A DNA stretch of 64,000 nt from an uncultured Bacteroidia bacterium (GTDB taxonomy: Bacteria; Bacteroidota; Bacteroidia; Bacteroidales; F082): positions 1-64,000 of the forward strand of contig CACXQV010000005.1 of assembly GCA_902769875.1 (NCBI GenBank), written 5' to 3'. Under the pieces are notes generated by a model. It was given only the letters and a program-made list of their open reading frames with translations, did no database searches and was not told the origin of the DNA. This document shows, in pieces, positions 1 to 64,000 of this stretch. How positions within the stretch are numbered: position 1 is the first letter of the stretch; every line of letters starts with the position of its first letter. Made by a program: the position numbers and the translations under genes.

Positions 1-134
1 TATGCCTCTCCCCGCTCCCATGACCCGCTGAAGACAGACTCAAAAACGACCGATTATTGAAACAAATCACCACCGCTTTGGTGCGGTTGCCCTGTTTGCT
101 GTTTAAAATTTTCGCAAAATTACGGAAAAAATCC

Positions 135-142
135 TATCTTTG
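135..142 (+). promoter_or_regulatory. Bacteroidota -7 promoter box of udk
   Basis: TATCTTTG matches the TAnnTTTG -7 consensus of the Bacteroidota primary sigma factor. It lies 22 bases before the ATG at 165, which places the start of udk downstream of it and rules out the longer open frame that begins at 57. Confidence 0.65.
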
Positions 143-164
143 TGCCATCAAAAAACACAAGAAA

Positions 165-773
165 ATGTTAGTCATTGGAATTGCAGGCGGTTCAGGTTCG
201 GGCAAGACCACCGTCGTAAAAGAACTGGTTAACCAGTTGCCTGACAACTCAGTATCAGTCATTTCGCAGGATGCTTATTACTTCGACAACGGCGACAAAT
301 CGCCAGAGGAGAAGAAGCAAATCAACTTCGACCATCCCGACGCCATCGAGTGGGATTTGCTCATCGACCACTTGGACCGTCTCAAACGAGGCGAGACCAT
401 CCCGATGCCGATTTACACTTACGTCACTTGCGCCCGCTCGAAGGAGGTGATTTATGTGCATCCCACCGAGGTCATCATCGTGGAGGGTATCATGGTGTTG
501 ACCCAAGAGGAGCTTCGCAAGCGTATGGATATCAAGGTGTTTGTCGATACCGACGGCGACGAGCGTTTGATGCGCATCATCCGCCGCGACATCGCCGAGC
601 GTGGCCGGACGTGGGAAGACGTGCTGCGTCACTACCAGACTTTTGTCAAACCTATGCACCAACAGTTCATCGAGCCTACAAAACGCACCGCCGACATCAT
701 CCTTCCGCGTGGCTCAAGCCCCGTGGTGGTCGACATTCTGGCTTCGAGGATTAGGATGCACTTGGGGAAGTAG
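165..773 (+). CDS. udk: Uridine kinase
   Basis: Phosphorylates uridine and cytidine to UMP and CMP with ATP or GTP in the cytosolic pyrimidine salvage pathway. The 202-residue protein opens with MLVIGIAGGSGSGKTT, a P-loop at residues 8-16, followed by the family features SQDAYY near 35 and FDHPDAIEW near 58 that bind the nucleoside. Length is normal for Udk. The frame is open back to 57, but the upstream residues are unlike the family and a -7 box lies at 135-142, so the ATG at 165 is chosen. A bidirectional hairpin terminator follows at 795-826. Family assignment is secure; alternative nucleoside kinase specificity cannot be excluded. Confidence 0.93.
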   Translation: MLVIGIAGGSGSGKTTVVKELVNQLPDNSVSVISQDAYYFDNGDKSPEEKKQINFDHPDAIEWDLLIDHLDRLKRGETIPMPIYTYVTCARSKEVIYVHPTEVIIVEGIMVLTQEELRKRMDIKVFVDTDGDERLMRIIRRDIAERGRTWEDVLRHYQTFVKPMHQQFIEPTKRTADIILPRGSSPVVVDILASRIRMHLGK

Positions 774-794
774 TTGGAATACAATACAAAAACC

Positions 795-826
795 AAAAGA
801 GCCGCGCATTTCCGCTCGGCTCTTTT
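795..826. terminator. Bidirectional hairpin terminator between udk and tRNA-Gln
   Basis: AAAAGAGCC pairs with GGCTCTTTT around a 14-base loop, with A and T runs on both sides. It can end udk on the plus strand and the tRNA transcript on the minus strand. Confidence 0.7.
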
Positions 827-831
827 GCTTG

Positions 832-904
832 TTGCCCAACCAGGGTTCGAACCTGGACTTTACTGATCCAGAGTCAGTCGTGTTGCCAATTACACCATTG
901 GGCA
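832..904 (-). tRNA. tRNA-Gln (anticodon CTG)
   Basis: The reverse complement folds as a cloverleaf: acceptor TGCCCAA with TTGGGCA and discriminator A, T arm with GGTTCGAACC, anticodon stem ACTGA/TCAGT and a seven-base loop CTCTGGA. The anticodon read from the loop is CTG, which decodes CAG glutamine codons. CCA is not encoded. It is a single gene with no neighbouring tRNA in the window, which suggests that another tRNA-Gln (TTG) exists elsewhere in the genome. Confidence 0.92.
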
Positions 905-1014
905 TCGATAACGGCTGCAAAAATACGCTTTTTTTGAATGCCGCAAGAAAAAAATGAAGAAAATTTTTCGGTTTTTTTGCCGAAGCAAGGCAAAAGCCTC
1001 TAAGGTGTTTGTTT

Positions 1015-1800
1015 TCAATACTTGTTGAAGCGCGACCCCCAGTTGTACGACAGCATAAACGTGAGGTAGAACATGCGGCCCCGCTCCGAATCCATAATGG
1101 AAACGCCCAATGGGAAGAACTCGGCCTTCACATCCACTTGGATGGCTTGGACCCGTGTGCGCGACTTGCCCATGTCGAAACTCAGTCCCGCCGAAGCGTG
1201 TATGCCGGGCGACGGCCGTGTTTCAATAAGGCCTTTGGTGAACGAGGCCCTTCCAACGATGTCGAGGTTCTCACGGAAAGTGTCTTCCTCAATCTTTTCA
1301 TAAAAGCCTGAACCACTCGGCTGATAGGTGACCACATAGTAGTAATAAGGCTTGAGCAAAGCCAGCGAAGCCCCTACCTCGTAGGTCCAGCGCGTTTCGA
1401 TGCCGCCCCAATAGGGTTTGCCGAAGATGCGCCGCTCTTGACCGTAGCCGAAACGAAGGACGAAGACACTGTTCAGCTTGCCGTAAACGAAAGGCCGGCT
1501 GTTGTAATGCGAGAGGTTCACCGTCTTGATTTCCTTCAGCGAATGGAGCGAGACGACTTCAGTCTCCCAGTTGTTCGTCACGTTGATGCTTTTGATGCGC
1601 CCCAACTTGAACCCCGCCCCAAAGCCTTGGGAATGGATGCCTACGTTGAAGGTCTTTTGCCGGGTGTAGATGATGCGCTCGTCGATGGGCTTGTCGTCAT
1701 CGCTTTGTATGTCGATGTTTTGGGCGGGCAACAAAAAAGCACACGCTCCAAAAAGCGTGAGCAAGATGCTTCGCAATAGCGGCTGTCTGAGGGCAATCAT
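1015..1800 (-). CDS. Exported protein, probable outer-membrane beta-barrel (function unknown)
   Basis: About 261 residues with an N-terminal signal peptide (LLRSILLTLFGACAFLLPAQ) and no later membrane helix. The mature part alternates polar and hydrophobic residues, is rich in Tyr, Phe and Gly (for example LLKPYYYYVVTY) and ends on an aromatic residue, which suggests an outer-membrane beta-barrel. I recognise no named family. The frame is open to 1818; I prefer the ATG at 1800 because GGGAGG lies seven bases before it, while the ATG at 1806 would be one base from that site. It starts 26 bases after the small lipoprotein gene on the same strand, so the two probably form one transcript. Confidence 0.7.
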   Translation of the reverse strand: MIALRQPLLRSILLTLFGACAFLLPAQNIDIQSDDDKPIDERIIYTRQKTFNVGIHSQGFGAGFKLGRIKSINVTNNWETEVVSLHSLKEIKTVNLSHYNSRPFVYGKLNSVFVLRFGYGQERRIFGKPYWGGIETRWTYEVGASLALLKPYYYYVVTYQPSGSGFYEKIEEDTFRENLDIVGRASFTKGLIETRPSPGIHASAGLSFDMGKSRTRVQAIQVDVKAEFFPLGVSIMDSERGRMFYLTFMLSYNWGSRFNKY

Positions 1801-1825
1801 AGCCATGCCTCCCAACACCTATTAA

Positions 1826-1957
1826 TTAATAGCGCGTTTCTTTGATGTACTTTGACGATTCGCCGTAGGCCGGGCAGCTCTTGTTTGAACCGCACGAAGT
1901 CATAATAATGCCTGAAACAAAGGCGATTAGCAACGCGATGGCAATTCTTCTCTTCAT
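1826..1957 (-). CDS. Small conserved-type lipoprotein, 43 residues
   Basis: Short gene read directly from the minus strand: it begins MKRRIAIALLIAFV and has the lipobox-like IIMTSC, then GSNKSCPAYGE and ends ETRY before TAA. The N-terminus is a lipoprotein signal peptide with Cys 22 as the probable lipidated residue, leaving a mature peptide of only 22 residues with a second Cys in the motif SCPAY. No function can be assigned. It is the first gene of a probable two-gene unit with the exported protein at 1015-1800. Start and stop are unambiguous in this frame, and the signal sequence makes a chance frame unlikely. Confidence 0.6.
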   Translation of the reverse strand: MKRRIAIALLIAFVSGIIMTSCGSNKSCPAYGESSKYIKETRY

Positions 1958-2061
1958 CTTGATGAAATTTGATATGCAAAATAACGGATTTTTCTCGGAA
2001 AAATTATCATCTTTGCAGAACTTTTTGTGAAAAATCGTGCTTTCGACATGTTTTGGCTCCA

Positions 2062-2078
2062 GAGCTTGTCGAAGGGCC
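2062..2078. repeat. Short dispersed repeat GAGCYTGTCGAA, copy 1
   Basis: GAGCTTGTCGAAGGGCC just upstream of ung. Related copies occur at 12381, 41508 and 42953. Here it lies in the upstream extension of the ung frame. Confidence 0.6.
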
Positions 2079-2095
2079 TACCAATGATAGAAACC

Positions 2096-2773
2096 ATGGA
2101 AGTGAAGAAACCCGACATCGACGAAAGTTGGTATCAAGTGCTGCGACCCCAGTTTGAGGCTCCCTATTTCGCTGACCTCAAGTCGTTCTTGGTCAGCGAG
2201 AAGCGGCAATATGCCGTTTATCCTCCTGGACCGCTGATTTTCAATGCCTTCAACCTTACGCCATTCGACAAGGTGAAGGTTGTCATTTTGGGCCAGGACC
2301 CTTATCACGGACCGGGTCAGGCGCACGGGCTTTCGTTTTCGGTGCCTGATGGCGTGCCTTTTCCGCCCAGCCTCCAGAACATCTTCAAGGAGTTGCACGA
2401 CGACTTGGGCGTGCCTATGGCGCGGTCGGGCAATCTTGAGAAGTGGGCAAGGGAAGGGGTGCTGCTTTTGAACGCCTCGCTGACAGTGCGTGCCGGACAG
2501 GCTGCCTCGCACTCGCGCCACGGCTGGGAACAATTCACCGATGCGGCCATCCGCGCCTTGTCGGAGCAACGGGAGCATATCGTGTTCATCCTTTGGGGCA
2601 ACTACGCCATCGCCAAACAGGCCTTGATTGACCCCTTCAAGCACTTGATCTTGAAGTCGGTGCATCCGTCGCCGCTGTCGGCCAGCAGGGGATTCTTCGG
2701 CTGCCATCATTTCTCACAAACGAACAATTATTTGATACAGAACGGAATAGAACCTATTGATTGGAGTTTATAG
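2096..2773 (+). CDS. ung: Uracil-DNA glycosylase, family 1
   Basis: Removes uracil from DNA after cytosine deamination or dUTP incorporation, the first step of base excision repair. The 225-residue protein carries the family 1 water-activating motif GQDPYHG at 66-72 (catalytic Asp 68), the uracil-binding [10 protein letters not shown] block, and the DNA-intercalation motif HPSPLSA near 190. The open frame extends to 2027, but that part contains a dispersed repeat (2062-2078) and is unlike Ung, so [12 protein letters not shown] at 2096 is preferred; 2084 is the other candidate. It stands alone between a small envelope pair and a repeat element. Confidence 0.95.
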
Positions 2774-2775
2774 AG

Positions 2776-2937
2776 AAACTACGGATTACGCGGATGAAAC
2801 GGATTTTGACAAAGGATATAAAGGACGCGAGTGCTCCATTTGAACGGATTCTTTCTGGCGTTAGCCAATCTGTAAATTGGGCGCCTGCATCCATGGAAGA
2901 TAGGAAGGAATCTGTAAAATCCGTGAAATCAGTAGTT
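2776..2937. repeat. MITE-like inverted repeat element, copy A (about 162 bp)
   Basis: The gap between ung and rdgB begins AAACTACGGATTACGCGGAT and ends AAATCCGTGAAATCAGTAGTT-like sequence, so its ends are imperfect inverted repeats. A second element with the same ends and nearly the same length lies at 19786-19953. No coding frame is supported inside. This fits a non-autonomous transposable element or a large REP-type palindrome. Confidence 0.65.
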
Positions 2938-2956
2938 AAGAATAAAATATGAGACA

Positions 2957-3538
2957 ATGAAACAAATCGTCTTTGCCACCAACAACAAGAACAAATTGCG
3001 CGAAATGCGCGAGATTATGGACGGCCTTTATGAGGTGCTGGGCCTCGACGACATCGGCTGCCACGAGGAAATCATCGAGGATGCCGACTCCATCGAAGGC
3101 AACGCCAAGATCAAGGCGGACTTTGTCACGAACAAATATCATGTTGACTGCTTTGCCGATGACACGGGACTCGAAGTGGAAGCCTTGGGCGGTGCGCCGG
3201 GGGTGTATTCGGCGCGTTATGCCGGCGAGCATTGCAGCTATCAGGACAACGTGGACAAGATGCTTGCCGCTATGAAAGGCCAAACCAACCGCAAGGCGGC
3301 CTTCCGCACTTGCATTGCGCTGAACCTCAACGGGAAATCCTATCTCTTTGAAGGCCGTTGCGACGGAAAAATCACCGAGCAACAGCGCGGCACTGAGGGC
3401 TTCGGCTACGACCCCATCTTCCAGCCCGACGGTTTCGACCAGACCTTTGCCGAATTGGGTCACGAAGTGAAAAACGCCATCAGCCATCGTGGTCGCGCCA
3501 CGCAAAAACTGATAGCGTTTTTGAGGGATTTGGGGTGA
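2957..3538 (+). CDS. rdgB: dITP/XTP pyrophosphatase (RdgB/HAM1 family)
   Basis: Hydrolyses non-canonical purine nucleoside triphosphates (dITP, XTP, ITP) to monophosphates and pyrophosphate, keeping them out of DNA and RNA. The 193-residue protein has the family signatures FATNNKNK at 6-13, the catalytic ADDTGLEV at 67-74, GAPGVYSARYAG at 79-90, the substrate-binding GFGYDPIF and a C-terminal SHRGRA. All catalytic residues seem present and the length is typical. It faces alaS convergently; a GC hairpin at about 3581-3606 lies between the two stop codons. Confidence 0.95.
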   Translation: MKQIVFATNNKNKLREMREIMDGLYEVLGLDDIGCHEEIIEDADSIEGNAKIKADFVTNKYHVDCFADDTGLEVEALGGAPGVYSARYAGEHCSYQDNVDKMLAAMKGQTNRKAAFRTCIALNLNGKSYLFEGRCDGKITEQQRGTEGFGYDPIFQPDGFDQTFAELGHEVKNAISHRGRATQKLIAFLRDLG

Positions 3539-3580
3539 ATCAGCATCTTTTTGCAAAGTCCTGAAAGGACGGCCCCTTTA

Positions 3581-3610
3581 CACCCCGATATGCAATGCCG
3601 GGTTTTATAT
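3581..3610. terminator. Possible bidirectional terminator between rdgB and alaS
   Basis: CCCCG and CCGGG-type arms around ATATGCAATG followed by TTTTAT, in the convergent gap between the rdgB and alaS stop codons. The overlap with the alaS end makes the exact boundary uncertain. Confidence 0.4.
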
Positions 3611-6214
3611 CCTCTCCTTCAGCATCTCCATCGCCTTCGACAGTCCGTCGGCGTTGCGGCCTCCGGCCACGCAGAGCGTCTTTTGTCCGCCGCCGCCGCC
3701 TTGTATTTCCTTGGCCACCTCGCGGATGAGCTTGGTGGCATCCAAACCTTTGGTTTCGGCGAAGGCTTCGGGCAGCAGCAAACAGAGCGCGGGCTTGCCC
3801 TCAGCGACCGAACCTAAGATGGCCAAGGTGTTTTCGTCCATCTGCTTGAGCAGCAGGGCGATGTTGCGAAGCTGGTCGCCAGTGCAGGTCAGGGTTTCGG
3901 TGATGAGTTTGTAGCCTTCATGATCACTGGCTTGTTGAAGCAGTTTCTCGGCCACGCCTTGTGCCTTCTCTTGCATGAGGCGTTCCACTTCTTTCTTCAG
4001 GGCGGAGTTTTGCTCGTTGAGCGAGGCAACGGCTTTCACCAAGTCGGGCGACTTGACGCACTCGCGCAGGCGGCTGATGAGGTCCAACTGCTCGTCAAGA
4101 TAGTCCTCCACGGCCTCTCCCGTGATGGCCTCGATGCGGCGGATGCCCGCTGCAATGGCGCCTTCGCTCACAATCTTGAACATCCCGATGTTGCCCGTGG
4201 CTGAGGTGTGGCAGCCGCCGCAAAGCTCCATCGAATAGTCCTTGTCGAACACCACCACGCGCACCTTGTCTCCATATTTCTCACCAAACAATGCCGTGGC
4301 TCCCATGGCTTTAGCCTCATCAATCGGAATTTCGGCGTAGGTCACGTTGGGAATGTTCTCGCGGATTTTCCGGTTCACGATTTTCTCCACTTGTCGGATT
4401 TCGTCTTGGGTCATCTTGGCGAAATGGCTGAAGTCGAAGCGCAGGCGTTGGTCGTCGACCAAGCTGCCCTTTTGCTCGACGTGCGAACCTAACACTTGCC
4501 TCAATGCTGCATGCATCAGGTGGGTCGCGCTGTGGTTGTTGGCAATGCGCTGACGGCGATCGGCATCAACAACGGCTGTGAAAGCCACTTCGGGATTCTG
4601 CGGCAGCTGCTCGGTGATGTGAATGACGAGGTTGTTCTCCTTGATGGTATTCACGATGTTAATTGTTTCGTTCTCAGAGGTTAATGTGCCGGTGTCGCCC
4701 ACTTCGCCGCCCATTTCGGCATAGAACGGTGTGCGGTCGAGGACGATTTCGAAATGCGTCTTTTTCTTGGCCACTACTTCGCGGAAACGCAAGATGTGGC
4801 TCTCGCATGTCAAGTCGGTATAGCCTACGAATTCGGTGGGTTGTTCGCTTTCGTTCACCACCACCCAGTCGCCGTTGGCTTTTTCGGCGGCCTTGCGCGA
4901 GCGGTTTTTCTGCTCTTCGAGGTTGGCCTTGAAGCCGTCCATGTCCACCTGAATCCCTTTCTCGTTGGCCATCAGTTGGGTGAGGTCGATGGGGAATCCG
5001 AAGGTGTCGAACAGCTCGAAGGCGAAGTTGCCGTCGATGTCTTGGTTGGGATGTTGTTCCACATAGCCCTCGAAGCGTTTGATGCCTTGGGCCAAGGTGC
5101 GCAAAAACGAAGCCTCTTCCTCGCGGATGACCTTGCCTACCAATTCCTGTTGTGCCTTGATTTCTGGGAAGTTATGCTCCATCTGTTGCACAAGGATGGG
5201 GAGCAGGTTGCAAACGAAAGGCTCTTCGAAGCCGAGGAAGGTGAAGCCGTAGCGCACGGCGCGGCGCAACACGCGGCGGATGACGTAGCCCGCCCCGTTG
5301 TTCGACGGCAGCTGCCCGTCGGCGATGGCGAAGCTGACGGCCCTCAAGTGGTCGGCGATGACGCGCATGGCCACGTCCGTTTTTTCGGCCTTGCCGTATT
5401 CGATGCCTGCCATTTTTGCAATGGCTTGGATGATAGGCTGGAACACGTCTGTGTCGTAGTTTGAGGTCTTGCCTTGCAGCACGCGCACCAAGCGTTCAAA
5501 GCCCATTCCCGTGTCGACGTGTTTGGCGGGGAGCTCCACCAAATGGCCGTCGGCCATGCGGTTGTATTGCATGAACACGAGGTTCCATATTTCAATCACC
5601 TGCGGGTCGTCCTTGTTCACTAAGTCGCGCCCGGCAATCTGTTTGCGGGCTGCGTCGTCGCGTAGGTCGATGTGGATTTCGGAGCAGGGGCCGCAGGGGC
5701 CGGTTTCGCCCATCTCCCAGAAGTTGTCCTTCTTGTTGCCGTAGATGATGCGGTCTTCGCTGACGTGTTCCTTCCAGTAGCCGTAGGCTTCCATGTCGGC
5801 GGGCTGCCCGTCTTTTTCGTCGCCGCCGAAAACGGTGACATACAGCCGGTCCTTGTCGATTTTCACCACCTCGGTCAGGTATTCCCATGCGTAGGCGATG
5901 GCTTCTTTCTTGAAATAGTCGCCAAACGACCAATTGCCGAGCATTTCGAACATCGTGTGGTGGTAGGTGTCGTGCCCAACTTCCTCAAGGTCATTGTGTT
6001 TGCCCGAAACGCGCAGGCATTTCTGCGTGTCGGCGGCGCGGCGCCATTTTGAGGGCTGGTTGCCCAAGAAGATGTCCTTGAATTGGTTCATGCCGGCGTT
6101 GGTGAACATCAAGGTGGGGTCGTTTTTGACCACGATGGGTGCCGATGGCACAATGGCATGCTCCTTCGAACGGAAAAAGTCCAAGAAGCTATTTCTAATC
6201 TCGTATGCGTTCAT
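3605..6214 (-). CDS. alaS: Alanine--tRNA ligase
   Basis: Charges tRNA-Ala with alanine and edits mischarged Ser and Gly. The 869-residue protein has the class II aminoacylation domain from residue 1 (FRSKEHAIVPSAP, motif 1 region; GRDLVNKDDPQVIEIWNLVF), the tRNA recognition region, the editing domain with zinc ligands HSATH and CGGCHTSATGNIG, and a C-terminal coiled-coil plus C-Ala domain ending in GGGGGQ and KAMEMLKERI. Length and order are those of full AlaS. The start at MNAYEIRNSFLDFF is supported by a minus-strand -7 box at 6265-6272. It diverges from the M23 peptidase gene with back-to-back promoters. Confidence 0.97.
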   Translation of the reverse strand: MNAYEIRNSFLDFFRSKEHAIVPSAPIVVKNDPTLMFTNAGMNQFKDIFLGNQPSKWRRAADTQKCLRVSGKHNDLEEVGHDTYHHTMFEMLGNWSFGDYFKKEAIAYAWEYLTEVVKIDKDRLYVTVFGGDEKDGQPADMEAYGYWKEHVSEDRIIYGNKKDNFWEMGETGPCGPCSEIHIDLRDDAARKQIAGRDLVNKDDPQVIEIWNLVFMQYNRMADGHLVELPAKHVDTGMGFERLVRVLQGKTSNYDTDVFQPIIQAIAKMAGIEYGKAEKTDVAMRVIADHLRAVSFAIADGQLPSNNGAGYVIRRVLRRAVRYGFTFLGFEEPFVCNLLPILVQQMEHNFPEIKAQQELVGKVIREEEASFLRTLAQGIKRFEGYVEQHPNQDIDGNFAFELFDTFGFPIDLTQLMANEKGIQVDMDGFKANLEEQKNRSRKAAEKANGDWVVVNESEQPTEFVGYTDLTCESHILRFREVVAKKKTHFEIVLDRTPFYAEMGGEVGDTGTLTSENETINIVNTIKENNLVIHITEQLPQNPEVAFTAVVDADRRQRIANNHSATHLMHAALRQVLGSHVEQKGSLVDDQRLRFDFSHFAKMTQDEIRQVEKIVNRKIRENIPNVTYAEIPIDEAKAMGATALFGEKYGDKVRVVVFDKDYSMELCGGCHTSATGNIGMFKIVSEGAIAAGIRRIEAITGEAVEDYLDEQLDLISRLRECVKSPDLVKAVASLNEQNSALKKEVERLMQEKAQGVAEKLLQQASDHEGYKLITETLTCTGDQLRNIALLLKQMDENTLAILGSVAEGKPALCLLLPEAFAETKGLDATKLIREVAKEIQGGGGGQKTLCVAGGRNADGLSKAMEMLKERI

Positions 6215-6264
6215 TTATAATGAGTTATGTGTTTCTTTCCAAAAAAATGCTTCAAATAATCGCG

Positions 6265-6292
6265 CAAAGTTACGGTAAAAATTCTATTTTTG
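6265..6292. promoter_or_regulatory. Back-to-back -7 boxes of alaS and the M23 peptidase gene
   Basis: CAAAGTTA at 6265-6272 is TAACTTTG on the minus strand, facing alaS. TATTTTTG at 6285-6292 faces the peptidase gene. The two boxes are only 12 bases apart, so the two transcripts probably compete for polymerase. Confidence 0.6.
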
Positions 6293-6344
6293 CGCAATAG
6301 AATTTGATTTTGGCCGTTATTTAATGCTGATTTCGCAGGCGCTT

Positions 6345-7319
6345 ATGGCAAAACAAAAGCAATACATATTCAACCAACTGACACAGAGTTTCGAGGTGCT
6401 TGAAACCTCAAGGGCGAGGCGCATCTTGCGTTTTGTCTTGGTTTTGTTTGCGGTGTTGGGCGTCGCTTTCCTGTTTGCCATCTTGCTTTTCACCTTTTTC
6501 AAGTCGCCGAAGGAGATGATGCAGGCGCGCGAACTGGATTACATGAAACTGCAATACGAAATCATGAACGACCGGCTTGACAATATGGAGATGCTGCTCA
6601 CCGATATGGAGGAGCGCGACAACAACCTCTATCGCGTCATGTTCGAGGCCGACCCCATCCCCGGCTCGGTGCGCAGGGCGGGCTTCGCCGATGCCGACCG
6701 CTACGCCAAACTGATCGGCTACCGCAATTCGGAACAGGTGCTGAACGCCGCCCGAAAATTGGATGTCGTTGCAAGCCAGCTGTATAACCAGTCGGTGTCG
6801 TACGACACGTTGTTTGCCATGGCACGCAACAAGTCTGACATGTTGGCTCACATCCCGGCCATTTTCCCCTTGAAGGAAACCGAGGTGAAATACATCTCGT
6901 CGACCTACGGCCATCGACCCGACCCGATTTACAAGGTGTCGAAGTTCCACGGCGGCATCGATTTCTCTGCCCCGATGGGCACCGAGGTCTATGCCACGGG
7001 CGACGGCGTGGTGAGCGAGGTGGAAAACTCGCTTTGGGGCTACGGCAACATGGTGACCATAGACCACGGCTTCAACTATGTGACCCGCTATGCTCACCTC
7101 CAAAAGGCCGCCGTGCGCAAAGGACAAAAGGTGAAACGCGGACAACTGATTGGTTATGTGGGCGATACGGGAAAAACAACAGGAATACACCTGCATTATG
7201 AAGTGCGCAAAAACGACGTGCCCATCAACCCAATCAACTTCTTCTACAGCGACCTCACCCCCGACGAGTACGAACAGATTCTGGAACAATCGGCCTTGCC
7301 CACCCAAACGATGGATTGA
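6345..7319 (+). CDS. M23 family metallopeptidase, membrane anchored
   Basis: Probable zinc peptidase that cleaves peptide cross-links of peptidoglycan. The 324-residue protein has a basic N-terminus, one membrane helix (FVLVLFAVLGVAFLFAILLF, near 27-46), a coiled-coil stretch, then the LytM/M23 domain with FHGGIDFSAP (first zinc ligands His and Asp) and HLHYEV (HxH) near the end. These active-site residues are intact, so it is more likely an enzyme than an inactive EnvC/NlpD-type activator. The start at MAKQKQYIFNQL is chosen over the ATG at 6324. The MerR gene follows 30 bases later on the same strand. Confidence 0.88.
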   Translation: MAKQKQYIFNQLTQSFEVLETSRARRILRFVLVLFAVLGVAFLFAILLFTFFKSPKEMMQARELDYMKLQYEIMNDRLDNMEMLLTDMEERDNNLYRVMFEADPIPGSVRRAGFADADRYAKLIGYRNSEQVLNAARKLDVVASQLYNQSVSYDTLFAMARNKSDMLAHIPAIFPLKETEVKYISSTYGHRPDPIYKVSKFHGGIDFSAPMGTEVYATGDGVVSEVENSLWGYGNMVTIDHGFNYVTRYAHLQKAAVRKGQKVKRGQLIGYVGDTGKTTGIHLHYEVRKNDVPINPINFFYSDLTPDEYEQILEQSALPTQTMD

Positions 7320-7349
7320 AAACACGGCATATATATTAATAGGTGTAAG

Positions 7350-7697
7350 ATGGAACCCAACACGACAACCGGCAAATACTATTATTCGATAGGGGAGGTG
7401 GCGGCCATGTTTGGCGTCAGCACCTCGATGATCCGCTATTGGGAGAAGGAGTTCGACGTGTTGCGCCCGCGCAAAAACAAGAAAGGCAACCGCATCTTCA
7501 CCGACCGCGACGTGCGCTATGTACACGTCATCTATCAGTTGCTCAAGGTGAAAGGCTACACCCTCGCCGGTGCCAAGCAAGCCCTCAGCGAGCGTTTTAG
7601 CGACTATGAGGAACGTGTTGTGCTGTTGGAAACACTCGCCAAAACCCGTGGCTTTTTGTTGGACTTGGACAAGGCTTTGGCGGCGAAAAGCAAGTAG
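7350..7697 (+). CDS. MerR family transcriptional regulator
   Basis: 115-residue DNA-binding protein with the MerR winged-helix signature YYYSIGEVAAMFGVSTSMIRYWE at about 11-33, followed by the wing (GNRIFTDRDVRYV) and a short helical tail. It lacks a recognisable metal or drug-binding C-terminal domain, as is usual for the short MerR proteins that follow M23 peptidase genes in Bacteroidota. The ligand and target promoters are unknown. It probably shares a transcript with the peptidase upstream. Confidence 0.87.
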   Translation: MEPNTTTGKYYYSIGEVAAMFGVSTSMIRYWEKEFDVLRPRKNKKGNRIFTDRDVRYVHVIYQLLKVKGYTLAGAKQALSERFSDYEERVVLLETLAKTRGFLLDLDKALAAKSK

Positions 7698-7765
7698 TGG
7701 AATAATAATCCACAAATAAAACGAAAAAAAAGTTCTTCAGTTGTCACTATGAACAAAATTATTCG

Positions 7766-7773
7766 TATTTTTG
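7766..7773 (+). promoter_or_regulatory. -7 box ahead of the small peptide and fimbrillin-like gene
   Basis: TATTTTTG, with the first downstream start codon at 7841, giving a leader of about 60 bases. It probably drives both the 48-residue peptide gene and the lipoprotein gene. Confidence 0.55.
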
Positions 7774-7840
7774 CAGCGTAAATCTGAACATGAGAAACAA
7801 CTTAATTCACTTAATTATTAATAATTAAATTCAAACACAA

Positions 7841-7987
7841 ATGAAAAAAACACTTAAAATGTATGTGGCTCCTAAAGCCGAGCTCATCAAAATGGAACTG
7901 CAGAGCGTGTTGTGCTCTTCGGTGCAAACAACTAACTTCGATGGAACTGGTTTGCAACTTACAAACAAGTCGGGTAGTTGGAATTGA
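7841..7987 (+). CDS. Small conserved-type peptide upstream of fimbrillin-like gene, 48 residues
   Basis: Begins MKKTLKMYVAPKAELIKMEL and continues QSVLCSSVQTT to end GSWN. It has the pattern of very short Bacteroidota peptides with a Lys-rich start, a Tyr-x-x-Pro core, acidic hydrophobic middle and a Cys-Ser pair. It has no proper signal peptide. It ends 33 bases before the fimbrillin-like lipoprotein, and one promoter seems to serve both. I infer that it is a real gene from start context, position and pattern; its role is unknown and a regulatory leader peptide is also possible. Confidence 0.55.
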   Translation: MKKTLKMYVAPKAELIKMELQSVLCSSVQTTNFDGTGLQLTNKSGSWN

Positions 7988-8020
7988 AAATGATGTATAA
8001 CTAATTAAAATTCGAGAAAA

Positions 8021-9007
8021 ATGAAAAAAGTAGTAAGAATGTTGGGCCTGTGCGCCCTTGTTGCTCTTGCCTTCACATCGTGCAAGAAAAAAGAAACCAC
8101 CAACAGCACATTGACTTTCAAGGCCTCCATTACCCAACCTAAGTCTGAAGACAGGACTTATATATCGGGGACTAATATGATAGCTTGGACTAATGGTGAT
8201 GCGATTAAAGTGTTTGATGTCGATGCCACTAATTATGATTTCACGGTTAGCACCATTGGCGATCAGACATTGTATCAAGATGAAGAAGCCACTTTCGTGG
8301 TTAACGGAAACGAAAAAGTTGAATTTTTGAAGAATCTCCCAACTCCGAATAGCTATTCCGCTTTCTATCCTCAAGCTCAAGTAAATGGTAATAATGTGAC
8401 TATGACTATTCCTGCCACTCAAAATAGGTTGGCTGGATCGTATGTAGAGGGTTCTTTTGCCACAAACACCTATCCTATGTTTGGTGTGAATGACACTCTT
8501 CCTGGTTATGATAAGAAACACTTCAGCTTCCATAGCCATGCAGGCGTTTTGGAATTTGCTTTAGGAGCCCCTGTTGGCAGATATGTTAAAGTGAAGAGCA
8601 TCACTGTCACTGCTCCTGAGGGTGATGAATTGGTTGGAAAGATCACTTATCCTTTCAACTATCCTTTCACCGTGGCTTATGATCCGAACTATACTGGCTA
8701 TACAACGAGTGAGACTACTAACGAAGTCGAACTTCTGTGTGGTGATGGCGTTGTGCTTCCTAATGATGGAAGTGCTACCCAATATTTCCATATTGCACTC
8801 CTCAGAGATGCTTTGGGCGGAGGTTTCCATGTCGTGGTTAATGGTGATAAGGATGATCCTGCAGATTCTACCAATACCCTTGAGAATGTAGTGCTTTTCG
8901 AAGCTGATGTTACTTCCGAAATGAATACTATTCAGGCAGAGTTTGTTACCCAGCTTCCTCGTAAGTTTATCCCAGTTCCTGGTCAAGGTGGTGAACCTGC
9001 AAAATAA
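8021..9007 (+). CDS. Fimbrillin-like surface lipoprotein
   Basis: 328-residue exported lipoprotein with signal peptide and lipobox ALAFTSC (Cys near 22) followed by a Lys-rich stretch. The body has the look of the Mfa/FimA-type fimbrillin superfamily: YISGTNMIAWTNGDAIKVFD near 46-65, then FLKNLPTPNSYSAFYP and repeated beta strands with no cysteines. Such proteins polymerise on the cell surface after lipoprotein processing. No other pilus gene lies nearby, so it may be a lone fimbrillin-like lipoprotein. Base composition is more AT-rich than its neighbours and codon use is looser, which suggests accessory status. A strong hairpin terminator follows. Confidence 0.65.
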   Translation: MKKVVRMLGLCALVALAFTSCKKKETTNSTLTFKASITQPKSEDRTYISGTNMIAWTNGDAIKVFDVDATNYDFTVSTIGDQTLYQDEEATFVVNGNEKVEFLKNLPTPNSYSAFYPQAQVNGNNVTMTIPATQNRLAGSYVEGSFATNTYPMFGVNDTLPGYDKKHFSFHSHAGVLEFALGAPVGRYVKVKSITVTAPEGDELVGKITYPFNYPFTVAYDPNYTGYTTSETTNEVELLCGDGVVLPNDGSATQYFHIALLRDALGGGFHVVVNGDKDDPADSTNTLENVVLFEADVTSEMNTIQAEFVTQLPRKFIPVPGQGGEPAK

Positions 9008-9040
9008 ACAGGTAGAATTTTTATAAGAGTATAACTTTAG

Positions 9041-9077
9041 AAAAGAAGCCACTCGCGAGGGTGGCTTCTTTTGTTTT
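9041..9077 (+). terminator. Hairpin terminator of the fimbrillin-like gene
   Basis: AAAAGAAGCCAC pairs with GTGGCTTCTTTT around a short loop, followed by GTTTT. It separates the gene from the repeat array that begins at 9085. Confidence 0.75.
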
Positions 9078-9084
9078 ATGGCCC

Positions 9085-9380
9085 GCATTCGGCCCGAATG
9101 CGACAAGGAAAAAGCAGGTCTGCATTCGGCTCGAATGCGACTATAAAATAAAGGTTCGCATTCGGCTCGAATGCAATAGATTGGATGCAATACGCACGCA
9201 TTCGGGCCGAATGCTTGCCGGTTTCGGGCTTTCTGCTTGCCGGTTTCGGGCCGAATGCTTGCCGGTTTCGGGCCGCATTCGATATGCATTCGGGCTTTCT
9301 GCTTGCCGGTTTCGGGCTTTCTGCTTGCCGCATTCGGGCCGAATGCAGACCGGTTTCGAGCCGAATGTTTGCCAATTCTT
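9085..9380. repeat. 22-bp-phased palindromic repeat array
   Basis: Three palindromes of the type GCATTCGGCYCGAATGC begin at 9085, 9122 and 9158. From 9198 the array becomes strictly periodic: the core [AT]TTCGGG starts at 9200, 9222, 9244, 9266, 9288, 9310, 9332 and, as TTTCGAG, 9354, each exactly 22 bases apart. The second half of the unit alternates between CCGAATGC and CTTTCTGC, and the linker is mostly TTGCCGG. The reading frames across it are translations of the repeat, not genes. It fills the gap between the fimbrillin terminator and the AAA ATPase stop codon. Confidence 0.9.
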
Positions 9381-9491
9381 TCCTATAACGAATAACAAAA
9401 AACAATAGCAATCAGGTAATTTGACAAATGAAAAGATTAGTGGCAATTAAAGTTTCTCACTTTAGTGATTGGTTGAGGTGTCGCGTTTGTT

Positions 9492-10934
9492 TCAAGTGAA
9501 CAAACTGCCGAGGGTTATTGTTTGCTGAATCACTCCGCTGTGGGCGTTTGGCTTAAGCCCAACGGTTGTAACAAGCGTCAGATGAACGACTTGCTTGAAC
9601 GATAAGTGCTCCTGAAGTGTTGCGATTCGTGCCCTGAGTTTCATTTCGTCTTCGGCTGTCGGCTCATATTCTTTCGATATGAATTTCATTTCGCACAGGT
9701 TGACCACTCTGTCGTCTCGGACGATGAGCATATCGATTTGCGCTCCGTTGTGGTCGTCGTCGCTTCTCACTATCCAAGCCGATTCGGTTGACGCCACGTT
9801 TTCGACCCCCAATGCCCTTTTGATTTGCCTGATATGCTGGAAGCAAACCTGCTCGAAAGAGAGCCCTCTCCAAGCGTTGATTGTCGGCATGTTTTGGTTG
9901 CGCTGCCAAAAAGTGGGATCTGTGATGTGCTGGTCTTCGATGAAGTGTAAGTAAAACTTGCAAAAGCAGTCGGTGAGTTTGTATCTGATTTCCTTTTTGC
10001 TTCGTCCGAAAGGGTGATAATGGGCAATGAAGTCGCTGGCGGCAAGCGTTTCGAGCATCTTGGTGAAGCTGCCTCCTGGATTGATTCCGAGGCTTTTGGT
10101 CAGTTCTTCGCGAGTGTAGCCCGTGTGCCTTCTTGCAAGCAGTTTCACGGTCGATATGTAGTCGTCCGGATTGATAAACAATGAGCCGAACAGCCTCTGA
10201 AATTCCATTTTGAGCTTTGCGTTTTTTGCAAACAGCAACAAATCAATGTTTTGTGCGAGGCTTTTCCCTTTTTGGAAATAATTGAGATAGTAGGGAATGC
10301 CCCCGAAAATCATATAAGCCTCGACTATGTCGTAGTCGGACAGGGCGATGCCTTTCATTTCAAAAAAGGCCTTGCTTTCGGCTATGGTGAAAGGCGACAG
10401 TTTGATTTGCCATGTCAGGCGGTCATATAGCCCCCCTTTGTTGTTGATGAGGTTGTCGAGCATCCACGAGGTTGCACTACCGCAAACGATGAGCATCACT
10501 CGGTCGCGCCAAGCTCCCCATGTGTTCCAGAAATGCTCGAAAGCGACCATGAACTTGGAGCGAGGTGTGTCCATCCATGGCAATTCATCGATGAAAATCA
10601 CCTGCCGTCGCCCGTCGTTGATTTGATCAAGAAGTTGTCCTAACATAAGGAAGGCTTCGCTCCATGTTTTGGGACAATGGCTTTCGTCCAGGCCTTGTTG
10701 CGTCAGGCTCGAGTAGAAAGCGTCAAGTTGGTCTTTCATACCTATTTTGCGTTCCTTGTCGAAAGGCGATACTCCGCTGTGATAAAAAGCCATCTTGTTT
10801 TGGAAAAGCTCTTTTACGAGAAAGGTTTTGCCTACCCGCCTGCGGCCATATATGGCGACAAATTCGGGTTTCCCGCTGTCATAGAGGTTGTTAAGCTCCT
10901 CTATTTCCTGTTTTCTTCCGATGATTTTGCTCAT
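9492..10934 (-). CDS. AAA ATPase with DUF234/PD-(D/E)XK-like C-terminal domain, copy 1
   Basis: 480 residues from MSKIIGRKQEIEEL. Walker A GRRRVGKT is at 30-37 and Walker B VIFIDELPW at 112-120; GSATSWM is sensor-like. A winged-helix segment follows (GYTREELTKSLGI) and the C-terminal domain holds QIDMLIV and NLCEMKF, the acidic-x-Lys pattern of the PD-(D/E)XK nuclease fold seen in the archaeal-type ATPase/DUF234 family. The frame is open to 11051, but that part is only array sequence and lies upstream of the -7 box at 10956-10963. The family occurs widely in Bacteroidota accessory DNA; its function is unsettled. It is paralogous to 21080-22522. Confidence 0.85.
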   Translation of the reverse strand: MSKIIGRKQEIEELNNLYDSGKPEFVAIYGRRRVGKTFLVKELFQNKMAFYHSGVSPFDKERKIGMKDQLDAFYSSLTQQGLDESHCPKTWSEAFLMLGQLLDQINDGRRQVIFIDELPWMDTPRSKFMVAFEHFWNTWGAWRDRVMLIVCGSATSWMLDNLINNKGGLYDRLTWQIKLSPFTIAESKAFFEMKGIALSDYDIVEAYMIFGGIPYYLNYFQKGKSLAQNIDLLLFAKNAKLKMEFQRLFGSLFINPDDYISTVKLLARRHTGYTREELTKSLGINPGGSFTKMLETLAASDFIAHYHPFGRSKKEIRYKLTDCFCKFYLHFIEDQHITDPTFWQRNQNMPTINAWRGLSFEQVCFQHIRQIKRALGVENVASTESAWIVRSDDDHNGAQIDMLIVRDDRVVNLCEMKFISKEYEPTAEDEMKLRARIATLQEHLSFKQVVHLTLVTTVGLKPNAHSGVIQQTITLGSLFT

Positions 10935-10946
10935 TTTTTGTCCTTT

Positions 10947-11097
10947 ATTCAGCCGCAAAGATACAAAATTATTGTTATCCGGCTGAATATAACCCCCTAT
11001 ATTTAGCCAGAACTCGAAAAAAAATGTTGTTCCGGCTGAATATAACCCCATTTATTCAGCCGGAACAAGGTGTTTTGGTGCTGTTCCGGCTGAATAT
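10947..11097. repeat. Private dyad array of AAA ATPase copy 1 (53/54-bp period)
   Basis: CCGGCTGAATAT starts at 10979, 11032 and 11086; its inverse ATTCAGCCG, ATTTAGCCAG, ATTCAGCCGG starts at 10947, 11001 and 11054. Distances are 53, 54 and 54, 53. One pair forms a perfect 15-bp stem, TGTTCCGGCTGAATA with its complement around 10 bases. The array lies between the ATPase start and the end of the pseudouridine synthase gene. Confidence 0.9.
10956..10963 (-). promoter_or_regulatory. -7 box of AAA ATPase copy 1
   Basis: CAAAGATA, read TATCTTTG on the minus strand, 22 bases before the ATG. The first copy of the private dyad repeat (ATTCAGCCG, 10947-10955) abuts it on the transcript side and would span the start of transcription, as an operator would. 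Confidence 0.6.
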
Positions 11098-11101
11098 GGC
11101 T

Positions 11102-12160
11102 TCATTCCTCCAACAGATTCCGTGCTTTTAGGTAAGTCCGCCATTTACCCAACACTTGGGTCATATCGTCGGGCAGGTCGGAAACGAACATCATCTGCTC
11201 GCCTGTGGTTGGATGCACGAAGCCCAACTCCTTGGCGTGCAGGGCGTGTCGCGGCATGATTTTGAAACAATTGTCGATGAATTGTTTGTATTTCGAGAAG
11301 GTGGTGCCTTTCAGTATGACGTCGCCGCCGTACATCGCATCGTTGAACAGGGGATGCCCGATATATTGCGAATGGACACGAATCTGGTGGGTGCGGCCTG
11401 TTTCCAATTGGTATTCGTTAAGTGTCACATAGCCAAAACGTTCCAAAACCCTCCAATGCGTGATGGCTTCCTTGCCGTTTTCGCCGAAGGGATAGACGGT
11501 CATTTTGCGTCGGTCGGCATTGCTGCGCCCGATGTTGCCCACGATGGTGCCTTCATCCTCGTCGAAGTCGCCCCAAACCAATGCATGGTAGCGGCGGTGG
11601 ATGGTGTGCTCGAAGAACTGGTGAGCCAACACGGCTTGCGCAGTTTCGTTTTTCGCCACAATCATCAGGCCCGTGGTGTCCTTGTCGATGCGGTGGACGA
11701 GATAACCGTAGTGGTTTTCGATGTTTTGCCCGGTTTGTTCGAAATAATAGGCCAAGCCGTTGAGCAAGGTGTGGTCGAAATTGCCGTGGCCGGGGTGTAC
11801 CACCAAACCTGCCTGCTTGTTGATGACAATCACATCGTCGTCTTCGTGGACGATGTTCAGCGGAATCTCTTGCGGCTTGATGTCGGTTTCGCGTGGCGGA
11901 TAGGTGAACACGATGGAAATCACGTCGTTGGGCCTCACCTTGTAGTTTTGCTTCACAGGCTTGTTGTTCACCAAAATGTTGCCCGCCTTGGCCGCATTTT
12001 GGACTCGGTTGCGCGAGATGTTGGAGATGTGGTTGGTCAGGTAAAGGTCGATGCGCTCCACCTGTTGCCCTTGGTCGACCACAAAGCGGATGTGTTCGTA
12101 TAGTTCGCTGCCTTCTTCAGCCAATTCGTTGTCTATGATTTCGTTGAGGTCGTCGTTCAT
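11102..12160 (-). CDS. rluD: RluD-type 23S rRNA pseudouridine synthase
   Basis: Isomerises uridines of 23S rRNA (in RluD, positions in helix 69) to pseudouridine. The 352-residue protein has an S4 RNA-binding domain near 34-95 (RIDLYLTNHISNISRNRVQN) and the RluA-type catalytic domain with HRIDKDTTGL, whose Asp is the nucleophile, then ETGRTHQIRVH. Its start codon overlaps the stop codon of the T9SS gene by four bases, so it is translationally coupled as the last gene of the PASTA, T9SS, pseudouridine synthase operon. Site specificity within the RluA/C/D family is inferred, so the symbol is tentative. Confidence 0.85.
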   Translation of the reverse strand: MNDDLNEIIDNELAEEGSELYEHIRFVVDQGQQVERIDLYLTNHISNISRNRVQNAAKAGNILVNNKPVKQNYKVRPNDVISIVFTYPPRETDIKPQEIPLNIVHEDDDVIVINKQAGLVVHPGHGNFDHTLLNGLAYYFEQTGQNIENHYGYLVHRIDKDTTGLMIVAKNETAQAVLAHQFFEHTIHRRYHALVWGDFDEDEGTIVGNIGRSNADRRKMTVYPFGENGKEAITHWRVLERFGYVTLNEYQLETGRTHQIRVHSQYIGHPLFNDAMYGGDVILKGTTFSKYKQFIDNCFKIMPRHALHAKELGFVHPTTGEQMMFVSDLPDDMTQVLGKWRTYLKARNLLEE

Positions 12161-14277
12161 TTCTCGATGATGAATTTTTGGTTGATAACTCGGCCTTCTT
12201 CCGTGGTGATGCTGATGAAATACAAGCCGTTGCCAAGCGAATTGAGCGGGATTTCGCTTCGGTATTCGCTTTGAAACACCTTGCGTCCCGTGATGTCGTA
12301 AATGCTGATTCGGCCATTGCCGAAATCGCCCTCAAGGTGCAGAATGTTGCTTGCGGGATTGGGATAAATCGCTATGGCCTCTGAGCCTGTCGAAGGGCCA
12401 TTCTCTTCAACGCCAATAAAATAGGATGGACCTATCACCGGACGAATCATCAATGAGCCGCTTTTGCTGCTGGGTTGCCATGAACCGTTGGTGTTGATGA
12501 AATTGTATTGGCTGTTGTCAATCGAAGCATCGAACCCGATGTTGATGAGGGCGTCGCTGCGTTGCTCGATTCCGATGTAGAATGCGCTGGAAGTCACCAC
12601 GGTACGGTCGAACTCATAATAAGAGAAACGGTAAATCTGTTCTTGCCATTGCGGGCGTTGGTTGGCGAGGCGGTAGATTTCGTCGCCGGGCTTGCCGTTC
12701 TCGTCTTTCCAGACCACGATGTCGAAAAACTTGTTGTTGGCATCGTTAAGTGTGTGGTTGAAAAGCAGTTGCACGCCTTGGATGGTGTCGTAGTCAGTCA
12801 CGTCGAAGCGCACGGCGAACTTGGCGCCGGCGGGACGCACGCCGAAACCTAACTCTGGAATGCCGTCGTCGTAGGCGTAATAGTTGTACATCCCTACGCG
12901 GTAAATCATCGAATCTGTCAGAGGCGGAGTGCAGGCCGAGTCGTAAATGTAATGGCTGATCTGGTAGGAAATCGAATCGCGCCACAAATCGAGTGCAAAC
13001 AGCTCACCCACATAGGGACAGGCTGGCGATTCACCATATTCGGGGCATTGCAGATACCCTGACTGCTTGTAAGGATGGATGATTTCTGTTTCCAAATGGC
13101 GCTCATAATGATGGTTGCCGCTGATTTGTTGCACCTTATAATAATAGTGCGCCTCGTGGTCTATCCCATCGAGGTTGGCGATGTCGAGTTCGAGGTTCTC
13201 GCGCATCGACGAATTGGGATTGACGCGATATTGGCGGTAGGGGATGGCTTGGTAGCGGCTGAAGAACGAAGGCCGTTTCCCTGAGAAGGTCAGCATGGGA
13301 TAGTCGGTGTCGTTGATGGAGCGGTTGACGTTCAAGTAAACGAAGTCGATGTTCCAGTTGTCCTCGTTGCTGCGGTTGCTGGGCAGCGAGGAGTTGACGA
13401 TGCTGGCATAATTGTGGAAACGGAAATAGAAGTCGTCGCGGAAAAACTTCAGGTCGCGGATGGGAATCATGACCTGTTTGAAATATTGGCCGTTGTTTTC
13501 AGCCATGAAAGACTCCAAGGGCTGCCCCGGCACACTCCAGATGTGATACCAAGTGGTGTCGGCCACGGTGGTGAAAACCGAGTCGCAAGGTATGGCCATT
13601 TGGCCTTGGGTATTAGGGGTCAGTGTGTCGGTGATGATGGCGTAAAGGCCTGTGTCGCAGCCATCGAAGGCCCACACCGTGTCGCCGGGAAACAGCGTGT
13701 CGACCTGCATTTGGGCGAAAATCTCTTCTATGCTGTAGTTTTTGTAATCAAGATAAAGGAATTCTTCACGCTCGGTAGTGGTGCCGAACTGAAGTACCAG
13801 CGAATCCTGCGCCTCGGGCGGGTTGCCGTTGCCTTGGGGCTGGTAGTAGAAGCTGAGATAGATGGAGTCGGCAGGGGTCAGTGCGCGAGGTTCGGGATCC
13901 ATGATGGAGTCGAGGCGGATGCGCACCGAAGTGAGGTGTTCAGCCACAAAAGCGTTGCTGATGGCATAGTCATAAACCCGTCCGTTGGCGTCGAGCACGT
14001 CCAAGGTGACGCCGTTTCGGTTGGGCGGACACAGCGGAAAGCCGTCGTTCACCGTCGCGTTGTTGTCGGTCCATTTCGTCGAATCGGGATAAAATGTGTT
14101 GTGGCTGAAGTCGTCGAAGAAAGGAAGGAAACGAGCCTCGGCCACGCGGTTTCTCTTGGGCGCTTTATCGTTGCCTGAGCGGAAAGGGGTCAGTATTTCT
14201 TGGGCCGAGGCTTGGCTGCCGATGCAACCAAAAGCCAAAACCAAAGCGAGAACCTTAAAAACTGTCTTCAAATTCAT
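12157..14277 (-). CDS. T9SS type A sorting domain protein
   Basis: 706-residue exported protein from MNLKTVFKVLALVLAFGCIG with signal peptide cut after ASA-Q. The long middle part is beta-rich, with aromatic and Asp-rich segments and no catalytic motif that I recognise. The last 75 residues form the T9SS type A C-terminal domain: YPNPASN, then ISIYDITGRKVF and GLYFIS. It is thus exported by the Sec system and then by the type IX machinery, and probably attached to the surface. Its 5' end overlaps the end of the PASTA gene by about 23 bases. A GAGCCTGTCGAAGGGCC repeat encodes GPSTGSE just before the sorting domain. Confidence 0.85.
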   Translation of the reverse strand: MNLKTVFKVLALVLAFGCIGSQASAQEILTPFRSGNDKAPKRNRVAEARFLPFFDDFSHNTFYPDSTKWTDNNATVNDGFPLCPPNRNGVTLDVLDANGRVYDYAISNAFVAEHLTSVRIRLDSIMDPEPRALTPADSIYLSFYYQPQGNGNPPEAQDSLVLQFGTTTEREEFLYLDYKNYSIEEIFAQMQVDTLFPGDTVWAFDGCDTGLYAIITDTLTPNTQGQMAIPCDSVFTTVADTTWYHIWSVPGQPLESFMAENNGQYFKQVMIPIRDLKFFRDDFYFRFHNYASIVNSSLPSNRSNEDNWNIDFVYLNVNRSINDTDYPMLTFSGKRPSFFSRYQAIPYRQYRVNPNSSMRENLELDIANLDGIDHEAHYYYKVQQISGNHHYERHLETEIIHPYKQSGYLQCPEYGESPACPYVGELFALDLWRDSISYQISHYIYDSACTPPLTDSMIYRVGMYNYYAYDDGIPELGFGVRPAGAKFAVRFDVTDYDTIQGVQLLFNHTLNDANNKFFDIVVWKDENGKPGDEIYRLANQRPQWQEQIYRFSYYEFDRTVVTSSAFYIGIEQRSDALINIGFDASIDNSQYNFINTNGSWQPSSKSGSLMIRPVIGPSYFIGVEENGPSTGSEAIAIYPNPASNILHLEGDFGNGRISIYDITGRKVFQSEYRSEIPLNSLGNGLYFISITTEEGRVINQKFIIEK
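12381..12399. repeat. Short dispersed repeat GAGCYTGTCGAA, copy 2 (inside a gene)
   Basis: CTGAGCCTGTCGAAGGGCC on the plus strand, read on the minus strand as part of GPSTGSE between the body and the sorting domain of the T9SS protein. It adds codons without breaking the frame. Confidence 0.6.
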
Positions 14278-15148
14278 AATCGGTGGTTTCTGTGGATTCT
14301 TTGTTTCTATTTGTTTCAATTTCAAACATTTGCGGAAGATTGGCCAACGAGTCTTCGTGCAAGAGCTCATTCATCGCTTTCTTGAAGTCCAAGGTCTTGC
14401 TGGAGTGGTACACCAAATGGATGCAGGTTCCGGCATCTACCGAGCCTGAGCTTGGGCCGGGGCTCATGCGTCTGATGCACATATTTTTCAGGCTGTCGTT
14501 GTCCTCATATTCTTCGGTGCCGATATTGAGTCCGGCAAGGTTGAGCAGGCGTTTTGCGTCGGCGGCAGGCTTGCCGATGAGGTTGGGCACCTTCACCTTC
14601 GATTTGTCTTGCCCGATGCCCACTCGAAGCACGATCTTGCTGCCTTTGACGAGCTCCGTACCTTCTTCGATAGGCTTTCCTTGATAGAATTGCTCGATGA
14701 TGTTGTTTTTGTACTTATAGTCCACATAATCAAGGTAATCCACTTCGAGTCCGCTGGATTCCAAACGTCCGATGGCTTCGCGCAACGAAATACCTTTCAG
14801 GTTGGGCATCACGGTCTTCTCAGGGGTCACGGCCACGATGATGGCATAAACGTTGCGCCCTTTCTTGATTTTCGAACCGGGCAACGGGTCTTGTTGATAG
14901 ATGCTTCCCGGCTGCTGCCCCTTGGGATAAACGCTGTCAATGAGGATGAAATGGAAGTCATTCGAGTGTTCGCGCTTCACCTCACGATAGTCCTGTCCCA
15001 CGAAATCGGGCATCGCATACACCTCGTCGTGGCGTGTGTATCTGTCTAAGATCCTGAATGTTAGCCATAGCAAAACGCCACACAACGCCAATATGATGAG
15101 CAAGTTGACATAAAATTTCTTTTCCTTGAGAAACTGCAAACGTCCCAT
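14255..15148 (-). CDS. PASTA domain-containing membrane protein
   Basis: 297 residues: a short cytoplasmic start, one membrane helix (VNLLIILALCGVLLWLTFRI, near 14-33), then three PASTA repeats outside: MPDFVGQDYREV, MPNLKGISLREAIGRL and VPNLIGKPAADAKRLL. PASTA domains bind muropeptides or beta-lactam-like ligands. There is no kinase domain and no transpeptidase domain, so this is a stand-alone PASTA protein. It diverges from ddl, an enzyme of peptidoglycan precursor synthesis, and leads an operon with a T9SS cargo and a pseudouridine synthase. The ddl and PASTA pairing supports a cell-wall role, but the exact job is unknown. Confidence 0.88.
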   Translation of the reverse strand: MGRLQFLKEKKFYVNLLIILALCGVLLWLTFRILDRYTRHDEVYAMPDFVGQDYREVKREHSNDFHFILIDSVYPKGQQPGSIYQQDPLPGSKIKKGRNVYAIIVAVTPEKTVMPNLKGISLREAIGRLESSGLEVDYLDYVDYKYKNNIIEQFYQGKPIEEGTELVKGSKIVLRVGIGQDKSKVKVPNLIGKPAADAKRLLNLAGLNIGTEEYEDNDSLKNMCIRRMSPGPSSGSVDAGTCIHLVYHSSKTLDFKKAMNELLHEDSLANLPQMFEIETNRNKESTETTDYEFEDSF

Positions 15149-15242
15149 ATCTCTATTTTTACTATTTTAGCCGTGTTTTTTACAACTCAATTTTGAGTGT
15201 TTTTATTGTTATGAAGATTAAACCGACAAAATTACAAAAAAT

Positions 15243-16214
15243 ATGAAAAATGTGGCAATTATTTGTGGTGGAGATTCGGGCGAGTTCGAAATTTCCGTAA
15301 AAAGTGCTCAAGTGGTGAAGCAGAATCTGAATCCTGAACTGTTTGATTCCAAGATTGTTGTGGTTTCCAAGAAAGGATGGTATTGCGTTTTGAAGGATGG
15401 CACCCATTTGGAGGTCGACAAGAATGATTTTTCCATCCAAGTAAACGGGCACAAGATGAAGTTCGACGTGGCGTTCAATGCGGTGCATGGCGAACCGGGC
15501 GAAAACGGACCTCTTTCGGGTTATTTGGATTTGCTTGGCATACCTTGCACTTCTTCGCCTTTGACCACTTGCGCCCTCACGTTCCACAAGGATTTTTGCA
15601 AGCGCGTTGTGGCTTCCTACGGCGTCAAAGTGGCTCCTTCGATACTGATTAATGAGGGCGAGAAATACGATGCCGATGCCATTATTGGTGAACTTGGCTT
15701 GCCACTTTTTGTGAAACCTACCTGCAACGGATCCAGCGTGGGCGTGACCAAGGTGAAGAAGGCTGAAGAGCTTGCCCCTGCCATTTTTACGGCGCGAGCG
15801 GCTGGCCGTCAGGTGATGTGCGAGAAATTTGTCGACGGTCGCGAGTTCGGCTGTGGCGCGATGAATTTCAAGGGCAATATGATGGTGTTCCCGTTGACCG
15901 AGATTTGCAGCAAGAACGAATTCTTCGATTATGAGGCAAAATATACCGCCGGCAAGTGCGATGAGATTACTCCAGCCCAAGTGGATGAGGCCATCGAGAG
16001 CGAAATCAAGTCGACCACGGCAATGTTGTATGGGAAGTTGGAATGCAAAGGCTTTGTCCGTATGGACTACATCGTCAGCGACGAAGGCGTGTTTTTCATC
16101 GAGGCGAACATTGTTCCGGGAATGTCGGAAGCCAGCATCATCCCCGCGCAGGCGCGATGCTTCGGCCTGACCTTGGGGCAGTTGTTCGAGATGGCGATAG
16201 AGAATGCGTTATAA
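15243..16214 (+). CDS. ddl: D-alanine--D-alanine ligase
   Basis: Joins two D-alanines with ATP to make the dipeptide end of peptidoglycan precursors. The 323-residue ATP-grasp protein has an N-terminal GGDSGEFEISVKSA (the family HEISV region, with His replaced by Phe-Glu), AVHGEPGENGPLSGYLDLLGIP, the ATP-grasp core VKPTCNGSSVGVTKV, and EANIVPGMSEASIIP at the substrate-binding end. Length fits short Ddl enzymes. It starts about 95 bases from the divergent PASTA gene; its stop codon meets a palindromic element shared with the end of frr. Confidence 0.93.
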   Translation: MKNVAIICGGDSGEFEISVKSAQVVKQNLNPELFDSKIVVVSKKGWYCVLKDGTHLEVDKNDFSIQVNGHKMKFDVAFNAVHGEPGENGPLSGYLDLLGIPCTSSPLTTCALTFHKDFCKRVVASYGVKVAPSILINEGEKYDADAIIGELGLPLFVKPTCNGSSVGVTKVKKAEELAPAIFTARAAGRQVMCEKFVDGREFGCGAMNFKGNMMVFPLTEICSKNEFFDYEAKYTAGKCDEITPAQVDEAIESEIKSTTAMLYGKLECKGFVRMDYIVSDEGVFFIEANIVPGMSEASIIPAQARCFGLTLGQLFEMAIENAL

Positions 16215-16303
16215 TTCGGAATTATGAAAGCGGAATGCGGAATGAAGCGAAACCTTGCAGCACATCGCGACATTCCGCATCCCTAATTCCGCATTCCGCA
16301 TTA
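16213..16303. repeat. Palindromic element filling the ddl-frr gap
   Basis: Arms containing GCGGAATGCGGAATG and CATTCCGCATCCC/GCATTCCGC are inverted around about 30 bases. The element occupies the whole convergent space between the two stop codons and can act as a transcription barrier for both genes. It resembles dispersed intergenic palindromes rather than a simple terminator, since no T run follows. Confidence 0.65.
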
Positions 16304-16864
16304 CACCGTGAGAATATCCTTCGACTTCAGTTCTGTCAAGTCGTCGATTTTCTTGATGTATTTGTCCGTAAGTTTCTGGATTTCTTCCTGTAAGAGCTTC
16401 GACTCATCCTCGGAAATCACGTCTTTTTCGAGTTTCTTGGCGTCGTCGTTGGCGTTGCGGCGTATGCCCCGGATGCCCACTTTGGCTTCCTCGGCGGCAT
16501 TCTTGGTGCGTTTCACCAGTTCGCGGCGGCGTTCCTCGGTCAAGGCGGGCACTGTGATACGCAAAATCTCGCCGTTGTTGATGGGATTGAAGCCCAAGTT
16601 GGCGTTCATGATGGCCTTGGCGATGTTGTTCAGTGCGCTCTTGTCGAAGGGTTGCACCACAATCATGCGGGCGTCGGTGCAGCCGATGTTGGAGGTCTGT
16701 TCGATGGGTACTGTCGTGCCGTAGTATTCAACCATAACGCCGTTCAGCATGGCTGGACTGGCTTTGCCTGCCCTGATGCCTTGGAATTCGTGCTCCAAGT
16801 GCTTGATGGTGTTGTCCATGCTTTCAGTGGCTTCGTCTAATACAAATTGAGAATCTTCTGTCAT
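16301..16864 (-). CDS. frr: Ribosome recycling factor
   Basis: Splits the post-termination ribosome together with EF-G. The 187-residue protein has the three-helix bundle and beta domain pattern of RRF: FQGIRAGKASPAMLNGVMVEY near 30-50, PFDKSALNNIAKAI, GFNPINNGEILRITVPALTEERRRELVK, and GIRGIRRNANDD near 130. Length is standard. It is convergent with ddl and has a palindromic element in place of a spacer. In many Bacteroidota frr is next to pyrH; here they are separated by about 3 kb that holds a GT39-like gene and two small genes. Confidence 0.96.
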   Translation of the reverse strand: MTEDSQFVLDEATESMDNTIKHLEHEFQGIRAGKASPAMLNGVMVEYYGTTVPIEQTSNIGCTDARMIVVQPFDKSALNNIAKAIMNANLGFNPINNGEILRITVPALTEERRRELVKRTKNAAEEAKVGIRGIRRNANDDAKKLEKDVISEDESKLLQEEIQKLTDKYIKKIDDLTELKSKDILTV

Positions 16865-16903
16865 AGTTTTTAGAATTTGGGTGCAAAAATAGTAAAAAAT
16901 ACG

Positions 16904-17107
16904 TTAATGCATCATTTCATAGTGTTTTTCAAGAGCGGCAAGCATCTTTTGTTTCAATTCCTCAATGGGGTGATGCACTTTTCCCCTGTTTGGATTGTGC
17001 AAATCGCGCTCAATGGATGCCTCCCAATAGGCTCGCTCTTCTGGAGTCAATTCGTCCTGGATGGTGGTGACATCGATTTCCTCCCCTATGTCAATGAATG
17101 TACTCAT
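16904..17107 (-). CDS. Small hypothetical protein, 67 residues
   Basis: Begins MSTFIDIGEEIDVTTIQDEL and is acidic at the start, basic and His-rich near the end (NRGKVHHPIEELKQKMLAAL). It is predicted soluble and helical, without signal peptide or known motif. Its size and charge layout resemble small antitoxins, but no toxin gene lies next to it. The frame is open to 17140; the ATG at 17107 is preferred because the longer version overlaps a TACATTTTG-type promoter box. Function unknown. Confidence 0.5.
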   Translation of the reverse strand: MSTFIDIGEEIDVTTIQDELTPEERAYWEASIERDLHNPNRGKVHHPIEELKQKMLAALEKHYEMMH

Positions 17108-17206
17108 CGTTTCTGCGTTTTTACATTGCAAAATGTACACAAAACTTGAATGATGGCTGAGATTTTTTTTGAGTTGGTGAGCCTTCTGCTATGTTGAATC
17201 TAAGCT

Positions 17207-17812
17207 TTACCATTCAAGGCTGAAGACCAAGGATACGCTTGAGATGTTTTCTCGGGTGTCGTAGTAGTAGCCGGATTGTCCTCCCATTCCCATCAGATTC
17301 ATCTGGTAATGTGTGACGGTTAGGTCGCTGTAATAGGTGGCTACCGCCATCAAGTTAAAGGCTATGCTGCTATTTGTGGCAAAGCGTACGCCAAAACCCA
17401 GGTCGCCGTATGCGCCGAAGCCGTTGTCTTTCGAGGTCATTTGTGTGGTCAAATTCTCGCGTGACATTGGGACATAGTAGGCTCCGCCCCTGACTCTTAC
17501 CACAGGACTCACCTTATTGGTAGTGAAGATGTAGTGGAACGCTCCGTAAAACGGGATGACCGTCGGGTGGTTGAAACTGACGTTCACCCCTGCGCCTATG
17601 CCGCCGAAGATTTTGCTGGTGAACTGATACCCGTGAGTGGTGGACAGTTGGGAATTCACCAAACTTAAGTTATAGGCTAAACCACATGCTGAGCCTACTT
17701 CGAAGAAACCTTGGTATCCGCTGGGAACGCGGAATGCCTTTTCATTGTTGTCTTGTGCAAATGCCGTAAAGGTCATTAACAAGAGGGCAATAGCCAAAAA
17801 TGTCTTTTTCAT
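17207..17812 (-). CDS. Outer-membrane beta-barrel family protein
   Basis: 201 residues with a clear signal peptide (MKKTFLAIALLLMTFTAFAQ) and a mature part made of alternating strands rich in Gly, Tyr and Phe, ending SLVFSLEW with a terminal aromatic residue, the signal for barrel assembly. This matches the eight-strand small outer-membrane proteins common in Bacteroidota. Ligand or role cannot be told. It is transcribed alone; the GT39-like gene upstream ends 62 bases before it. Confidence 0.75.
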   Translation of the reverse strand: MKKTFLAIALLLMTFTAFAQDNNEKAFRVPSGYQGFFEVGSACGLAYNLSLVNSQLSTTHGYQFTSKIFGGIGAGVNVSFNHPTVIPFYGAFHYIFTTNKVSPVVRVRGGAYYVPMSRENLTTQMTSKDNGFGAYGDLGFGVRFATNSSIAFNLMAVATYYSDLTVTHYQMNLMGMGGQSGYYYDTRENISSVSLVFSLEW

Positions 17813-17874
17813 AACAAATTAGTTTAATGTTACGGAAAGAAAAATTTGCAAAAACTATACCAAAATGTACTTTC

Positions 17875-19770
17875 TTAGTTTAATGGTTCATAAAGCCCCG
17901 TCAAAACTCGGCTTTTCTTCGTGGTGTAATAGCTTATTTTGTTGAGCATCAGCGGCGATTTGCCTTGGTTCCAAAGGTAGGTCTTGACGGTTTTTCCCGT
18001 TGGCGAGAGGCCGTTGCCGAAATTGACGGCATCGGCAATGATGTTGTCGCCTGGCGCGAATTGGCCGTCGTCGGCTATTGAACCGTGCCAAAGGACGAGG
18101 GAATCGGTTTCGGCATCGTGAATCTCGATGACTAACATGCAATTGCTGATTTCCAAGTCGTTATGGATGTTTGCGACGATGCCAAGAATGTCAATGTCAT
18201 CGGGTAAGGAATCGCAGGAGAGCAAGCTTGCGCGCCCCCATTCTTGACCTTCTGAATACGGATAGGGTGTTCCGTCTAATGTATTGAGCATATATTGGCT
18301 TCCGGGAAGCGGTCTTTTGCTCAAGGTGAGGTAACGTGATGTAAACCAGTCTTTTTTCCCTATCAAATACGGGTAATTTGCCACGGCAATGACTTCCCAA
18401 ACAGGACCTGCATAATCGGTCCAGCCGAAGCCGAGCATCGGTGTTTCTTCGTGTTCGTTGAGCCATTGGTTGAAGTCGTGCAGGCTGTTGTCGCGGCTGA
18501 AGACGATGCGGTTTCCGATGCCCGTAGGCGCTTGGTAATACTCGGCTGCCTCGCGGATGCCCGTCCAAGTGGCAAATTGCACTTGTTCGCCGTATTGTTT
18601 CACGTCCTCTTGCATTTCAATGGCGATTTGGTCGTAGCCTTGATGGTACATGTTGCGATAATATTGCCTCGTGTTGATGAGCGAAACGAAACCGATGAAA
18701 AGCAGGGAAATCACGGCGACAACGGTCTGCACGGGGGCAAGTGTGCGACTTTTGAAGAACGAAAACGCCGCGATGATGAGGAAAGGATAGCAGAACAACA
18801 GGGTGCTGAACTGGATGATTGGCTCGCGCACAAGCGAATACACAAACGCCAAGAGGAAGATGACGACAAACCAAGCCGCGCCTACCCAACGCATCGGGAC
18901 GCTTTGCCTTTTGTAATGGCCTACGATGAAAGGCAGGATGACAAGAATGCCTGTGGCAAATATGAAAAGGTAGTCGTAGTTCATCGTATATTGCAGGAAA
19001 TCAAGCAAGAACGATGATTTTGGCGCGGAAAGCCAACCGCCGACACCGCCATTGAGGAACAACTGCCGATAGAAAATGGGCAGGTTGGGACTGAAAAGCA
19101 ACAGGGCGCCCAAACCACTGAGCCAGTAGCTTTTGCACCGCTCTTTGGGCAAAAAGAAAAGTCCGGTAAGGAAAACGAGACCTGCCTGGGCAATGGAAAA
19201 GGCGTGCATCATGGCGGCGAGCCACGAGGAAAGCGCAAAGCCTATCCATAGCCGCAGCGAGGGCTTCTTGACATCGAAAAGAACGCGATTCCAGAAGTAG
19301 ACCTGCAAAAGCACGAAGAACAGCCCCGCCGAATAAGGTCGCGCCAATTGGCTGTAGAACACCGTGAACTCGCTGACGGCAAAAAAAGCCGCCGACAGCA
19401 AGCCGACTTTTCGGTTGAACCACTGCCGCCCTATAATATAAATAAGGTATACGGAGCCGATGCCCATCAGCACGAAAGGCAGCTTGACCCATAAGGCGTT
19501 CCAACCAAAAACCTTGGCCCAGTAGTAAAGAAACACCTGCACGCCTGCCGGATGCGCATCGGGAGCCACGCCTTGTTGTATCAGGTCGCGGAAGCTGTCG
19601 AAGCTGAGTCGTGTCATCGCACTGAACTCGTCGTGCATAAACGGCACTTGGCCGAGTTTCCATAGCCTCAAAACCGCTGCCACTAACATGATGACGGCTA
19701 TGAGAATGTGGTCGATCCTTTTGCTCGACGCATTGTGGATCTTGCGTAAATGATGCTTTCGGTCGCTCAT
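17875..19770 (-). CDS. Polytopic GT-C glycosyltransferase, family 39-like
   Basis: 631 residues with about ten membrane helices in the first 360 positions and a soluble periplasmic C-terminal third. The first extracytoplasmic loop has FMHDEFSAMTR near 44-54, the acidic residue pair typical of GT39/PMT and ArnT-like transferases, and later SQLARPYSAGLFF, a conserved GT39 pattern. Such enzymes move a sugar from a polyprenyl phosphate donor to a protein or lipid in the periplasm. Bacteroidota O-glycosylate exported proteins, so protein glycosylation is one option; lipid A or other lipid modification is another. The MITE-like element lies just upstream. Confidence 0.75.
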   Translation of the reverse strand: MSDRKHHLRKIHNASSKRIDHILIAVIMLVAAVLRLWKLGQVPFMHDEFSAMTRLSFDSFRDLIQQGVAPDAHPAGVQVFLYYWAKVFGWNALWVKLPFVLMGIGSVYLIYIIGRQWFNRKVGLLSAAFFAVSEFTVFYSQLARPYSAGLFFVLLQVYFWNRVLFDVKKPSLRLWIGFALSSWLAAMMHAFSIAQAGLVFLTGLFFLPKERCKSYWLSGLGALLLFSPNLPIFYRQLFLNGGVGGWLSAPKSSFLLDFLQYTMNYDYLFIFATGILVILPFIVGHYKRQSVPMRWVGAAWFVVIFLLAFVYSLVREPIIQFSTLLFCYPFLIIAAFSFFKSRTLAPVQTVVAVISLLFIGFVSLINTRQYYRNMYHQGYDQIAIEMQEDVKQYGEQVQFATWTGIREAAEYYQAPTGIGNRIVFSRDNSLHDFNQWLNEHEETPMLGFGWTDYAGPVWEVIAVANYPYLIGKKDWFTSRYLTLSKRPLPGSQYMLNTLDGTPYPYSEGQEWGRASLLSCDSLPDDIDILGIVANIHNDLEISNCMLVIEIHDAETDSLVLWHGSIADDGQFAPGDNIIADAVNFGNGLSPTGKTVKTYLWNQGKSPLMLNKISYYTTKKSRVLTGLYEPLN

Positions 19771-19785
19771 CAGTTGTGATTATTT

Positions 19786-19953
19786 AACTACGGATTGAAC
19801 GGATTTTGCGGATTCGTTTATGAATTATTTGGATGCAAGCATCCCATTTTTACGGGTAGGCTACCGCTTTATGGTTCCAAAATCTGTAAAATTCGCAGCC
19901 TTGGCTGCAAAATTATCCAATCCAGTCCGTTCAATCTGTGTAATCCGTAGTTT
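19786..19953. repeat. MITE-like inverted repeat element, copy B (about 168 bp)
   Basis: Starts AACTACGGATTGAACGGATT and ends with AATCCGTAGTT, so the outermost 11 bases are a perfect inverted pair. It shares ends, length class and inner pieces such as AAAATCTGTAAA with copy A at 2776-2937. It lies between the GT39-like start and the pyrH stop and carries no supported gene. Confidence 0.7.
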
Positions 19954-19955
19954 TT

Positions 19956-20663
19956 TTACTTCGTCACTAACGTTCCAATGTTCTCGCCGCGAAGCACTTT
20001 CAGCAGATTGCCTCGTGTGTTCATGTCGAAGACGTACATCGGCATATCGTTTTCCTTGCACATCGTGAAGGCGGTCATGTCCATCACCTTCAGGTTGCGC
20101 TGGTAGGCTTCGTCGTAGGTGATGTGCTCGAACTTGGTCGCGGTGGGGTCTTTTTCAGGGTCGGCGGTGTAGATGCCGTCCACGCGGGTGCCTTTCAGGA
20201 TGATGTCGGCCTTGATTTCAACCGCACGGAGGGCGGAGCCTGTGTCGGTGGTGAAGAAGGGATTGCCCGTGCCGGCACCCATCACCACGATGTGGCCTTC
20301 CTCAAGCAGGCGGATGGCCTTTGCGCTGCTCATCGTGTCGGCGATGCGGTCGATGTAAAGGCCTGCCAAAAGCGTGGCTTTCTGTCCCTTGCTCTGCAAG
20401 GTGGATTGCATGGCCATCGAGTTGATGACGGTGGCGAGCATACCCATATAGTCGCCTTGGATGCGGTCCATGCCTTTCGAGGCACCTTGCAGGCCGCGAT
20501 AAATGTTGCCACCGCCGATAACGATGCCGATTTGCACTCCGGCCTTTGCCGCTTCGATGATTTCGTCGGCGTAGTCGTTCAGTCGTTGCGGGTCGATGCC
20601 GAATTGTTGGTTGCCCATTAGGGCCTCGCCGCTGAGTTTCAGTAATACTCGGTTGTATTTCAT
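19956..20663 (-). CDS. pyrH: UMP kinase
   Basis: Phosphorylates UMP to UDP with ATP in pyrimidine biosynthesis; a hexamer in bacteria, regulated by GTP and UTP. The 235-residue protein has KLSGEALMG at about 9-17, the GGGNIYRG phosphate loop near 51-58, TVINSMAMQSTLQ, and GTGNPFFTTDTGSALRA near 131-147. Length is standard for the amino-acid kinase fold of PyrH. A promoter box at 20736-20743 and an 8-bp tandem repeat in the leader lie upstream. Confidence 0.96.
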   Translation of the reverse strand: MKYNRVLLKLSGEALMGNQQFGIDPQRLNDYADEIIEAAKAGVQIGIVIGGGNIYRGLQGASKGMDRIQGDYMGMLATVINSMAMQSTLQSKGQKATLLAGLYIDRIADTMSSAKAIRLLEEGHIVVMGAGTGNPFFTTDTGSALRAVEIKADIILKGTRVDGIYTADPEKDPTATKFEHITYDEAYQRNLKVMDMTAFTMCKENDMPMYVFDMNTRGNLLKVLRGENIGTLVTK

Positions 20664-20676
20664 ATTCTTATGATTT

Positions 20677-20716
20677 AAGATTTCAAGATTTCAAGATTTC
20701 AAGATTTCAAGATTTC
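20677..20716. repeat. 8-bp tandem repeat in the pyrH leader
   Basis: Five consecutive units of AAGATTTC (starts 20677, 20685, 20693, 20701, 20709). The tract lies between the minus-strand -7 box of pyrH at 20736-20743 and its start codon, so slipped-strand changes would change leader length in 8-base steps. Confidence 0.85.
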
Positions 20717-20735
20717 TTGAGATTCAGTTGAGCGA

Positions 20736-20743
20736 CAAAGATA
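20736..20743 (-). promoter_or_regulatory. -7 box of pyrH
   Basis: CAAAGATA on the plus strand is TATCTTTG toward pyrH. The leader of about 65 bases contains the 8-bp repeat tract. Confidence 0.55.
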
Positions 20744-20784
20744 CGGTTTTTATGGAATAGGAAGGCAAATTTTCTCGTTTCATC

Positions 20785-20899
20785 GGAAAACGCAGTTTTT
20801 CCACCCCTAAATTTATAGGAAAACGCAGTTTTTAGAGGTTGATTTTTATAGGAAAATGCAGTTTTTTAAGGCCGAATTTTATAGGAAAACGCAGTTTTT
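20785..20899. repeat. 33-bp-phased repeat array upstream of AAA ATPase copy 2
   Basis: GGAAAACGCAGTTTTT occurs at 20785, 20818, 20851 (with one change, ATGC) and 20884, each exactly 33 bases apart. In the last three copies TTTATA precedes the core, leaving about 11 variable bases between units. The core is itself a dyad, AAAAC and GTTTT around GCA. It resembles an iteron array; it lacks the spacer length expected for CRISPR. Confidence 0.9.
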
Positions 20900-20921
20900 G
20901 TTTTGTAATTCGGTGAAAATG

Positions 20922-21039
20922 TGTCCACGAAAATGGTTTTAGCTTATTTTATGGACACTTTTTATATTCAAAATATGTCCACGAAAGTATAAAATTGTCA
21001 TTTCGTGGACATTTTTTTGTTTATTTTGTGTCCACGAAA
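20922..21039. repeat. Private dyad array upstream of AAA ATPase copy 2 (53/54-bp period)
   Basis: TGTCCACGAAA starts at 20922, 20976 and 21029 (steps 54 and 53). Inverse copies TTTTATGGACA and TTTCGTGGACA start at 20947 and 21001 (step 54). The middle pair is a perfect 12-bp inverted repeat, ATGTCCACGAAA. The last copy lies 12 bases upstream of the -7 box, in the -30 region of the promoter. Confidence 0.92.
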
Positions 21040-21051
21040 TGAAGAAATGCG

Positions 21052-21059
21052 TATCTTTG
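21052..21059 (+). promoter_or_regulatory. -7 box of AAA ATPase copy 2
   Basis: TATCTTTG, 20 bases before the ATG at 21080. The third TGTCCACGAAA copy sits just upstream of it. Confidence 0.6.
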
Positions 21060-21079
21060 CGGCGTAAAAACAATGTTTT

Positions 21080-22522
21080 ATGCAAGATATTATCGGCAGA
21101 AAATCAGAAAGAAAGGAACTTGACAGGCTTTACGAATCGGGAAGGCCTGAGTTTGTCGCGGTTTATGGCCGTCGGCGCGTGGGGAAGACATTCCTCGTCC
21201 GCGAGCATTTCTTGGGGCGTTTCGCGTTCTATCATACAGCCATTTCGCCCGCCGACTTTCAGGGCAAGAAAAAGGACTTGAAAAGGGAACAATTGCGAGC
21301 GTTTTGCTCAAGTATACAGCAATTTGGCGGCGATTGGGACGAGATGCCTAATGACTGGTTTGGGGCTTTCGCCTGCCTCCGCGAGATGTTGGAACAACGA
21401 GACGAAACTGGGCGCAAAGTGGTATTTATCGACGAATTGCCTTGGATGGACTCGGGGCGGTTGGGGTTCGTGTCGGCGCTTGAGCATTTTTGGAACAGTT
21501 GGGGGGCGGGCCGCACCGACCTGATGCTCATCGTTTGCGGCTCGGCGGCCTCGTGGATGAACGACAAAATCATCAACAACACTGGTGGACTTTATGGCCG
21601 ACTCACATACGAAATGCACCTTTCGCCGTTCAATCTGGCTGAATGTGAGCAGTTTTATGAGTCGCGGGGCATCAGTATGGACCGATATGACCAACTGCAA
21701 AGCTATATGGTGTTTGGCGGCATTCCGTATTACCTCAATTATCTCAAGCCCGAAAACAGTCTTGCGGAAAACATTGATAATCTGTTCTTTGCTAAAAACG
21801 CTCGATTGCAGAAAGAGTTTGAGCGGCTTTACGATTCCTTGTACTCCAATTCCGAGAAATATATTGAAATTGTGCGGCTGTTGGCCACCAAACGCGGCGG
21901 TTTCACGCGAAAGGAAATCGCAGAACGGACTTCGATTGCCTATAACGGACGGATTTCCAAGATGTTGCAAACTTTGGAGAAAAGCGATTTCGTTACTTCT
22001 TACACTTACTATGGCGGCAGTGCGCGGAATGTCTATTACAAATTGGTGGACAGGCTTTCGCTGTTTCATTTGGCTTTCCTTGACGGGAAGAAATTGCCTC
22101 GCCAAAGCTTTTGGACAAAAAACATCCGCACGCCCGAACTGAACACTTGGCGCGGCTTGGCTTTCGAGGAAGTGTGCTTGCTCCACGAGGCGCAAATCAA
22201 GAAGGCGTTGGGCTTTGGTGCTGTTGACGCGGTGGCAGCTCCTTGGCGTAGCAAGGCGGGCACGGCGCAGGTGGACTTGCTGTTCGACCGCAGCGACCGT
22301 GTGGTCAACCTTTGTGAGATGAAGTTCGTTTCCGATGAGTTTTCCATCGACAAGGACTATGATGCCGAACTTCGCCGCAAAGTGGAACGTTTTATCGAAG
22401 ACACTTCCTGCAAGAAATCAGTTCATTTGTCATTGGTGACCACATACGGCCTTGTCAGAGGCAAATATTCCAGTCGTTTTCAGTCGGTTATGACGATGGA
22501 CGACCTTTTCAAAGAGGATTAA
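21080..22522 (+). CDS. AAA ATPase with DUF234/PD-(D/E)XK-like C-terminal domain, copy 2
   Basis: 480 residues, the same length as copy 1 and colinear with it: MQDIIGRKSERKELDRLYES, Walker A GRRRVGKT at 30-37, Walker B VVFIDELPW from 114, GSAASWM, YMVFGGIPYYLNY, a winged-helix part with GGFTRKEIAERT, and a C-terminal AQVDLLF plus NLCEMKF, the nuclease-fold pattern. The two proteins differ at perhaps half of their positions, so the duplication is old. What differs completely is the flanking repeat: here TGTCCACGAAA on both sides. A regulatory, defence or mobile role is possible; none is shown by the sequence. Confidence 0.87.
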   Translation: MQDIIGRKSERKELDRLYESGRPEFVAVYGRRRVGKTFLVREHFLGRFAFYHTAISPADFQGKKKDLKREQLRAFCSSIQQFGGDWDEMPNDWFGAFACLREMLEQRDETGRKVVFIDELPWMDSGRLGFVSALEHFWNSWGAGRTDLMLIVCGSAASWMNDKIINNTGGLYGRLTYEMHLSPFNLAECEQFYESRGISMDRYDQLQSYMVFGGIPYYLNYLKPENSLAENIDNLFFAKNARLQKEFERLYDSLYSNSEKYIEIVRLLATKRGGFTRKEIAERTSIAYNGRISKMLQTLEKSDFVTSYTYYGGSARNVYYKLVDRLSLFHLAFLDGKKLPRQSFWTKNIRTPELNTWRGLAFEEVCLLHEAQIKKALGFGAVDAVAAPWRSKAGTAQVDLLFDRSDRVVNLCEMKFVSDEFSIDKDYDAELRRKVERFIEDTSCKKSVHLSLVTTYGLVRGKYSSRFQSVMTMDDLFKED

Positions 22523-22524
22523 TG

Positions 22525-22624
22525 TGTCCACAAAATGACTTTTTATCATTTTCGTGGACACTTTTTGTATTAGAAAAGTGTCCACAAAAGCCTAAAAATT
22601 ATGTTTCGTGGACACATTTCTGAG
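22525..22624. repeat. Private dyad array downstream of AAA ATPase copy 2
   Basis: TGTCCACAAAA starts at 22525 and 22579, 54 bases apart; TTTCGTGGACA starts at 22550 and 22614. Two inverted pairs result, with stems GTGTCCAC/GTGGACAC. The first copy begins two bases after the TAA stop codon. These are the same motif and period as upstream of the gene. Confidence 0.9.
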
Positions 22625-22697
22625 AAAAACAAAGTTTCGATTTTGAACTTGCGAACAAAAAAACTTCATTTTTCCCTTCCGTTTCATACCTTTTTCT

Positions 22698-22705
22698 TAT
22701 TTTTG
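22698..22705 (+). promoter_or_regulatory. -7 box of the ncRNA candidate
   Basis: TATTTTTG, with predicted transcription start near 22710, directly at the base of the first hairpin of the RNA. Confidence 0.5.
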
Positions 22706-22709
22706 CCGA

Positions 22710-22914
22710 TGGATTTGGCGAGCCAAGTCCGTCATATAGAAGCGTTATGCTTGTCTTGTAAGTCGAGAACCTGAGAAATTCAATGACTTAATATATTGCA
22801 AGAGGCATAGTGGCTACGCATATAGCGTGGGCTGCTATCTCATATTTGCAATATATAGGTAATTCTCAGGACCTTTGACTTAGGAATGTGGCATACAGTT
22901 CCACGCTTCTTTTG
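22710..22914 (+). ncRNA. Structured non-coding RNA candidate (6S-like or Bacteroidales-1-like)
   Basis: About 205 bases with extensive pairing and no frame. A 5' hairpin pairs GGATTTGGC with GCCAAGTCC. A long extended hairpin follows: TAAGTC (22759) with GACTTA (22877), an internal loop, CCTGAGAAATT (22770) with AATTCTCAGG (22861), then ATATATTGCAA (about 22791) with TTGCAATATAT (22846), then GCATAG/CTATC and ACGC/GCGT. A 3' hairpin pairs GTGG with CCAC and runs into TTCTTTT. A long, bulged rod with its own promoter is typical of 6S RNA; I cannot confirm the family by eye. Confidence 0.55.
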
Positions 22915-22983
22915 TCGTAACCAAATGGGGAACAGAGGATTCTCCTGCGCTTCTGGGACTGGAAGCCGAAACAATACTTTGGG

Positions 22984-23454
22984 ATGAAAAAAGCATTCTT
23001 GATGATTTTGGCATTAACAGTGTGTTTCAACTTGTTTTGCCAAACAAAAAACATGGAAGATGAAGTCTCTAAAGGAAATTCGTTTTCAGACGCTGTTGCT
23101 CCGAAGGAAAAATCAGCACCCATAAACGGAGATTCTCTTTCCCTAATGGAGTTACAACAACTCAATATGCAATTGAGAGAAATGAATGTACAGATTGCAG
23201 ATTACCGTACTGATATAGCAGTAATGGCTCATCGTCGTCAATCCGCTTTGATACAGGGTATTATTGGAACTACTGCAACAACATTAGGAGTGCTTTCGTT
23301 GACAGATAGACACCACGATGACTCTGTGTATATTCCAATAGTTGCTGGAGGTGTGTTGTGTATCACTAGTGTAATCACATGGATATGCTCTTATACCCCA
23401 TTGGCCAATAGCAAAGTGAAAGTAACGCCAAAAGGTGTTGTTTACAAGTTCTGA
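22984..23454 (+). CDS. Exported hypothetical protein with coiled coil
   Basis: 156 residues: signal peptide (MKKAFLMILALTVCFNLFCQ), a polar region with a coiled-coil stretch LMELQQLNMQLREMNVQIAD near 54-73, then two hydrophobic segments (ALIQGIIGTTATTLGVLSL and YIPIVAGGVLCITSVITWI) that may cross a membrane. I recognise no family. Base composition is more AT-rich than the housekeeping genes around it. It follows the ncRNA candidate by 70 bases on the same strand and is closed by a hairpin terminator at 23504-23542. Confidence 0.6.
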   Translation: MKKAFLMILALTVCFNLFCQTKNMEDEVSKGNSFSDAVAPKEKSAPINGDSLSLMELQQLNMQLREMNVQIADYRTDIAVMAHRRQSALIQGIIGTTATTLGVLSLTDRHHDDSVYIPIVAGGVLCITSVITWICSYTPLANSKVKVTPKGVVYKF

Positions 23455-23503
23455 TTTGATATCATTTGAAAGTCTATTCAAAGGTGATTTTGTTCGAATC
23501 ATT

Positions 23504-23602
23504 AAAAACCGAGCGAACCCCACCAGATTCCGCTCGGTTTTTATTAGGGTGAGCAACGGTTATTCAACTCTTTCCAAGTGTCTGTGGCAGTTCTTGAAAC
23601 GA
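23504..23602. repeat. Diverged copy of the secA 3' end and terminator
   Basis: AAAAACCGAGCG and CGCTCGGTTTTT form a terminator hairpin almost identical to the one at 24078-24117. The similarity continues into TTATTC and GTGGCA positions that match the last codons of secA on the minus strand. The copy is about 70 percent similar over roughly 95 bases by hand alignment and lies on the far side of the regulator remnant. Confidence 0.6.
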
Positions 23603-23627
23603 AAACCAACCTTTCGAGTCTTCTGTC

Positions 23628-24044
23628 TTGCATCGTTTTTTGGCTTCTTTGTCTGAAGTGTTGTCCCAAGATGTGTCCCAAGATACCGATTTGGATTTCA
23701 GTAAATTACAATTTTTGTCCCGAAATGTGTCCCAAGATGTGTCCCAAGATATGTCCCAAGATGTGTCCCAAGATGACGAAAACATTTTGGCGGACTGGCT
23801 CAACACAAATTCCACGAAGCAGGTATGGTCGATTCTCAAACTTGCAGCCGAACCATCCGAAATGCGACAACTGCAAGAAACAGTGGGAGAAACCAACAAG
23901 CGCCGTTTTGCCTTGAAATACATCAAACCCCTTATCTCCATAGGCTGGCTTGAAATGACCATTCCTGACAAGCCTACGAGCAAACTTCAGAGATACCGCC
24001 TAACCACCCAAGGGAAACACATTCTTTCCATAATAGGGAAATAG
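23628..24044 (+). pseudogene. Remnant of an AlbA_2-type ATP-binding regulator (C-terminal part)
   Basis: 138 residues in an open frame that lack any ATP-binding or AlbA domain. The N-terminal half is a tandem repeat of VSQD (12-base unit GTGTCCCAAGAT). The C-terminal half has a winged-helix look and ends TIPDKPTSKLQRYRLTTQGK, a tail familiar from AlbA_2/RecG-like ATP-binding proteins. It therefore looks like the linker and last domain of such a gene whose front is missing. It could still be a small functional protein. It lies between two copies of the secA 3' end. Confidence 0.5.
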
Positions 24045-24077
24045 CCAATAGTTGCCAATATGAATGACAAAAACAAA

Positions 24078-24117
24078 AAACCGAGCGGAACCCAACAAGA
24101 TTCCGCTCGGTTTTCAT
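24078..24117. terminator. Terminator of secA
   Basis: AAAAACCGAGCGGAA pairs with TTCCGCTCGGTTTT around eight bases. It lies just beyond the secA stop codon (minus strand) and also after the regulator remnant on the plus strand. Confidence 0.75.
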
Positions 24118-24132
24118 TAGGTTGAATGCCGC

Positions 24133-27438
<3,306 letters not shown>

Positions 27439-27516
27439 TTTATTCAGTTTGCAGTTTGAAGTTGATAGTTATCAGTTAATTATATGAATGAAATTTGCCT
27501 TTGCGCAAAATTCGTG

Positions 27517-27524
27517 CAAAGGTA
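27517..27524 (-). promoter_or_regulatory. -7 box of secA
   Basis: CAAAGGTA on the plus strand reads TACCTTTG toward secA, about 80 bases before its start codon. Confidence 0.5.
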
Positions 27525-27609
27525 GTGTTTTTCCGTGAATTGAGGGGAATTTGTGTCAAAAAGTCAGATGATTTTGGACAAATACTTTCAACACCTCCAT
27601 AAACAGGAT

Positions 27610-27662
27610 AAAAAAAGACTTACCCTAAGCGCGCTGTTCTTGCGGGAAGCGGGGTAAGTTTG
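27610..27662 (-). ncRNA. Small RNA candidate between secA and the T5orf172 gene
   Basis: On the minus strand a TATCTTTG box (27669-27676) is followed at the expected distance by about 53 bases that fold into one stem, CTTACCC with GGGTAAG enclosing GC-rich inner arms, and end in a run of seven U residues at 27616-27610. Promoter, hairpin and U tract in so short a space fit an independent small RNA. It has no frame and points toward the secA leader, so it could also be an attenuator-like element. Confidence 0.45.
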
Positions 27663-27826
27663 TTGCTGCAAAGATAGAACAATTTTTTCAAATAGCACTT
27701 CTTTTTCAAAAAAAGTTCTTTTTATAGTCTTAATTTGGTTAATTCAGAAAGACGAGGTTGTCACTTGCTTGCCGATGTATTGTGTGGGTATTTGTAAGGT
27801 CTTTGGTTGAAAAAGAAAAAAAGTTG

Positions 27827-27834
27827 TACTTTTG
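27827..27834 (+). promoter_or_regulatory. Promoter of the T5orf172 gene
   Basis: TACTTTTG with TTTG at 27802-27805 as a possible -33 box. It makes the upstream ATG at 27807 untranslatable and selects the ATG at 27858. Confidence 0.55.
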
Positions 27835-27857
27835 TCGCCAACAAAAAACATGCAACC

Positions 27858-28532
27858 ATGCAAGATGATTCTAAACAAGGTTATGTGTATATCTTGACAA
27901 ATCCAAGTTTCAAAGAAGATTGGGTTAAGATTGGGAAAAGTTCGCGTCCAGTTGATGTGCGGTCGAAGGAATTGGATAATACGGCAGTTCCATTGCCATT
28001 TGAGATTTTTGCGACCATGAAAACTTGCAAATATAATGAGGTTGAGAAATTGGTTCATAAAACTATTGACCGCTTGACTGATTTGCGAATCAGGCAGAAT
28101 CGCGAGTTCTTCAATGTTGCTCCACAGGTGGCACTTGATATTTTCAATGATATTGCCATGACAGTGGATGACGCTGAAGTGATTCTTTATGAGGACAATC
28201 AACCCATCCAAAAACGAGACCCCAAAACGCCTGATGGTGAGCCTCATAAAAAGATGAGGCCGCGCTTTAAGTTTAGCATGGTGAACATTCCAATTGGTGC
28301 AATTCTGACGTTTATTCCTACGGGCATAAAAGTAAAGGTCGCTGGTGACGACCAAATCGAATACGAAGGGCGAATTTACAAATTATCTCCGTTTGTGGGG
28401 ACATTTATGCCTGTTGAAAAGCGAAACATTTCTGGTGCCTATCAAGGAGCCAAGTTTTTCAGTTACAACGGGAAAGTATTGGATGATTTGAGAACCGAGA
28501 TGGAAAAAGCAGAATCCTCTTATGAAGGATAA
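27858..28532 (+). CDS. GIY-YIG/T5orf172 domain protein
   Basis: 224 residues from MQDDSKQGYVYILTNPSF. The first 100 residues match the T5orf172 (MUG113) branch of the GIY-YIG nuclease superfamily: GYVYILTN, then WVKIGKSSRPVDVRSKEL and later NREFFNV, the usual end of this domain. The rest is a Lys-rich linker and a C-terminal part with VNIPIGAILTF and ISGAYQGAKFFSYNGKVLDDL that looks like the DUF4357-type restriction-associated domain. This suggests DNA binding or cutting, as in phage or restriction-linked proteins. The gene is AT-richer than secA. A three-copy repeat array lies downstream. Confidence 0.75.
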   Translation: MQDDSKQGYVYILTNPSFKEDWVKIGKSSRPVDVRSKELDNTAVPLPFEIFATMKTCKYNEVEKLVHKTIDRLTDLRIRQNREFFNVAPQVALDIFNDIAMTVDDAEVILYEDNQPIQKRDPKTPDGEPHKKMRPRFKFSMVNIPIGAILTFIPTGIKVKVAGDDQIEYEGRIYKLSPFVGTFMPVEKRNISGAYQGAKFFSYNGKVLDDLRTEMEKAESSYEG

Positions 28533-28659
28533 TTGATTTCCGGCACAATCAACTCCCCCTCATCCCGCACAAAATCCCGTTGATAAAACATGCAATAATA
28601 AACAAGGAAGTCTAATAGGAGTTAAATTGCTGTTTATCAACTTATTCCTGCAAGAAAAG

Positions 28660-28737
28660 GGGACTTTTTCCGAAAATTACAGCCTAAAAAAGGGAATTAT
28701 TCCGTGATTTTAAGGGGTGAAAAAGGGACTTTTTCCG
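28660..28737. repeat. 32/33-bp-phased repeat array
   Basis: GGGACTTTTTCCG at 28660 and 28725 with the related GGGAATTATTCCG at 28692 between them, steps 32 and 33. The copies sit in A-rich surroundings between the convergent T5orf172 and thioredoxin-fold genes. Confidence 0.7.
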
Positions 28738-28740
28738 TTT

Positions 28741-30111
28741 TTACTTCCCATAAAGCCGCCTCACCCTTTCGTCCAAATACCGCTCAGGCGAGGGCGCAGG
28801 GGCTTCGCCGATTTTGTTGCCCTTGCGGATGAGGATGTACTCGGGGAAGGTGCGCACATTGTAGGCTTCCAACAGGAGAATGTTGTCGCCGAGGTCCAAG
28901 AGGGGCCAATCTATCCGTTTTTCGGTGAATTGTTGTTTGAAAATGTCCATCTTGTCGTGCGTGGCGATGGTGAGGATTTGCACCGAGTCTTGCCATTGGT
29001 GGTGAAGGCTTCTCAATTCCGCAAACTGCCGCTCGCTGACGGGCGATGCGCCATCCACGAACTGCAACAGCACCAAACCGTCCTTGAAGTCCGAAAGACT
29101 GACTTCGTTGCCGTTGCCGTCTTTTAGCGTGAACTCAGGGGCATCGTTGCCGACTGCCAATTGGTTGTATTTCGTGAAGAAATCGCCGATGATGGTCTTG
29201 TGCTCGGCGTGTTTTGTCTGGCTCTTTATATAATTAAGGTGGTCTTTGGCCAAACGGCTTGTATTGCGGTCACCATAGCAAAGTTTTTGCAAATTAAAAA
29301 TGATAATGAGCTCGGCAAGTTGCGGGTTTTTCGCCATAAGTGGGTCGGTGTCCAAATATTTCCTGAAGGGGACAGGCCCTTCCTTGAAGGCATCGTTAAG
29401 CAGGTGACTGTCGTAGGATGCAATGCTGAAATAGCCATCAAACAGTTCCTTGAACAGGTCGATGTAGGCACTTTGGGTGTAGAGCACGGGCTGCCCGTCG
29501 TAATAGTCTTTTATGATTTTCTTTCCGCCATCGGCACTGATACCCAGACGAATAGCGGCAATCTTATAACGGTTATGGTTCTTCACATAGTCCGACTTGA
29601 TGTCGGGCACTTCGCGGCTGATGGCGTTTTGGATGGAGTCGATGTAGCGCATTTGGCGGCCCCGGTAAATTTGGTTGAAATGCTCCATCATATAGCCGTT
29701 GACGATTTCCTCCGAAAGAATCATCTGTCGGTATAAACCTTTGTCAGTAGCACGTTTCACCCGAAGGGTGGGCAGCTCCTTCTCGAAATAGGAAACGTTC
29801 TCTTGCTGTACGGGGACGATGATTTCAAGGTCGTAGGTGGCATTGGGCGTGAGGATGAGATCGACATATTCCAATCCTACATACACACGGGCGGGGATGG
29901 TTTGTTTCACAAGGCCTTCGAGGATGAAATTGCCTTGTTGGTCGGTCTTGCCTTGGTCGAGCAAAATGCCTGTTTCATTGATAAGGTCTTCGTATGCGAA
30001 CAGTCGCATCAAGGTGTTGGTTTTGTTGCTTCGTCCTGTAATCGTCACGTTTTGGGCGGTTGTCGTGAGGAAAAGTACAGAGAACAATAAAACAATAATC
30101 ATTCGTTTCAT
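28741..30111 (-). CDS. Exported thioredoxin-fold (AhpC/TSA-like) protein without CxxC
   Basis: 456 residues with signal peptide (MKRMIIVLLFSVLFLTTTAQ). Residues 20-110 look like the beta-rich DUF4369-type domain, the middle is helical, and the last 140 residues have the AhpC/TSA thioredoxin fold: APEFTLKDGNGNEVSLSDFKDGLVLLQFVD, then a cis-Pro region TFPEYILI. At the place of the usual CxxC is GASPVSERQ, so no redox cysteine pair exists and the C-terminal domain has none at all. It is probably a periplasmic protein with a structural or chaperone job. It is monocistronic. Confidence 0.75.
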   Translation of the reverse strand: MKRMIIVLLFSVLFLTTTAQNVTITGRSNKTNTLMRLFAYEDLINETGILLDQGKTDQQGNFILEGLVKQTIPARVYVGLEYVDLILTPNATYDLEIIVPVQQENVSYFEKELPTLRVKRATDKGLYRQMILSEEIVNGYMMEHFNQIYRGRQMRYIDSIQNAISREVPDIKSDYVKNHNRYKIAAIRLGISADGGKKIIKDYYDGQPVLYTQSAYIDLFKELFDGYFSIASYDSHLLNDAFKEGPVPFRKYLDTDPLMAKNPQLAELIIIFNLQKLCYGDRNTSRLAKDHLNYIKSQTKHAEHKTIIGDFFTKYNQLAVGNDAPEFTLKDGNGNEVSLSDFKDGLVLLQFVDGASPVSERQFAELRSLHHQWQDSVQILTIATHDKMDIFKQQFTEKRIDWPLLDLGDNILLLEAYNVRTFPEYILIRKGNKIGEAPAPSPERYLDERVRRLYGK

Positions 30112-30153
30112 ATTCGAAAAACGAAATAGATGTATGTATATTGTACGCTTAAT

Positions 30154-30732
30154 TTACAATTTTGAGATGAAAACCAGTTTCTTGGCTCGGTACAAATATC
30201 TCGATTCAGCATCATATGTAATTACATCTGGAACAATGTTAGGAATGAATTCTTTTAATTGAGGTCGGTATTTAATATGATGTCGGTTAAACCACTCATT
30301 TATTATATATACATTATTGGCTGGCGGTAGTTTATTTGTTTCATTTACTATTCTTGATTCATCTAGTTCAATTTGGGCGATTTCGCTAGTAATCATATTT
30401 TCACATATACTAATGTCTTTTCTGGAAGGACGTGTATTGCTAGCAATCGTACCAACCCAAATCATTATAGATTCCTTCCTTTCTTGTTCAAATATATGAA
30501 TATGATGATCTGAGTCTTTCATCCTGTTAAAAACACAAGAAACGCAGTTGCTTCTGTCATAAGTCATTCCACAATAATAATTATATGTTCTTTTGTTTTT
30601 TCTTTTCCCTTGAAACAAGTACAGATAATACAGGCTTTCTTGCTGTCTTTCCCAATCTTCTAAATCTTGGCGAGAGTAGAAGGGTCCATACCAATGAATG
30701 AGGTACATATAATTACCATTGTTATTAATCAT
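30154..30732 (-). CDS. Hypothetical protein, weakly GIY-YIG-like
   Basis: 192 residues, very AT-rich compared with coaD next to it. Near residue 35 it reads YYLYLFQGKRK, then TYNYYCGMTYDRS and VFNRMKDSDHHIH, which follows the layout of GIY-YIG nucleases (two strands, then an Arg-bearing helix), but the final Glu and Asn cannot be placed with confidence. Three Cys residues cluster near 55-67. No signal peptide. It may be a recently gained gene. It starts a few bases downstream of coaD on the same strand; there is no clear promoter of its own. Confidence 0.5.
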   Translation of the reverse strand: MINNNGNYMYLIHWYGPFYSRQDLEDWERQQESLYYLYLFQGKRKNKRTYNYYCGMTYDRSNCVSCVFNRMKDSDHHIHIFEQERKESIMIWVGTIASNTRPSRKDISICENMITSEIAQIELDESRIVNETNKLPPANNVYIINEWFNRHHIKYRPQLKEFIPNIVPDVITYDAESRYLYRAKKLVFISKL

Positions 30733-30743
30733 AAAAAATGTGA

Positions 30744-31205
30744 TTATGGTAGTTTTACTTCGACTGGCAAAAACTTGGATGTGTCGCCGCCGTTCTTGTA
30801 GATGTCGCGGACAACGCTCGACGACACGCCAACCAACTCACTTTCAGTGAGCAAAAAGATGGTTTCCAACTCGGGGTGCAGGCGCTTGTTGGCGTGCCCG
30901 ATCATATTCTCGTACTCGAAATCGCTGCCGCAACGCAGGCCACGGATGATGGTGCGTGCGCCCACTTTCTTGCAGAAGTCGGCGGTGAGGCCTTGGTAGC
31001 TCTCCACTTTCACTTGCGGATAGTCCTTGAAAACGGCCTCGCACCACGCAATGCGGTCTTGCAAATCAAAAGTGGAACGCTTTTCCATGTTGATGCCGAC
31101 GGCGACATAAATCTCGTCGAAGATGGGCAAGGCCCTCAAAACGATGCTGCGATGCCCCAAGGTGATGGGGTCGAAGGAACCGGGGAAAACGGCTATTCTT
31201 TTCAT
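30744..31205 (-). CDS. coaD: Phosphopantetheine adenylyltransferase
   Basis: Makes dephospho-CoA from 4'-phosphopantetheine and ATP, the fourth step of CoA synthesis. The 153-residue protein starts MKRIAVFPGSFDPITLGHRS, with the TxGH nucleotidyltransferase motif at about 15-18, and has RGLRCGSDFEYE near 86-97 and the C-terminal VSSSVVRDI. Length is standard. A GTCATTGCGA-family palindrome lies directly upstream, between coaD and the Nudix gene. Confidence 0.95.
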   Translation of the reverse strand: MKRIAVFPGSFDPITLGHRSIVLRALPIFDEIYVAVGINMEKRSTFDLQDRIAWCEAVFKDYPQVKVESYQGLTADFCKKVGARTIIRGLRCGSDFEYENMIGHANKRLHPELETIFLLTESELVGVSSSVVRDIYKNGGDTSKFLPVEVKLP

Positions 31206-31240
31206 TGTGTATTCGATTTTCTACAGGTGTGTCTTGTCGT

Positions 31241-31326
31241 CGCTTTGCGTCATTGCGAACGAAGTGAAGCAATCCAGGAATTAGTCTTTTTCTGGACTGC
31301 TTCGTGCCTCGCAGTGACGCGAAGCG
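31241..31326. repeat. GTCATTGCGA-family palindrome, copy A
   Basis: CGCTTTGCGTCATTGCGA at the left is inverted as TCGCAGTGACGCGAAGCG at the right, with CAATCCAG and CTGGACTGCTTCGTGCC inside. It is the same element as 58193-58281. This palindrome family is spread through many bacterial genomes. Confidence 0.75.
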
Positions 31327-31361
31327 GAGTAGGAAACAATCCGATTCAGCTTGCAAAAGTA

Positions 31362-31988
31362 TTACTTTGTAACGACTTGGTGCAAATCTTTTCCAAGAAT
31401 TTCGCTTATTGAGCGGAATGTTCCTTTCAAAAATGCCTCAATATCTTCATTTCCAATGAGTTTTATCTCCGTAATGCCTTCCTCGGTTTGCGGTTTGGGC
31501 TGGATGGTTTCTCTGCTTTCCATCAAGTACCAATAGGTGCGTTTCAGTCGCCATTCTTCACCAACTTGATAGCAATGCCAAGAGGACGGCAATGCTTTGA
31601 CAATCTGTAAATTGCCTATTCCCGTTTCCTCTGTCACTTCGCGCAAGGCAGCGTTTTCGGGCGATTCATTTTTTTCTAAATGTCCTTTGGGCAGGTCGGG
31701 AATCCCGTTGCGCACAATGCTGACGATTTTCCCATCCTTGACCACGATTCCACCCGCCGCAGGTGCCATTCGGAAGGTCGTTTTCAAGGCTTCCACCACA
31801 GCATTTTCGCCCACTTCGTGGACAAAAGTGTCGGTTTGCTCCTTGTCGGCAAGCCATTCTAGCAAAAAATCGCAGAGGATGTCGATTTCGTATCTGTCAG
31901 ATTCTGGGAGCATTGCATCGAATTTCAATGCGTTGCCATCAATTTTTGGAAAAATCAATGCTTTGTTTTCTTGAAAAATCTTGTACAT
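31362..31988 (-). CDS. Nudix family hydrolase
   Basis: 208 residues from MYKIFQENKALIFPK. The Nudix box is complete: GHLEKNESPENAALREVTEETGI (Gly, Glu, REVTEE), preceded by PAAGGIVVKDGKIVSIVRNG. The N-terminal 60 residues are not part of the Nudix fold and seem typical of the Bacteroidota group that neighbours pyrE. Substrate is not evident. The -7 box at 32019-32026 lies downstream of the first ATG of the frame (32045), so the start at 31988 is preferred. It is divergent from pyrE, 69 bases apart. Confidence 0.87.
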   Translation of the reverse strand: MYKIFQENKALIFPKIDGNALKFDAMLPESDRYEIDILCDFLLEWLADKEQTDTFVHEVGENAVVEALKTTFRMAPAAGGIVVKDGKIVSIVRNGIPDLPKGHLEKNESPENAALREVTEETGIGNLQIVKALPSSWHCYQVGEEWRLKRTYWYLMESRETIQPKPQTEEGITEIKLIGNEDIEAFLKGTFRSISEILGKDLHQVVTK

Positions 31989-32018
31989 TTGCAGTCGATT
32001 TTGATTGTTTTCAAGCGA

Positions 32019-32026
32019 CAAAGATA
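32019..32026 (-). promoter_or_regulatory. -7 box of the Nudix gene
   Basis: CAAAGATA, TATCTTTG on the minus strand, 31 bases before the chosen Nudix start codon, in the shared divergent region with pyrE. Confidence 0.5.
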
Positions 32027-32057
32027 CACAAATTCGTTTCGACAAAGTTCAATTACT

Positions 32058-32705
32058 ATGAAATACGATGACTCAGCATTGACTTTGGCCTTGCACCTGC
32101 TGCAAATCAAGGCCGTGAAACTCAGCCCGAAAGCCCCGTTCACTTGGGCTTCTGGACTGAAAAGCCCCATTTATTGCGACAACCGCGTCACGCTTTCCTA
32201 TCCCGCCGTACGGACCTACATTCGCCAGCAGTTTGTGGAGAAAATCGTGCAATACTACGGCAAGCCCGATGTGATTGCAGGCGTGGCCACGGGTGGCATC
32301 GCCCAAGGCGCGTTGGTGGCGCAGGAATTGGGGTTGCCTTTCGTTTATGTGCGCTCCGAGAAAAAATCGCACGGGATGCAGAACCAGATCGAGGGTGTCA
32401 TCAATGCGGGGCAGTCGGTGGTGGTCGTCGAGGACTTGGTTTCCACGGGCAAGTCGAGCCTCTTGGCCGTTGATGCCTTGCGCGAAGCAGGTGCCGAAGT
32501 GAAGGGTATGGTGGCCATTTTCACCTACCAGATGGAGCTTGCCAAACAAAACTTTGAGGCGAAAAACTGCCAGTTAGTCACTTTGTCGAACTATGAAACC
32601 TTGATTCACAAGGCTGTCGAGGAAGCCTACATCACCGAAGAGGATGTGGAATCCCTGAAGGAATGGCGCAAAGACCAGCAGGCTTGGAGCGACCGCTGGA
32701 ATTGA
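32058..32705 (+). CDS. pyrE: Orotate phosphoribosyltransferase
   Basis: Converts orotate and PRPP into OMP in pyrimidine synthesis. The 215-residue protein has KLSPKAPFTWASGLKSPIYCDNR near 21-43, GVATGGIAQGALVAQELGLPFVYVRSEKKSHG with the catalytic Lys pair, and the PRPP loop VVVVEDLVSTGKSS near 123-136. The frame is open to 31971 but that part lies across the divergent promoter region; MKYDDSALTLALHLL is the family start. With pyrH it gives the window two pyrimidine genes, which are not linked. Confidence 0.94.
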   Translation: MKYDDSALTLALHLLQIKAVKLSPKAPFTWASGLKSPIYCDNRVTLSYPAVRTYIRQQFVEKIVQYYGKPDVIAGVATGGIAQGALVAQELGLPFVYVRSEKKSHGMQNQIEGVINAGQSVVVVEDLVSTGKSSLLAVDALREAGAEVKGMVAIFTYQMELAKQNFEAKNCQLVTLSNYETLIHKAVEEAYITEEDVESLKEWRKDQQAWSDRWN

Positions 32706-32730
32706 CCTGATTCGAAGGCGTTTTGACCGA

Positions 32731-32790
32731 AAAAGTCCAAGAAAAAGTCCAAGTTGGACATTTCTTGGACTTTTTTTGGATTTTTTGCTT
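32731..32790. repeat. Repeat block upstream of AlbA_2 gene (copy of 34205-34262)
   Basis: AAAAAGTCCAAG is repeated after 12 bases and inverted as CTTGGACTTTTT, making a dyad. About 50 bases are identical to the block downstream of the gene. A partial third copy, AAAAGTCCAAAAATG, covers the start codon at 32840. Confidence 0.9.
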
Positions 32791-32809
32791 GGAACATACT
32801 GATAATTAT

Positions 32810-32817
32810 TACTTTTG
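32810..32817 (+). promoter_or_regulatory. -7 box of the AlbA_2 gene
   Basis: TACTTTTG, 22 bases before the ATG at 32840. The repeat block ends about 20 bases upstream, where a regulator could act. Confidence 0.55.
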
Positions 32818-32839
32818 CAGTGATTTAAAAAGTCCAAAA

Positions 32840-34201
32840 ATGTTAGAAAAAAACGATATTTTCCATTGTTTGGTTCAAGGTGAAGGGCCTCATATCGAGT
32901 TCAAGCAGTCCGTGCCGGTGAAGGTGCGTGAGTTGAGCGAAGAAGCCTGTGGATTTGCCAATGCCCAAGGCGGTTTTGTGCTTATCGGCATCAGCGATTC
33001 GAATAAGGTTGTGGGTGCCACCATCGAAAACAGCCGTCGTTCTGCCATTCAGGGAAGCCTCGGCGAAATTTCGCCAAAAATCCAATATTCCTTGTATCCA
33101 ATAGAAGTGGACGATAAAACGGTTTGGGTTATCGAAGTGCCTGAAGGCCAGTTCAAACCGTATGTTTTTGGCGGTTCCATTTTTATGCGCGAGGGTGCGA
33201 GTTGCCAAAAGTTGACCCAAGTTGATGAGATGCGTGATTTCTTCCAACGAAGCCAGCGCATCCATTTCGATGCCATTCCCGAGCCCGCCATCAACCTTAT
33301 GGACGAATTGGACGAGGAAGCGTTTCTCGACTTCCGACGTTCAGCAAGCCTGAGTCCAGACACGCCAATTCCTCAAATCCTTGACAATCTGCAACTTTTT
33401 GACGAAAATCACGCAGTCAGGCGAGGCGGTGTTATGTTCTTCGCCAAGCATCCCGAAGCGCATTATTTTCAGGCTGTTGTGCGTTGCGCCTTGTTCAAGG
33501 GGAACGAAAAAGTCTATATTTTGGACGACAAGACCTTCCACGGACCTCTGCTTCGGCAATACGAGCAGGCTCTGGACTGGCTGCAAAGCAAGTTGCAGGT
33601 TTCGTATAGGATTGAGACCGCCGGCCCTCGGGAGGAAATTTGGGAGATTCCCTTGAACGTGCTGAAAGAGGCCTTGCTGAACGCGATTTGCCATCGCGAC
33701 TATTACGAGCAAGGCGCAACGGTGGTCGTGGAGATGTATGACGACCGCATCGAAATCAGCAATCCAGGCGGGCTGTTGCCGATTGTGGCGAAGAACTTTG
33801 GACGAAAGAGCCTGTCGAGAAATCCGTTGGTTTTCAATCTTTTCACGCGGATGAACCTCGTGGAAAAGATTGGTTCAGGCATTCCAAGGATGCGAAAGTC
33901 TATGCTTGACGCGGGCTTGCCTGAGCCTGTTTTCGAAACCGAGGGCTTTTTCACCGTGACGCTTTTCCGCCCATCCGCGCAAACACAAACCGACAAGATT
34001 GTGGAAGAAACCACAGCAATGGACAAATCCGAGGCCATCATAGCCATCATCAAGGAGAATCCGTCCATAAGTTCGGACGAAATCATTCGCCTGACCGGAC
34101 TGAAACGAAGCACTTTCTACAACTACCTTAACAAGTTGAAAGAGAGCAAGAAAGTGAAGAAAGTGAAGGCCAACGGCAAGTGGCATTGGGTGGTCAAATA
34201 G
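32840..34201 (+). CDS. AlbA_2 (Schlafen-like) ATP-binding regulator
   Basis: 453 residues from MLEKNDIFHCLVQGEGPHIEFKQ. The N-terminal AlbA_2 domain has HIEFKQS and ACGFANAQGGFVLIGI; the middle holds the GHKL-like ATP-binding part with EALLNAICHRDYYEQGATVVVEMYDDRIEISNPGG and KIGSGIPRMRKSM; the C-terminus is a winged helix (SSDEIIRLTGLKRSTFYNYL). This is the RecG-like or putative transcriptional regulator family, common as accessory genes. The longer frame from 32723 only reads through the repeat block. The same block of about 50 bp lies on both sides of the gene. Confidence 0.85.
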   Translation: MLEKNDIFHCLVQGEGPHIEFKQSVPVKVRELSEEACGFANAQGGFVLIGISDSNKVVGATIENSRRSAIQGSLGEISPKIQYSLYPIEVDDKTVWVIEVPEGQFKPYVFGGSIFMREGASCQKLTQVDEMRDFFQRSQRIHFDAIPEPAINLMDELDEEAFLDFRRSASLSPDTPIPQILDNLQLFDENHAVRRGGVMFFAKHPEAHYFQAVVRCALFKGNEKVYILDDKTFHGPLLRQYEQALDWLQSKLQVSYRIETAGPREEIWEIPLNVLKEALLNAICHRDYYEQGATVVVEMYDDRIEISNPGGLLPIVAKNFGRKSLSRNPLVFNLFTRMNLVEKIGSGIPRMRKSMLDAGLPEPVFETEGFFTVTLFRPSAQTQTDKIVEETTAMDKSEAIIAIIKENPSISSDEIIRLTGLKRSTFYNYLNKLKESKKVKKVKANGKWHWVVK

Positions 34202-34204
34202 TGC

Positions 34205-34262
34205 AAAAAGTCCAAGAAAAAGTCCAAGTTGGACATTTCTTGGACTTTTTTTGGACTTTTAG
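34205..34262. repeat. Repeat block downstream of AlbA_2 gene
   Basis: Begins four bases after the TAG stop codon with AAAAAGTCCAAG, repeated and inverted as in 32731-32790, then one more TTTGGACTTTT. It runs into the end of birA on the other strand. Confidence 0.9.
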
Positions 34263-34999
34263 TTGGAAATAATGAATCTAATTTCCTTAATATCAAAACA
34301 ATACGTCTTGTTTTCCGTGTCCAAAAGTTGCAGTCTTCCAAATGAATCAATTCCCGTCATAAGCAGCCGCAAAACCTTCCCTTCGACTTCATAATCCGCC
34401 CAAGTGCGGTAGCGGAAAAGCCGTTTCAAGTAATCTTTCTCAATGGATGTAGGGGAGGACTTCAATTGCTGCACCTTTATTAATATACACTCCGCGATTT
34501 GCTCCAACAAAGGATGCAAATTGTAATCCTTTCCCATAATCATTTTCAGCGAAATCGGGTGCGTTGGCCAGTCTTGGAATTTCATTTGGTTGACATTCAG
34601 CCCAATACCAATGATGGAAACATCCATTATGTTGGCCTTGATGGTGCTGTTGATGAGGATTCCGGCGAGTTTTCTGTTTTCAAAATAGATGTCGTTGGGC
34701 CATTTGATGGACAGCTTCTCGGAAGGTAAAATCGTGTCCAAAACCTCAATGATGCCCAAGGCTACGGTTTCGGAGAGCAGAAACTGCCTTTCGGCAGGCA
34801 GAAAGCTCATATCCAATGCCATAGAGAATGTGAGGTTCTTTCCGGTCTCGCTTTCCCAGCTGTTGCTGCCCATACCTTTGCCTGCGGTTTGCTCATCTGC
34901 ACTGACAACCCAGTTTGTGATGTCGCGTTCCGACTGCTGCCTTTGCAGATAGGCGTTGGTGGAGTCGGTTTTTCCCAAATGATGATAAACGAGTGTCAT
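34259..34999 (-). CDS. birA: Biotin--[acetyl-CoA-carboxylase] ligase
   Basis: Activates biotin as biotinyl-AMP and attaches it to the lysine of biotin carrier domains. The 246-residue protein has STNAYLQRQ near 13-21, the biotin/ATP loop QTAGKGMGSNSWES in place of the GRGRRG of E. coli, KWPNDIYFENRKLAGILIN near 119-137 and IGIGLNVNQ. It lacks the N-terminal helix-turn-helix of E. coli BirA, so it is not a repressor. It lies five bases after the Omp28-type gene, in the same direction. Its stop codon overlaps the repeat block of the AlbA_2 gene. Confidence 0.92.
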   Translation of the reverse strand: MTLVYHHLGKTDSTNAYLQRQQSERDITNWVVSADEQTAGKGMGSNSWESETGKNLTFSMALDMSFLPAERQFLLSETVALGIIEVLDTILPSEKLSIKWPNDIYFENRKLAGILINSTIKANIMDVSIIGIGLNVNQMKFQDWPTHPISLKMIMGKDYNLHPLLEQIAECILIKVQQLKSSPTSIEKDYLKRLFRYRTWADYEVEGKVLRLLMTGIDSFGRLQLLDTENKTYCFDIKEIRFIISN

Positions 35000-35004
35000 A
35001 GCGA

Positions 35005-35991
35005 TTATTTGACAATGATTCTTTGGGTTTGGTTTCCTGCTTTCACAACATAAATCCCTGGTCCGTAGTGCCTCATGTCAATGCGAAGTTCTCTTTCTCC
35101 ATCGTTTTCGTAAATGCATTCTCCCAGCATATTAAACAAAGAGACCTGTTGGCCGCTGAAAGCGATGTGGACGAAGCCTTCGGTGGGGTTGGGATAGACT
35201 TGCAAAGGCGTTTGACCCGATTCGCTGACTGCGGTGGCTATGGCATTGCATTTGCAGGCTTGATGAACTGCCTTTGTGTTGAAATCCTGAATCCAGGCCA
35301 AGGCCGACAGATTGTTGAGGTCTTGGCTGTGGGCCAATTCGCAGTCGAAATTGAACGCAAATTGTTGTCCGACATCCAAATAGTCCAATTTTTGCCCCGA
35401 AGCCTCGGTAAGGAATTTGTGCAACACATGCGAAAAATCCTTCTCTCCGTTGGCGCCTGGTGGAATCTCGAAACGTATTTCGTTTTCGACCAAAGCCACA
35501 AACAGCCGAATGTCGCCGCCGACCGAAGCTGTGGCCCGCCCCTCTGCACTGACTAATAGTTTGTTGCTCAAGGTGTCGGCCTCAAGGCGTAATTGCATTT
35601 CAATCGGTGACGGAATGTCCAGCAATTGATTGATGATGTTTTGCGTAATGCCTGACGGGGCGGAATGGTAGCGGTTGCCATCGATTATGGCGGTCGGCAC
35701 GTTGGCAACGTTGTAGAACTCTGTCTTGGTTTCGATGTCTTCGGCATTGGCCAAATGCATTGGGTCGTTGGCCAACGGCCAATTGGTGTGGTATTTGACG
35801 GCGGCCACACGCTCGGCATTCGCGGCAAGGAGGGCATCAAAAGCGGGATTTTGTTGGGCACACGGCACGCAGCCCGTGTTGGTGAAACTTTCAATCAGCA
35901 TCATCCTTTGGGTTTGCGCGTTGACGTTCATCACGCAAGCTGTCACCAGCAATGCCATCACTAGGCCAAGCCTCTTCAATTTCCTGTCCAT
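35005..35991 (-). CDS. Omp28-related thioredoxin-like protein with T9SS sorting domain
   Basis: 328 residues with signal peptide ending VNA-Q. A thioredoxin-like domain begins MMLIESFTNTGCVPCAQQNPAF, with the redox pair CVPC near residues 41-44, and NVPTAIIDGN holds the cis-Pro. This layout is that of the Omp28-related outer-membrane proteins. The last 70 residues are a T9SS type A sorting domain: VYPNPTEGFVHIAF, VSLFNMLGECIYE, GPGIYVVK. A surface thiol oxidoreductase exported by the T9SS is the simplest reading. It precedes birA by five bases. Confidence 0.85.
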   Translation of the reverse strand: MDRKLKRLGLVMALLVTACVMNVNAQTQRMMLIESFTNTGCVPCAQQNPAFDALLAANAERVAAVKYHTNWPLANDPMHLANAEDIETKTEFYNVANVPTAIIDGNRYHSAPSGITQNIINQLLDIPSPIEMQLRLEADTLSNKLLVSAEGRATASVGGDIRLFVALVENEIRFEIPPGANGEKDFSHVLHKFLTEASGQKLDYLDVGQQFAFNFDCELAHSQDLNNLSALAWIQDFNTKAVHQACKCNAIATAVSESGQTPLQVYPNPTEGFVHIAFSGQQVSLFNMLGECIYENDGERELRIDMRHYGPGIYVVKAGNQTQRIIVK

Positions 35992-36121
35992 GTCAAGTCG
36001 TTTTCGAATACAAAAGTAAGCATTTCGAAAAAAATGGCAATGTTTTTGTTGCGCGATTGGAAAAAGTTTTGCACTTTTGCAGTTCGAAACATCGAATAAG
36101 TATCATTTAAAAATTACATCT

Positions 36122-36874
36122 ATGATGAAAAAATCTATTTTTACGTTGCTTTTTTTGGCGGTAATGGGCTGGGTTTCAGCTCAATCGCTGCAATTTGAAC
36201 TGGATGGACAGGCTCTCGAAAACGGCGAAAGGGTGATTTGCACCGAAGCCCTCGATTGGGGTGAAATGTTGCAAGAGATGCAAGTCCGCAACCTTACTGA
36301 CGGTGTCATCGACGTGGTAATTGAAAAGGAGGAAATCCAAATCGTCGAAGGAACGTCGAACTATTTCTGCTGGGGCAACTGCTACATCCCCGACGTGTTT
36401 GTCAGCCGCCCGGTGGCCCTCGAAGCGGGCGTGGTGAGCAACCAAGGCGACCTCTCGTTCCATCACCAAATTGACCCCGAAATGTCGGGCGACCCTGCGA
36501 ATTTCATCTCTGGCACCTCGGTCGTGAAATACTATGCCTATCCCGACGGCAATGAGGAAGACAGAGTGTGCGTCGAAGTGTGGTTTGCCTACAATGCCGA
36601 AGGCATCAGTGAGAAGATGGCTTACAGTTTCGGCCACGCCTACCCGAACCCCGCCTCGTCGATGGTGCAGTTCGATTACGAACTGTCGTCGTTGGCCAAC
36701 GCTTCGGTTTCGGTCTACAACCTGCTTGGCCAGGAAGTGATGAACCAGCAAATCAACAACCTGCAAGGCGCGGTGACCTTCTCGGTGGCCGACCTCAACG
36801 AAGGCATTTATTTCTGCAACCTGTTCGTCAATGGACAGACCGTGAAGACCGAAAAATTCATTGTGAAGAAGTGA
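36122..36874 (+). CDS. T9SS type A sorting domain protein
   Basis: 250 residues from MMKKSIFTLLFLAVMGWVSA, a signal peptide. The N-terminal domain is beta-rich with three cysteines (VICTEAL, YFCWGNCYIP), which suggests a small disulfide-bonded sandwich; I know no name for it. The C-terminal 80 residues are the sorting domain: HAYPNPASSMVQFDYEL, VSVYNLLGQEVM, EGIYFCNLFVNGQ, KTEKFIVKK. A hairpin terminator follows at 36898-36930. Confidence 0.8.
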   Translation: MMKKSIFTLLFLAVMGWVSAQSLQFELDGQALENGERVICTEALDWGEMLQEMQVRNLTDGVIDVVIEKEEIQIVEGTSNYFCWGNCYIPDVFVSRPVALEAGVVSNQGDLSFHHQIDPEMSGDPANFISGTSVVKYYAYPDGNEEDRVCVEVWFAYNAEGISEKMAYSFGHAYPNPASSMVQFDYELSSLANASVSVYNLLGQEVMNQQINNLQGAVTFSVADLNEGIYFCNLFVNGQTVKTEKFIVKK

Positions 36875-36897
36875 ATGTTTCCGTTTGGACGAATGAC

Positions 36898-36931
36898 ATA
36901 ATGCCGTGCCGAAAGGTGCGGCATTATTTTT
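36898..36931 (+). terminator. Hairpin terminator after the T9SS gene
   Basis: AATGCCG pairs with CGGCATT around GTGCCGAAAGGTG-type loop, followed by ATTTTTG. Confidence 0.65.
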
Positions 36932-36972
36932 GTAGGGGAATTGGCGTTTAACCTTAAAAACAAGCAAAAAAC

Positions 36973-37386
36973 ATGGAAAACAACAAGAGACTTGAGCGAG
37001 ACACGCAAAACAAGGTGATTGGCGGCGTGTGTTCGGGATTGGCCAACTATTTCAACATCGATGCATCGCTGCTGCGGGTGCTTTTCGCTTGCATGTTCTT
37101 CTTTGCCAGCATGGGCTTCTGGCTTTACCTCATCCTTTGGGTGATGATGCCTGCCGCCCCCGTGCAAAGGATTGTCGACGAAAACGGACAAACTGTCATG
37201 GAAACGCCCCAAGGGCAAGAAGCTGGCAAGGGCGGCCTTGTGCTCGGCCTGATTCTGATTGCCACGGGTGCGATAGCGTTGCTGCACCGCTTCATTCCTC
37301 AGTTCAACTGGCAAACGATTTGGCCTGTTCTGCTGATTGTGCTGGGCGTTTTGTTGTTGTTTCCCTCGAAAGGCAAGAAGTCATGA
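36973..37386 (+). CDS. PspC domain membrane protein
   Basis: 137 residues. The PspC domain covers 1-60: RLERDTQNKVIGGVCSGLANYFNIDASLLRVLF, a pattern shared with PspC of the phage shock system, followed by a membrane helix and YLILWVMMP. A second pair of hydrophobic segments (GLVLGLILIATGAIALL and TIWPVLLIVLGVLLLF) is of LiaI/LiaF type. It probably senses or buffers envelope stress. Its stop overlaps the start of the next gene by four bases, so the two are coupled. Confidence 0.85.
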   Translation: MENNKRLERDTQNKVIGGVCSGLANYFNIDASLLRVLFACMFFFASMGFWLYLILWVMMPAAPVQRIVDENGQTVMETPQGQEAGKGGLVLGLILIATGAIALLHRFIPQFNWQTIWPVLLIVLGVLLLFPSKGKKS

Positions 37387-37682
37387 AAAGCAGGAATTGG
37401 TTTTTGGGCATTGTGTTCGTGGCCATTGGCGTGTTGGCCCTGCTGGCTTCGCTGGACGTCATTGATTTTTGTTGGGCCGTTGCCTTGAGGCTTTGGCCAA
37501 TGGTGTTCATTTTCGTGGGCATTGCGATGCTTCCTTTCAAGGATTGGCTGAAAGCCGTGCTGATGTTGGCGGCATTGGCGATTGGCGTGCTTTTGTATCA
37601 TTACGAAGACAACAGGCACGAAAGTCGGTGGTTGTTTTCTCAATCGGTAGGAAAAGCTAAGGCTGAGATGCCTGTAGTTTGA
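37383..37682 (+). CDS. LiaF-like transmembrane protein, 99 residues
   Basis: Begins MKSRNWFLGIVFVAIGVLAL and has three hydrophobic segments in its first 75 residues (AVALRLWPMVFIFVGIAML, AVLMLAALAIGVLLYHY), then a short charged tail. The pattern matches the membrane part of LiaF-type (DUF5668-like) proteins, which usually stand beside PspC genes. Overlap ATGA with the PspC gene shows translational coupling. A role in envelope stress is inferred from the neighbour. Confidence 0.7.
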   Translation: MKSRNWFLGIVFVAIGVLALLASLDVIDFCWAVALRLWPMVFIFVGIAMLPFKDWLKAVLMLAALAIGVLLYHYEDNRHESRWLFSQSVGKAKAEMPVV

Positions 37683-37806
37683 GTTGAAACGGCCAAAAAT
37701 CGGATTATTTTTCTTTTTTTGAAAATTTCTGACCGATTATTCAGGATTATTTGTTTACTTTGCACCACTTTATATATGGTTTCAAAGTCTAATCAATTGC
37801 TTTAGT

Positions 37807-40158
37807 ATGAATAATCGTTTGTTTTCCAGATTGTTATTTGCAATTTTGTGGTTCTTAATGACCACGGTTTCGGTTTTTGCCCAAGACAACAGCATCAAAG
37901 GCTTTGTGTATGAGGAATCGACGGGTGAGCCGATGATGTTCACCAATGTGTATCTGAAAGGCACGGCTTTCGGCGGCTCGACCAACGAGAACGGCTATTT
38001 CAACATCAACCGCATCCCCGACGGAAGCTATACATTGCTCATCACGAGCGTGGGCTACGATACCATTTCGGAGGTTTTCAACCTGTCGAAAGGGCAGAGC
38101 ATCAACCGCAAGTATTTCCTGAAGGAAACCGCCCAGAAACTGGAGACGGTGACCATCACCGCCGACAAGATTGAGGCGCGCACCGAGACCAAGACATCGG
38201 TCATCACGGTGACGCCCAAGACCATCACCAAGATTCCGAGCGTGGGTGGCCAGGCCGATTTCGCCCAATATCTGCAAGTGGTGCCGGGGGTCATCTTCAC
38301 CGGCGACCAAGGCGGACAGCTCTACATCCGTGGCGGCTCGCCCATCCAAAACAAGGTGATTTTGGACGGCATGGTGGTCTACAACCCTTTCCACTCCATC
38401 GGCTTGTTCTCGGTGTTCGATACCGATATTATCCGTAACGCCGATGTCTACACTGGCGGTTTCGGGGCCGAATACAGCGGACGAATCTCTTCCATCATGG
38501 ACATCTCGACCCGCGACGGCAACAAGAAACGCATTTCGGGCAAGATAGGCGGCAATACGTTTGGAGCCAAGATTATGCTTGAAGGCCCGCTGAAGAAAGC
38601 CAAGAACCCTGACGATGCCACGATGTCGTTCATCATCTCGGCAAAGAACTCCTATTTGGAACAAACGAGCAAGATCTTGTATCCATACGCCTCTGAGGCG
38701 GGGCTGCCTTTCAATTTCCAGGATATTTACGGTAAGGTTTCGCTCAACGCGCCTAACGGCAGCAAGTTCAACTTGTTTGGATTCTCGTTCAACGATCAGG
38801 TGAACAACTATATGTCGCTTTCCGATTTTGGCTGGAACTCGTATGGCATGGGAACCAACTTCCTCGTCATTCCGGGCAAGGCGCCTGTGATGATTGAAGG
38901 TAACATCGCTTATTCGAGCTACACCTCACGCATGAAAGAGACTGACAACCCCGACCGCTACAGCAATATCAACGGTTTCAACATGGGCTTTGACTTCAGC
39001 CAGTTCTTTGGCAAGAACACCTTGAAATATGGTATTGAGATGTTGGGCTATACGACTGATTATGTCACTTATAGCGTCTATGGCCACAACAAGATCGGCG
39101 ACAAGGTCAATTCGACCGAAATTGGCATTTATGCAAAATACAAGGCCGTTTTGGGCAAGTTTTTGCTTGAGCCGAGCTTCCGCTTGCAGTATTATCCTTC
39201 GGTCACCAAAGGCGGACTGTCGCCCGAGCCTCGCATCGCCATCAAATACAACACCACCGACCGTTTCCGCCTGAAAGCGGCTGCGGGAATGTATTCGCAG
39301 AATTTTGTGGCTGCCACCAGCGACCGCGACGTGGTCAACCTGTTCTACGGCTTCCTTTCGGGTATCGACAACATGCCTGCCACATTTGACGGACAGCCCA
39401 TCACGGGCTATCTCCAAAAGGCCAACCACTATATCATTGGCGGTGAGTTCGACTTGACCAACAGTATGACCGTCAACATTGAAGGCTATTGGAAAGACTT
39501 CGTGCAGCTGACCAACATCAACCGCAACAAGATTTATGCCGACTCGCCTGCCAATTACGAAATCCCCGACTTGCTCAAGAAAGATTTCACCAAGGAAACG
39601 GGCGACGCCTACGGCTTTGATGTTTCGTTGAAGTTTGAGGACAAGCACTGGTACTTGTGGGCCGTGTATGCCTTGGGCTTCGTGAACAGAGAGTATGAAA
39701 AGGCCACCGAGGACGGCTCTGAGATGGTGAAATATCCGCCTCACTTCGACCGCCGCCACAACATCAACCTGATTTTGACCTATACCGCTGGCTCGAAACG
39801 CCAATGGGAGTTCAGCGGACGTTGGAACTTCGGTAGCGGCTTCCCGTTCACGCAGGTGCAGGGCTTCTATGAGTATTATTCTTTCCAGGACGGCATCAAT
39901 TTCGACTACACCACTACCAATGGCGAGTTGGGTGTGCTTTACGGCGAGCTGAATGGCGGTCGCCTGCCCACTTATCACCGCTTCGACATCGACGTGAAAC
40001 GCAAGTTCTACTTCAGCGAGAGAATCACTCTCGAAGCCGACCTCAGCGTGACCAACGTCTACAATCGCAGCAATGTGTTCTATGTCAATTTGGTCACCAG
40101 CGAGGTGGCGCGCCAGTTGCCCATCCTCCCGACTTTCGGCCTGACTTTCTCATTCTGA
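37807..40158 (+). CDS. TonB-dependent receptor with carboxypeptidase-like N-terminal domain
   Basis: 783-residue outer-membrane receptor. After the signal peptide (ending FAQ) comes a CarboxypepD_reg-like domain (SIKGFVYEESTGEPMMFTNVYLKGTAFGG...), then a plug with DKIEARTETKTSVITVTPKTI and LYIRGGSPIQNKVILDGMVVYNP, and a 22-strand barrel ending PTFGLTFSF with terminal Phe. There is no SusD partner next to it, so it is a SusC-like but lone transporter; the substrate (peptide, metal or cofactor) is unknown. The oligopeptidase gene follows 15 bases later, so a shared transcript and peptide use are possible. Confidence 0.9.
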   Translation: MNNRLFSRLLFAILWFLMTTVSVFAQDNSIKGFVYEESTGEPMMFTNVYLKGTAFGGSTNENGYFNINRIPDGSYTLLITSVGYDTISEVFNLSKGQSINRKYFLKETAQKLETVTITADKIEARTETKTSVITVTPKTITKIPSVGGQADFAQYLQVVPGVIFTGDQGGQLYIRGGSPIQNKVILDGMVVYNPFHSIGLFSVFDTDIIRNADVYTGGFGAEYSGRISSIMDISTRDGNKKRISGKIGGNTFGAKIMLEGPLKKAKNPDDATMSFIISAKNSYLEQTSKILYPYASEAGLPFNFQDIYGKVSLNAPNGSKFNLFGFSFNDQVNNYMSLSDFGWNSYGMGTNFLVIPGKAPVMIEGNIAYSSYTSRMKETDNPDRYSNINGFNMGFDFSQFFGKNTLKYGIEMLGYTTDYVTYSVYGHNKIGDKVNSTEIGIYAKYKAVLGKFLLEPSFRLQYYPSVTKGGLSPEPRIAIKYNTTDRFRLKAAAGMYSQNFVAATSDRDVVNLFYGFLSGIDNMPATFDGQPITGYLQKANHYIIGGEFDLTNSMTVNIEGYWKDFVQLTNINRNKIYADSPANYEIPDLLKKDFTKETGDAYGFDVSLKFEDKHWYLWAVYALGFVNREYEKATEDGSEMVKYPPHFDRRHNINLILTYTAGSKRQWEFSGRWNFGSGFPFTQVQGFYEYYSFQDGINFDYTTTNGELGVLYGELNGGRLPTYHRFDIDVKRKFYFSERITLEADLSVTNVYNRSNVFYVNLVTSEVARQLPILPTFGLTFSF

Positions 40159-40173
40159 GGCAAACAAAACACA

Positions 40174-42279
40174 ATGAAATCCAATATCATTCCACCCAAG
40201 GCCGCCATCCGTCCTCACGCGATGACGATGCACAACCATACCCGAATCGACAACTATTATTGGCTCAACGAGCGTGAAAACCCGGAGGTGATTGCCTATC
40301 TCGAAGCCGAAAACCAATATGCCGATGCCTGCCTGAAGCATACCGAACCGCTTCAGGATCAATTGTTTAAGGAAATCACAGGGCGCATCAAGCAGGACGA
40401 CAACTCGGTGCCGATAAAGATACGCGACTATTACCACTATACACGTTTCGAGGAAGGGAAGGAGTATCCCATCTATTGCCGCAAGAAGCATAGCTTGGAT
40501 GCTCCCGAAGAGATTCTCCTCGACGGCAACCGATTGGCTGAAGGCCACGCCTTTTTCGACATCGGCGAAGTCAGTTTGAGCGAAGACGACAGGCTGTTGG
40601 CTTATTCTGTCGACACGGTGAGCCGAAGGATTTACACCGTTTTCGTCAAGGACTTGGAGACGGGAGATCTTGTTGGCGAGCCCATCGAAAACACTTCGGG
40701 TAATTTGGTGTGGGCGAGCGACAACCAAACGCTGTTTTATGGAGTGAAAGACGAAACCTTGCGGCCTTGCAAGATCATGAGACATACACTTGGCGCCAAT
40801 GCCGAGGAGGATGTGGAGGTCTACAGCGAAAAGGATGAGACTTTTGTGTGCTACATCAGCAAGACTAAATCAAAGAAATACTTGATTATCAACTCCGAAT
40901 CGACACTATCTTCGGAATGCCGGATTCTGGAAAGCGACCAGCCAAAGAACGAGTTTCGTGTTTTTCAGCAACGCCAACCCGATATGCTTTATGGCATCGA
41001 CCATTATGGCGAGCATTTCTACATTCAAACCAACGCCGACGGGGCGCGCAACTACAAGATTATGCGAACTCCCATTGGACAGACCGAAAAGCCGAATTGG
41101 ACCGAAGTGGTTGCCCATCGTGAGCAGGTGATGATTGAAGGCTTCACGATTTTCAGCAAGTTTTTCGTCATCGAGGAGCGCGAGGGCGGATTGGTGAAGA
41201 TTCGTGTAAAGACTTGGGATGGCGATATGGATTATTACATCGATTTCGGCGAGCCTGCCTACACCGCCGGAGTGGGCGCCAACCCCGATTTTGATGCCAA
41301 TGCCGTGCGTTTTGCCTACACTTCGATGACTACGCCATCGTCGGTCTTTGAATATGATATGGAAAAGCGCACCAAAGTGTTGCTCAAGCAACAAGAAGTC
41401 GTAGGAGGCTACAATCCAAGCGATTATGTGACCGAGCGGTTGATGGTGCCTTCGTATGATGGCGTGTTGGTGCCGATGTCGATTGTTTATAAGAAACCCA
41501 AGGACGTTGAGCCTGTCGAAACGCCGTCAACACCTGATTCGGTTCTTTTGAAGGGCTCAGTAAACCGTCCATTAGTGTTATATGGCTATGGCTCGTATGG
41601 TTCCAGTATGGATGCCTATTTCTCGGTGGCTCGGTTGAGCCTTCTGGATCGTGGTTTCGTTTGGGCCATTGCCCATGTTCGCGGCGGCGAGGAAATGGGG
41701 CGTAAGTGGTACGAAGACGGTAAGATGTTGCATAAGAAAAACACTTTCTTGGACTTTGTCGCTTGTGCGGAATATCTTGTGAAACAAGGATATACATCAC
41801 CCGATAAGATGTTTGCCGTGGGTGGAAGCGCAGGAGGTTTGCTGGTTGGTGCCGTGGCCAATATGCGCCCCGACCTTTGGAAAGGCATCATTGCCCAAGT
41901 GCCGTTTGTGGATGTGGTCACCACGATGCTCGACGAGAGCATTCCGCTCACCACAGGTGAATACGACGAGTGGGGCAACCCCAACGAGAAGCAGTATTAC
42001 GACTACATTCTTTCCTATTCGCCTTACGACAACGTGGAAGCCAAGGACTATCCGGCCATGCTGATTACCACGGGTTTGCACGACAGTCAGGTGCAGTATT
42101 GGGAACCGGCCAAATGGGCGGCCAAACTCCGCGCCTTGAAAACCGACAACAATCCGCTTTACCTGAAGACCGAGATGGACTATGGCCACGGCGGCGCTTC
42201 GGGGCGTTTCGAGGGTTACAAGGAAGTGGCTTTGGAGTATGCTTTTATGCTTGATTTGCTGAAGAATGACATGGATTGA
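40174..42279 (+). CDS. Oligopeptidase B-like serine peptidase (S9A)
   Basis: 701 residues without signal peptide. An N-terminal beta-propeller (first 400 residues) covers the active site; the alpha/beta hydrolase domain holds the nucleophile in VGGSAGGLLVGAV, the Asp in GLHDSQVQYWEP and the His in YGHGGASG. The motif RGGEEMGRKWYEDGK near 515 is typical of oligopeptidase B and prolyl oligopeptidase. Such enzymes cut short peptides in the cytosol or periplasm. A segment of about 20 residues before VLYGYGSYG (EPVETPSTPDSVLLKG) looks like an insertion and contains a GAGCCTGTCGAA repeat. Confidence 0.9.
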   Translation: MKSNIIPPKAAIRPHAMTMHNHTRIDNYYWLNERENPEVIAYLEAENQYADACLKHTEPLQDQLFKEITGRIKQDDNSVPIKIRDYYHYTRFEEGKEYPIYCRKKHSLDAPEEILLDGNRLAEGHAFFDIGEVSLSEDDRLLAYSVDTVSRRIYTVFVKDLETGDLVGEPIENTSGNLVWASDNQTLFYGVKDETLRPCKIMRHTLGANAEEDVEVYSEKDETFVCYISKTKSKKYLIINSESTLSSECRILESDQPKNEFRVFQQRQPDMLYGIDHYGEHFYIQTNADGARNYKIMRTPIGQTEKPNWTEVVAHREQVMIEGFTIFSKFFVIEEREGGLVKIRVKTWDGDMDYYIDFGEPAYTAGVGANPDFDANAVRFAYTSMTTPSSVFEYDMEKRTKVLLKQQEVVGGYNPSDYVTERLMVPSYDGVLVPMSIVYKKPKDVEPVETPSTPDSVLLKGSVNRPLVLYGYGSYGSSMDAYFSVARLSLLDRGFVWAIAHVRGGEEMGRKWYEDGKMLHKKNTFLDFVACAEYLVKQGYTSPDKMFAVGGSAGGLLVGAVANMRPDLWKGIIAQVPFVDVVTTMLDESIPLTTGEYDEWGNPNEKQYYDYILSYSPYDNVEAKDYPAMLITTGLHDSQVQYWEPAKWAAKLRALKTDNNPLYLKTEMDYGHGGASGRFEGYKEVALEYAFMLDLLKNDMD
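41508..41520. repeat. Short dispersed repeat GAGCYTGTCGAA, copy 3 (inside a gene)
   Basis: TGAGCCTGTCGAA within the oligopeptidase gene, in the part encoding EPVETP, which is extra compared with the family pattern. The frame is kept. Confidence 0.5.
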
Positions 42280-42290
42280 GCAAAAAGTTG

Positions 42291-42298
42291 TACTTTTG
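42291..42298 (+). promoter_or_regulatory. -7 box of the CpeT-like gene
   Basis: TACTTTTG, 35 bases before the ATG at 42333. It suggests that this gene has its own transcript apart from the receptor-oligopeptidase pair. Confidence 0.5.
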
Positions 42299-42332
42299 AA
42301 GCCTCAAATTCTGACAAAAGAAAGGATATGAT

Positions 42333-42929
42333 ATGAAAAGATTTGCATTGATTTTGGCTGCTATCCTGTTGGCTTTTAATGGTTTTGCACAAAAGCAACC
42401 CAGATTTACCGAAGAAGACGCCAAGCAGTTTTATCGCACTATCCAGGGCGATTATACGGTCATTTTGATGAATGACTCCTTGGTGGCTTCGGCTTATTTT
42501 ACCCCTATCTGGGAAAGTTTGGGCAATCGGTTCCAATGGCTGTATCTTGAAGTCGTTCAGGACAAGAAGCCTGTGCTTCAGAAGGTTCTTGAAGTGAAGC
42601 CTAAGACTGACAGGGTGTTTTATGTCTATGTCCACGACTTGAAGAACCCCGATCAGTTTGCCGGAAAATGGGGCAATCGCAACTATTTCGATGGTTTCAC
42701 GCCGAGCATATTGAAATCGGGCAAACGTATGACCTTCGTTAAAACCTCCGATTTTTCCTATCAAACGAATGTCGGCCCCAAGCGTTTCGGTTTCATTGAT
42801 TGCTTCCCGAAAGGGGATTTGCTGCATTTCAAGTTCGTGCAAGATGACGAGCGTTTCTACATCAAGCGAATTCCCAATCAGACGAATCGAATCATAGGCT
42901 ACCAAGGCCTCAAGGAATTGACGGACTAA
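42333..42929 (+). CDS. CpeT/CpcT-family protein
   Basis: 198 residues with signal peptide (MKRFALILAAILLAFNGFAQ). The rest matches the CpeT/CpcT fold known from phycobilin lyases of cyanobacteria: FYRTIQGDYTVILM near 33-46, WLYLEVVQDKKPVLQKVLEVKP, RVFYVYVHDLKNPDQFAGKW, RFYIKRIPNQT. Bacteroidota have no phycobilins, so here the fold probably binds another hydrophobic ligand in the periplasm. A strong bidirectional terminator follows. Confidence 0.75.
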   Translation: MKRFALILAAILLAFNGFAQKQPRFTEEDAKQFYRTIQGDYTVILMNDSLVASAYFTPIWESLGNRFQWLYLEVVQDKKPVLQKVLEVKPKTDRVFYVYVHDLKNPDQFAGKWGNRNYFDGFTPSILKSGKRMTFVKTSDFSYQTNVGPKRFGFIDCFPKGDLLHFKFVQDDERFYIKRIPNQTNRIIGYQGLKELTD

Positions 42930-42932
42930 GAC

Positions 42933-42991
42933 AGGAAAAGCGGTTCTTTGGGCACTGAGCTTGTCGAAGTGACCAAAGGAACCGCTTTTTT
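42933..42991. terminator. Terminator with an embedded dispersed repeat
   Basis: AAAAGCGGTTC pairs with GAACCGCTTTTTT; the loop part contains the dyad CACTGAGCTTGTCGAAGTG (42953-42971), copy 4 of the dispersed repeat. It serves the CpeT-like gene and the convergent fucosidase gene. Confidence 0.75.
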
Positions 42992-44718
42992 CATTTCATC
43001 TTGAACACCCAAGCCGCAGTGCTTTTCAAGTCGCTGTATTTTAACCCGCTTGTGTCGATAAAAAGCTGACCGTTTTCGTATTTCCAAGGCAATGTTTTTG
43101 GGCAGCCTAACAGCGTGATTTTTGTGTCTTTTTCGGGTTTTTCGATGTTCAAGACCAACTGGTCTTCAGGGTAATCCAAGGCGATGGCGTAAAGTGCATC
43201 CTTGCCTTGCGTGTAGCAAATGTTGGGTTGCTCGCAAGTGTAGGTGGCCTTTAGGCCTTCCGTAGGTAGCATCTTACCCATTTTGAATCCTTGCATCACC
43301 TGCTTTTCCATCTTTTTCGACGACCAATACAGGGTGATGGTGGCTTCCATGTCGTCTTCTTCGTATAAAACTTCGATGTTGTGTTGACCGGCTTCGAGTT
43401 TCATTTTGCCAGATTTCGATACCTGAGTGTTTTCAATGACGGTTTTGCCGTCAATGACTAATTTGGCTTTGTCATCGGTCTGGATTTCAAAGGTATAGGT
43501 GTCGGCCAAGCAGGAGAACGAGCCTTGCCAATGCGCTTGGAAGTGGTCGCAGCTGATGCTGGGGTCAGGCGAATTGCGCTTCCAGTCGAAATTGATTTCC
43601 TCGTCCATACGCCAGATGCTGACGGGTTTCATCTCGTAGAACTTTTTGTAAGGTCGCGTTCCGTAAATGGCTTCTCCGTTGATTTCCAACCACTTGCCAA
43701 GGTCTAAAAGCCGCTCTTGTTGCAACAATGGGATTTTGCCGTCGGCGGCTGGACCTACGTTGAGCGTCATACCACCACCTGCCGCCACGAGGACGCAGAA
43801 ATGGCGGATGAGTTCATCGGAGGTCAGGTAGTTTTCCAATGGCTCGTTGCGGTTGAGGCCGAAACTGCGCCCCAATCCGCGACATTCCGCCCAAGGTCTG
43901 TCGGTGAGGGTGATGCCCGCGCTGTATTCAGGTGTGCGGAAGCCGTGTTGCTGTCCGTTGCCCCAGCGGTCGTTGACGATGGCATCGCTGCCCACGGTGT
44001 TGTAGTACCACGAAATCAGTTCGGTGGCGTGCCATTGTTCCGCGCTGTTGCGCCACTCGCCATCGGTGAAAAGGACGGTGGGTTTGTATTTGGTAATCAA
44101 TTCCTTGAACTGCGGAATCATGTGCGTATCAACGTAAGTGCCAATGTTTTCGTCAGGGTCAACGTACCAGCGGTGGATGTCGCTTTTCCATTCGGGCAGG
44201 GAGTAGTAGAAACCCATTTTGAGGCCTTTTTTGCGGACGGCTTCGGTCAGTTCGCCGCAAATGTCGCGCTTCGGCCCGACTTCCACGGAGTTCCAATTTG
44301 GCGCATATTGGCTCGGCCAAAGGCAAAAACCATCGTGATGTTTCGAAACCAAAAGCACATACTTCGCCCCCGATTTTTGGAACAGTTCTGCCCATTCGTC
44401 GGGATTCCAAAGTTCGGCTTTCCACATTGGCGCAAAGTCCTCATACTGAAAGTCTTTGCCATAAATTCGCTCTTGGAAAGCCTTGCGGTCGTCGTTGGTC
44501 ATCAGGCCGCGATAGTACCATTCGGCGTAGCCTTCGAGGCTCGCGTAGGCTGGCACGGAATATACGCCCCAATGGATGAAAATGCCCAATTTGGCATCAA
44601 AGAACCACTGCGGATAGCCCCGCTCGTTGATGGATTCCCAGGTGGGCTGAACTTGGGCGGAAAGTAAGTTGCTGAACAGCAACACTGCGATGAGATAGAG
44701 AGTTTTCTTTGCTTTCAT
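42991..44718 (-). CDS. Alpha-L-fucosidase (GH29) with PA14-like domain
   Basis: 575 residues from MKAKKTLYLIAVLLFSNLLS, a signal peptide. The GH29 barrel includes WFDAKLGIFIHWGVYSVPAY near 25-44, KYVLLVSKHHDGFCLWPS, and PTVLFTDGEWRN, where Asp is the likely nucleophile. It ends with a beta-rich region NFDWKRNSP...WQGSFSCLADTYTFEIQTDD, matching PA14-type sugar-binding modules, and a short tail. It removes fucose from host or plant glycans in the periplasm or at the surface. The minus-strand -7 box lies at 44725-44732, so the leader would be only a few bases. Confidence 0.9.
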   Translation of the reverse strand: MKAKKTLYLIAVLLFSNLLSAQVQPTWESINERGYPQWFFDAKLGIFIHWGVYSVPAYASLEGYAEWYYRGLMTNDDRKAFQERIYGKDFQYEDFAPMWKAELWNPDEWAELFQKSGAKYVLLVSKHHDGFCLWPSQYAPNWNSVEVGPKRDICGELTEAVRKKGLKMGFYYSLPEWKSDIHRWYVDPDENIGTYVDTHMIPQFKELITKYKPTVLFTDGEWRNSAEQWHATELISWYYNTVGSDAIVNDRWGNGQQHGFRTPEYSAGITLTDRPWAECRGLGRSFGLNRNEPLENYLTSDELIRHFCVLVAAGGGMTLNVGPAADGKIPLLQQERLLDLGKWLEINGEAIYGTRPYKKFYEMKPVSIWRMDEEINFDWKRNSPDPSISCDHFQAHWQGSFSCLADTYTFEIQTDDKAKLVIDGKTVIENTQVSKSGKMKLEAGQHNIEVLYEEDDMEATITLYWSSKKMEKQVMQGFKMGKMLPTEGLKATYTCEQPNICYTQGKDALYAIALDYPEDQLVLNIEKPEKDTKITLLGCPKTLPWKYENGQLFIDTSGLKYSDLKSTAAWVFKMK

Positions 44719-44724
44719 AATTGG

Positions 44725-44781
44725 CAAAAGTAGTACATTTTTCAATTAATGATGAATTTGAGTGGAATTTTTCTAATTTTG
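44725..44781. promoter_or_regulatory. Divergent -7 boxes close to both start codons
   Basis: CAAAAGTA at 44725-44732 (TACTTTTG toward the fucosidase start at 44718) and TAATTTTG at 44774-44781 (toward the amylase start at 44786). Each box ends only four to six bases before the ATG, so both messages would have almost no leader. Confidence 0.5.
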
Positions 44782-44785
44782 CGCT

Positions 44786-46303
44786 ATGAATATTTATCAA
44801 CTCTTTCCTCGACTTTTCGGAAACAAGCAAACCGCGTTCCGAATGAACGGCAGCAAGATTGAAAACGGCTGCGGCACTTTTAACGACATTGACGAAACCG
44901 CCCTCAACGCAATTAAGGATTTGGGGTTCACCCACATTTGGCTGATGGGCATTCTGGAACACGCTTCCGAATCGACGGGCACGCATCCTGACATTACCAA
45001 AGGCAGGGCGGGTTCACCTTACGCAGTCACCGATTATCGTTCCGTTGACCCTGATTTGGGTACGATGGCGGGCTTTGAGCAATTGGTCAAGCGTATTCAT
45101 CAGCACGGAATGAAAGTAATTATCGACTTCATTCCCAATCATTTGGCGCGACAAAACAAGGACTTCGACCCTTGCAATTTCTATTATTGCGAAGGACAAG
45201 CGTTTGTTTCGCCAAGACGAATCGGCGAGCAACCTTACGAGGAGTTTCCCGCCAAGGCGACGGGCAACAATGTGTTTGCGCCCAATCCGAGCATCAATGA
45301 TTGGTACGACACGGTGAAACTGAACTACGACAATCACGACACTTGGGAGAAAATGCTTGACATTTTGCGTTTTTGGTGCGCCAAGCAGGTGGACGGTTTT
45401 CGTGTGGATATGGCCGAGATGGTTCCGGTGGCCTTCTGGCAGTGGGTGATTGCCGAATTGCGCAAGGACTACCACCCTTTGATGATTGCAGAAATCTATC
45501 AGCCAGCACTTTATAAGCCTTTTCTTGAAGCGGGTTTCGATTATTTGTACGATAAAGTTGGATTGTACAACACTTTGGAAAACATCCTTTGCCACGGTCA
45601 CGAGGCCAAAGAGATTAGCCAAGTGTGGAAGGATTTGGACGAGATGGATGCCCAAATGTTGCGCTTTATGGAAAACCACGACGAGGAGCGTTTGGCCACA
45701 CCGCAGTTTGTGGGCGATGCCTTTGCCGCCTTGCCCGCCGTGTCGCTTTCCGCCTTGATGAACACGGGACCGTTTATGGTCTATAATGGTCAGGAGAGCG
45801 GCGAAACAGCCATCGGCGAAGTGGGTTACAGCGGCGACGATGGGCGCACTTCCATTTTCGACTATTGCAATATGCCCGAACATCAGAAGTGGATGAACGG
45901 CGGCCAATTCGATGGTGGCCGGTTTGACGAAAAGCAAAGAAAACTCTTCGGTTATTATCGTAATCTGTTGCATTTCAGGAATGAACATTCCGCCATCAGC
46001 GAGGGCAAGTTTTACGATTTGATGTGGTGCAACCCGTGGTATATGAACTTCGACCCGCAGTTTGTGTATGCTTTTTTGCGCTATTCCAAAACGGAACGCT
46101 TGCTGGTCGTTGTGAATTTCAACCGTAAAGAGCCTCGCGATATGGAAGTGAAAATCCCGCACGATGCCCTCGTTTTGATGGGCAAACGCAAAGCCAACGA
46201 GTTCGATATGAACGACTTTGCTAATGAAGTGGTTCCTGTGCATTTGGAGGCCTCGGAAACGAAGGTCATTGATTTGGATTCGGGGGAGATTGAGTTTCAT
46301 TGA
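44786..46303 (+). CDS. Alpha-amylase family glycoside hydrolase (GH13)
   Basis: 505 residues, no signal peptide, so cytosolic. The GH13 barrel has its regions in order: VIIDFIPNH near 112, DGFRVDMAEMV near 204 (nucleophile Asp), LMIAEIYQP near 233 (acid/base Glu) and FMENHDEERL near 297 (third Asp). The C-terminal beta domain (LVVVNFNRKEP) is normal. It probably acts on glycogen, starch or maltodextrin inside the cell. Together with glgB downstream it suggests glycogen turnover. No signal for a membrane anchor. Confidence 0.9.
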   Translation: MNIYQLFPRLFGNKQTAFRMNGSKIENGCGTFNDIDETALNAIKDLGFTHIWLMGILEHASESTGTHPDITKGRAGSPYAVTDYRSVDPDLGTMAGFEQLVKRIHQHGMKVIIDFIPNHLARQNKDFDPCNFYYCEGQAFVSPRRIGEQPYEEFPAKATGNNVFAPNPSINDWYDTVKLNYDNHDTWEKMLDILRFWCAKQVDGFRVDMAEMVPVAFWQWVIAELRKDYHPLMIAEIYQPALYKPFLEAGFDYLYDKVGLYNTLENILCHGHEAKEISQVWKDLDEMDAQMLRFMENHDEERLATPQFVGDAFAALPAVSLSALMNTGPFMVYNGQESGETAIGEVGYSGDDGRTSIFDYCNMPEHQKWMNGGQFDGGRFDEKQRKLFGYYRNLLHFRNEHSAISEGKFYDLMWCNPWYMNFDPQFVYAFLRYSKTERLLVVVNFNRKEPRDMEVKIPHDALVLMGKRKANEFDMNDFANEVVPVHLEASETKVIDLDSGEIEFH

Positions 46304-46314
46304 GGAGATTTTGG

Positions 46315-46322
46315 TATTTTTG
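46315..46322 (+). promoter_or_regulatory. -7 box of the AlbA_2 regulator in the glycogen cluster
   Basis: TATTTTTG, 14 bases before the ATG at 46337. The regulator thus has a promoter of its own and could also drive glgB. Confidence 0.5.
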
Positions 46323-46336
46323 CGGTGCTATAGACG

Positions 46337-47782
46337 ATGAAAATGACGGAATCGAATAGAATAGAATTCAAGCGCGAATTGACCGACGAACTCGACATTG
46401 AGAAGGAAGTTGTCGCTTTCCTCAATTATCGAGAGGGCGGCATCATTTATATTGGTGTTGATGATGGCGGCAAAGCCATAGGCGTATCTGACATTGACGG
46501 CGATATGCTGAAAATCAAGGACCGCATCCGAAAGAATGTTATGCCTTCGCCGATGGGCTTGTTTGATGTCACTGCCGAAATGGTTGATGGTGTGAAAGTT
46601 ATCAAAGTGTTTGTGGCGTCGGGCAGCGAAAAGCCTTATTACAAAGCCAAATATGGTATGAGTACGCGAGGTTGTTTCATAAGGGTTGGGACGGCTGCCG
46701 AACCGATGACCACCACGATGATTGAGGACTTGTTCGCCCATCGGGTCAGGAATTCATTGGGTCGTATCAGGTCGCCACGACAAGATTTGACTTTCAGTCA
46801 GTTGCGGATTTATTACGAAGAAAAGAAGCATCCGCTTAACGAGAACTATTTGCGCAATCTGGAACTTTTGACCGAAGATGGAGCGTTGAACTATGTCGCT
46901 TATCTTTTGGCCGACGAAAACGGGAATTCCATCAAAGTGGCAAAATATGCAGGCAAGGATAGGGTTGACCTCATTTCGAATAATGAATACGGCTATTGTT
47001 GCTTGCTGACCGCGACAAGGCGTGTGTTGGAGAAACTGAAAGTTGAGAATACCATTTCGACGGAATTGACCTATATGAGCCGCATCGACACGCCACTTTG
47101 GGACGAGCGGGCGATTCACGAGGCAGTCATCAATTTCATCGTTCATAACGACTACAGCCGCGAGGTGCCGCCAAAGTTTGAGATTTTCTCCGACAGACTT
47201 GAAATCACCTCATACGGTCGTTTGCCTGAAAATATGTCAGAAGATGAGTTTTTCAACGGCGTTTCCATCCCACGCAATAAAGAATTGATGCGGATTTTCA
47301 GGGACGTTGAGATGGTCGAGTCGTTAGGCTCTGGAATGCCGAGAATTATGCAAGTTTATGGTCGCGAATGTTTCACTTTTATGGAGCATTTCATTCGGTT
47401 TACGGTGCCGTTTTATAAGGAGGCAATCGGCCAGATAGTCGGTCAGGGGAATGAGTCAGATACTAGTCAGAACACAGACAATAGCAATACCGATACCGAA
47501 ACGCAACAGAAAACCAACACAAAAACCAACACAAAAACCAGCACAAAAACCAACACAAAAACCAGCACAAAAACCAGCACAAAAATGCGTAATAAGGTTT
47601 TGGTTACCATAAAGAAAAATCCTAATGTAACTATTGATGAATTGATGGCTTTGTGTGGCTTGTCAAGAGGTGGCATCAGACATCATATAGATTCATTAAA
47701 AGCCGATGGACTGATTAAACGTGTTGATGGTAACAAAGGCGGCCATTGGGAAATCATCGAAAACAATACAAAAACAGAATAA
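46337..47782 (+). CDS. AlbA_2 (Schlafen-like) ATP-binding regulator with repeat linker
   Basis: 481 residues. AlbA_2 domain from residue 1: ESNRIEFKRELTDELDIEKEVVAFLNYREGGIIYIGVDD; ATP-binding part with EAVINFIVHNDYSREVPPKFEIFSDRLEITSYG and SLGSGMPRIM; then a linker made of six KTNT/KTST units (12-base repeat) and a C-terminal winged helix (VTIDELMALCGLSRGGIRHHI). The unit number could change in frame by slippage. The gene stops two bases before the start of glgB, between an amylase and the branching enzyme, which suggests local control of that cluster or an inserted accessory gene. Confidence 0.85.
   Translation: MKMTESNRIEFKRELTDELDIEKEVVAFLNYREGGIIYIGVDDGGKAIGVSDIDGDMLKIKDRIRKNVMPSPMGLFDVTAEMVDGVKVIKVFVASGSEKPYYKAKYGMSTRGCFIRVGTAAEPMTTTMIEDLFAHRVRNSLGRIRSPRQDLTFSQLRIYYEEKKHPLNENYLRNLELLTEDGALNYVAYLLADENGNSIKVAKYAGKDRVDLISNNEYGYCCLLTATRRVLEKLKVENTISTELTYMSRIDTPLWDERAIHEAVINFIVHNDYSREVPPKFEIFSDRLEITSYGRLPENMSEDEFFNGVSIPRNKELMRIFRDVEMVESLGSGMPRIMQVYGRECFTFMEHFIRFTVPFYKEAIGQIVGQGNESDTSQNTDNSNTDTETQQKTNTKTNTKTSTKTNTKTSTKTSTKMRNKVLVTIKKNPNVTIDELMALCGLSRGGIRHHIDSLKADGLIKRVDGNKGGHWEIIENNTKTE
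47510..47583. repeat. 12-bp tandem repeat encoding the KT(N/S)T linker
   Basis: Units of the form AACACAAAAACC or AGCACAAAAACC repeated about six times in frame inside the AlbA_2 gene, just before its winged-helix domain. Confidence 0.85.
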
Positions 47783-47783
47783 T

Positions 47784-49784
47784 ATGCTCCCTCTCGTAAA
47801 AAACGACCCTTGGCTCAACCCCGTCAGCAATGCCGTTGACGACCGCCACAACCGCTATGAATGGCGGTTGAACGATATTAAAAACCGCTATGGTAGCCTC
47901 AAAAATTTTGCCTCGGCGCATCAGTTTTTGGGCTTCAACTACGACAAGCGTCGCCACGGCTGGTGGTATCGCGAATGGGCACCTGCTGCGCATTACCTTT
48001 CGCTGATGGGCGACTTCAATAATTGGAACCGCTATGAGTTCCCTTTGGAGAACATCGGCAACGGCATTTGGGAAATCTTCTTGCCAGATAGTGAGTTTGG
48101 AAAAACGCTTGTCCACGGCAGCAAACTGAAGGTGCTCGTGCAGTCGCAAATCGGTGAGCACGAGCGTATTCCCGTGTATATCAAGCGGGTGTTTCAGGAT
48201 GAAGGCACCAAGGACTACGACGCCCAATTCTGGAATCCGCCCACACCTTATATATATAAGCACACTGCGCCGCAACTGAAAAACGAGCCGCTGCTGATTT
48301 ACGAGGCGCATGTTGGTATGGCGCAAGAAGAGGGGAAGGTCGGGACTTACAAGGAATTCACCGAGAAGATATTGCCGCGCATCAAGGCGGACGGTTACAA
48401 TGCCATCCAACTCATGGCCATCGCCGAGCATCCCTATTATGGCTCGTTTGGTTACCATGTCTCCAACTTCTTTGCGCCGAGTTCGCGTTTCGGTACGCCC
48501 GAAGAATTGATGGAACTGATTGACACTGCGCATGGTATGGGTTTGTTGGTCATTATGGATATGGTGCATTCCCACACGGTGAAAAACATCCGCGAGGGTA
48601 TCAACTTGTTCGATGGGACTGATTTCCAATACCTTCACGCTGGCGATCGCGGCAACCACAACCTTTGGGATTCCAAGCTCTTCGACTACGGCAAGGAGGA
48701 AACGCTGCAATTCTTGCTTTCCAACGTGCGCTATTGGTTGGAGGACTTCCATTTTGATGGTTTCCGTTTCGACGGCGTGACCTCGATGCTTTATCTTGAC
48801 CACGGCGAGGGTCTCGTCATTGACGACCCATGGAAATATTTCAATGATAATGTGGACAAGGATGCAGTGACTTACTTGCAATTGGCCAACACGCTTTGCC
48901 ACGAAATGAATCCTCACGCCATCACCATCGCGGAGGATGTGAGCGGTATGGCGGGCATTTGCCACCCGATTTCCGACGGCGGCATAGGTTTCGACTATCG
49001 TCTCGGCATGGGCTTGCCTGACTTTTGGATTAAAGTGCTGAAAGACCAACCCGAGGAACAGTGGAGCATGAACGACTTCTTCTTCACCATGACCAACCAC
49101 CTGCCGCAGACCAAGACAGTGGCCTACGCCGAGAGCCACGACCAAGCCTTGGTGGGCGACAAAACCATCGCTTTCCGCCTGATGGACAAGGAGATGTATT
49201 ATTCTATGAGCGTTGATGCGCCTTCTATGACTGTGGACCGTGGCATTGCGCTTCACAAGATGATACGCTTGTTTACCCTCACTTTGGGCGGCGAGGCGTG
49301 GCTCAACTTCATGGGCAACGAGTTCGGCCATCCCGAATGGATTGATTTTCCGCGCGAAGGCAACAATTGGAGTTACCAATATGCCCGCCGCCAGTGGTCG
49401 TTGGTGGACAACGAGCATTTGAAATACCGCTTTATGGGGGCTTTCGACAAAGCGATGCTTGAGTTTGCCAAAACTCATGTCGTTATGCAGGCCTTGCCCG
49501 CGTGGTTGTTGTTGGCCGACGAGAACAACAAGACCATCGTTTATGAGCGCGGCAACCTGATTTTCGTCTTCAATTGGGGGCCGCATTCCATCCCCGATTA
49601 TGTGATACCCGTCAGGCAGACAGGCGATTACCGTATCATTCTCACCTCCGATGAACCTGCTTTCGGCGGCTTCAACAACATTGATACAAGCGTGAAATTC
49701 CCCTCCGAGCAGCACGGCGACAGCATCACGATGAAGGTTTACAACGTGAGCCGTGTGGCGACGGTGTATCAGCGTGTTCCGTAA
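47784..49784 (+). CDS. glgB: 1,4-alpha-glucan branching enzyme
   Basis: Cuts alpha-1,4 glucan chains and reattaches them as alpha-1,6 branches in glycogen. 666 residues: N-terminal CBM48 domain (WYREWAPAAHYLSLMGDFNNW near 64-84), GH13 barrel with MDMVHSHTV, DGFRFDGVTSMLY (nucleophile), ITIAEDVSGMAG (acid/base) and YAESHDQALVGDKT, and C-terminal beta domain. This is the eukaryote-like GH13_8 type, usual in Bacteroidota. Start chosen at MLPLVKNDPW because the longer frame overlaps the preceding gene by 60 bases; two bases separate the stop of the AlbA_2 gene from it. Confidence 0.94.
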   Translation: MLPLVKNDPWLNPVSNAVDDRHNRYEWRLNDIKNRYGSLKNFASAHQFLGFNYDKRRHGWWYREWAPAAHYLSLMGDFNNWNRYEFPLENIGNGIWEIFLPDSEFGKTLVHGSKLKVLVQSQIGEHERIPVYIKRVFQDEGTKDYDAQFWNPPTPYIYKHTAPQLKNEPLLIYEAHVGMAQEEGKVGTYKEFTEKILPRIKADGYNAIQLMAIAEHPYYGSFGYHVSNFFAPSSRFGTPEELMELIDTAHGMGLLVIMDMVHSHTVKNIREGINLFDGTDFQYLHAGDRGNHNLWDSKLFDYGKEETLQFLLSNVRYWLEDFHFDGFRFDGVTSMLYLDHGEGLVIDDPWKYFNDNVDKDAVTYLQLANTLCHEMNPHAITIAEDVSGMAGICHPISDGGIGFDYRLGMGLPDFWIKVLKDQPEEQWSMNDFFFTMTNHLPQTKTVAYAESHDQALVGDKTIAFRLMDKEMYYSMSVDAPSMTVDRGIALHKMIRLFTLTLGGEAWLNFMGNEFGHPEWIDFPREGNNWSYQYARRQWSLVDNEHLKYRFMGAFDKAMLEFAKTHVVMQALPAWLLLADENNKTIVYERGNLIFVFNWGPHSIPDYVIPVRQTGDYRIILTSDEPAFGGFNNIDTSVKFPSEQHGDSITMKVYNVSRVATVYQRVP

Positions 49785-49834
49785 ACGAAAAAAGCCGCCC
49801 GAAAGAGCGTCTTTTCTTCTCAAAGCTCCATGAT

Positions 49835-50425
49835 TCAGAAGTTGTAGTAAAAACCAACTGAGATGGTTGATGCTGTGAAGTCGATGTTGAAGCCTGGATC
49901 GTAAGGGCTGATGATGTTGTCGATGCCACCGATGCTTCCCTTGCTGTAGCCAATGAAGCCACAGTGAAACACGGCTGCCCATTTGGCCGTGGGATGGAAG
50001 GCTATGCCGGGTTTGATTCCAGCTTGCCAGGTGGTTTGCCAGTCTCTGCCGTAGGTGATTGTCCCGTTGATGTTGTACTTGTCGCGCCATCCGATAAAAT
50101 CGAAGGCACCGTCAAGGAAGAAAGAGAATTTCTCGATGTTGCACACATTGTAGCGTATGTACGGCGAGACTTGGAGTGCTGATGTGGTGTACTTGTTCGT
50201 CGGGCCTGCTAATGCAGCACTGGTGCTGTTGGCATAACCCAATGCCATGGCTACCGACCAATCGCCAAAACTGTAGCCGACCTCTGGGCCTAAGAAAAGG
50301 TAGGTACCACGTTGGCCTTCAGCCTTATTGGTGTTGAAACCGAGACTTCCGCCTAACCAAACTTGTGCGTTGGCGGTGATGATGCCTGCAAAGGCAATCA
50401 CAAAAGTTAGAATTGCTTTTTTCAT
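49835..50425 (-). CDS. Outer-membrane beta-barrel protein, tandem copy 1
   Basis: 196 residues with signal peptide (MKKAILTFVIAFAGIITANAQ) and the start VWLGGSLGFNT, barrel strands rich in Tyr, Gly and Phe, and an end STISVGFYYNF with terminal Phe. It is a paralogue of the next gene upstream: both share QVWLGG at the start, EVGY, PYIRY and YYNF at the end. Small porin-like barrels of this kind are common in Bacteroidota; substrate unknown. Confidence 0.78.
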   Translation of the reverse strand: MKKAILTFVIAFAGIITANAQVWLGGSLGFNTNKAEGQRGTYLFLGPEVGYSFGDWSVAMALGYANSTSAALAGPTNKYTTSALQVSPYIRYNVCNIEKFSFFLDGAFDFIGWRDKYNINGTITYGRDWQTTWQAGIKPGIAFHPTAKWAAVFHCGFIGYSKGSIGGIDNIISPYDPGFNIDFTASTISVGFYYNF

Positions 50426-50507
50426 TTGTTTAAAGGTTTAAGACGATTAAATTATTGATTGAGTCGTGTGAATAACGGAACGAAAGGTATTTTATTGTTG
50501 ATGAAAC

Positions 50508-50537
50508 AAAAAAAGCCGCTCCTTGGAGCAGCTTTTT
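50508..50537. terminator. Hairpin terminator between the two barrel genes
   Basis: AAAAAAGCCGCTCC pairs with GGAGCAGCTTTTT around a short loop. It ends the upstream barrel gene on the minus strand and can stop readthrough in the other direction. Confidence 0.7.
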
Positions 50538-50578
50538 CCTTTGTTGAGATGCGATTTGCGTCCCAAATGTCTATGGTT

Positions 50579-51094
50579 TTAGAAATTGTAATAAAGCCTG
50601 ATTTGCGGAGTGGCCAAGTCACAATTCAAAAAGAATCCGTTGTTAGTTCCGTAATAACCATGGTCATATCCTGCAAAGCCAAAACGGAAGGCTGCAGTCC
50701 AGTGTTTGGTGGCCATCCAAGCGATGCCGGGACGGAGCGTTGCAGCCCAACCATTGGCGTCAATCAGGCCAAAGTCGCCAGTGAGGTCGAAAAACAGGGA
50801 GAACTTGTCGCCGATGGTGGTAGCCACATAACGGACGTATGGCTCTAAACTCAGGTAATTGTTGGTTTGGAAGTTGAGGTCTGGCACCAAAGGCTTGTTT
50901 TTTTCGAAGTTGTAGCTGGCACCAAGAGCGATCTGCCAATGGTCGTTGATGGCATAACCCACTTCAGGAGAGACCGAGATGGATGTGTAATTCTTCTCGA
51001 TTTGGGCGCCAAGCCCACCACCCAACCAAACTTGGGCGTTTGCACTCATGATGCCTACAAAGGCAAGGGCTAAGGTCAAAAATAACTTTTTCAT
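50579..51094 (-). CDS. Outer-membrane beta-barrel protein, tandem copy 2
   Basis: 171 residues with signal peptide (MKKLFLTLALAFVGIMSANAQ), then VWLGGGLGAQIEK, SVSPEVGYAINDHWQIALGASYNF, LSLEPYVRYVAT and the end PQIRLYYNF. The resemblance to 49835-50425 in signal peptide, first strand and terminal strands points to a tandem duplication followed by divergence. It is transcribed in the same direction and a terminator lies between the two. Confidence 0.78.
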   Translation of the reverse strand: MKKLFLTLALAFVGIMSANAQVWLGGGLGAQIEKNYTSISVSPEVGYAINDHWQIALGASYNFEKNKPLVPDLNFQTNNYLSLEPYVRYVATTIGDKFSLFFDLTGDFGLIDANGWAATLRPGIAWMATKHWTAAFRFGFAGYDHGYYGTNNGFFLNCDLATPQIRLYYNF

Positions 51095-51200
51095 TTTGTT
51101 GATGATTTTTAATTAAACATTAAGTGAATTGAATTGATTTCTGTTTTCAATGAACTGGCAGGTCATTATCAATTTCCGTGCCAGAATTATCATCGGCTCT

Positions 51201-51230
51201 TGTAGAGACGCGCCATGGCACGTCTCTACA
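51201..51230. repeat. Palindrome TGTAGAGACG
   Basis: TGTAGAGACG and CGTCTCTACA are perfect inverted arms around CGCCATGGCA. It lies 15 bases after the stop of the carboxyltransferase gene. The motif is of a widely dispersed intergenic palindrome type; it can also act as a weak terminator. Confidence 0.65.
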
Positions 51231-51244
51231 GACCAAACCAATGA

Positions 51245-53011
51245 TTATTTCTCGATAAATGCAATCGTGTCACCTTTGCTGACACGCTTGCCTTGTTCAG
51301 CTGTGGCTTCCACGATCTTGCCGGGCCAGAGGGCGTAAACGGGTTCCATGCCGTGCTCGCTGTTGATGGCGCAAAGCAAGTCGCCTTCCTTGTACACCTT
51401 TCCGGGAGCAGGGGCAATCGACTTGTCGTCGAAGTCCACTTCCCACATCACGATGCCGCTCACGGGAGCGATGACGGGTTCGGCATTCGGGTGACGCAAG
51501 GCACGCAGGTCCGGAATCTTGGCCTCGCCGCCAGCCTTCTCGAACTTGGCCTTCATCTTGGCTTCCAGCTCTTGGTTGAAACGGCGCTTGGCCTCGCCCG
51601 ACTTGTATTCGCGGTATTGCTTTTCGTGCATGGCAAACTCGAAGAGTTCCTCGTCGTCCTGTCCACGGTCCCAGCCTTCCTTCTTCATCTCTTCGATGAA
51701 GTGCGGCAAGGCGTTGGGGTAGTTGTCCTGCGGGTTGCCTGTGAAGAACTTCAAGCCTTTCTTCTTGGCTAACTCCACGATTTCGGGTGCCAAGGTGCCG
51801 GGCAGTTTTCCGGCCTTGCCGAGAATCATGTCCCAAGCGGCGGGGTCGATGCTGGTTTCGTAGCGCGGTTCGCCCTTGCTCAATGCGAAAAGGTTCATCA
51901 GGGCGATGTTCTTGGTATATTGGCTGAACGGGGTCACCAAAGGCGGGTTGCCGAGTTTCGGCCAAATGTTCTGCACCTCTTGGAACAGTTCGACGAGCAT
52001 CTCGTCTTCGCTGAGTTCGGGCAGTCCGTCTTTCTTGCGGTTCATGTTGATGGCGGCGTGTACTGGCTTGAGGTCGGCCATCAGCGAGCCCATCATGCCT
52101 CCGGGCAGACCACAACCCAGCAGCAACGAGTTGATGTAACGGTTGCGCGGGTCGATCCAATAGCCGAGGAAGTCGTCGATGAAGCTCTGCGTCATGCTGC
52201 GGGCGGCCATGTAGGTCTTCATGTCGATGTCCTTCACGAGGAAACCGGCATCCTTCAGCATGGCTTGCACGCTGATGACATCGGGATGGACGGTGCCCCA
52301 CGACAGCGGCTCCATGGCCACATCGACATAATCGCAACCGGCCTTGCACACTTCGAGCATCGAAGCCATTGAGAGGCCGGGAGTGGTGTGGCCGTGGTAT
52401 TGCACCTTGATTTCGGGGTGCTGCGTCTTGATGTGGTTCACGATTTTGCCCAACGAAACAGGGCGACCCACACCAGCCATGTCCTTCAGTGCGATTTCCT
52501 TGGCACCTGCGGCAATGAGCTGGTCAGCCATCTTCATGTAATACTCGGCGGTATGCACCTGCGAGTAGGTGATGCTCATGGCGGCTTGCGAAACCATGCC
52601 CGCTTCATTCGCCCATTGGATGGACGGGATGATGTTGCGCACGTCGTTGAGGCCGCAGAAGATACGGGTAATGTCCACACCTTGGGCTTTCTTCACCTTG
52701 TACATCAGTTGGCGCACATCGGCGGGCACAGGGTTCATCCTCAATGCGTTGAGGGCGCGGTCGAGCATGTGGCACTCAATGCCGCCTTTGTGCAATGCCG
52801 CCGTGAAAGCGCGTACCGAAGGGTTCGGGTTCTCGCCATAAAGCAGGTTCACTTGCTCGGCGGCGCCGCCGTTGGTCTCAACGCGGTCGAAGCAGCCCAT
52901 TTCGATAATCAAGGGGGCGATTTGCTCCAGTTGGTCCTTGCGTGGCACGTATTTGCCTGACGACTGCCACATGTCGCGGTAAACGAGGCTGAATTTTACT
53001 TCTTTTTTCAT
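51245..53011 (-). CDS. OadA/PycB-like carboxyltransferase with non-canonical carrier domain
   Basis: 588 residues from MKKEVKFSLVYRDMWQSS. The carboxyltransferase barrel has YRDMWQSS in place of TLRDAHQS, RIFCGLNDVRN, the carbamylated-Lys region ALKDMAGVGRP and the metal site YHGHTTPG, so the metal site is mainly kept. A conserved carboxylase domain follows (PGGMMGSLMADL). The C-terminal 75 residues resemble a biotinyl domain, but at the AMKM site it reads SEHGMEP: the lysine is a glycine. It is either inactive as a carrier or uses another carrier protein. A -7 box lies at 53049-53056. Confidence 0.82.
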   Translation of the reverse strand: MKKEVKFSLVYRDMWQSSGKYVPRKDQLEQIAPLIIEMGCFDRVETNGGAAEQVNLLYGENPNPSVRAFTAALHKGGIECHMLDRALNALRMNPVPADVRQLMYKVKKAQGVDITRIFCGLNDVRNIIPSIQWANEAGMVSQAAMSITYSQVHTAEYYMKMADQLIAAGAKEIALKDMAGVGRPVSLGKIVNHIKTQHPEIKVQYHGHTTPGLSMASMLEVCKAGCDYVDVAMEPLSWGTVHPDVISVQAMLKDAGFLVKDIDMKTYMAARSMTQSFIDDFLGYWIDPRNRYINSLLLGCGLPGGMMGSLMADLKPVHAAINMNRKKDGLPELSEDEMLVELFQEVQNIWPKLGNPPLVTPFSQYTKNIALMNLFALSKGEPRYETSIDPAAWDMILGKAGKLPGTLAPEIVELAKKKGLKFFTGNPQDNYPNALPHFIEEMKKEGWDRGQDDEELFEFAMHEKQYREYKSGEAKRRFNQELEAKMKAKFEKAGGEAKIPDLRALRHPNAEPVIAPVSGIVMWEVDFDDKSIAPAPGKVYKEGDLLCAINSEHGMEPVYALWPGKIVEATAEQGKRVSKGDTIAFIEK

Positions 53012-53048
53012 TATAATTGTGTGTTTTATGCGATTTTGTTTGGTGCTG

Positions 53049-53056
53049 CAAAGGTA
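53049..53056 (-). promoter_or_regulatory. -7 box of the carboxyltransferase gene
   Basis: CAAAGGTA, TACCTTTG on the minus strand, 37 bases before the start codon at 53011. It excludes the longer frame from 53071. Confidence 0.55.
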
Positions 53057-53120
53057 CAATTTTCCTATCAAATTAGACTCAAAAATCAGTTAGTTTCGTT
53101 TGCCCAACCGAAAAAAGCTG

Positions 53121-53128
53121 TATATTTG
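53121..53128 (+). promoter_or_regulatory. -7 box of the small lipoprotein gene
   Basis: TATATTTG, 64 bases before the ATG at 53193, divergent from the carboxyltransferase promoter. Confidence 0.5.
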
Positions 53129-53192
53129 CTGCCGTGAAACTGATTTTTTGATAATTAAAAGTTGCTCCCGTCACGGATTTAGGGATTGAGAA

Positions 53193-53576
53193 ATGAGAAA
53201 AACATCTTTGCTTTTGTTGGTTCTGATGATGCTGATGGCAATGTCTGCCTGTAAGCGCGACATGTATGGCAAACTCTTCGTCCCGAGGGAGTCTGTGACT
53301 TTCCAAGTGACTACTGAAGACGGACAAGTGCTTCCGAATGTCAGTTTGAAGACAGAAGAACTTGATGCTTTCGACAACGATTTGATTGTAAATGGAACGC
53401 ATTATTACTCTACTGATGCCGAGGGGAAGGTTACTGTCGATGCACCTTATTATACGACATCACGCCTCACGGAACGCACTACCAGATTCACCTTCACGGC
53501 TACGGATTATGCCGTTTTCGACACCATCTTCAACACTTGGGAAGGTACTGTTGATATTGTTCTACGCAGAGAATGA
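53193..53576 (+). CDS. Lipoprotein of unknown function, 127 residues
   Basis: Signal peptide MRKTSLLLLVLMMLMAMSAC with the lipobox MSAC (Cys 20). The mature part has VTFQVTTEDGQVLPNVSLKTE and YYSTDAEGKVTVDAPYYTTS, a layout like a carboxypeptidase-regulatory or transthyretin-type beta sandwich. No catalytic motif. Its stop overlaps the start of the next gene (ATGA), so the two are one transcript. Confidence 0.68.
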   Translation: MRKTSLLLLVLMMLMAMSACKRDMYGKLFVPRESVTFQVTTEDGQVLPNVSLKTEELDAFDNDLIVNGTHYYSTDAEGKVTVDAPYYTTSRLTERTTRFTFTATDYAVFDTIFNTWEGTVDIVLRRE

Positions 53577-54007
53577 TGCGAAACAAAGAAAAGCCAAAAA
53601 GAGGGCGTGGCGAGAAGAGGACTTGTATGAAAACAAACAAAAATAGGGGTAATAATGCCTTATTAGTAATGCTTGCAACAAGTCCTATCTGGATTATTCC
53701 GTTAGCGTTGCTTATGAATTATTTAGATGAAAGATTCTCAGCTCCAAAAGTGGAGAAAGTGTATAATTATCCAAGGTATAAATATCCAGATGATACCATT
53801 TTAGCACACCCGGAAAGAATCCCTAAAAAAGGAGAATCTATTATGCCAAGGGTAAATAGCTATGATGGGAACAATGGTGTAGTCTTAACTCTACCTGGTG
53901 GTAACAAGATAAATACCCACCTGTCTCCAGAGGAAATCTTAGAACAATTAGACTTGGATTATCAAGATGTCTACGATTACTATGGTGGGGCTGAGGAATT
54001 ATACTAA
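53573..54007 (+). CDS. Hypothetical membrane-anchored protein
   Basis: 144 residues; Lys- and Arg-rich start, then one membrane helix (ALLVMLATSPIWIIPLALLM, near 29-48), then a soluble Tyr- and Pro-rich part (YNYPRYKYPDD) with TLPGGNKINTHLSPEEILEQL. No family recognised. The ATG at 53573 overlaps the lipoprotein stop; an alternative start at 53627 would also keep the helix. From here to about 55.3 kb the DNA is clearly more AT-rich than around it, which suggests gained DNA. Confidence 0.5.
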   Translation: MMRNKEKPKRGRGEKRTCMKTNKNRGNNALLVMLATSPIWIIPLALLMNYLDERFSAPKVEKVYNYPRYKYPDDTILAHPERIPKKGESIMPRVNSYDGNNGVVLTLPGGNKINTHLSPEEILEQLDLDYQDVYDYYGGAEELY

Positions 54008-54038
54008 TCTATCTTATCTTCATTAAAATTAAACTGAC

Positions 54039-54545
54039 ATGAAAAAGAATGATTCAACTATTGTAGAAGGTTTTCCTCCACTAATGTGTCATGAGCCTCG
54101 AGTATTGATTTTGGGAACAATACCAGGGGAGAAGTCTATTAGTGCCAATGAGTATTATTATGATAATGGCAATCGGATGTGGAAGATGTTGGCAAAATTA
54201 TCAAAACAAAAAATGCCTACAAATTACACCGAGAAAAAGGTGATATTAGAACATTTGCATGTCGTAATTTGGGATTATTATCAGTGTGTTGAGCGAACTA
54301 ATAGCACGGATAAAGGTATCCTAGAAGGAATTCCAAACGACATTGTTGGTTTTGTTAGAAAAAATCCGACTATAACAAAGATTGCCATAAATGGTTATGG
54401 AAAATTCAAAGAGTTTGGAGAAAAACTACAAAATCAGTTCGGACAATCCATCAAAGTGTTTCGTTTGCCAGAAACAAGCGGTCTCAACGCTTCTTGGACT
54501 TTAGAAAAACTGTGTAAGGAATGGAGCGTTGTATTTGAACTATGA
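54039..54545 (+). CDS. DNA-deoxyinosine/uracil glycosylase family protein
   Basis: 168 residues. The start RVLILGTIPGEKSISANEYYYDNGNRMWKML near 21-51 follows the active-site pattern of the Mug/HDG branch of the UDG superfamily (LGSxPG...Y...N.FW), and the end LPETSGLNAS fits its second motif. Enzymes of this branch remove hypoxanthine or uracil from DNA. The usual HDG aromatic FW is MW here. The gene lies in the AT-rich islet and adds a second UDG-fold enzyme besides ung. It is 31 bases downstream of the membrane-anchored protein gene. Confidence 0.72.
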   Translation: MKKNDSTIVEGFPPLMCHEPRVLILGTIPGEKSISANEYYYDNGNRMWKMLAKLSKQKMPTNYTEKKVILEHLHVVIWDYYQCVERTNSTDKGILEGIPNDIVGFVRKNPTITKIAINGYGKFKEFGEKLQNQFGQSIKVFRLPETSGLNASWTLEKLCKEWSVVFEL

Positions 54546-54595
54546 CCTGTTGAAGCTCCGCCTCGGCATCTGCAATACGAGACAAAAGTTAAACA

Positions 54596-54625
54596 AAAGG
54601 CGCGGCATCAGTGTCGCGCCTTTTG
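54596..54625. terminator. Hairpin terminator after the glycosylase gene
   Basis: AAAGGCGCGGCA pairs with TGTCGCGCCTTTT around ATCAG-type loop. It closes the glycosylase transcript. Confidence 0.7.
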
Positions 54626-54772
54626 TGTTTAGTCGGTTTTCTCCATTTTCTCCATAATAGGAATCTGCTCCATCAAATCCTCCGATACAAATTCCCAGTA
54701 TTTGCCTTTTGGACATCTTATTTCTGTATAGTCGTTGAGAGAGAGTATTCTTTTGAAGCCATGGAGGCAATG
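54620..54772 (-). pseudogene. Possible remnant of a gene downstream of the HTH antitoxin
   Basis: After the TAA of the HTH gene the same frame stays open for about 50 codons without an upstream ATG: GFKRILSLNDYTEIRCPKG, KYWEFVSEDLMEQIP and a stop at the end of KMEKTD. Such a frame without start could be the tail of a lost partner gene, perhaps the nucleotidyltransferase toxin that commonly follows this kind of antitoxin. The match to that family is not shown by the sequence. Confidence 0.25.
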
Positions 54773-55303
54773 TTAGTTCTCAATCTTATGGCCTAAATAC
54801 TTTTTGATGTTGTTTTCTCTGCTTTCTGAATTCCAAGTGCCTTTGATACCGTCTAAAACCTTGGTAATCTTTCTTTTGCCATAATAACGAATGGTTTCTT
54901 TGATTTCGTTTTCGTTACCGTATTCAAAAACCCTTTGGATAATCCATTCTGCATTGCGTTGCCAGTCAAGCGACTCAAGATCAGTGTCCCAAAACAAGGC
55001 TTTCCTGAATCTTGACTTGTCGGGTTGCGGTTGTTCAGAGATATGACTCGTCGCGAGGAAAATCTCATAATTGGTTTGGATTTGGTAAAAGAAACATTGA
55101 TAATCAACACCTAAAGCCTTTTCCAGTTTAAGAGAGTTCTCGGGAGAAATCCTTCTGCGGTTGGCAATAAAATCGTTGATTCTTTGGTAAGGTATTTCGG
55201 AACGGGATGCAAGTTCGCGTTGGGTGAGATGCTCTTTTGTCCTGATTCTGTCAAGTACCGCACCGCAGGGTATGTGATGATATGTCAGGTATTGTTCGTA
55301 CAT
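54773..55303 (-). CDS. HTH-type regulator, AbiEi/DUF6922-like antitoxin, orphan
   Basis: 176 residues from MYEQYLTYHHIPCG. An XRE helix-turn-helix is at about 14-64 (LTQRELASRSEIPYQRINDFIANRRRI). The C-terminal part has KALFWDTDLESLDWQRNAEWIIQRVFEYG, the WDTD...DW...RV..YG pattern of DUF6922-type antitoxins, which normally pair with a nucleotidyltransferase toxin. No such toxin follows; only a short open frame remains. The -7 box at 55324-55331 rules out the longer start at 55345. The gene is AT-rich like the rest of the islet. Confidence 0.7.
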   Translation of the reverse strand: MYEQYLTYHHIPCGAVLDRIRTKEHLTQRELASRSEIPYQRINDFIANRRRISPENSLKLEKALGVDYQCFFYQIQTNYEIFLATSHISEQPQPDKSRFRKALFWDTDLESLDWQRNAEWIIQRVFEYGNENEIKETIRYYGKRKITKVLDGIKGTWNSESRENNIKKYLGHKIEN

Positions 55304-55323
55304 TGGAAAAAGCTTTTCGGTTG

Positions 55324-55331
55324 CAAAAATA
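55324..55331 (-). promoter_or_regulatory. -7 box of the HTH gene
   Basis: CAAAAATA, TATTTTTG on the minus strand, 21 bases before the ATG at 55303. Confidence 0.5.
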
Positions 55332-55367
55332 GTAAAAGTAACCAAATCTGGTTACAATTCGAATAAA

Positions 55368-55402
55368 AAAAACCGCCCCAAAATGGAGCGGTTCATTGTT
55401 TT
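55368..55402. terminator. Terminator between the DUF lipoprotein and the HTH gene
   Basis: AAACCGCCCC and a GGAGCGGTT arm with flanking A and T runs, between the promoter of the HTH gene and the end of the next minus-strand gene. Confidence 0.55.
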
Positions 55403-55431
55403 AACCTGCGTGAGGAATCAACTTCACTGTG

Positions 55432-56112
55432 TCAATTGAACTTTCTGAGGAGGCTCTTCATCTGATTGTTCACATCTCTTCTGCTCAACGGGTGGTCGGC
55501 ATTGGAAAGGATGCTGTTGAAATAAACGACCCTGTCCGTTTGCGTGTCGATGACAGCCGTGTAGAGCGCATTGCCTACCTGGTCGCCTGCGGTGTAGCGC
55601 TTGGGCTCGTCGAAAACTGTTCTTATGATGTTGCCCACAAGCTCTTCTAGTTTTTTCTGGTCATAAAGTTCATTGCTCATGATATAGCCGTATGCATGTA
55701 CAACGATACCATAGCGGTGCCCCGTGGACTTAATCAACTCGGTAAGTGCTTTTGGGACTCTAAGATGCTTGATGTCTGATGATTCGAGGTCCGGGAAGGT
55801 GCCAATCCATTTCGCGATGGGTGCGCCTTCGCCCTCATAGTCGGCAGGAACGGGGTCTGTGAATGGGTATCGGTTGGTCGTCAACAGGTCGGTAAGCAGT
55901 TGCTCAGAAGCGGTGGCCAACGACGGGTCGTGATAGCCGGAGTTCGGCTTGTCGTAATAAACAATAGTCGACATTGGCTCAATCAGGGCAAGTTCGTCGA
56001 TTTTGGAAACATTCGTGCCGCTGGCAGTGTAGGTGGCTCCACAAGAGGAGAATATGGTTGCTATGAGCAGGATTCCCAATATCGACACGAAAAATCTTTT
56101 GCTCTTGTTCAT
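55432..56112 (-). CDS. Lipoprotein of unknown function, 226 residues
   Basis: Signal peptide MNKSKRFFVSILGILLIATIF with the lipobox FSSC near residue 24. The mature part has VYYDKPNSGYHDPSLATASEQLL and a helical segment with RVPKALTELIKSTGHRYGIVVHAYGY, then ELYDQKKLEELVGNIIRTVF. It looks like the periplasmic lipoproteins with a TolB/CsgG-like sensing fold (conserved VxxYGY core), but I cannot name a family with confidence. Start at 56112 rather than 56118 because MNKSKR is the better signal peptide start. hutU lies 24 bases upstream. Confidence 0.62.
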   Translation of the reverse strand: MNKSKRFFVSILGILLIATIFSSCGATYTASGTNVSKIDELALIEPMSTIVYYDKPNSGYHDPSLATASEQLLTDLLTTNRYPFTDPVPADYEGEGAPIAKWIGTFPDLESSDIKHLRVPKALTELIKSTGHRYGIVVHAYGYIMSNELYDQKKLEELVGNIIRTVFDEPKRYTAGDQVGNALYTAVIDTQTDRVVYFNSILSNADHPLSRRDVNNQMKSLLRKFN

Positions 56113-56135
56113 AAACATAGTGGTTTAATCATTCA

Positions 56136-58136
<2,001 letters not shown>

Positions 58137-58192
58137 TATGTTTAATTGTTGATTGATTAATCGTTGAATTGTTTAATTGTTGATTCTGAAGA

Positions 58193-58281
58193 GCTTTGCG
58201 TCATTGCGAGGAGGAACGACGAAACAATCCAGAGTAAAACAGGTTTACTGGACTGCTTCGTGCCTCGCAGTGACGCGAAGC
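58193..58281. repeat. GTCATTGCGA-family palindrome, copy B
   Basis: GCTTTGCGTCATTGCGA at the left end is inverted as TCGCAGTGACGCGAAGC at the right; inside are CAATCCAG and CTGGACTGCTTCG-like arms as in copy A (31241-31326). It lies upstream of hutU. The rest of the 58137-58461 gap holds a short AT repeat (GTTTAATTGTTGATT), and a TATTTTTG box near 58357 for the surface protein pair. Confidence 0.75.
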
Positions 58282-58461
58282 CACCCAAATTTGGCTGCAA
58301 ATTTAGGGAAAATTTCATCATTTCTCAAAAATTCGTATGATTTTCCCAAATAAATCACTATTTTTGCCCACCATCAATATGACAGCAAAAACGCATAAAC
58401 CAGTTCAGCATCCCGAGTCAAAACAGACAAATTATATACATATAACTAATTCAAAGTCAAA

Positions 58462-58761
58462 ATGAAACGAGTGAAACTAAAGAGAAGAGCCTTCGTGGTC
58501 TTGGTGGCAGCCTTGGTGCTGTCGGCCAACACCCTCTCGGCTCAAGGCGGCCTATTCAAGCGTGGTGTCGTCGCGGAAGAAAATGGCTACGGCTATTCCG
58601 GCCATAGCCAAAACGATCTTTTGGGCCGCAGCGGTGGAACCGAAGGAATCATCAACAACCAGACCTTTGGCCAAGAAGTGCCATTGGGCAGCGGATTAGT
58701 CCTTTTGATGGCCGCTGGCACGGGTTATGCGCTCTTGAAGAGAAAGGAGGACGAGCAATGA
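58462..58761 (+). CDS. Small surface protein with C-terminal sorting-like tail, 99 residues
   Basis: Signal peptide (KRRAFVVLVAALVLSANTLSAQ), a Gly- and Asn-rich middle (RGVVAEENGYGYSGHSQND) and a C-terminal tripartite end: PLGSG, a hydrophobic helix VLLLMAAGTGYALL and a basic KRKED. This layout is like the short C-terminal sorting tails of Bacteroidota surface proteins, but no named motif fits exactly. It overlaps the next gene by four bases (ATGA), so both are translated together. The exposed part is too short for an enzyme. Confidence 0.6.
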   Translation: MKRVKLKRRAFVVLVAALVLSANTLSAQGGLFKRGVVAEENGYGYSGHSQNDLLGRSGGTEGIINNQTFGQEVPLGSGLVLLMAAGTGYALLKRKEDEQ

Positions 58762-60389
58762 AAAAGCTGTGCATTATCATGATGGTATTGGCCTTGCTGA
58801 CGAGCATGGCGCAATGCAAGAAGGAAAACACGCCCACTCCCGCCAACGGCGAAAAGGTGAATATCACGCTCAATGTGGGCGGCGGTGCTTCGAAAGGTTC
58901 AGCCACAGGCAACGGCTCAAAGGCTGGCGTGAACACTGAAAACGGTGAAGTCAACTTTGAGGAAAACGACGTGATTTATGTGGGCAGCGGCGGCGTGTTT
59001 GTCGGCTCGCTGACCTACGATGGCAGCCGTTTCAGCGGCGACATCGCCGAACCGACAGAAGGACAGAAACTGCATTTCTATTTCCTCGGCAACGTGGATC
59101 CGACCGAAACCCTGACCGAAGGGACCTCCACCGGCTGCTCGGTGGTCATCAGCGACCAGAGGACCAAACTCCCTGTGATTTCCTACGCGCCTTCGCGTGA
59201 AAACTATGAAACGGGCCGGACGGCCTACAACGCCACCCTGCTCAACAAGTGCGCTTTGGTGAAGTTCGACGTGACCACGATTTCCGAAGCGGCCACCTGC
59301 ATCACAGGCTTGAACAACAAGGTGACGGTGGATTTCGCGACCAACGGTTTCACATACAGTCAAGAAGGCGCGGGCAGCATCGCGTTGCCCGCCGGCAACG
59401 GCGAGCGCTGGGCCATTCTGTTGCCGCAAGACGAGGTGACAGATGCTGTGGTCAATTCTTACGACGGCATTTATGCCGGCACTTGTGGCACCATTCCAGC
59501 GATTGCCGCGAATGATTACCTTACGGAAGGCATAGCCGCAAACACCAGCCATCGAGCCGGCGTCATTGAAGGGCTTTTCTCTGTGAGTGCCACCAAACAG
59601 GTGCGCTTCTCGAAAGGCAACCTACAGTACATCGGCAGCGCGGGCAACGGCGATGACAACAACACGGGCGGCTACTGGAAGTTTGCCGACCACCAATGGG
59701 ACTACATTGGCGAGACCACGCCACAGGCCACCGACAACAAAACCATCGACCGCGACCTCTTCGGCTGGGCCACGAGCGGATATGAACGCAATGATGTCTA
59801 CTATCAGCCTTGGAGCGTAAGTGCAAATAATAGTATGTATAGATCTTACGAAACTCAGGCAAACCTTTACGACCAGACGGACTGGGGCTACAACGCGATA
59901 CGCAATGGCGGCAACGCCGAGAACAGCGGCTGGCACACCCCGTCACGGAGCAACTGGGTTTACTTGTTCAACACGCGTACCACTGCATCCGGCATCCGTT
60001 GGGTGGTGGCTTCGGTGAACGGCGTGAACGGCTACATCCTATTGCCTGACAACTGGTCGGTGGACTATTACGCGCTGAACTATCCCAATAACAACAGCAA
60101 TGGTTGGAGCAGCAACACCATATCCGCCGAGGATTGGATCAACTCTCTTGAGGCCCATGGCGCGGTGTTCTTGCCCGCCGCAGGCCAGAGAGAAGCAGAG
60201 TTTGAGTATTTAAGTGGGATGGAGATTATTTACATTAATGGTGTTGGTCGTTATGGCCACTATTGGTCGTCAGACTATTACAATGCTTCAAATGCGTATG
60301 AGATGTATCTTGCCAGCACAAATTCTAGCACAAGTTGGGAATTTCGCAGTTCCGGTTTGTCTGTGCGTTTGGTTCGCGATGCGGAATGA
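58758..60389 (+). CDS. Surface lipoprotein with FISUMP-like C-terminal domain
   Basis: 543 residues with a lipoprotein-type signal peptide ending MAQC (Cys 21). The N-terminal half is beta-rich and resembles fimbrillin-like proteins: EVNFEENDVIYVGSGGVFVGSLTYDGSRF, then HFYFLGNVDPT. The C-terminal third is FISUMP-like: FSVSATKQVRFSKGNLQYIG, WKFADHQWDYIGETTP, SGWHTPSRSNWVYLF, GVNGYILLPDNW, FLPAAGQREAEFEYLSG and SLSVRLVRD. Such domains are common in extracellular proteins of Fibrobacteres and Bacteroidota; they may bind polysaccharide or sort to the surface. Translationally coupled to the small surface protein upstream. Confidence 0.75.
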   Translation: MKKLCIIMMVLALLTSMAQCKKENTPTPANGEKVNITLNVGGGASKGSATGNGSKAGVNTENGEVNFEENDVIYVGSGGVFVGSLTYDGSRFSGDIAEPTEGQKLHFYFLGNVDPTETLTEGTSTGCSVVISDQRTKLPVISYAPSRENYETGRTAYNATLLNKCALVKFDVTTISEAATCITGLNNKVTVDFATNGFTYSQEGAGSIALPAGNGERWAILLPQDEVTDAVVNSYDGIYAGTCGTIPAIAANDYLTEGIAANTSHRAGVIEGLFSVSATKQVRFSKGNLQYIGSAGNGDDNNTGGYWKFADHQWDYIGETTPQATDNKTIDRDLFGWATSGYERNDVYYQPWSVSANNSMYRSYETQANLYDQTDWGYNAIRNGGNAENSGWHTPSRSNWVYLFNTRTTASGIRWVVASVNGVNGYILLPDNWSVDYYALNYPNNNSNGWSSNTISAEDWINSLEAHGAVFLPAAGQREAEFEYLSGMEIIYINGVGRYGHYWSSDYYNASNAYEMYLASTNSSTSWEFRSSGLSVRLVRDAE

Positions 60390-60482
60390 TTCGCTACCTT
60401 TCTAATCCTTATTGGATGATTTGTATATCCGCCCTTCCGTTCTTTGGGAAAACCTTGGAGGAGGAGGGCGGATTTGTTTATG

Positions 60483-60548
60483 GCGGCTGCCGTGGTACGA
60501 CAGCCCTACAGCCCAGCCGTTGTAGGGCTGTCGCATCGCGGCAGCCGC
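60483..60548. repeat. Two-storey palindrome upstream of the AAA ATPase
   Basis: GCGGCTGCCG (60483-60492) pairs with CGGCAGCCGC (60539-60548) and, inside, ACAGCCCTACA (60500-60510) pairs with TGTAGGGCTGT (60521-60531); the interior gaps are seven bases on each side and the loop has ten. The remaining gap to 60838 contains further dyads such as GCCCCGCTGGGGC and GTCACTCCGTGAC but no supported gene. Confidence 0.8.
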
Positions 60549-60823
60549 GTTTTGGGAATGCACCGTTAATGGGTATCCTTTCGCCCCGCTGGGGCTTTGT
60601 TCGGAATTTGTTTTTTGTTTTGCAGGGGTTGCATTGCATTTCACCGCTTGCCTAAATTCCTTCGTCACTCCGTGACTTGGGCTGTGGCACGAAGGAACCC
60701 CAGAGGGGTGACAGGATGTTAGGCAGGTGGTGGAGCATGGCGGAACCCCTGCCGAGGAAAACAACGCAAACCAACTCGAAAAACAAAAATGCGCCAATGT
60801 TGGCAAATTTGTTTATTTTTGCA

Positions 60824-60831
60824 GCAAAATA
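60824..60831 (+). promoter_or_regulatory. -7 box of the DUF1703-type ATPase
   Basis: TATTTTTG, eight bases before the ATG at 60839, giving a very short leader. Confidence 0.5.
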
Positions 60832-60838
60832 GATTATT

Positions 60839-62437
60839 ATGGCAGACATCAAAATGGCGGAAAGACGCTATCCTGTTGGTATACAGACATTTGAAAGGAT
60901 TATTAAAGACGGCTATCTTTACATTGACAAAACGGACTTGGTGTGGAAACTGGCACATCTAAGCCCGTATGTCTTCCTCAGCCGTCCGCGCAGGTTCGGA
61001 AAGAGCCTGCTGACCACCACCTTGGATTCCTATTTTAAAGGCCAAAAGGAATTGTTCGAGGGATTGAAAATCATGGCGTTGGAACAGGATTGGGAGTCTT
61101 ATCCTGTCATTCATTTGGACTTGAGCATGGCGAAGGGGCGCGAAACTGCTGGTGAATTGCGGCGGGTACTATTGTTGCTGTTAGACCCGTTGGTCAAGAA
61201 ATACGGCAGGCAAGCCAACGAAGAGTTCCCTGGCGATGTGCTGAGGGGCATCATCCAACGTGCTTTCGAGAAAACGGGTAAGCAAGTGGCCGTCATCATC
61301 GATGAGTACGATGCGCCTATGCTTGAGGTGTTGCACGAAGAGCAGCGACTCCCCGAATTTCGGCGCGTGATGCAAGAGTTCTACCAACCCCTGAAGGCGA
61401 GTGAGGCGATGGTGCGCTTCTGCTTCATCACGGGCATCACAAAGTTTTCGCAACTCAGCATCTTCTCCACTATCAACAACCTCACCAACATCTCTTTGCA
61501 ACCCGAATATGCTGCACTTTGTGGTATCACCGAGGAGGAATTCACCACTTGCATGGCTCCCGATATTGCGATGCTGTCCGAGCGTTACCGTTGCACGTCC
61601 GAGGAGATGCACACCCGACTGAAGGAGCAATACGACGGCTACCGTTTTTCGGAAGAAGCTCCCGATGTTTACAATCCTTTTAGCCTGCTAAAATGCTTCT
61701 TGCAGAAGAAGATGGCCAACTATTGGTTTGAGAGCGGTACGCCTACTTTTCTCATTCGGCAGATGCGAAAATTCCGCACCGATGTGACGGCGATGGATCG
61801 CTTCGAGGCTTCTGCGTCTTCATTTGACTGCCCCACAGAGGCGATGAACAGTGCGCTCCCCCTGCTCTATCAGAGTGGTTATCTCACCATAAAGGATTTC
61901 AGTTTTAGGTCGAACACTTATTTTCTTGGCATCCCAAACAACGAAGTGCGCACAGGTCTCGTCAGCGGATTGATTCCAACTTATACGGGGTTAATCAGTG
62001 AAGATATTCAGGATGGGTTTGCGCTCAGGTTGTGGCGGGCTTTGGACCAAGACGACATCGAAGCCGCTATGGAAGAATTGAAAACTTTTATGGCGAGCAT
62101 TCCGTATGTGGAAGGCTTTCAGAAAAAATTGGAGGAAGTCAAGAACTACGAAGGTTTCTATGAATACACTTTTTGGCTCATTTTCAATGTGTTGAATGTG
62201 TTTGCACAAACTCAAGTGAAATGCAAGGGAGGCCGTATTGACTTCGTTGTGAGGATGTCCGAAACCACCTACGTTTTTGAACTGAAGGTGAACGGCACCG
62301 CTGCCGAAGCTATGCAGCAAATCAACAGCAAGGGCTATGCGCTGCCGTATCAATCCGAGGGCAAGAAGGTGGTGAAAATCGGGGTGCAGTTCGACCGCGA
62401 TACAATGACTATTGGGGAGTATTTGGTTGAAAAATAA
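60839..62437 (+). CDS. AAA-ATPase-like protein with DUF1703 (PD-(D/E)XK) domain
   Basis: 532 residues. The N-terminal AAA-ATPase-like domain has YPVGIQTFERIIKDGYLYIDKTDLVWKL near 12-39, Walker A RPRRFGKSLLTTTL near 49-62 and Walker B VAVIIDEYDAPMLEV near 153. The C-terminal part has GRIDFVVRMSETTYVFELKVNGTAAEAM, the acidic and ExK pattern of the DUF1703 nuclease fold. Such genes occur in many copies in Bacteroidota and lack a firm function; a link to defence or mobile DNA is an inference. It has a different domain set from the two DUF234 ATPases, and its flanks lack repeated dyads. The amidase gene starts 16 bases later. Confidence 0.88.
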   Translation: MADIKMAERRYPVGIQTFERIIKDGYLYIDKTDLVWKLAHLSPYVFLSRPRRFGKSLLTTTLDSYFKGQKELFEGLKIMALEQDWESYPVIHLDLSMAKGRETAGELRRVLLLLLDPLVKKYGRQANEEFPGDVLRGIIQRAFEKTGKQVAVIIDEYDAPMLEVLHEEQRLPEFRRVMQEFYQPLKASEAMVRFCFITGITKFSQLSIFSTINNLTNISLQPEYAALCGITEEEFTTCMAPDIAMLSERYRCTSEEMHTRLKEQYDGYRFSEEAPDVYNPFSLLKCFLQKKMANYWFESGTPTFLIRQMRKFRTDVTAMDRFEASASSFDCPTEAMNSALPLLYQSGYLTIKDFSFRSNTYFLGIPNNEVRTGLVSGLIPTYTGLISEDIQDGFALRLWRALDQDDIEAAMEELKTFMASIPYVEGFQKKLEEVKNYEGFYEYTFWLIFNVLNVFAQTQVKCKGGRIDFVVRMSETTYVFELKVNGTAAEAMQQINSKGYALPYQSEGKKVVKIGVQFDRDTMTIGEYLVEK

Positions 62438-62453
62438 GTAAATACGTGATTAA

Positions 62454-64000
62454 ATGAACCGTTTCATCAAAACCCTACTTTTCTTTTTGGCAATGCCTCT
62501 TGTAGCATTATCCCAAAACCATAGACTCGCTTTTGAAGCCTCTTACGAGGCCATCCCTGATATTCCAAAAGGCCTCCTCGAAGCCATCTCCTTCACCAAC
62601 ACGCACTGCAACCATCTCACCGACGCGAACTATTTCCACGACGGCCCCGATGTCATGCCACGTGCCTACGGCTTGATGGGCTTGGTGAAGGACGGCAAAG
62701 GCTATTTCCGTGAAAACCTGCATCTTGTGTCGGATTTGTCGGGGATTTCGGAAACGGAGATTTTGCAAAGTCCCGAAAAGAATGTGCTGGCCTACGCGAA
62801 GGCTTTTGAACGTTTGGCTGAGGAAAGCAAAGCTAATCAAATAAAAAGCTATCTTTCAGTCATCCAGCGACTTTCGGAATTGCCAATAGGGGAGGAGAAG
62901 GATGTTTATCCTATGCAAAGCATGTTGTATTCGGTGTGCCTTTTCCTGAATGACGAGAAAAAGGCGGAACAATTTGGTTTTCAGAAATATGACATCGACC
63001 TGAAAGCGGTTTTCGCCGAGCATTACGATATGCTTACCGCGCCTGAGTTGGGCATTTTCCGCAGTCCCGACTATCCGCCTGCCATTTGGGACCCCGCGCC
63101 AGAGTGTAATTGGGAGCCGCGCACCAAAGAGGTGAGTGCGGTCGTAATCCATTATACAGAAGGTAGTTACGCAGGCTGCATCAGTTGGTTCAAGAATTGC
63201 GATGCTGAGGTTTCGGCGCATTATGTCATCCGCTCCGTTGATGGGCAGATTACCCAAATGGTGCGGGAAAAAGACAAGGCTTGGCACGCGGGCACGGCCA
63301 ACGGCTACACCATTGGCATTGAGCATGAAGCCTACGGCAATGTCTGGGAGTTTTTCACGGAGGAAATGTACCAGTCGTCGGCGGCATTGGTGCGGAGCAT
63401 TTGTTCTCGTTACAGACCTATCAACGGGCAACGCACCCACGACCGCGACACTTTAGACAACGGTTTTTGCCTCAACAATGGCCTCTACAACCTTGGTGGG
63501 GAAGGGGCTTGCGTGCAAATTCGTGGGCATCAGCATTATCCCGACCAAACCCACACTGACCCGGGGCCATATTGGGACTGGAACTATTACTACAAACTCA
63601 TCAACGAAGGCTCGTTAGTGACTGTTTTGGAGGGCGACTCAGGCAGCCTCGACCACCAAAACTACGGCAACGACGAGCGCAGGATTTGGGTGATTCGCGG
63701 ACCGGAAGGCTCAATCATCCAATTGGATTTCAGCAGTTTCAGTTTGGAAAACGATTTTGACTTCCTTTGGGTTTATGATGGCGACAACGAGTTTGCCCCG
63801 AAAATCGGACGATGGAACACGCAAAGTCCGGGCTCGGTGCAGTCCTCGTCGAACGTGATGTGCATCGAGTTCCGCTCCGATTGCCTAACTACCGATTCGG
63901 GCTGGGAAGCCTCGTGGACGGCCATCGACACCACCCCAGTCGCGCCTGAAATCGAAGAGTCCATGACGGGCGTATTCCCCAATCCCACCGACGGCAAATT
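62454..64000 (+). CDS. N-acetylmuramoyl-L-alanine amidase with CUB-like and T9SS domains (3' end outside window)
   Basis: Open from MNRFIKTLLFFLAMPLVALS (signal peptide) to the window end, at least 515 codons, no stop. After a helical N-terminal region comes an Amidase_2 domain: AVVIHYTEGSYAGCISWF (zinc His), AHYVIRSVDGQI, WHAGTANGYTIGIEHEAYG, and GHQHYPDQTHTDPGPYW with the further zinc His. A CUB-like beta domain follows (DHQNYGNDERRIWVIRGPEG, FDFLWVYDGDNEF, SSNVMCIEFRSD) and then VFPNPTDGK, the start of a T9SS sorting domain. It cleaves the bond between MurNAc and L-Ala and is exported by the T9SS. Confidence 0.85.
   Translation, partial: MNRFIKTLLFFLAMPLVALSQNHRLAFEASYEAIPDIPKGLLEAISFTNTHCNHLTDANYFHDGPDVMPRAYGLMGLVKDGKGYFRENLHLVSDLSGISETEILQSPEKNVLAYAKAFERLAEESKANQIKSYLSVIQRLSELPIGEEKDVYPMQSMLYSVCLFLNDEKKAEQFGFQKYDIDLKAVFAEHYDMLTAPELGIFRSPDYPPAIWDPAPECNWEPRTKEVSAVVIHYTEGSYAGCISWFKNCDAEVSAHYVIRSVDGQITQMVREKDKAWHAGTANGYTIGIEHEAYGNVWEFFTEEMYQSSAALVRSICSRYRPINGQRTHDRDTLDNGFCLNNGLYNLGGEGACVQIRGHQHYPDQTHTDPGPYWDWNYYYKLINEGSLVTVLEGDSGSLDHQNYGNDERRIWVIRGPEGSIIQLDFSSFSLENDFDFLWVYDGDNEFAPKIGRWNTQSPGSVQSSSNVMCIEFRSDCLTTDSGWEASWTAIDTTPVAPEIEESMTGVFPNPTDGK

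Follow-up and report, generated by a model that had tools for sequence, protein, structure and literature searches.

The window, as the whole stretch of 64,000 nucleotides analysed here is called, carries two paralogous genes of the PDC-S27 family, each accompanied by its own array of words. Copy 1 lies on the minus strand (9492..10934) and encodes a protein of 480 residues composed of an ATPase (AAA+/STAND-like), a winged helix, and a PD-(D/E)XK domain. Copy 2 lies on the plus strand (21080..22522) and is 49% identical to copy 1. Both match the Pfam model ATPase_2 (PF01637) above cut-off, with E-values of 2e-20 and 8e-14 for copy 1 and copy 2, respectively. The PADLOC profile PDC-S27 matches copy 1 over its full length (residues 1-479, 1.3e-192) and copy 2 with 3.6e-187. 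The genes had been labeled DUF234-type in a preliminary description of this DNA; the label needs amending in that Pfam gives ATPase_2 and reports no DUF234 (PF03008) for either copy at E<=0.001. Despite the missing DUF234 match, a C-terminal D...ExK core is conserved, and the relative from a Wolbachia phage carries a DUF234 annotation. We take the ATPase_2/DUF234 family to be COG1672.

The Walker residues are invariant in the family. The Q.D...E.K core, which in copy 1 comprises Q399, D401, E415, and K417 (codons 9684..9740, minus strand), has a weighted conservation of 1.00 after rounding at all four residues in 152 members; among 84 aligned members, Q, E, and K are invariant and D is present in at least 90%. 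The AF2 model of copy 1 has a pLDDT of 95 and a pTM of 0.91. Its secondary structure assigns residues 256-320 (codons 9975..10169, minus strand) to the winged helix and residues 288-299 to the recognition helix. Profile searches against the PDB matched a Walker-type ATPase (6e-6), VchTnsC (4e-4), ORC4 (1e-3), and the winged helices of MarR/MepR (0.009). Foldseek matched 2qen (2e-13) and Cdc6/Orc1 on origin DNA (2qby, 1e-8, TM-score 0.36-0.45), other matches being ORC subunits, RuvB, and Avs3; TM-scores are below 0.65 throughout. At E<=0.001, the Pfam matches of the two copies are confined to ATPase_2 and further ATPase models, with no tyrosine transposase among them.

The word array of copy 1 (10946..11096) is located upstream of the gene. 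Its half-sites, at 10946-10956, 10979-10989, 11000-11010, 11032-11042, 11053-11063, and 11086-11096, alternate in orientation and form dyads with a period of 53/54 bp. In gene orientation, the repeat unit is a dyad of TATTCAGCCGG, a gap of 21-22 nt, and CCGGCTGAATA. The word CCGGCTGAATA occurs exactly at 10979, 11032, and 11086 (spacing 53, 54), and its inverse starts at 10946, 11000, and 11053 (spacing 54, 53), with one mismatch in the first copy of the inverse and two in the second. Hence, both pairs of spacings given earlier are borne out and the plus-strand positions are exact, while the inverse sites start one base earlier than had been claimed. The array was also said to touch the promoter, and indeed the last dyad includes a -7 element of Bacteroidetes type, TATCTTTG (10956..10963, minus strand). 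No copy 1 word was found 3' of the copy 1 stop codon, in agreement with the earlier description. A 22-bp tandem array (GGTTTCGGGCCGAATGCTTGCC) is present 3' of this stop codon at 9176-9388, and differs from the copy 1 word.

Copy 2 has dyads of TGTCCACGAAA both 5' and 3' of the gene. In the upstream array (20922..21039), the words start at 20922, 20976, and 21029 on the plus strand and at 20947 (two mismatches) and 21001 on the minus strand. In the downstream array (22525..22614), they start at 22525 and 22579 on the plus strand, each with one mismatch, and at 22550 and 22604 on the minus strand. We searched both arrays against the host genome (G000; 3.5 Mb in 138 contigs, 82.6% complete, 5.7% contamination). 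The copy 2 array matches solely its two gene flanks (E<=0.01). At E<=1, nine further matches to the copy 1 array were found, five of which are beside other ATPase genes; the remaining four are weak, with E above 0.07. The statement that the two words have nothing in common proved too strong, as both are variants of one half-site motif in a common register, which was taken from a joint half-site alignment with a starting consensus chosen by eye.

Geometry of the arrays across the family

Copy 1 has 29 matches in G000 (E<=1e-60). An inverted-repeat scan detected a dyad of score 9 or more upstream in 27 of these loci, and the two dyad-less ones (L003 and L024) have just 166 and 106 bp of upstream DNA. 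The words of the paralogues differ from each other, and many recur directly 3' of the stop codon. Of 40 genus genomes searched for relatives, 28 had matches, and a scan of named genomes contributed 19 loci; a near-full-length filter led to 168 distinct family members. The family is rare in the phylum, being found in 8 of 198 genomes at E<=1e-60 with G000 included, and 5 phage records and 35 plasmid records match at E<=1e-20. Seven of eight loci from other Bacteroidota genomes, all but L240, and five of eight named records elsewhere have an inverted repeat of score >=10 upstream. The upstream words on plasmids of Segatella, Emticicia, and Butyrivibrio resemble the half-site motif; in a gut-phage contig and in a Malaciobacter plasmid, the inverted repeat shows no clear resemblance to it. 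No upstream inverted repeat of score >=10 was detected for the relatives on a haloarchaeal plasmid, a Desulfosarcina plasmid, and the Wolbachia phage, the last of which has a 56-bp direct repeat instead.

Within 160 bp upstream of the gene, an inverted repeat of score >=10 is found for 143 of 165 genes. Dinucleotide shuffles give 9 of 165, and control windows in other parts of these loci give 12 of 330. Downstream inverted repeats are found for 87 of 161 genes versus 2 of 161 shuffles. The shuffles and control windows rule out chance repeats. For 86 of 160 genes, a segment of the upstream region is found again downstream of the gene itself (score >=16), compared with 5 of 480 mismatched gene pairings; the other 74 genes have no segment common to both sides. 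The downstream array is a variable trait across the family.

A joint alignment of the arms gives a half-site of 20 nt with the consensus ATTATATTTGGCCAAAACTA; the alignment used no protein information, began with a consensus picked by eye, and rewarded matching arms with a bonus. The inner gap between half-sites is 11, 12, or 13 bp in 156 of 164 genes. A direct-repeat lag of score >=11 is detected upstream of 111 of 163 genes, and in 11 of 168 control windows, where the lags are scattered. Among these 111 genes, the lag is 51-55 bp in 76, 62-64 bp in 12, 74-76 bp in four, and 85-86 bp in five. With one vote per protein cluster at 75% identity, the lag is 51-55 bp in 41 of the 57 clusters for which a repeat is detectable; the 15 cluster lags that fall outside 49-57 bp are phased at 10.5 bp (R=0.73, p=5e-5). 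The proposal that the period is constant while the word changes is therefore upheld for most clusters, the others lying mostly near multiples of 10.5 bp.

The motif TAnnTTTG, which we take to be the -7 motif of Bacteroidetes type, is present in 139 of 152 genes versus 13 of 168 control windows. In this count, as in the phasing, covariation, contrast, tree, identity-band, and thinning analyses, 12 of 164 genes were excluded because of poor arms (m<6). The distance from dyad centre to -7 motif is quantised, being mostly about 5, 37, 48, 58, 87, 102, or 112 bp. Over 75 clusters, the helical phasing of dyad and promoter has R=0.743, a value reached in 0 of 20,000 uniform draws and 0 of 20,000 shuffled pairings. 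These counts show that the arrays hold a helical-turn geometry to each other and to the predicted promoter. That one helical phase is kept at any distance from the promoter speaks for a DNA-bound protein acting there, and autoregulation through the promoter array is strongly suggested. In 61 of 75 clusters, the best dyad centre precedes the -7 element by at least 36 bp, so that the dyad is probably not transcribed in these.

Covariation of the winged helix and the word

We then compared protein columns with word positions (w) in 152 genes, whose effective number is 79 at 75% identity, using about 7,500 column-base pairs with background correction. The five strongest pairs are P277xw12 (0.371), K305xw14 (0.365), P277xw13 (0.323), S280xw9 (0.288), and G278xw12 (0.271), and the sixth-ranked pair has 0.198. 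All five map to the region of the recognition helix and the wing. Numbering in the AF2 model of copy 1 equals the profile numbering plus nine at the winged helix, and hence profile columns 277, 278, 280, and 305 correspond to P286, G287, S289, and K314 of copy 1. In the model, P286 and G287 immediately precede the recognition helix, S289 is in its first turn, and K314 is in the wing. Ser at column 277 is accompanied by C at w12 in 26.4 of 27.4 weighted genes, and also by A at w13; Asp at the same column pairs with G at w12 (15.5 of 23.5) and G at w13 (16.0 of 23.5). Lys at 305 pairs with A at w14 (39.7 of 42.7 weighted genes), Arg at 305 with T or C at w14 (16.3 of 20.1), and His at 280 with G at w9 (9 of 9).

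Contrasts between pairs of nearest relatives, which are confounded by divergence, failed to single out the winged helix and were replaced with a test on a tree built without the winged helix, in which 7,440 pairs were ranked. P277xw12, K305xw14, and S280xw9 rank 3, 5, and 15, respectively; P277xw13 and G278xw12 rank near 250, and S280xw8 ranks 984. Some columns with one to three changes rank equally high. On the tree, Lys is replaced by Arg at column 305 five times together with a change from A to T and six times without a base change, and the reverse change from Arg to Lys accompanies T to A twice.

The signal was also inspected within a narrow band of divergence and after thinning. Among 9,769 gene pairs at 36-48% identity, 30-column windows of the protein were used to predict word similarity, and only windows on the winged helix, starting at columns 250-275, exceeded the permutations (best value 0.20 versus a maximum of 0.114 in 200 permutations). 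When one gene was kept per 75% or 60% cluster, P277xw12, P277xw13, S280xw9, and G278xw12 reached the top eight in all four runs, and K305xw14 did so in three; at 60%, some columns that lie outside the winged helix also appear there. At 50% thinning, which leaves 17-18 genes, the covariation signal is gone. The suggestion that residues of the winged helix covary with the word is thus supported by the top five pairs, which are mostly kept on thinning and are weaker on the tree. Of all parts of the protein, the winged helix tracks the word best in these alignments.

Probable movement of the genes, and arrays of other ATPases

Close copies were compared with respect to their surroundings. Among 57 pairs with at least 90% protein identity, 42 have some flank in common, partly only as short pieces, and 15 have no flank similarity; some of these loci have little flank. 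Of 110 pairs tested with at least 700 bp of flank, 53 lack any collinear flank hit reaching 150 bp. The left edge of homology in these 53 non-syntenic pairs is at a median of -2 bp from the outermost upstream half-site, within 15 bp of it in 26 pairs and within 30 bp in 33. Downstream sites are present in 32 of these pairs; the right edge comes within 15 bp of the outermost one in 14 of the 32, and in the other 18 the homology stops away from the array. For the 21 pairs without downstream sites, the right edge falls in the range of -30 to +19 bp around the stop codon 19 times, and at -121 and +125 in the others. Clean examples are L064/L097 (from -90 to 56 bp after the stop) and L016/L115 (from -159 to 98 bp after the stop). 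Discrete unit edges, a criterion for a classical transposon, are accordingly present in part of the pairs. The comparisons show that copies occupy different places in related genomes and that alignable homology often stops at the array or the stop codon.

Empty sites were found as well. In G018, the upstream flank of L011, one dyad, and the downstream flank of L011 follow one another with the gene missing, and a related copy (82%) is located about 1.5 kb away. In G012, the copy 2 array is kept between pyrH and the downstream flank, again with the gene missing. In G033, the two pieces of copy 2 flank are 99 bp apart without an array, and its copy stands elsewhere nearby. At the copy 1 locus, a larger piece, some 3.4 kb long, is absent from both G012 and G033, with no word left. 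A tandem pair occurs in G018, the second gene of which is absent from G031 and G021. Recombination between flanking arrays would explain the solo arrays at empty sites as well as active excision would. Judged from these comparisons, the ATPase genes appear to move as single-gene cassettes with their own word array. Specificity had been proposed to drift with the protein after duplication; the word does track the protein, but the spread is partly due to movement of whole cassettes and not only to duplication.

Genes of the PDC-S01 type (AAA_14 + DUF4143) have a similar upstream, gene-specific array design in G000; they belong to another ATPase subfamily and have a shorter period of about three or two helical turns. 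DUF4143 (PF13635) has 45 matches over cut-off in G000, 20 loci of which were examined, some with rough gene starts (the L228 frame is not the ATPase). An upstream array is present in 13 of the 20, with a period of 32/33 bp in ten, 22/23 bp in two, and 27 bp in one, compared with 7 of 85 control windows, one of them at 33 bp. The words are gene-specific, and two of the genes, when compared with PADLOC, were both PDC-S01. A PDC-S01-type gene of G000 (L286:1100-3050) has dyad arrays on both sides with a word resembling that of copy 1. The two DUF4143 genes with 22/23-bp arrays (L221 and L231) may be compared with the 22-bp array at 9176-9388. In the window, a solo 33-bp array of four units, GGAAAACGCAGTTTTT (20778..20899), is located beside copy 2. 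A similar array (83%) in G022 is directly upstream of an AAA_14+DUF4143 (PDC-S01) open reading frame that is absent here; the solo array was therefore probably left behind by a PDC-S01-type gene, unless G022 gained the gene. The word GAAAAAGGGACTTTTTCCG, with three copies at 32/33 bp (28654-28737) and no ATPase reading frame seen alongside, is perhaps another such solo array.

Further repeats were noted in the window. The AlbA_2/HATPase_c_4/winged-helix gene at 32840-34201 has near-identical dyads (AAAAGTCCAAGAAAAAGTCCAAG..CTTGGACTTTTTTTGGA) before its start and after its stop (32731-34270). As 20 AlbA_2/HATPase loci of G000, the window's own included, have no common upstream period (0 of 20), a rule of arrays for every ATPase-like family with a winged helix is ruled out. 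An inverted repeat (GCGGCTGCCGTGG..) at 60483-60548 is upstream of an AAA-ATPase_like/PDDEXK_9 gene, and similar repeats are near ATPase genes in L114 and L117. A 12-bp tandem repeat, TGTCCCAAGATG, is at 23704-23779.

Interpretation and relation to known systems

We consider it quite probable, and the best reading of the data, that these genes are mobile and probably self-regulating cassettes of ATPase, winged helix, and nuclease, with private operators that drift. Several tests each support recognition by the winged helix, the helical geometry, and the mobility. The private word array and the gene would make up each cassette, together with a second copy of the array in about half of the cases. 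Protein molecules would sit next to one another on the inverted half-sites, along a single face of the DNA, the promoter array would let the gene control its own expression, and the conserved nuclease may act on the words during movement. The drift of each word would be coupled to that of the recognition helix and wing in the protein of its own gene, so that some thirty paralogues could be accommodated in one cell with little cross-talk, a situation like that of iteron plasmids from different incompatibility groups.

Two rival accounts concern the nature of the genes. The arrays may be mere operators that repress an anti-phage ATPase-nuclease, spread by ordinary horizontal transfer. The PDC-S27 match in PADLOC, the helical phasing to the promoter, and the flanks that 42 of 57 pairs of at least 90% identity have in common agree with such autoregulated defence genes, as does the listing of PDC-S27 as a prevalent putative candidate in the accessible part of PMC12988326. 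An operator alone leaves unexplained the same array after the stop codon (86 of 160 genes), the edges of homology at array ends of moved copies, and the solo arrays in two empty sites; some thirty paralogues per genome are also many, though defence genes can expand. We regard this account as a serious possibility, somewhat short of an even chance. Alternatively, the genes may be strictly selfish elements, in which PD-(D/E)XK cuts the arrays, the ATPase assembles the ends, and the arrays serve as both ends and operators. This is consistent with the conserved nuclease and ATPase residues, the profile match of the ATPase to VchTnsC (4e-4), the unit edges at arrays in part of the pairs, and the G018 empty site with one dyad. 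Against it, about half of the genes are without a matching downstream array, many close copies have longer flanks in common, and recombination between flanking direct repeats yields an identical empty site. Few empty sites are informative on target-site duplication, and the array itself is the repeated sequence. It is a possible account about which we remain doubtful.

Two further explanations concern the words themselves. The dyad arms of 9-25 nt are able to form hairpins, and REPINs, as presented in the accessible part of PMC3116915, are inverted REP doublets tied to specific RAYT genes; the dyads could thus act as RNA, in the form of terminators, attenuators, or REP/REPIN-like hairpins. The spacing follows the DNA helix, the words track winged-helix residues, the dyad centre in 61 of 75 clusters lies at least 36 bp upstream of -7 and is probably untranscribed, and the two arrays searched are not scattered genome-wide in many copies. 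On the helical phasing, the position upstream of the promoter, and the covariation, an action as RNA was ruled out and must be deemed extremely improbable. The covariation could also be a phylogenetic artefact, in that related proteins have both residues and words in common: the 152 genes share ancestry, with an effective number of 79 at 75%, naive contrasts are confounded, and the tree test is only partly supportive. Yet all other columns carry the same phylogeny and miss the top five, parallel changes recur on a tree built without the winged helix, and the narrow identity band with permutation still singles out the winged-helix windows. Such an artefact is very unlikely.

The reading as mobile, self-regulating cassettes has parallels in known systems. 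In iteron plasmids, the initiator is a winged-helix protein that reads helically spaced repeats beside its own gene and regulates itself, and drift gives rise to different, compatible (incompatibility) groups. The PDC-S27 arrays resemble iterons in being repeats in helical phase beside the gene; they differ in that the protein has a nuclease domain, the cassettes are chromosomal, and no replication role is known. Archaeal Cdc6/Orc1 has origin boxes, and likewise combines an ATPase with a winged helix and binds origin DNA; in Foldseek, it matches copy 1 at 1e-8 (2qby). Its TM-score with copy 1 is only 0.36-0.45, and the PD-(D/E)XK domain, the dozens of paralogues, and the mobility set the present family apart. 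RAYT/REPIN systems, as far as the accessible part of PMC3116915 goes, tie a specific gene family to specific palindromic DNA and are mobile, but use a tyrosine transposase, whereas the copies here are ATPases. Unlike REPINs, the two arrays searched stay mostly at ATPase genes and do not have many dispersed copies. The defence-island repressor RptR binds three direct repeats in a promoter; in the accessible part of PMC12255303, it is a separate small regulator with a conserved, non-drifting word, and is not itself the effector.

By profile, the two copies are of the same family as PDC-S27 of PADLOC, and they have the fusion of ATPase to PD-(D/E)XK given for it in the accessible part of PMC12988326, where it is among prevalent putative defence candidates, with validation pending for most of these. 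The accessible parts of PMC12988326 and PMC13356809 count both PDC-S27 and PDC-S01 as common putative defence systems, and their descriptions of the PDC-S27 candidate make no mention of private words, arrays, or mobility. In a literature search covering titles and abstract openings, with preprints and most subscription papers outside its scope, no description of private words beside these genes was found. We tentatively raise the possibility that PDC-S27 and PDC-S01 together represent an unrecognised kind of mobile element, in which the helically quantised array of an autonomous gene would serve as both ends and operators, the word would co-evolve with the recognition helix so that dozens of paralogues coexist orthogonally, and solo arrays would be scars.

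These findings turn an abundant uncharacterised family into a system with a readable protein-DNA code, in which the word beside a gene should predict the binding of its own protein from sequence alone. The family offers many natural, probably orthogonal pairs of regulator and operator with a common geometry, and a clear case of specificity drift within a large set of paralogues. If the genes are mobile and mostly act on themselves, the counts of PDC-S01 and PDC-S27 in the accessible parts of the surveys (PMC12988326, PMC13356809) need another explanation. If they are indeed mobile elements, their high counts in such surveys would owe as much to self-propagation as to immunity.
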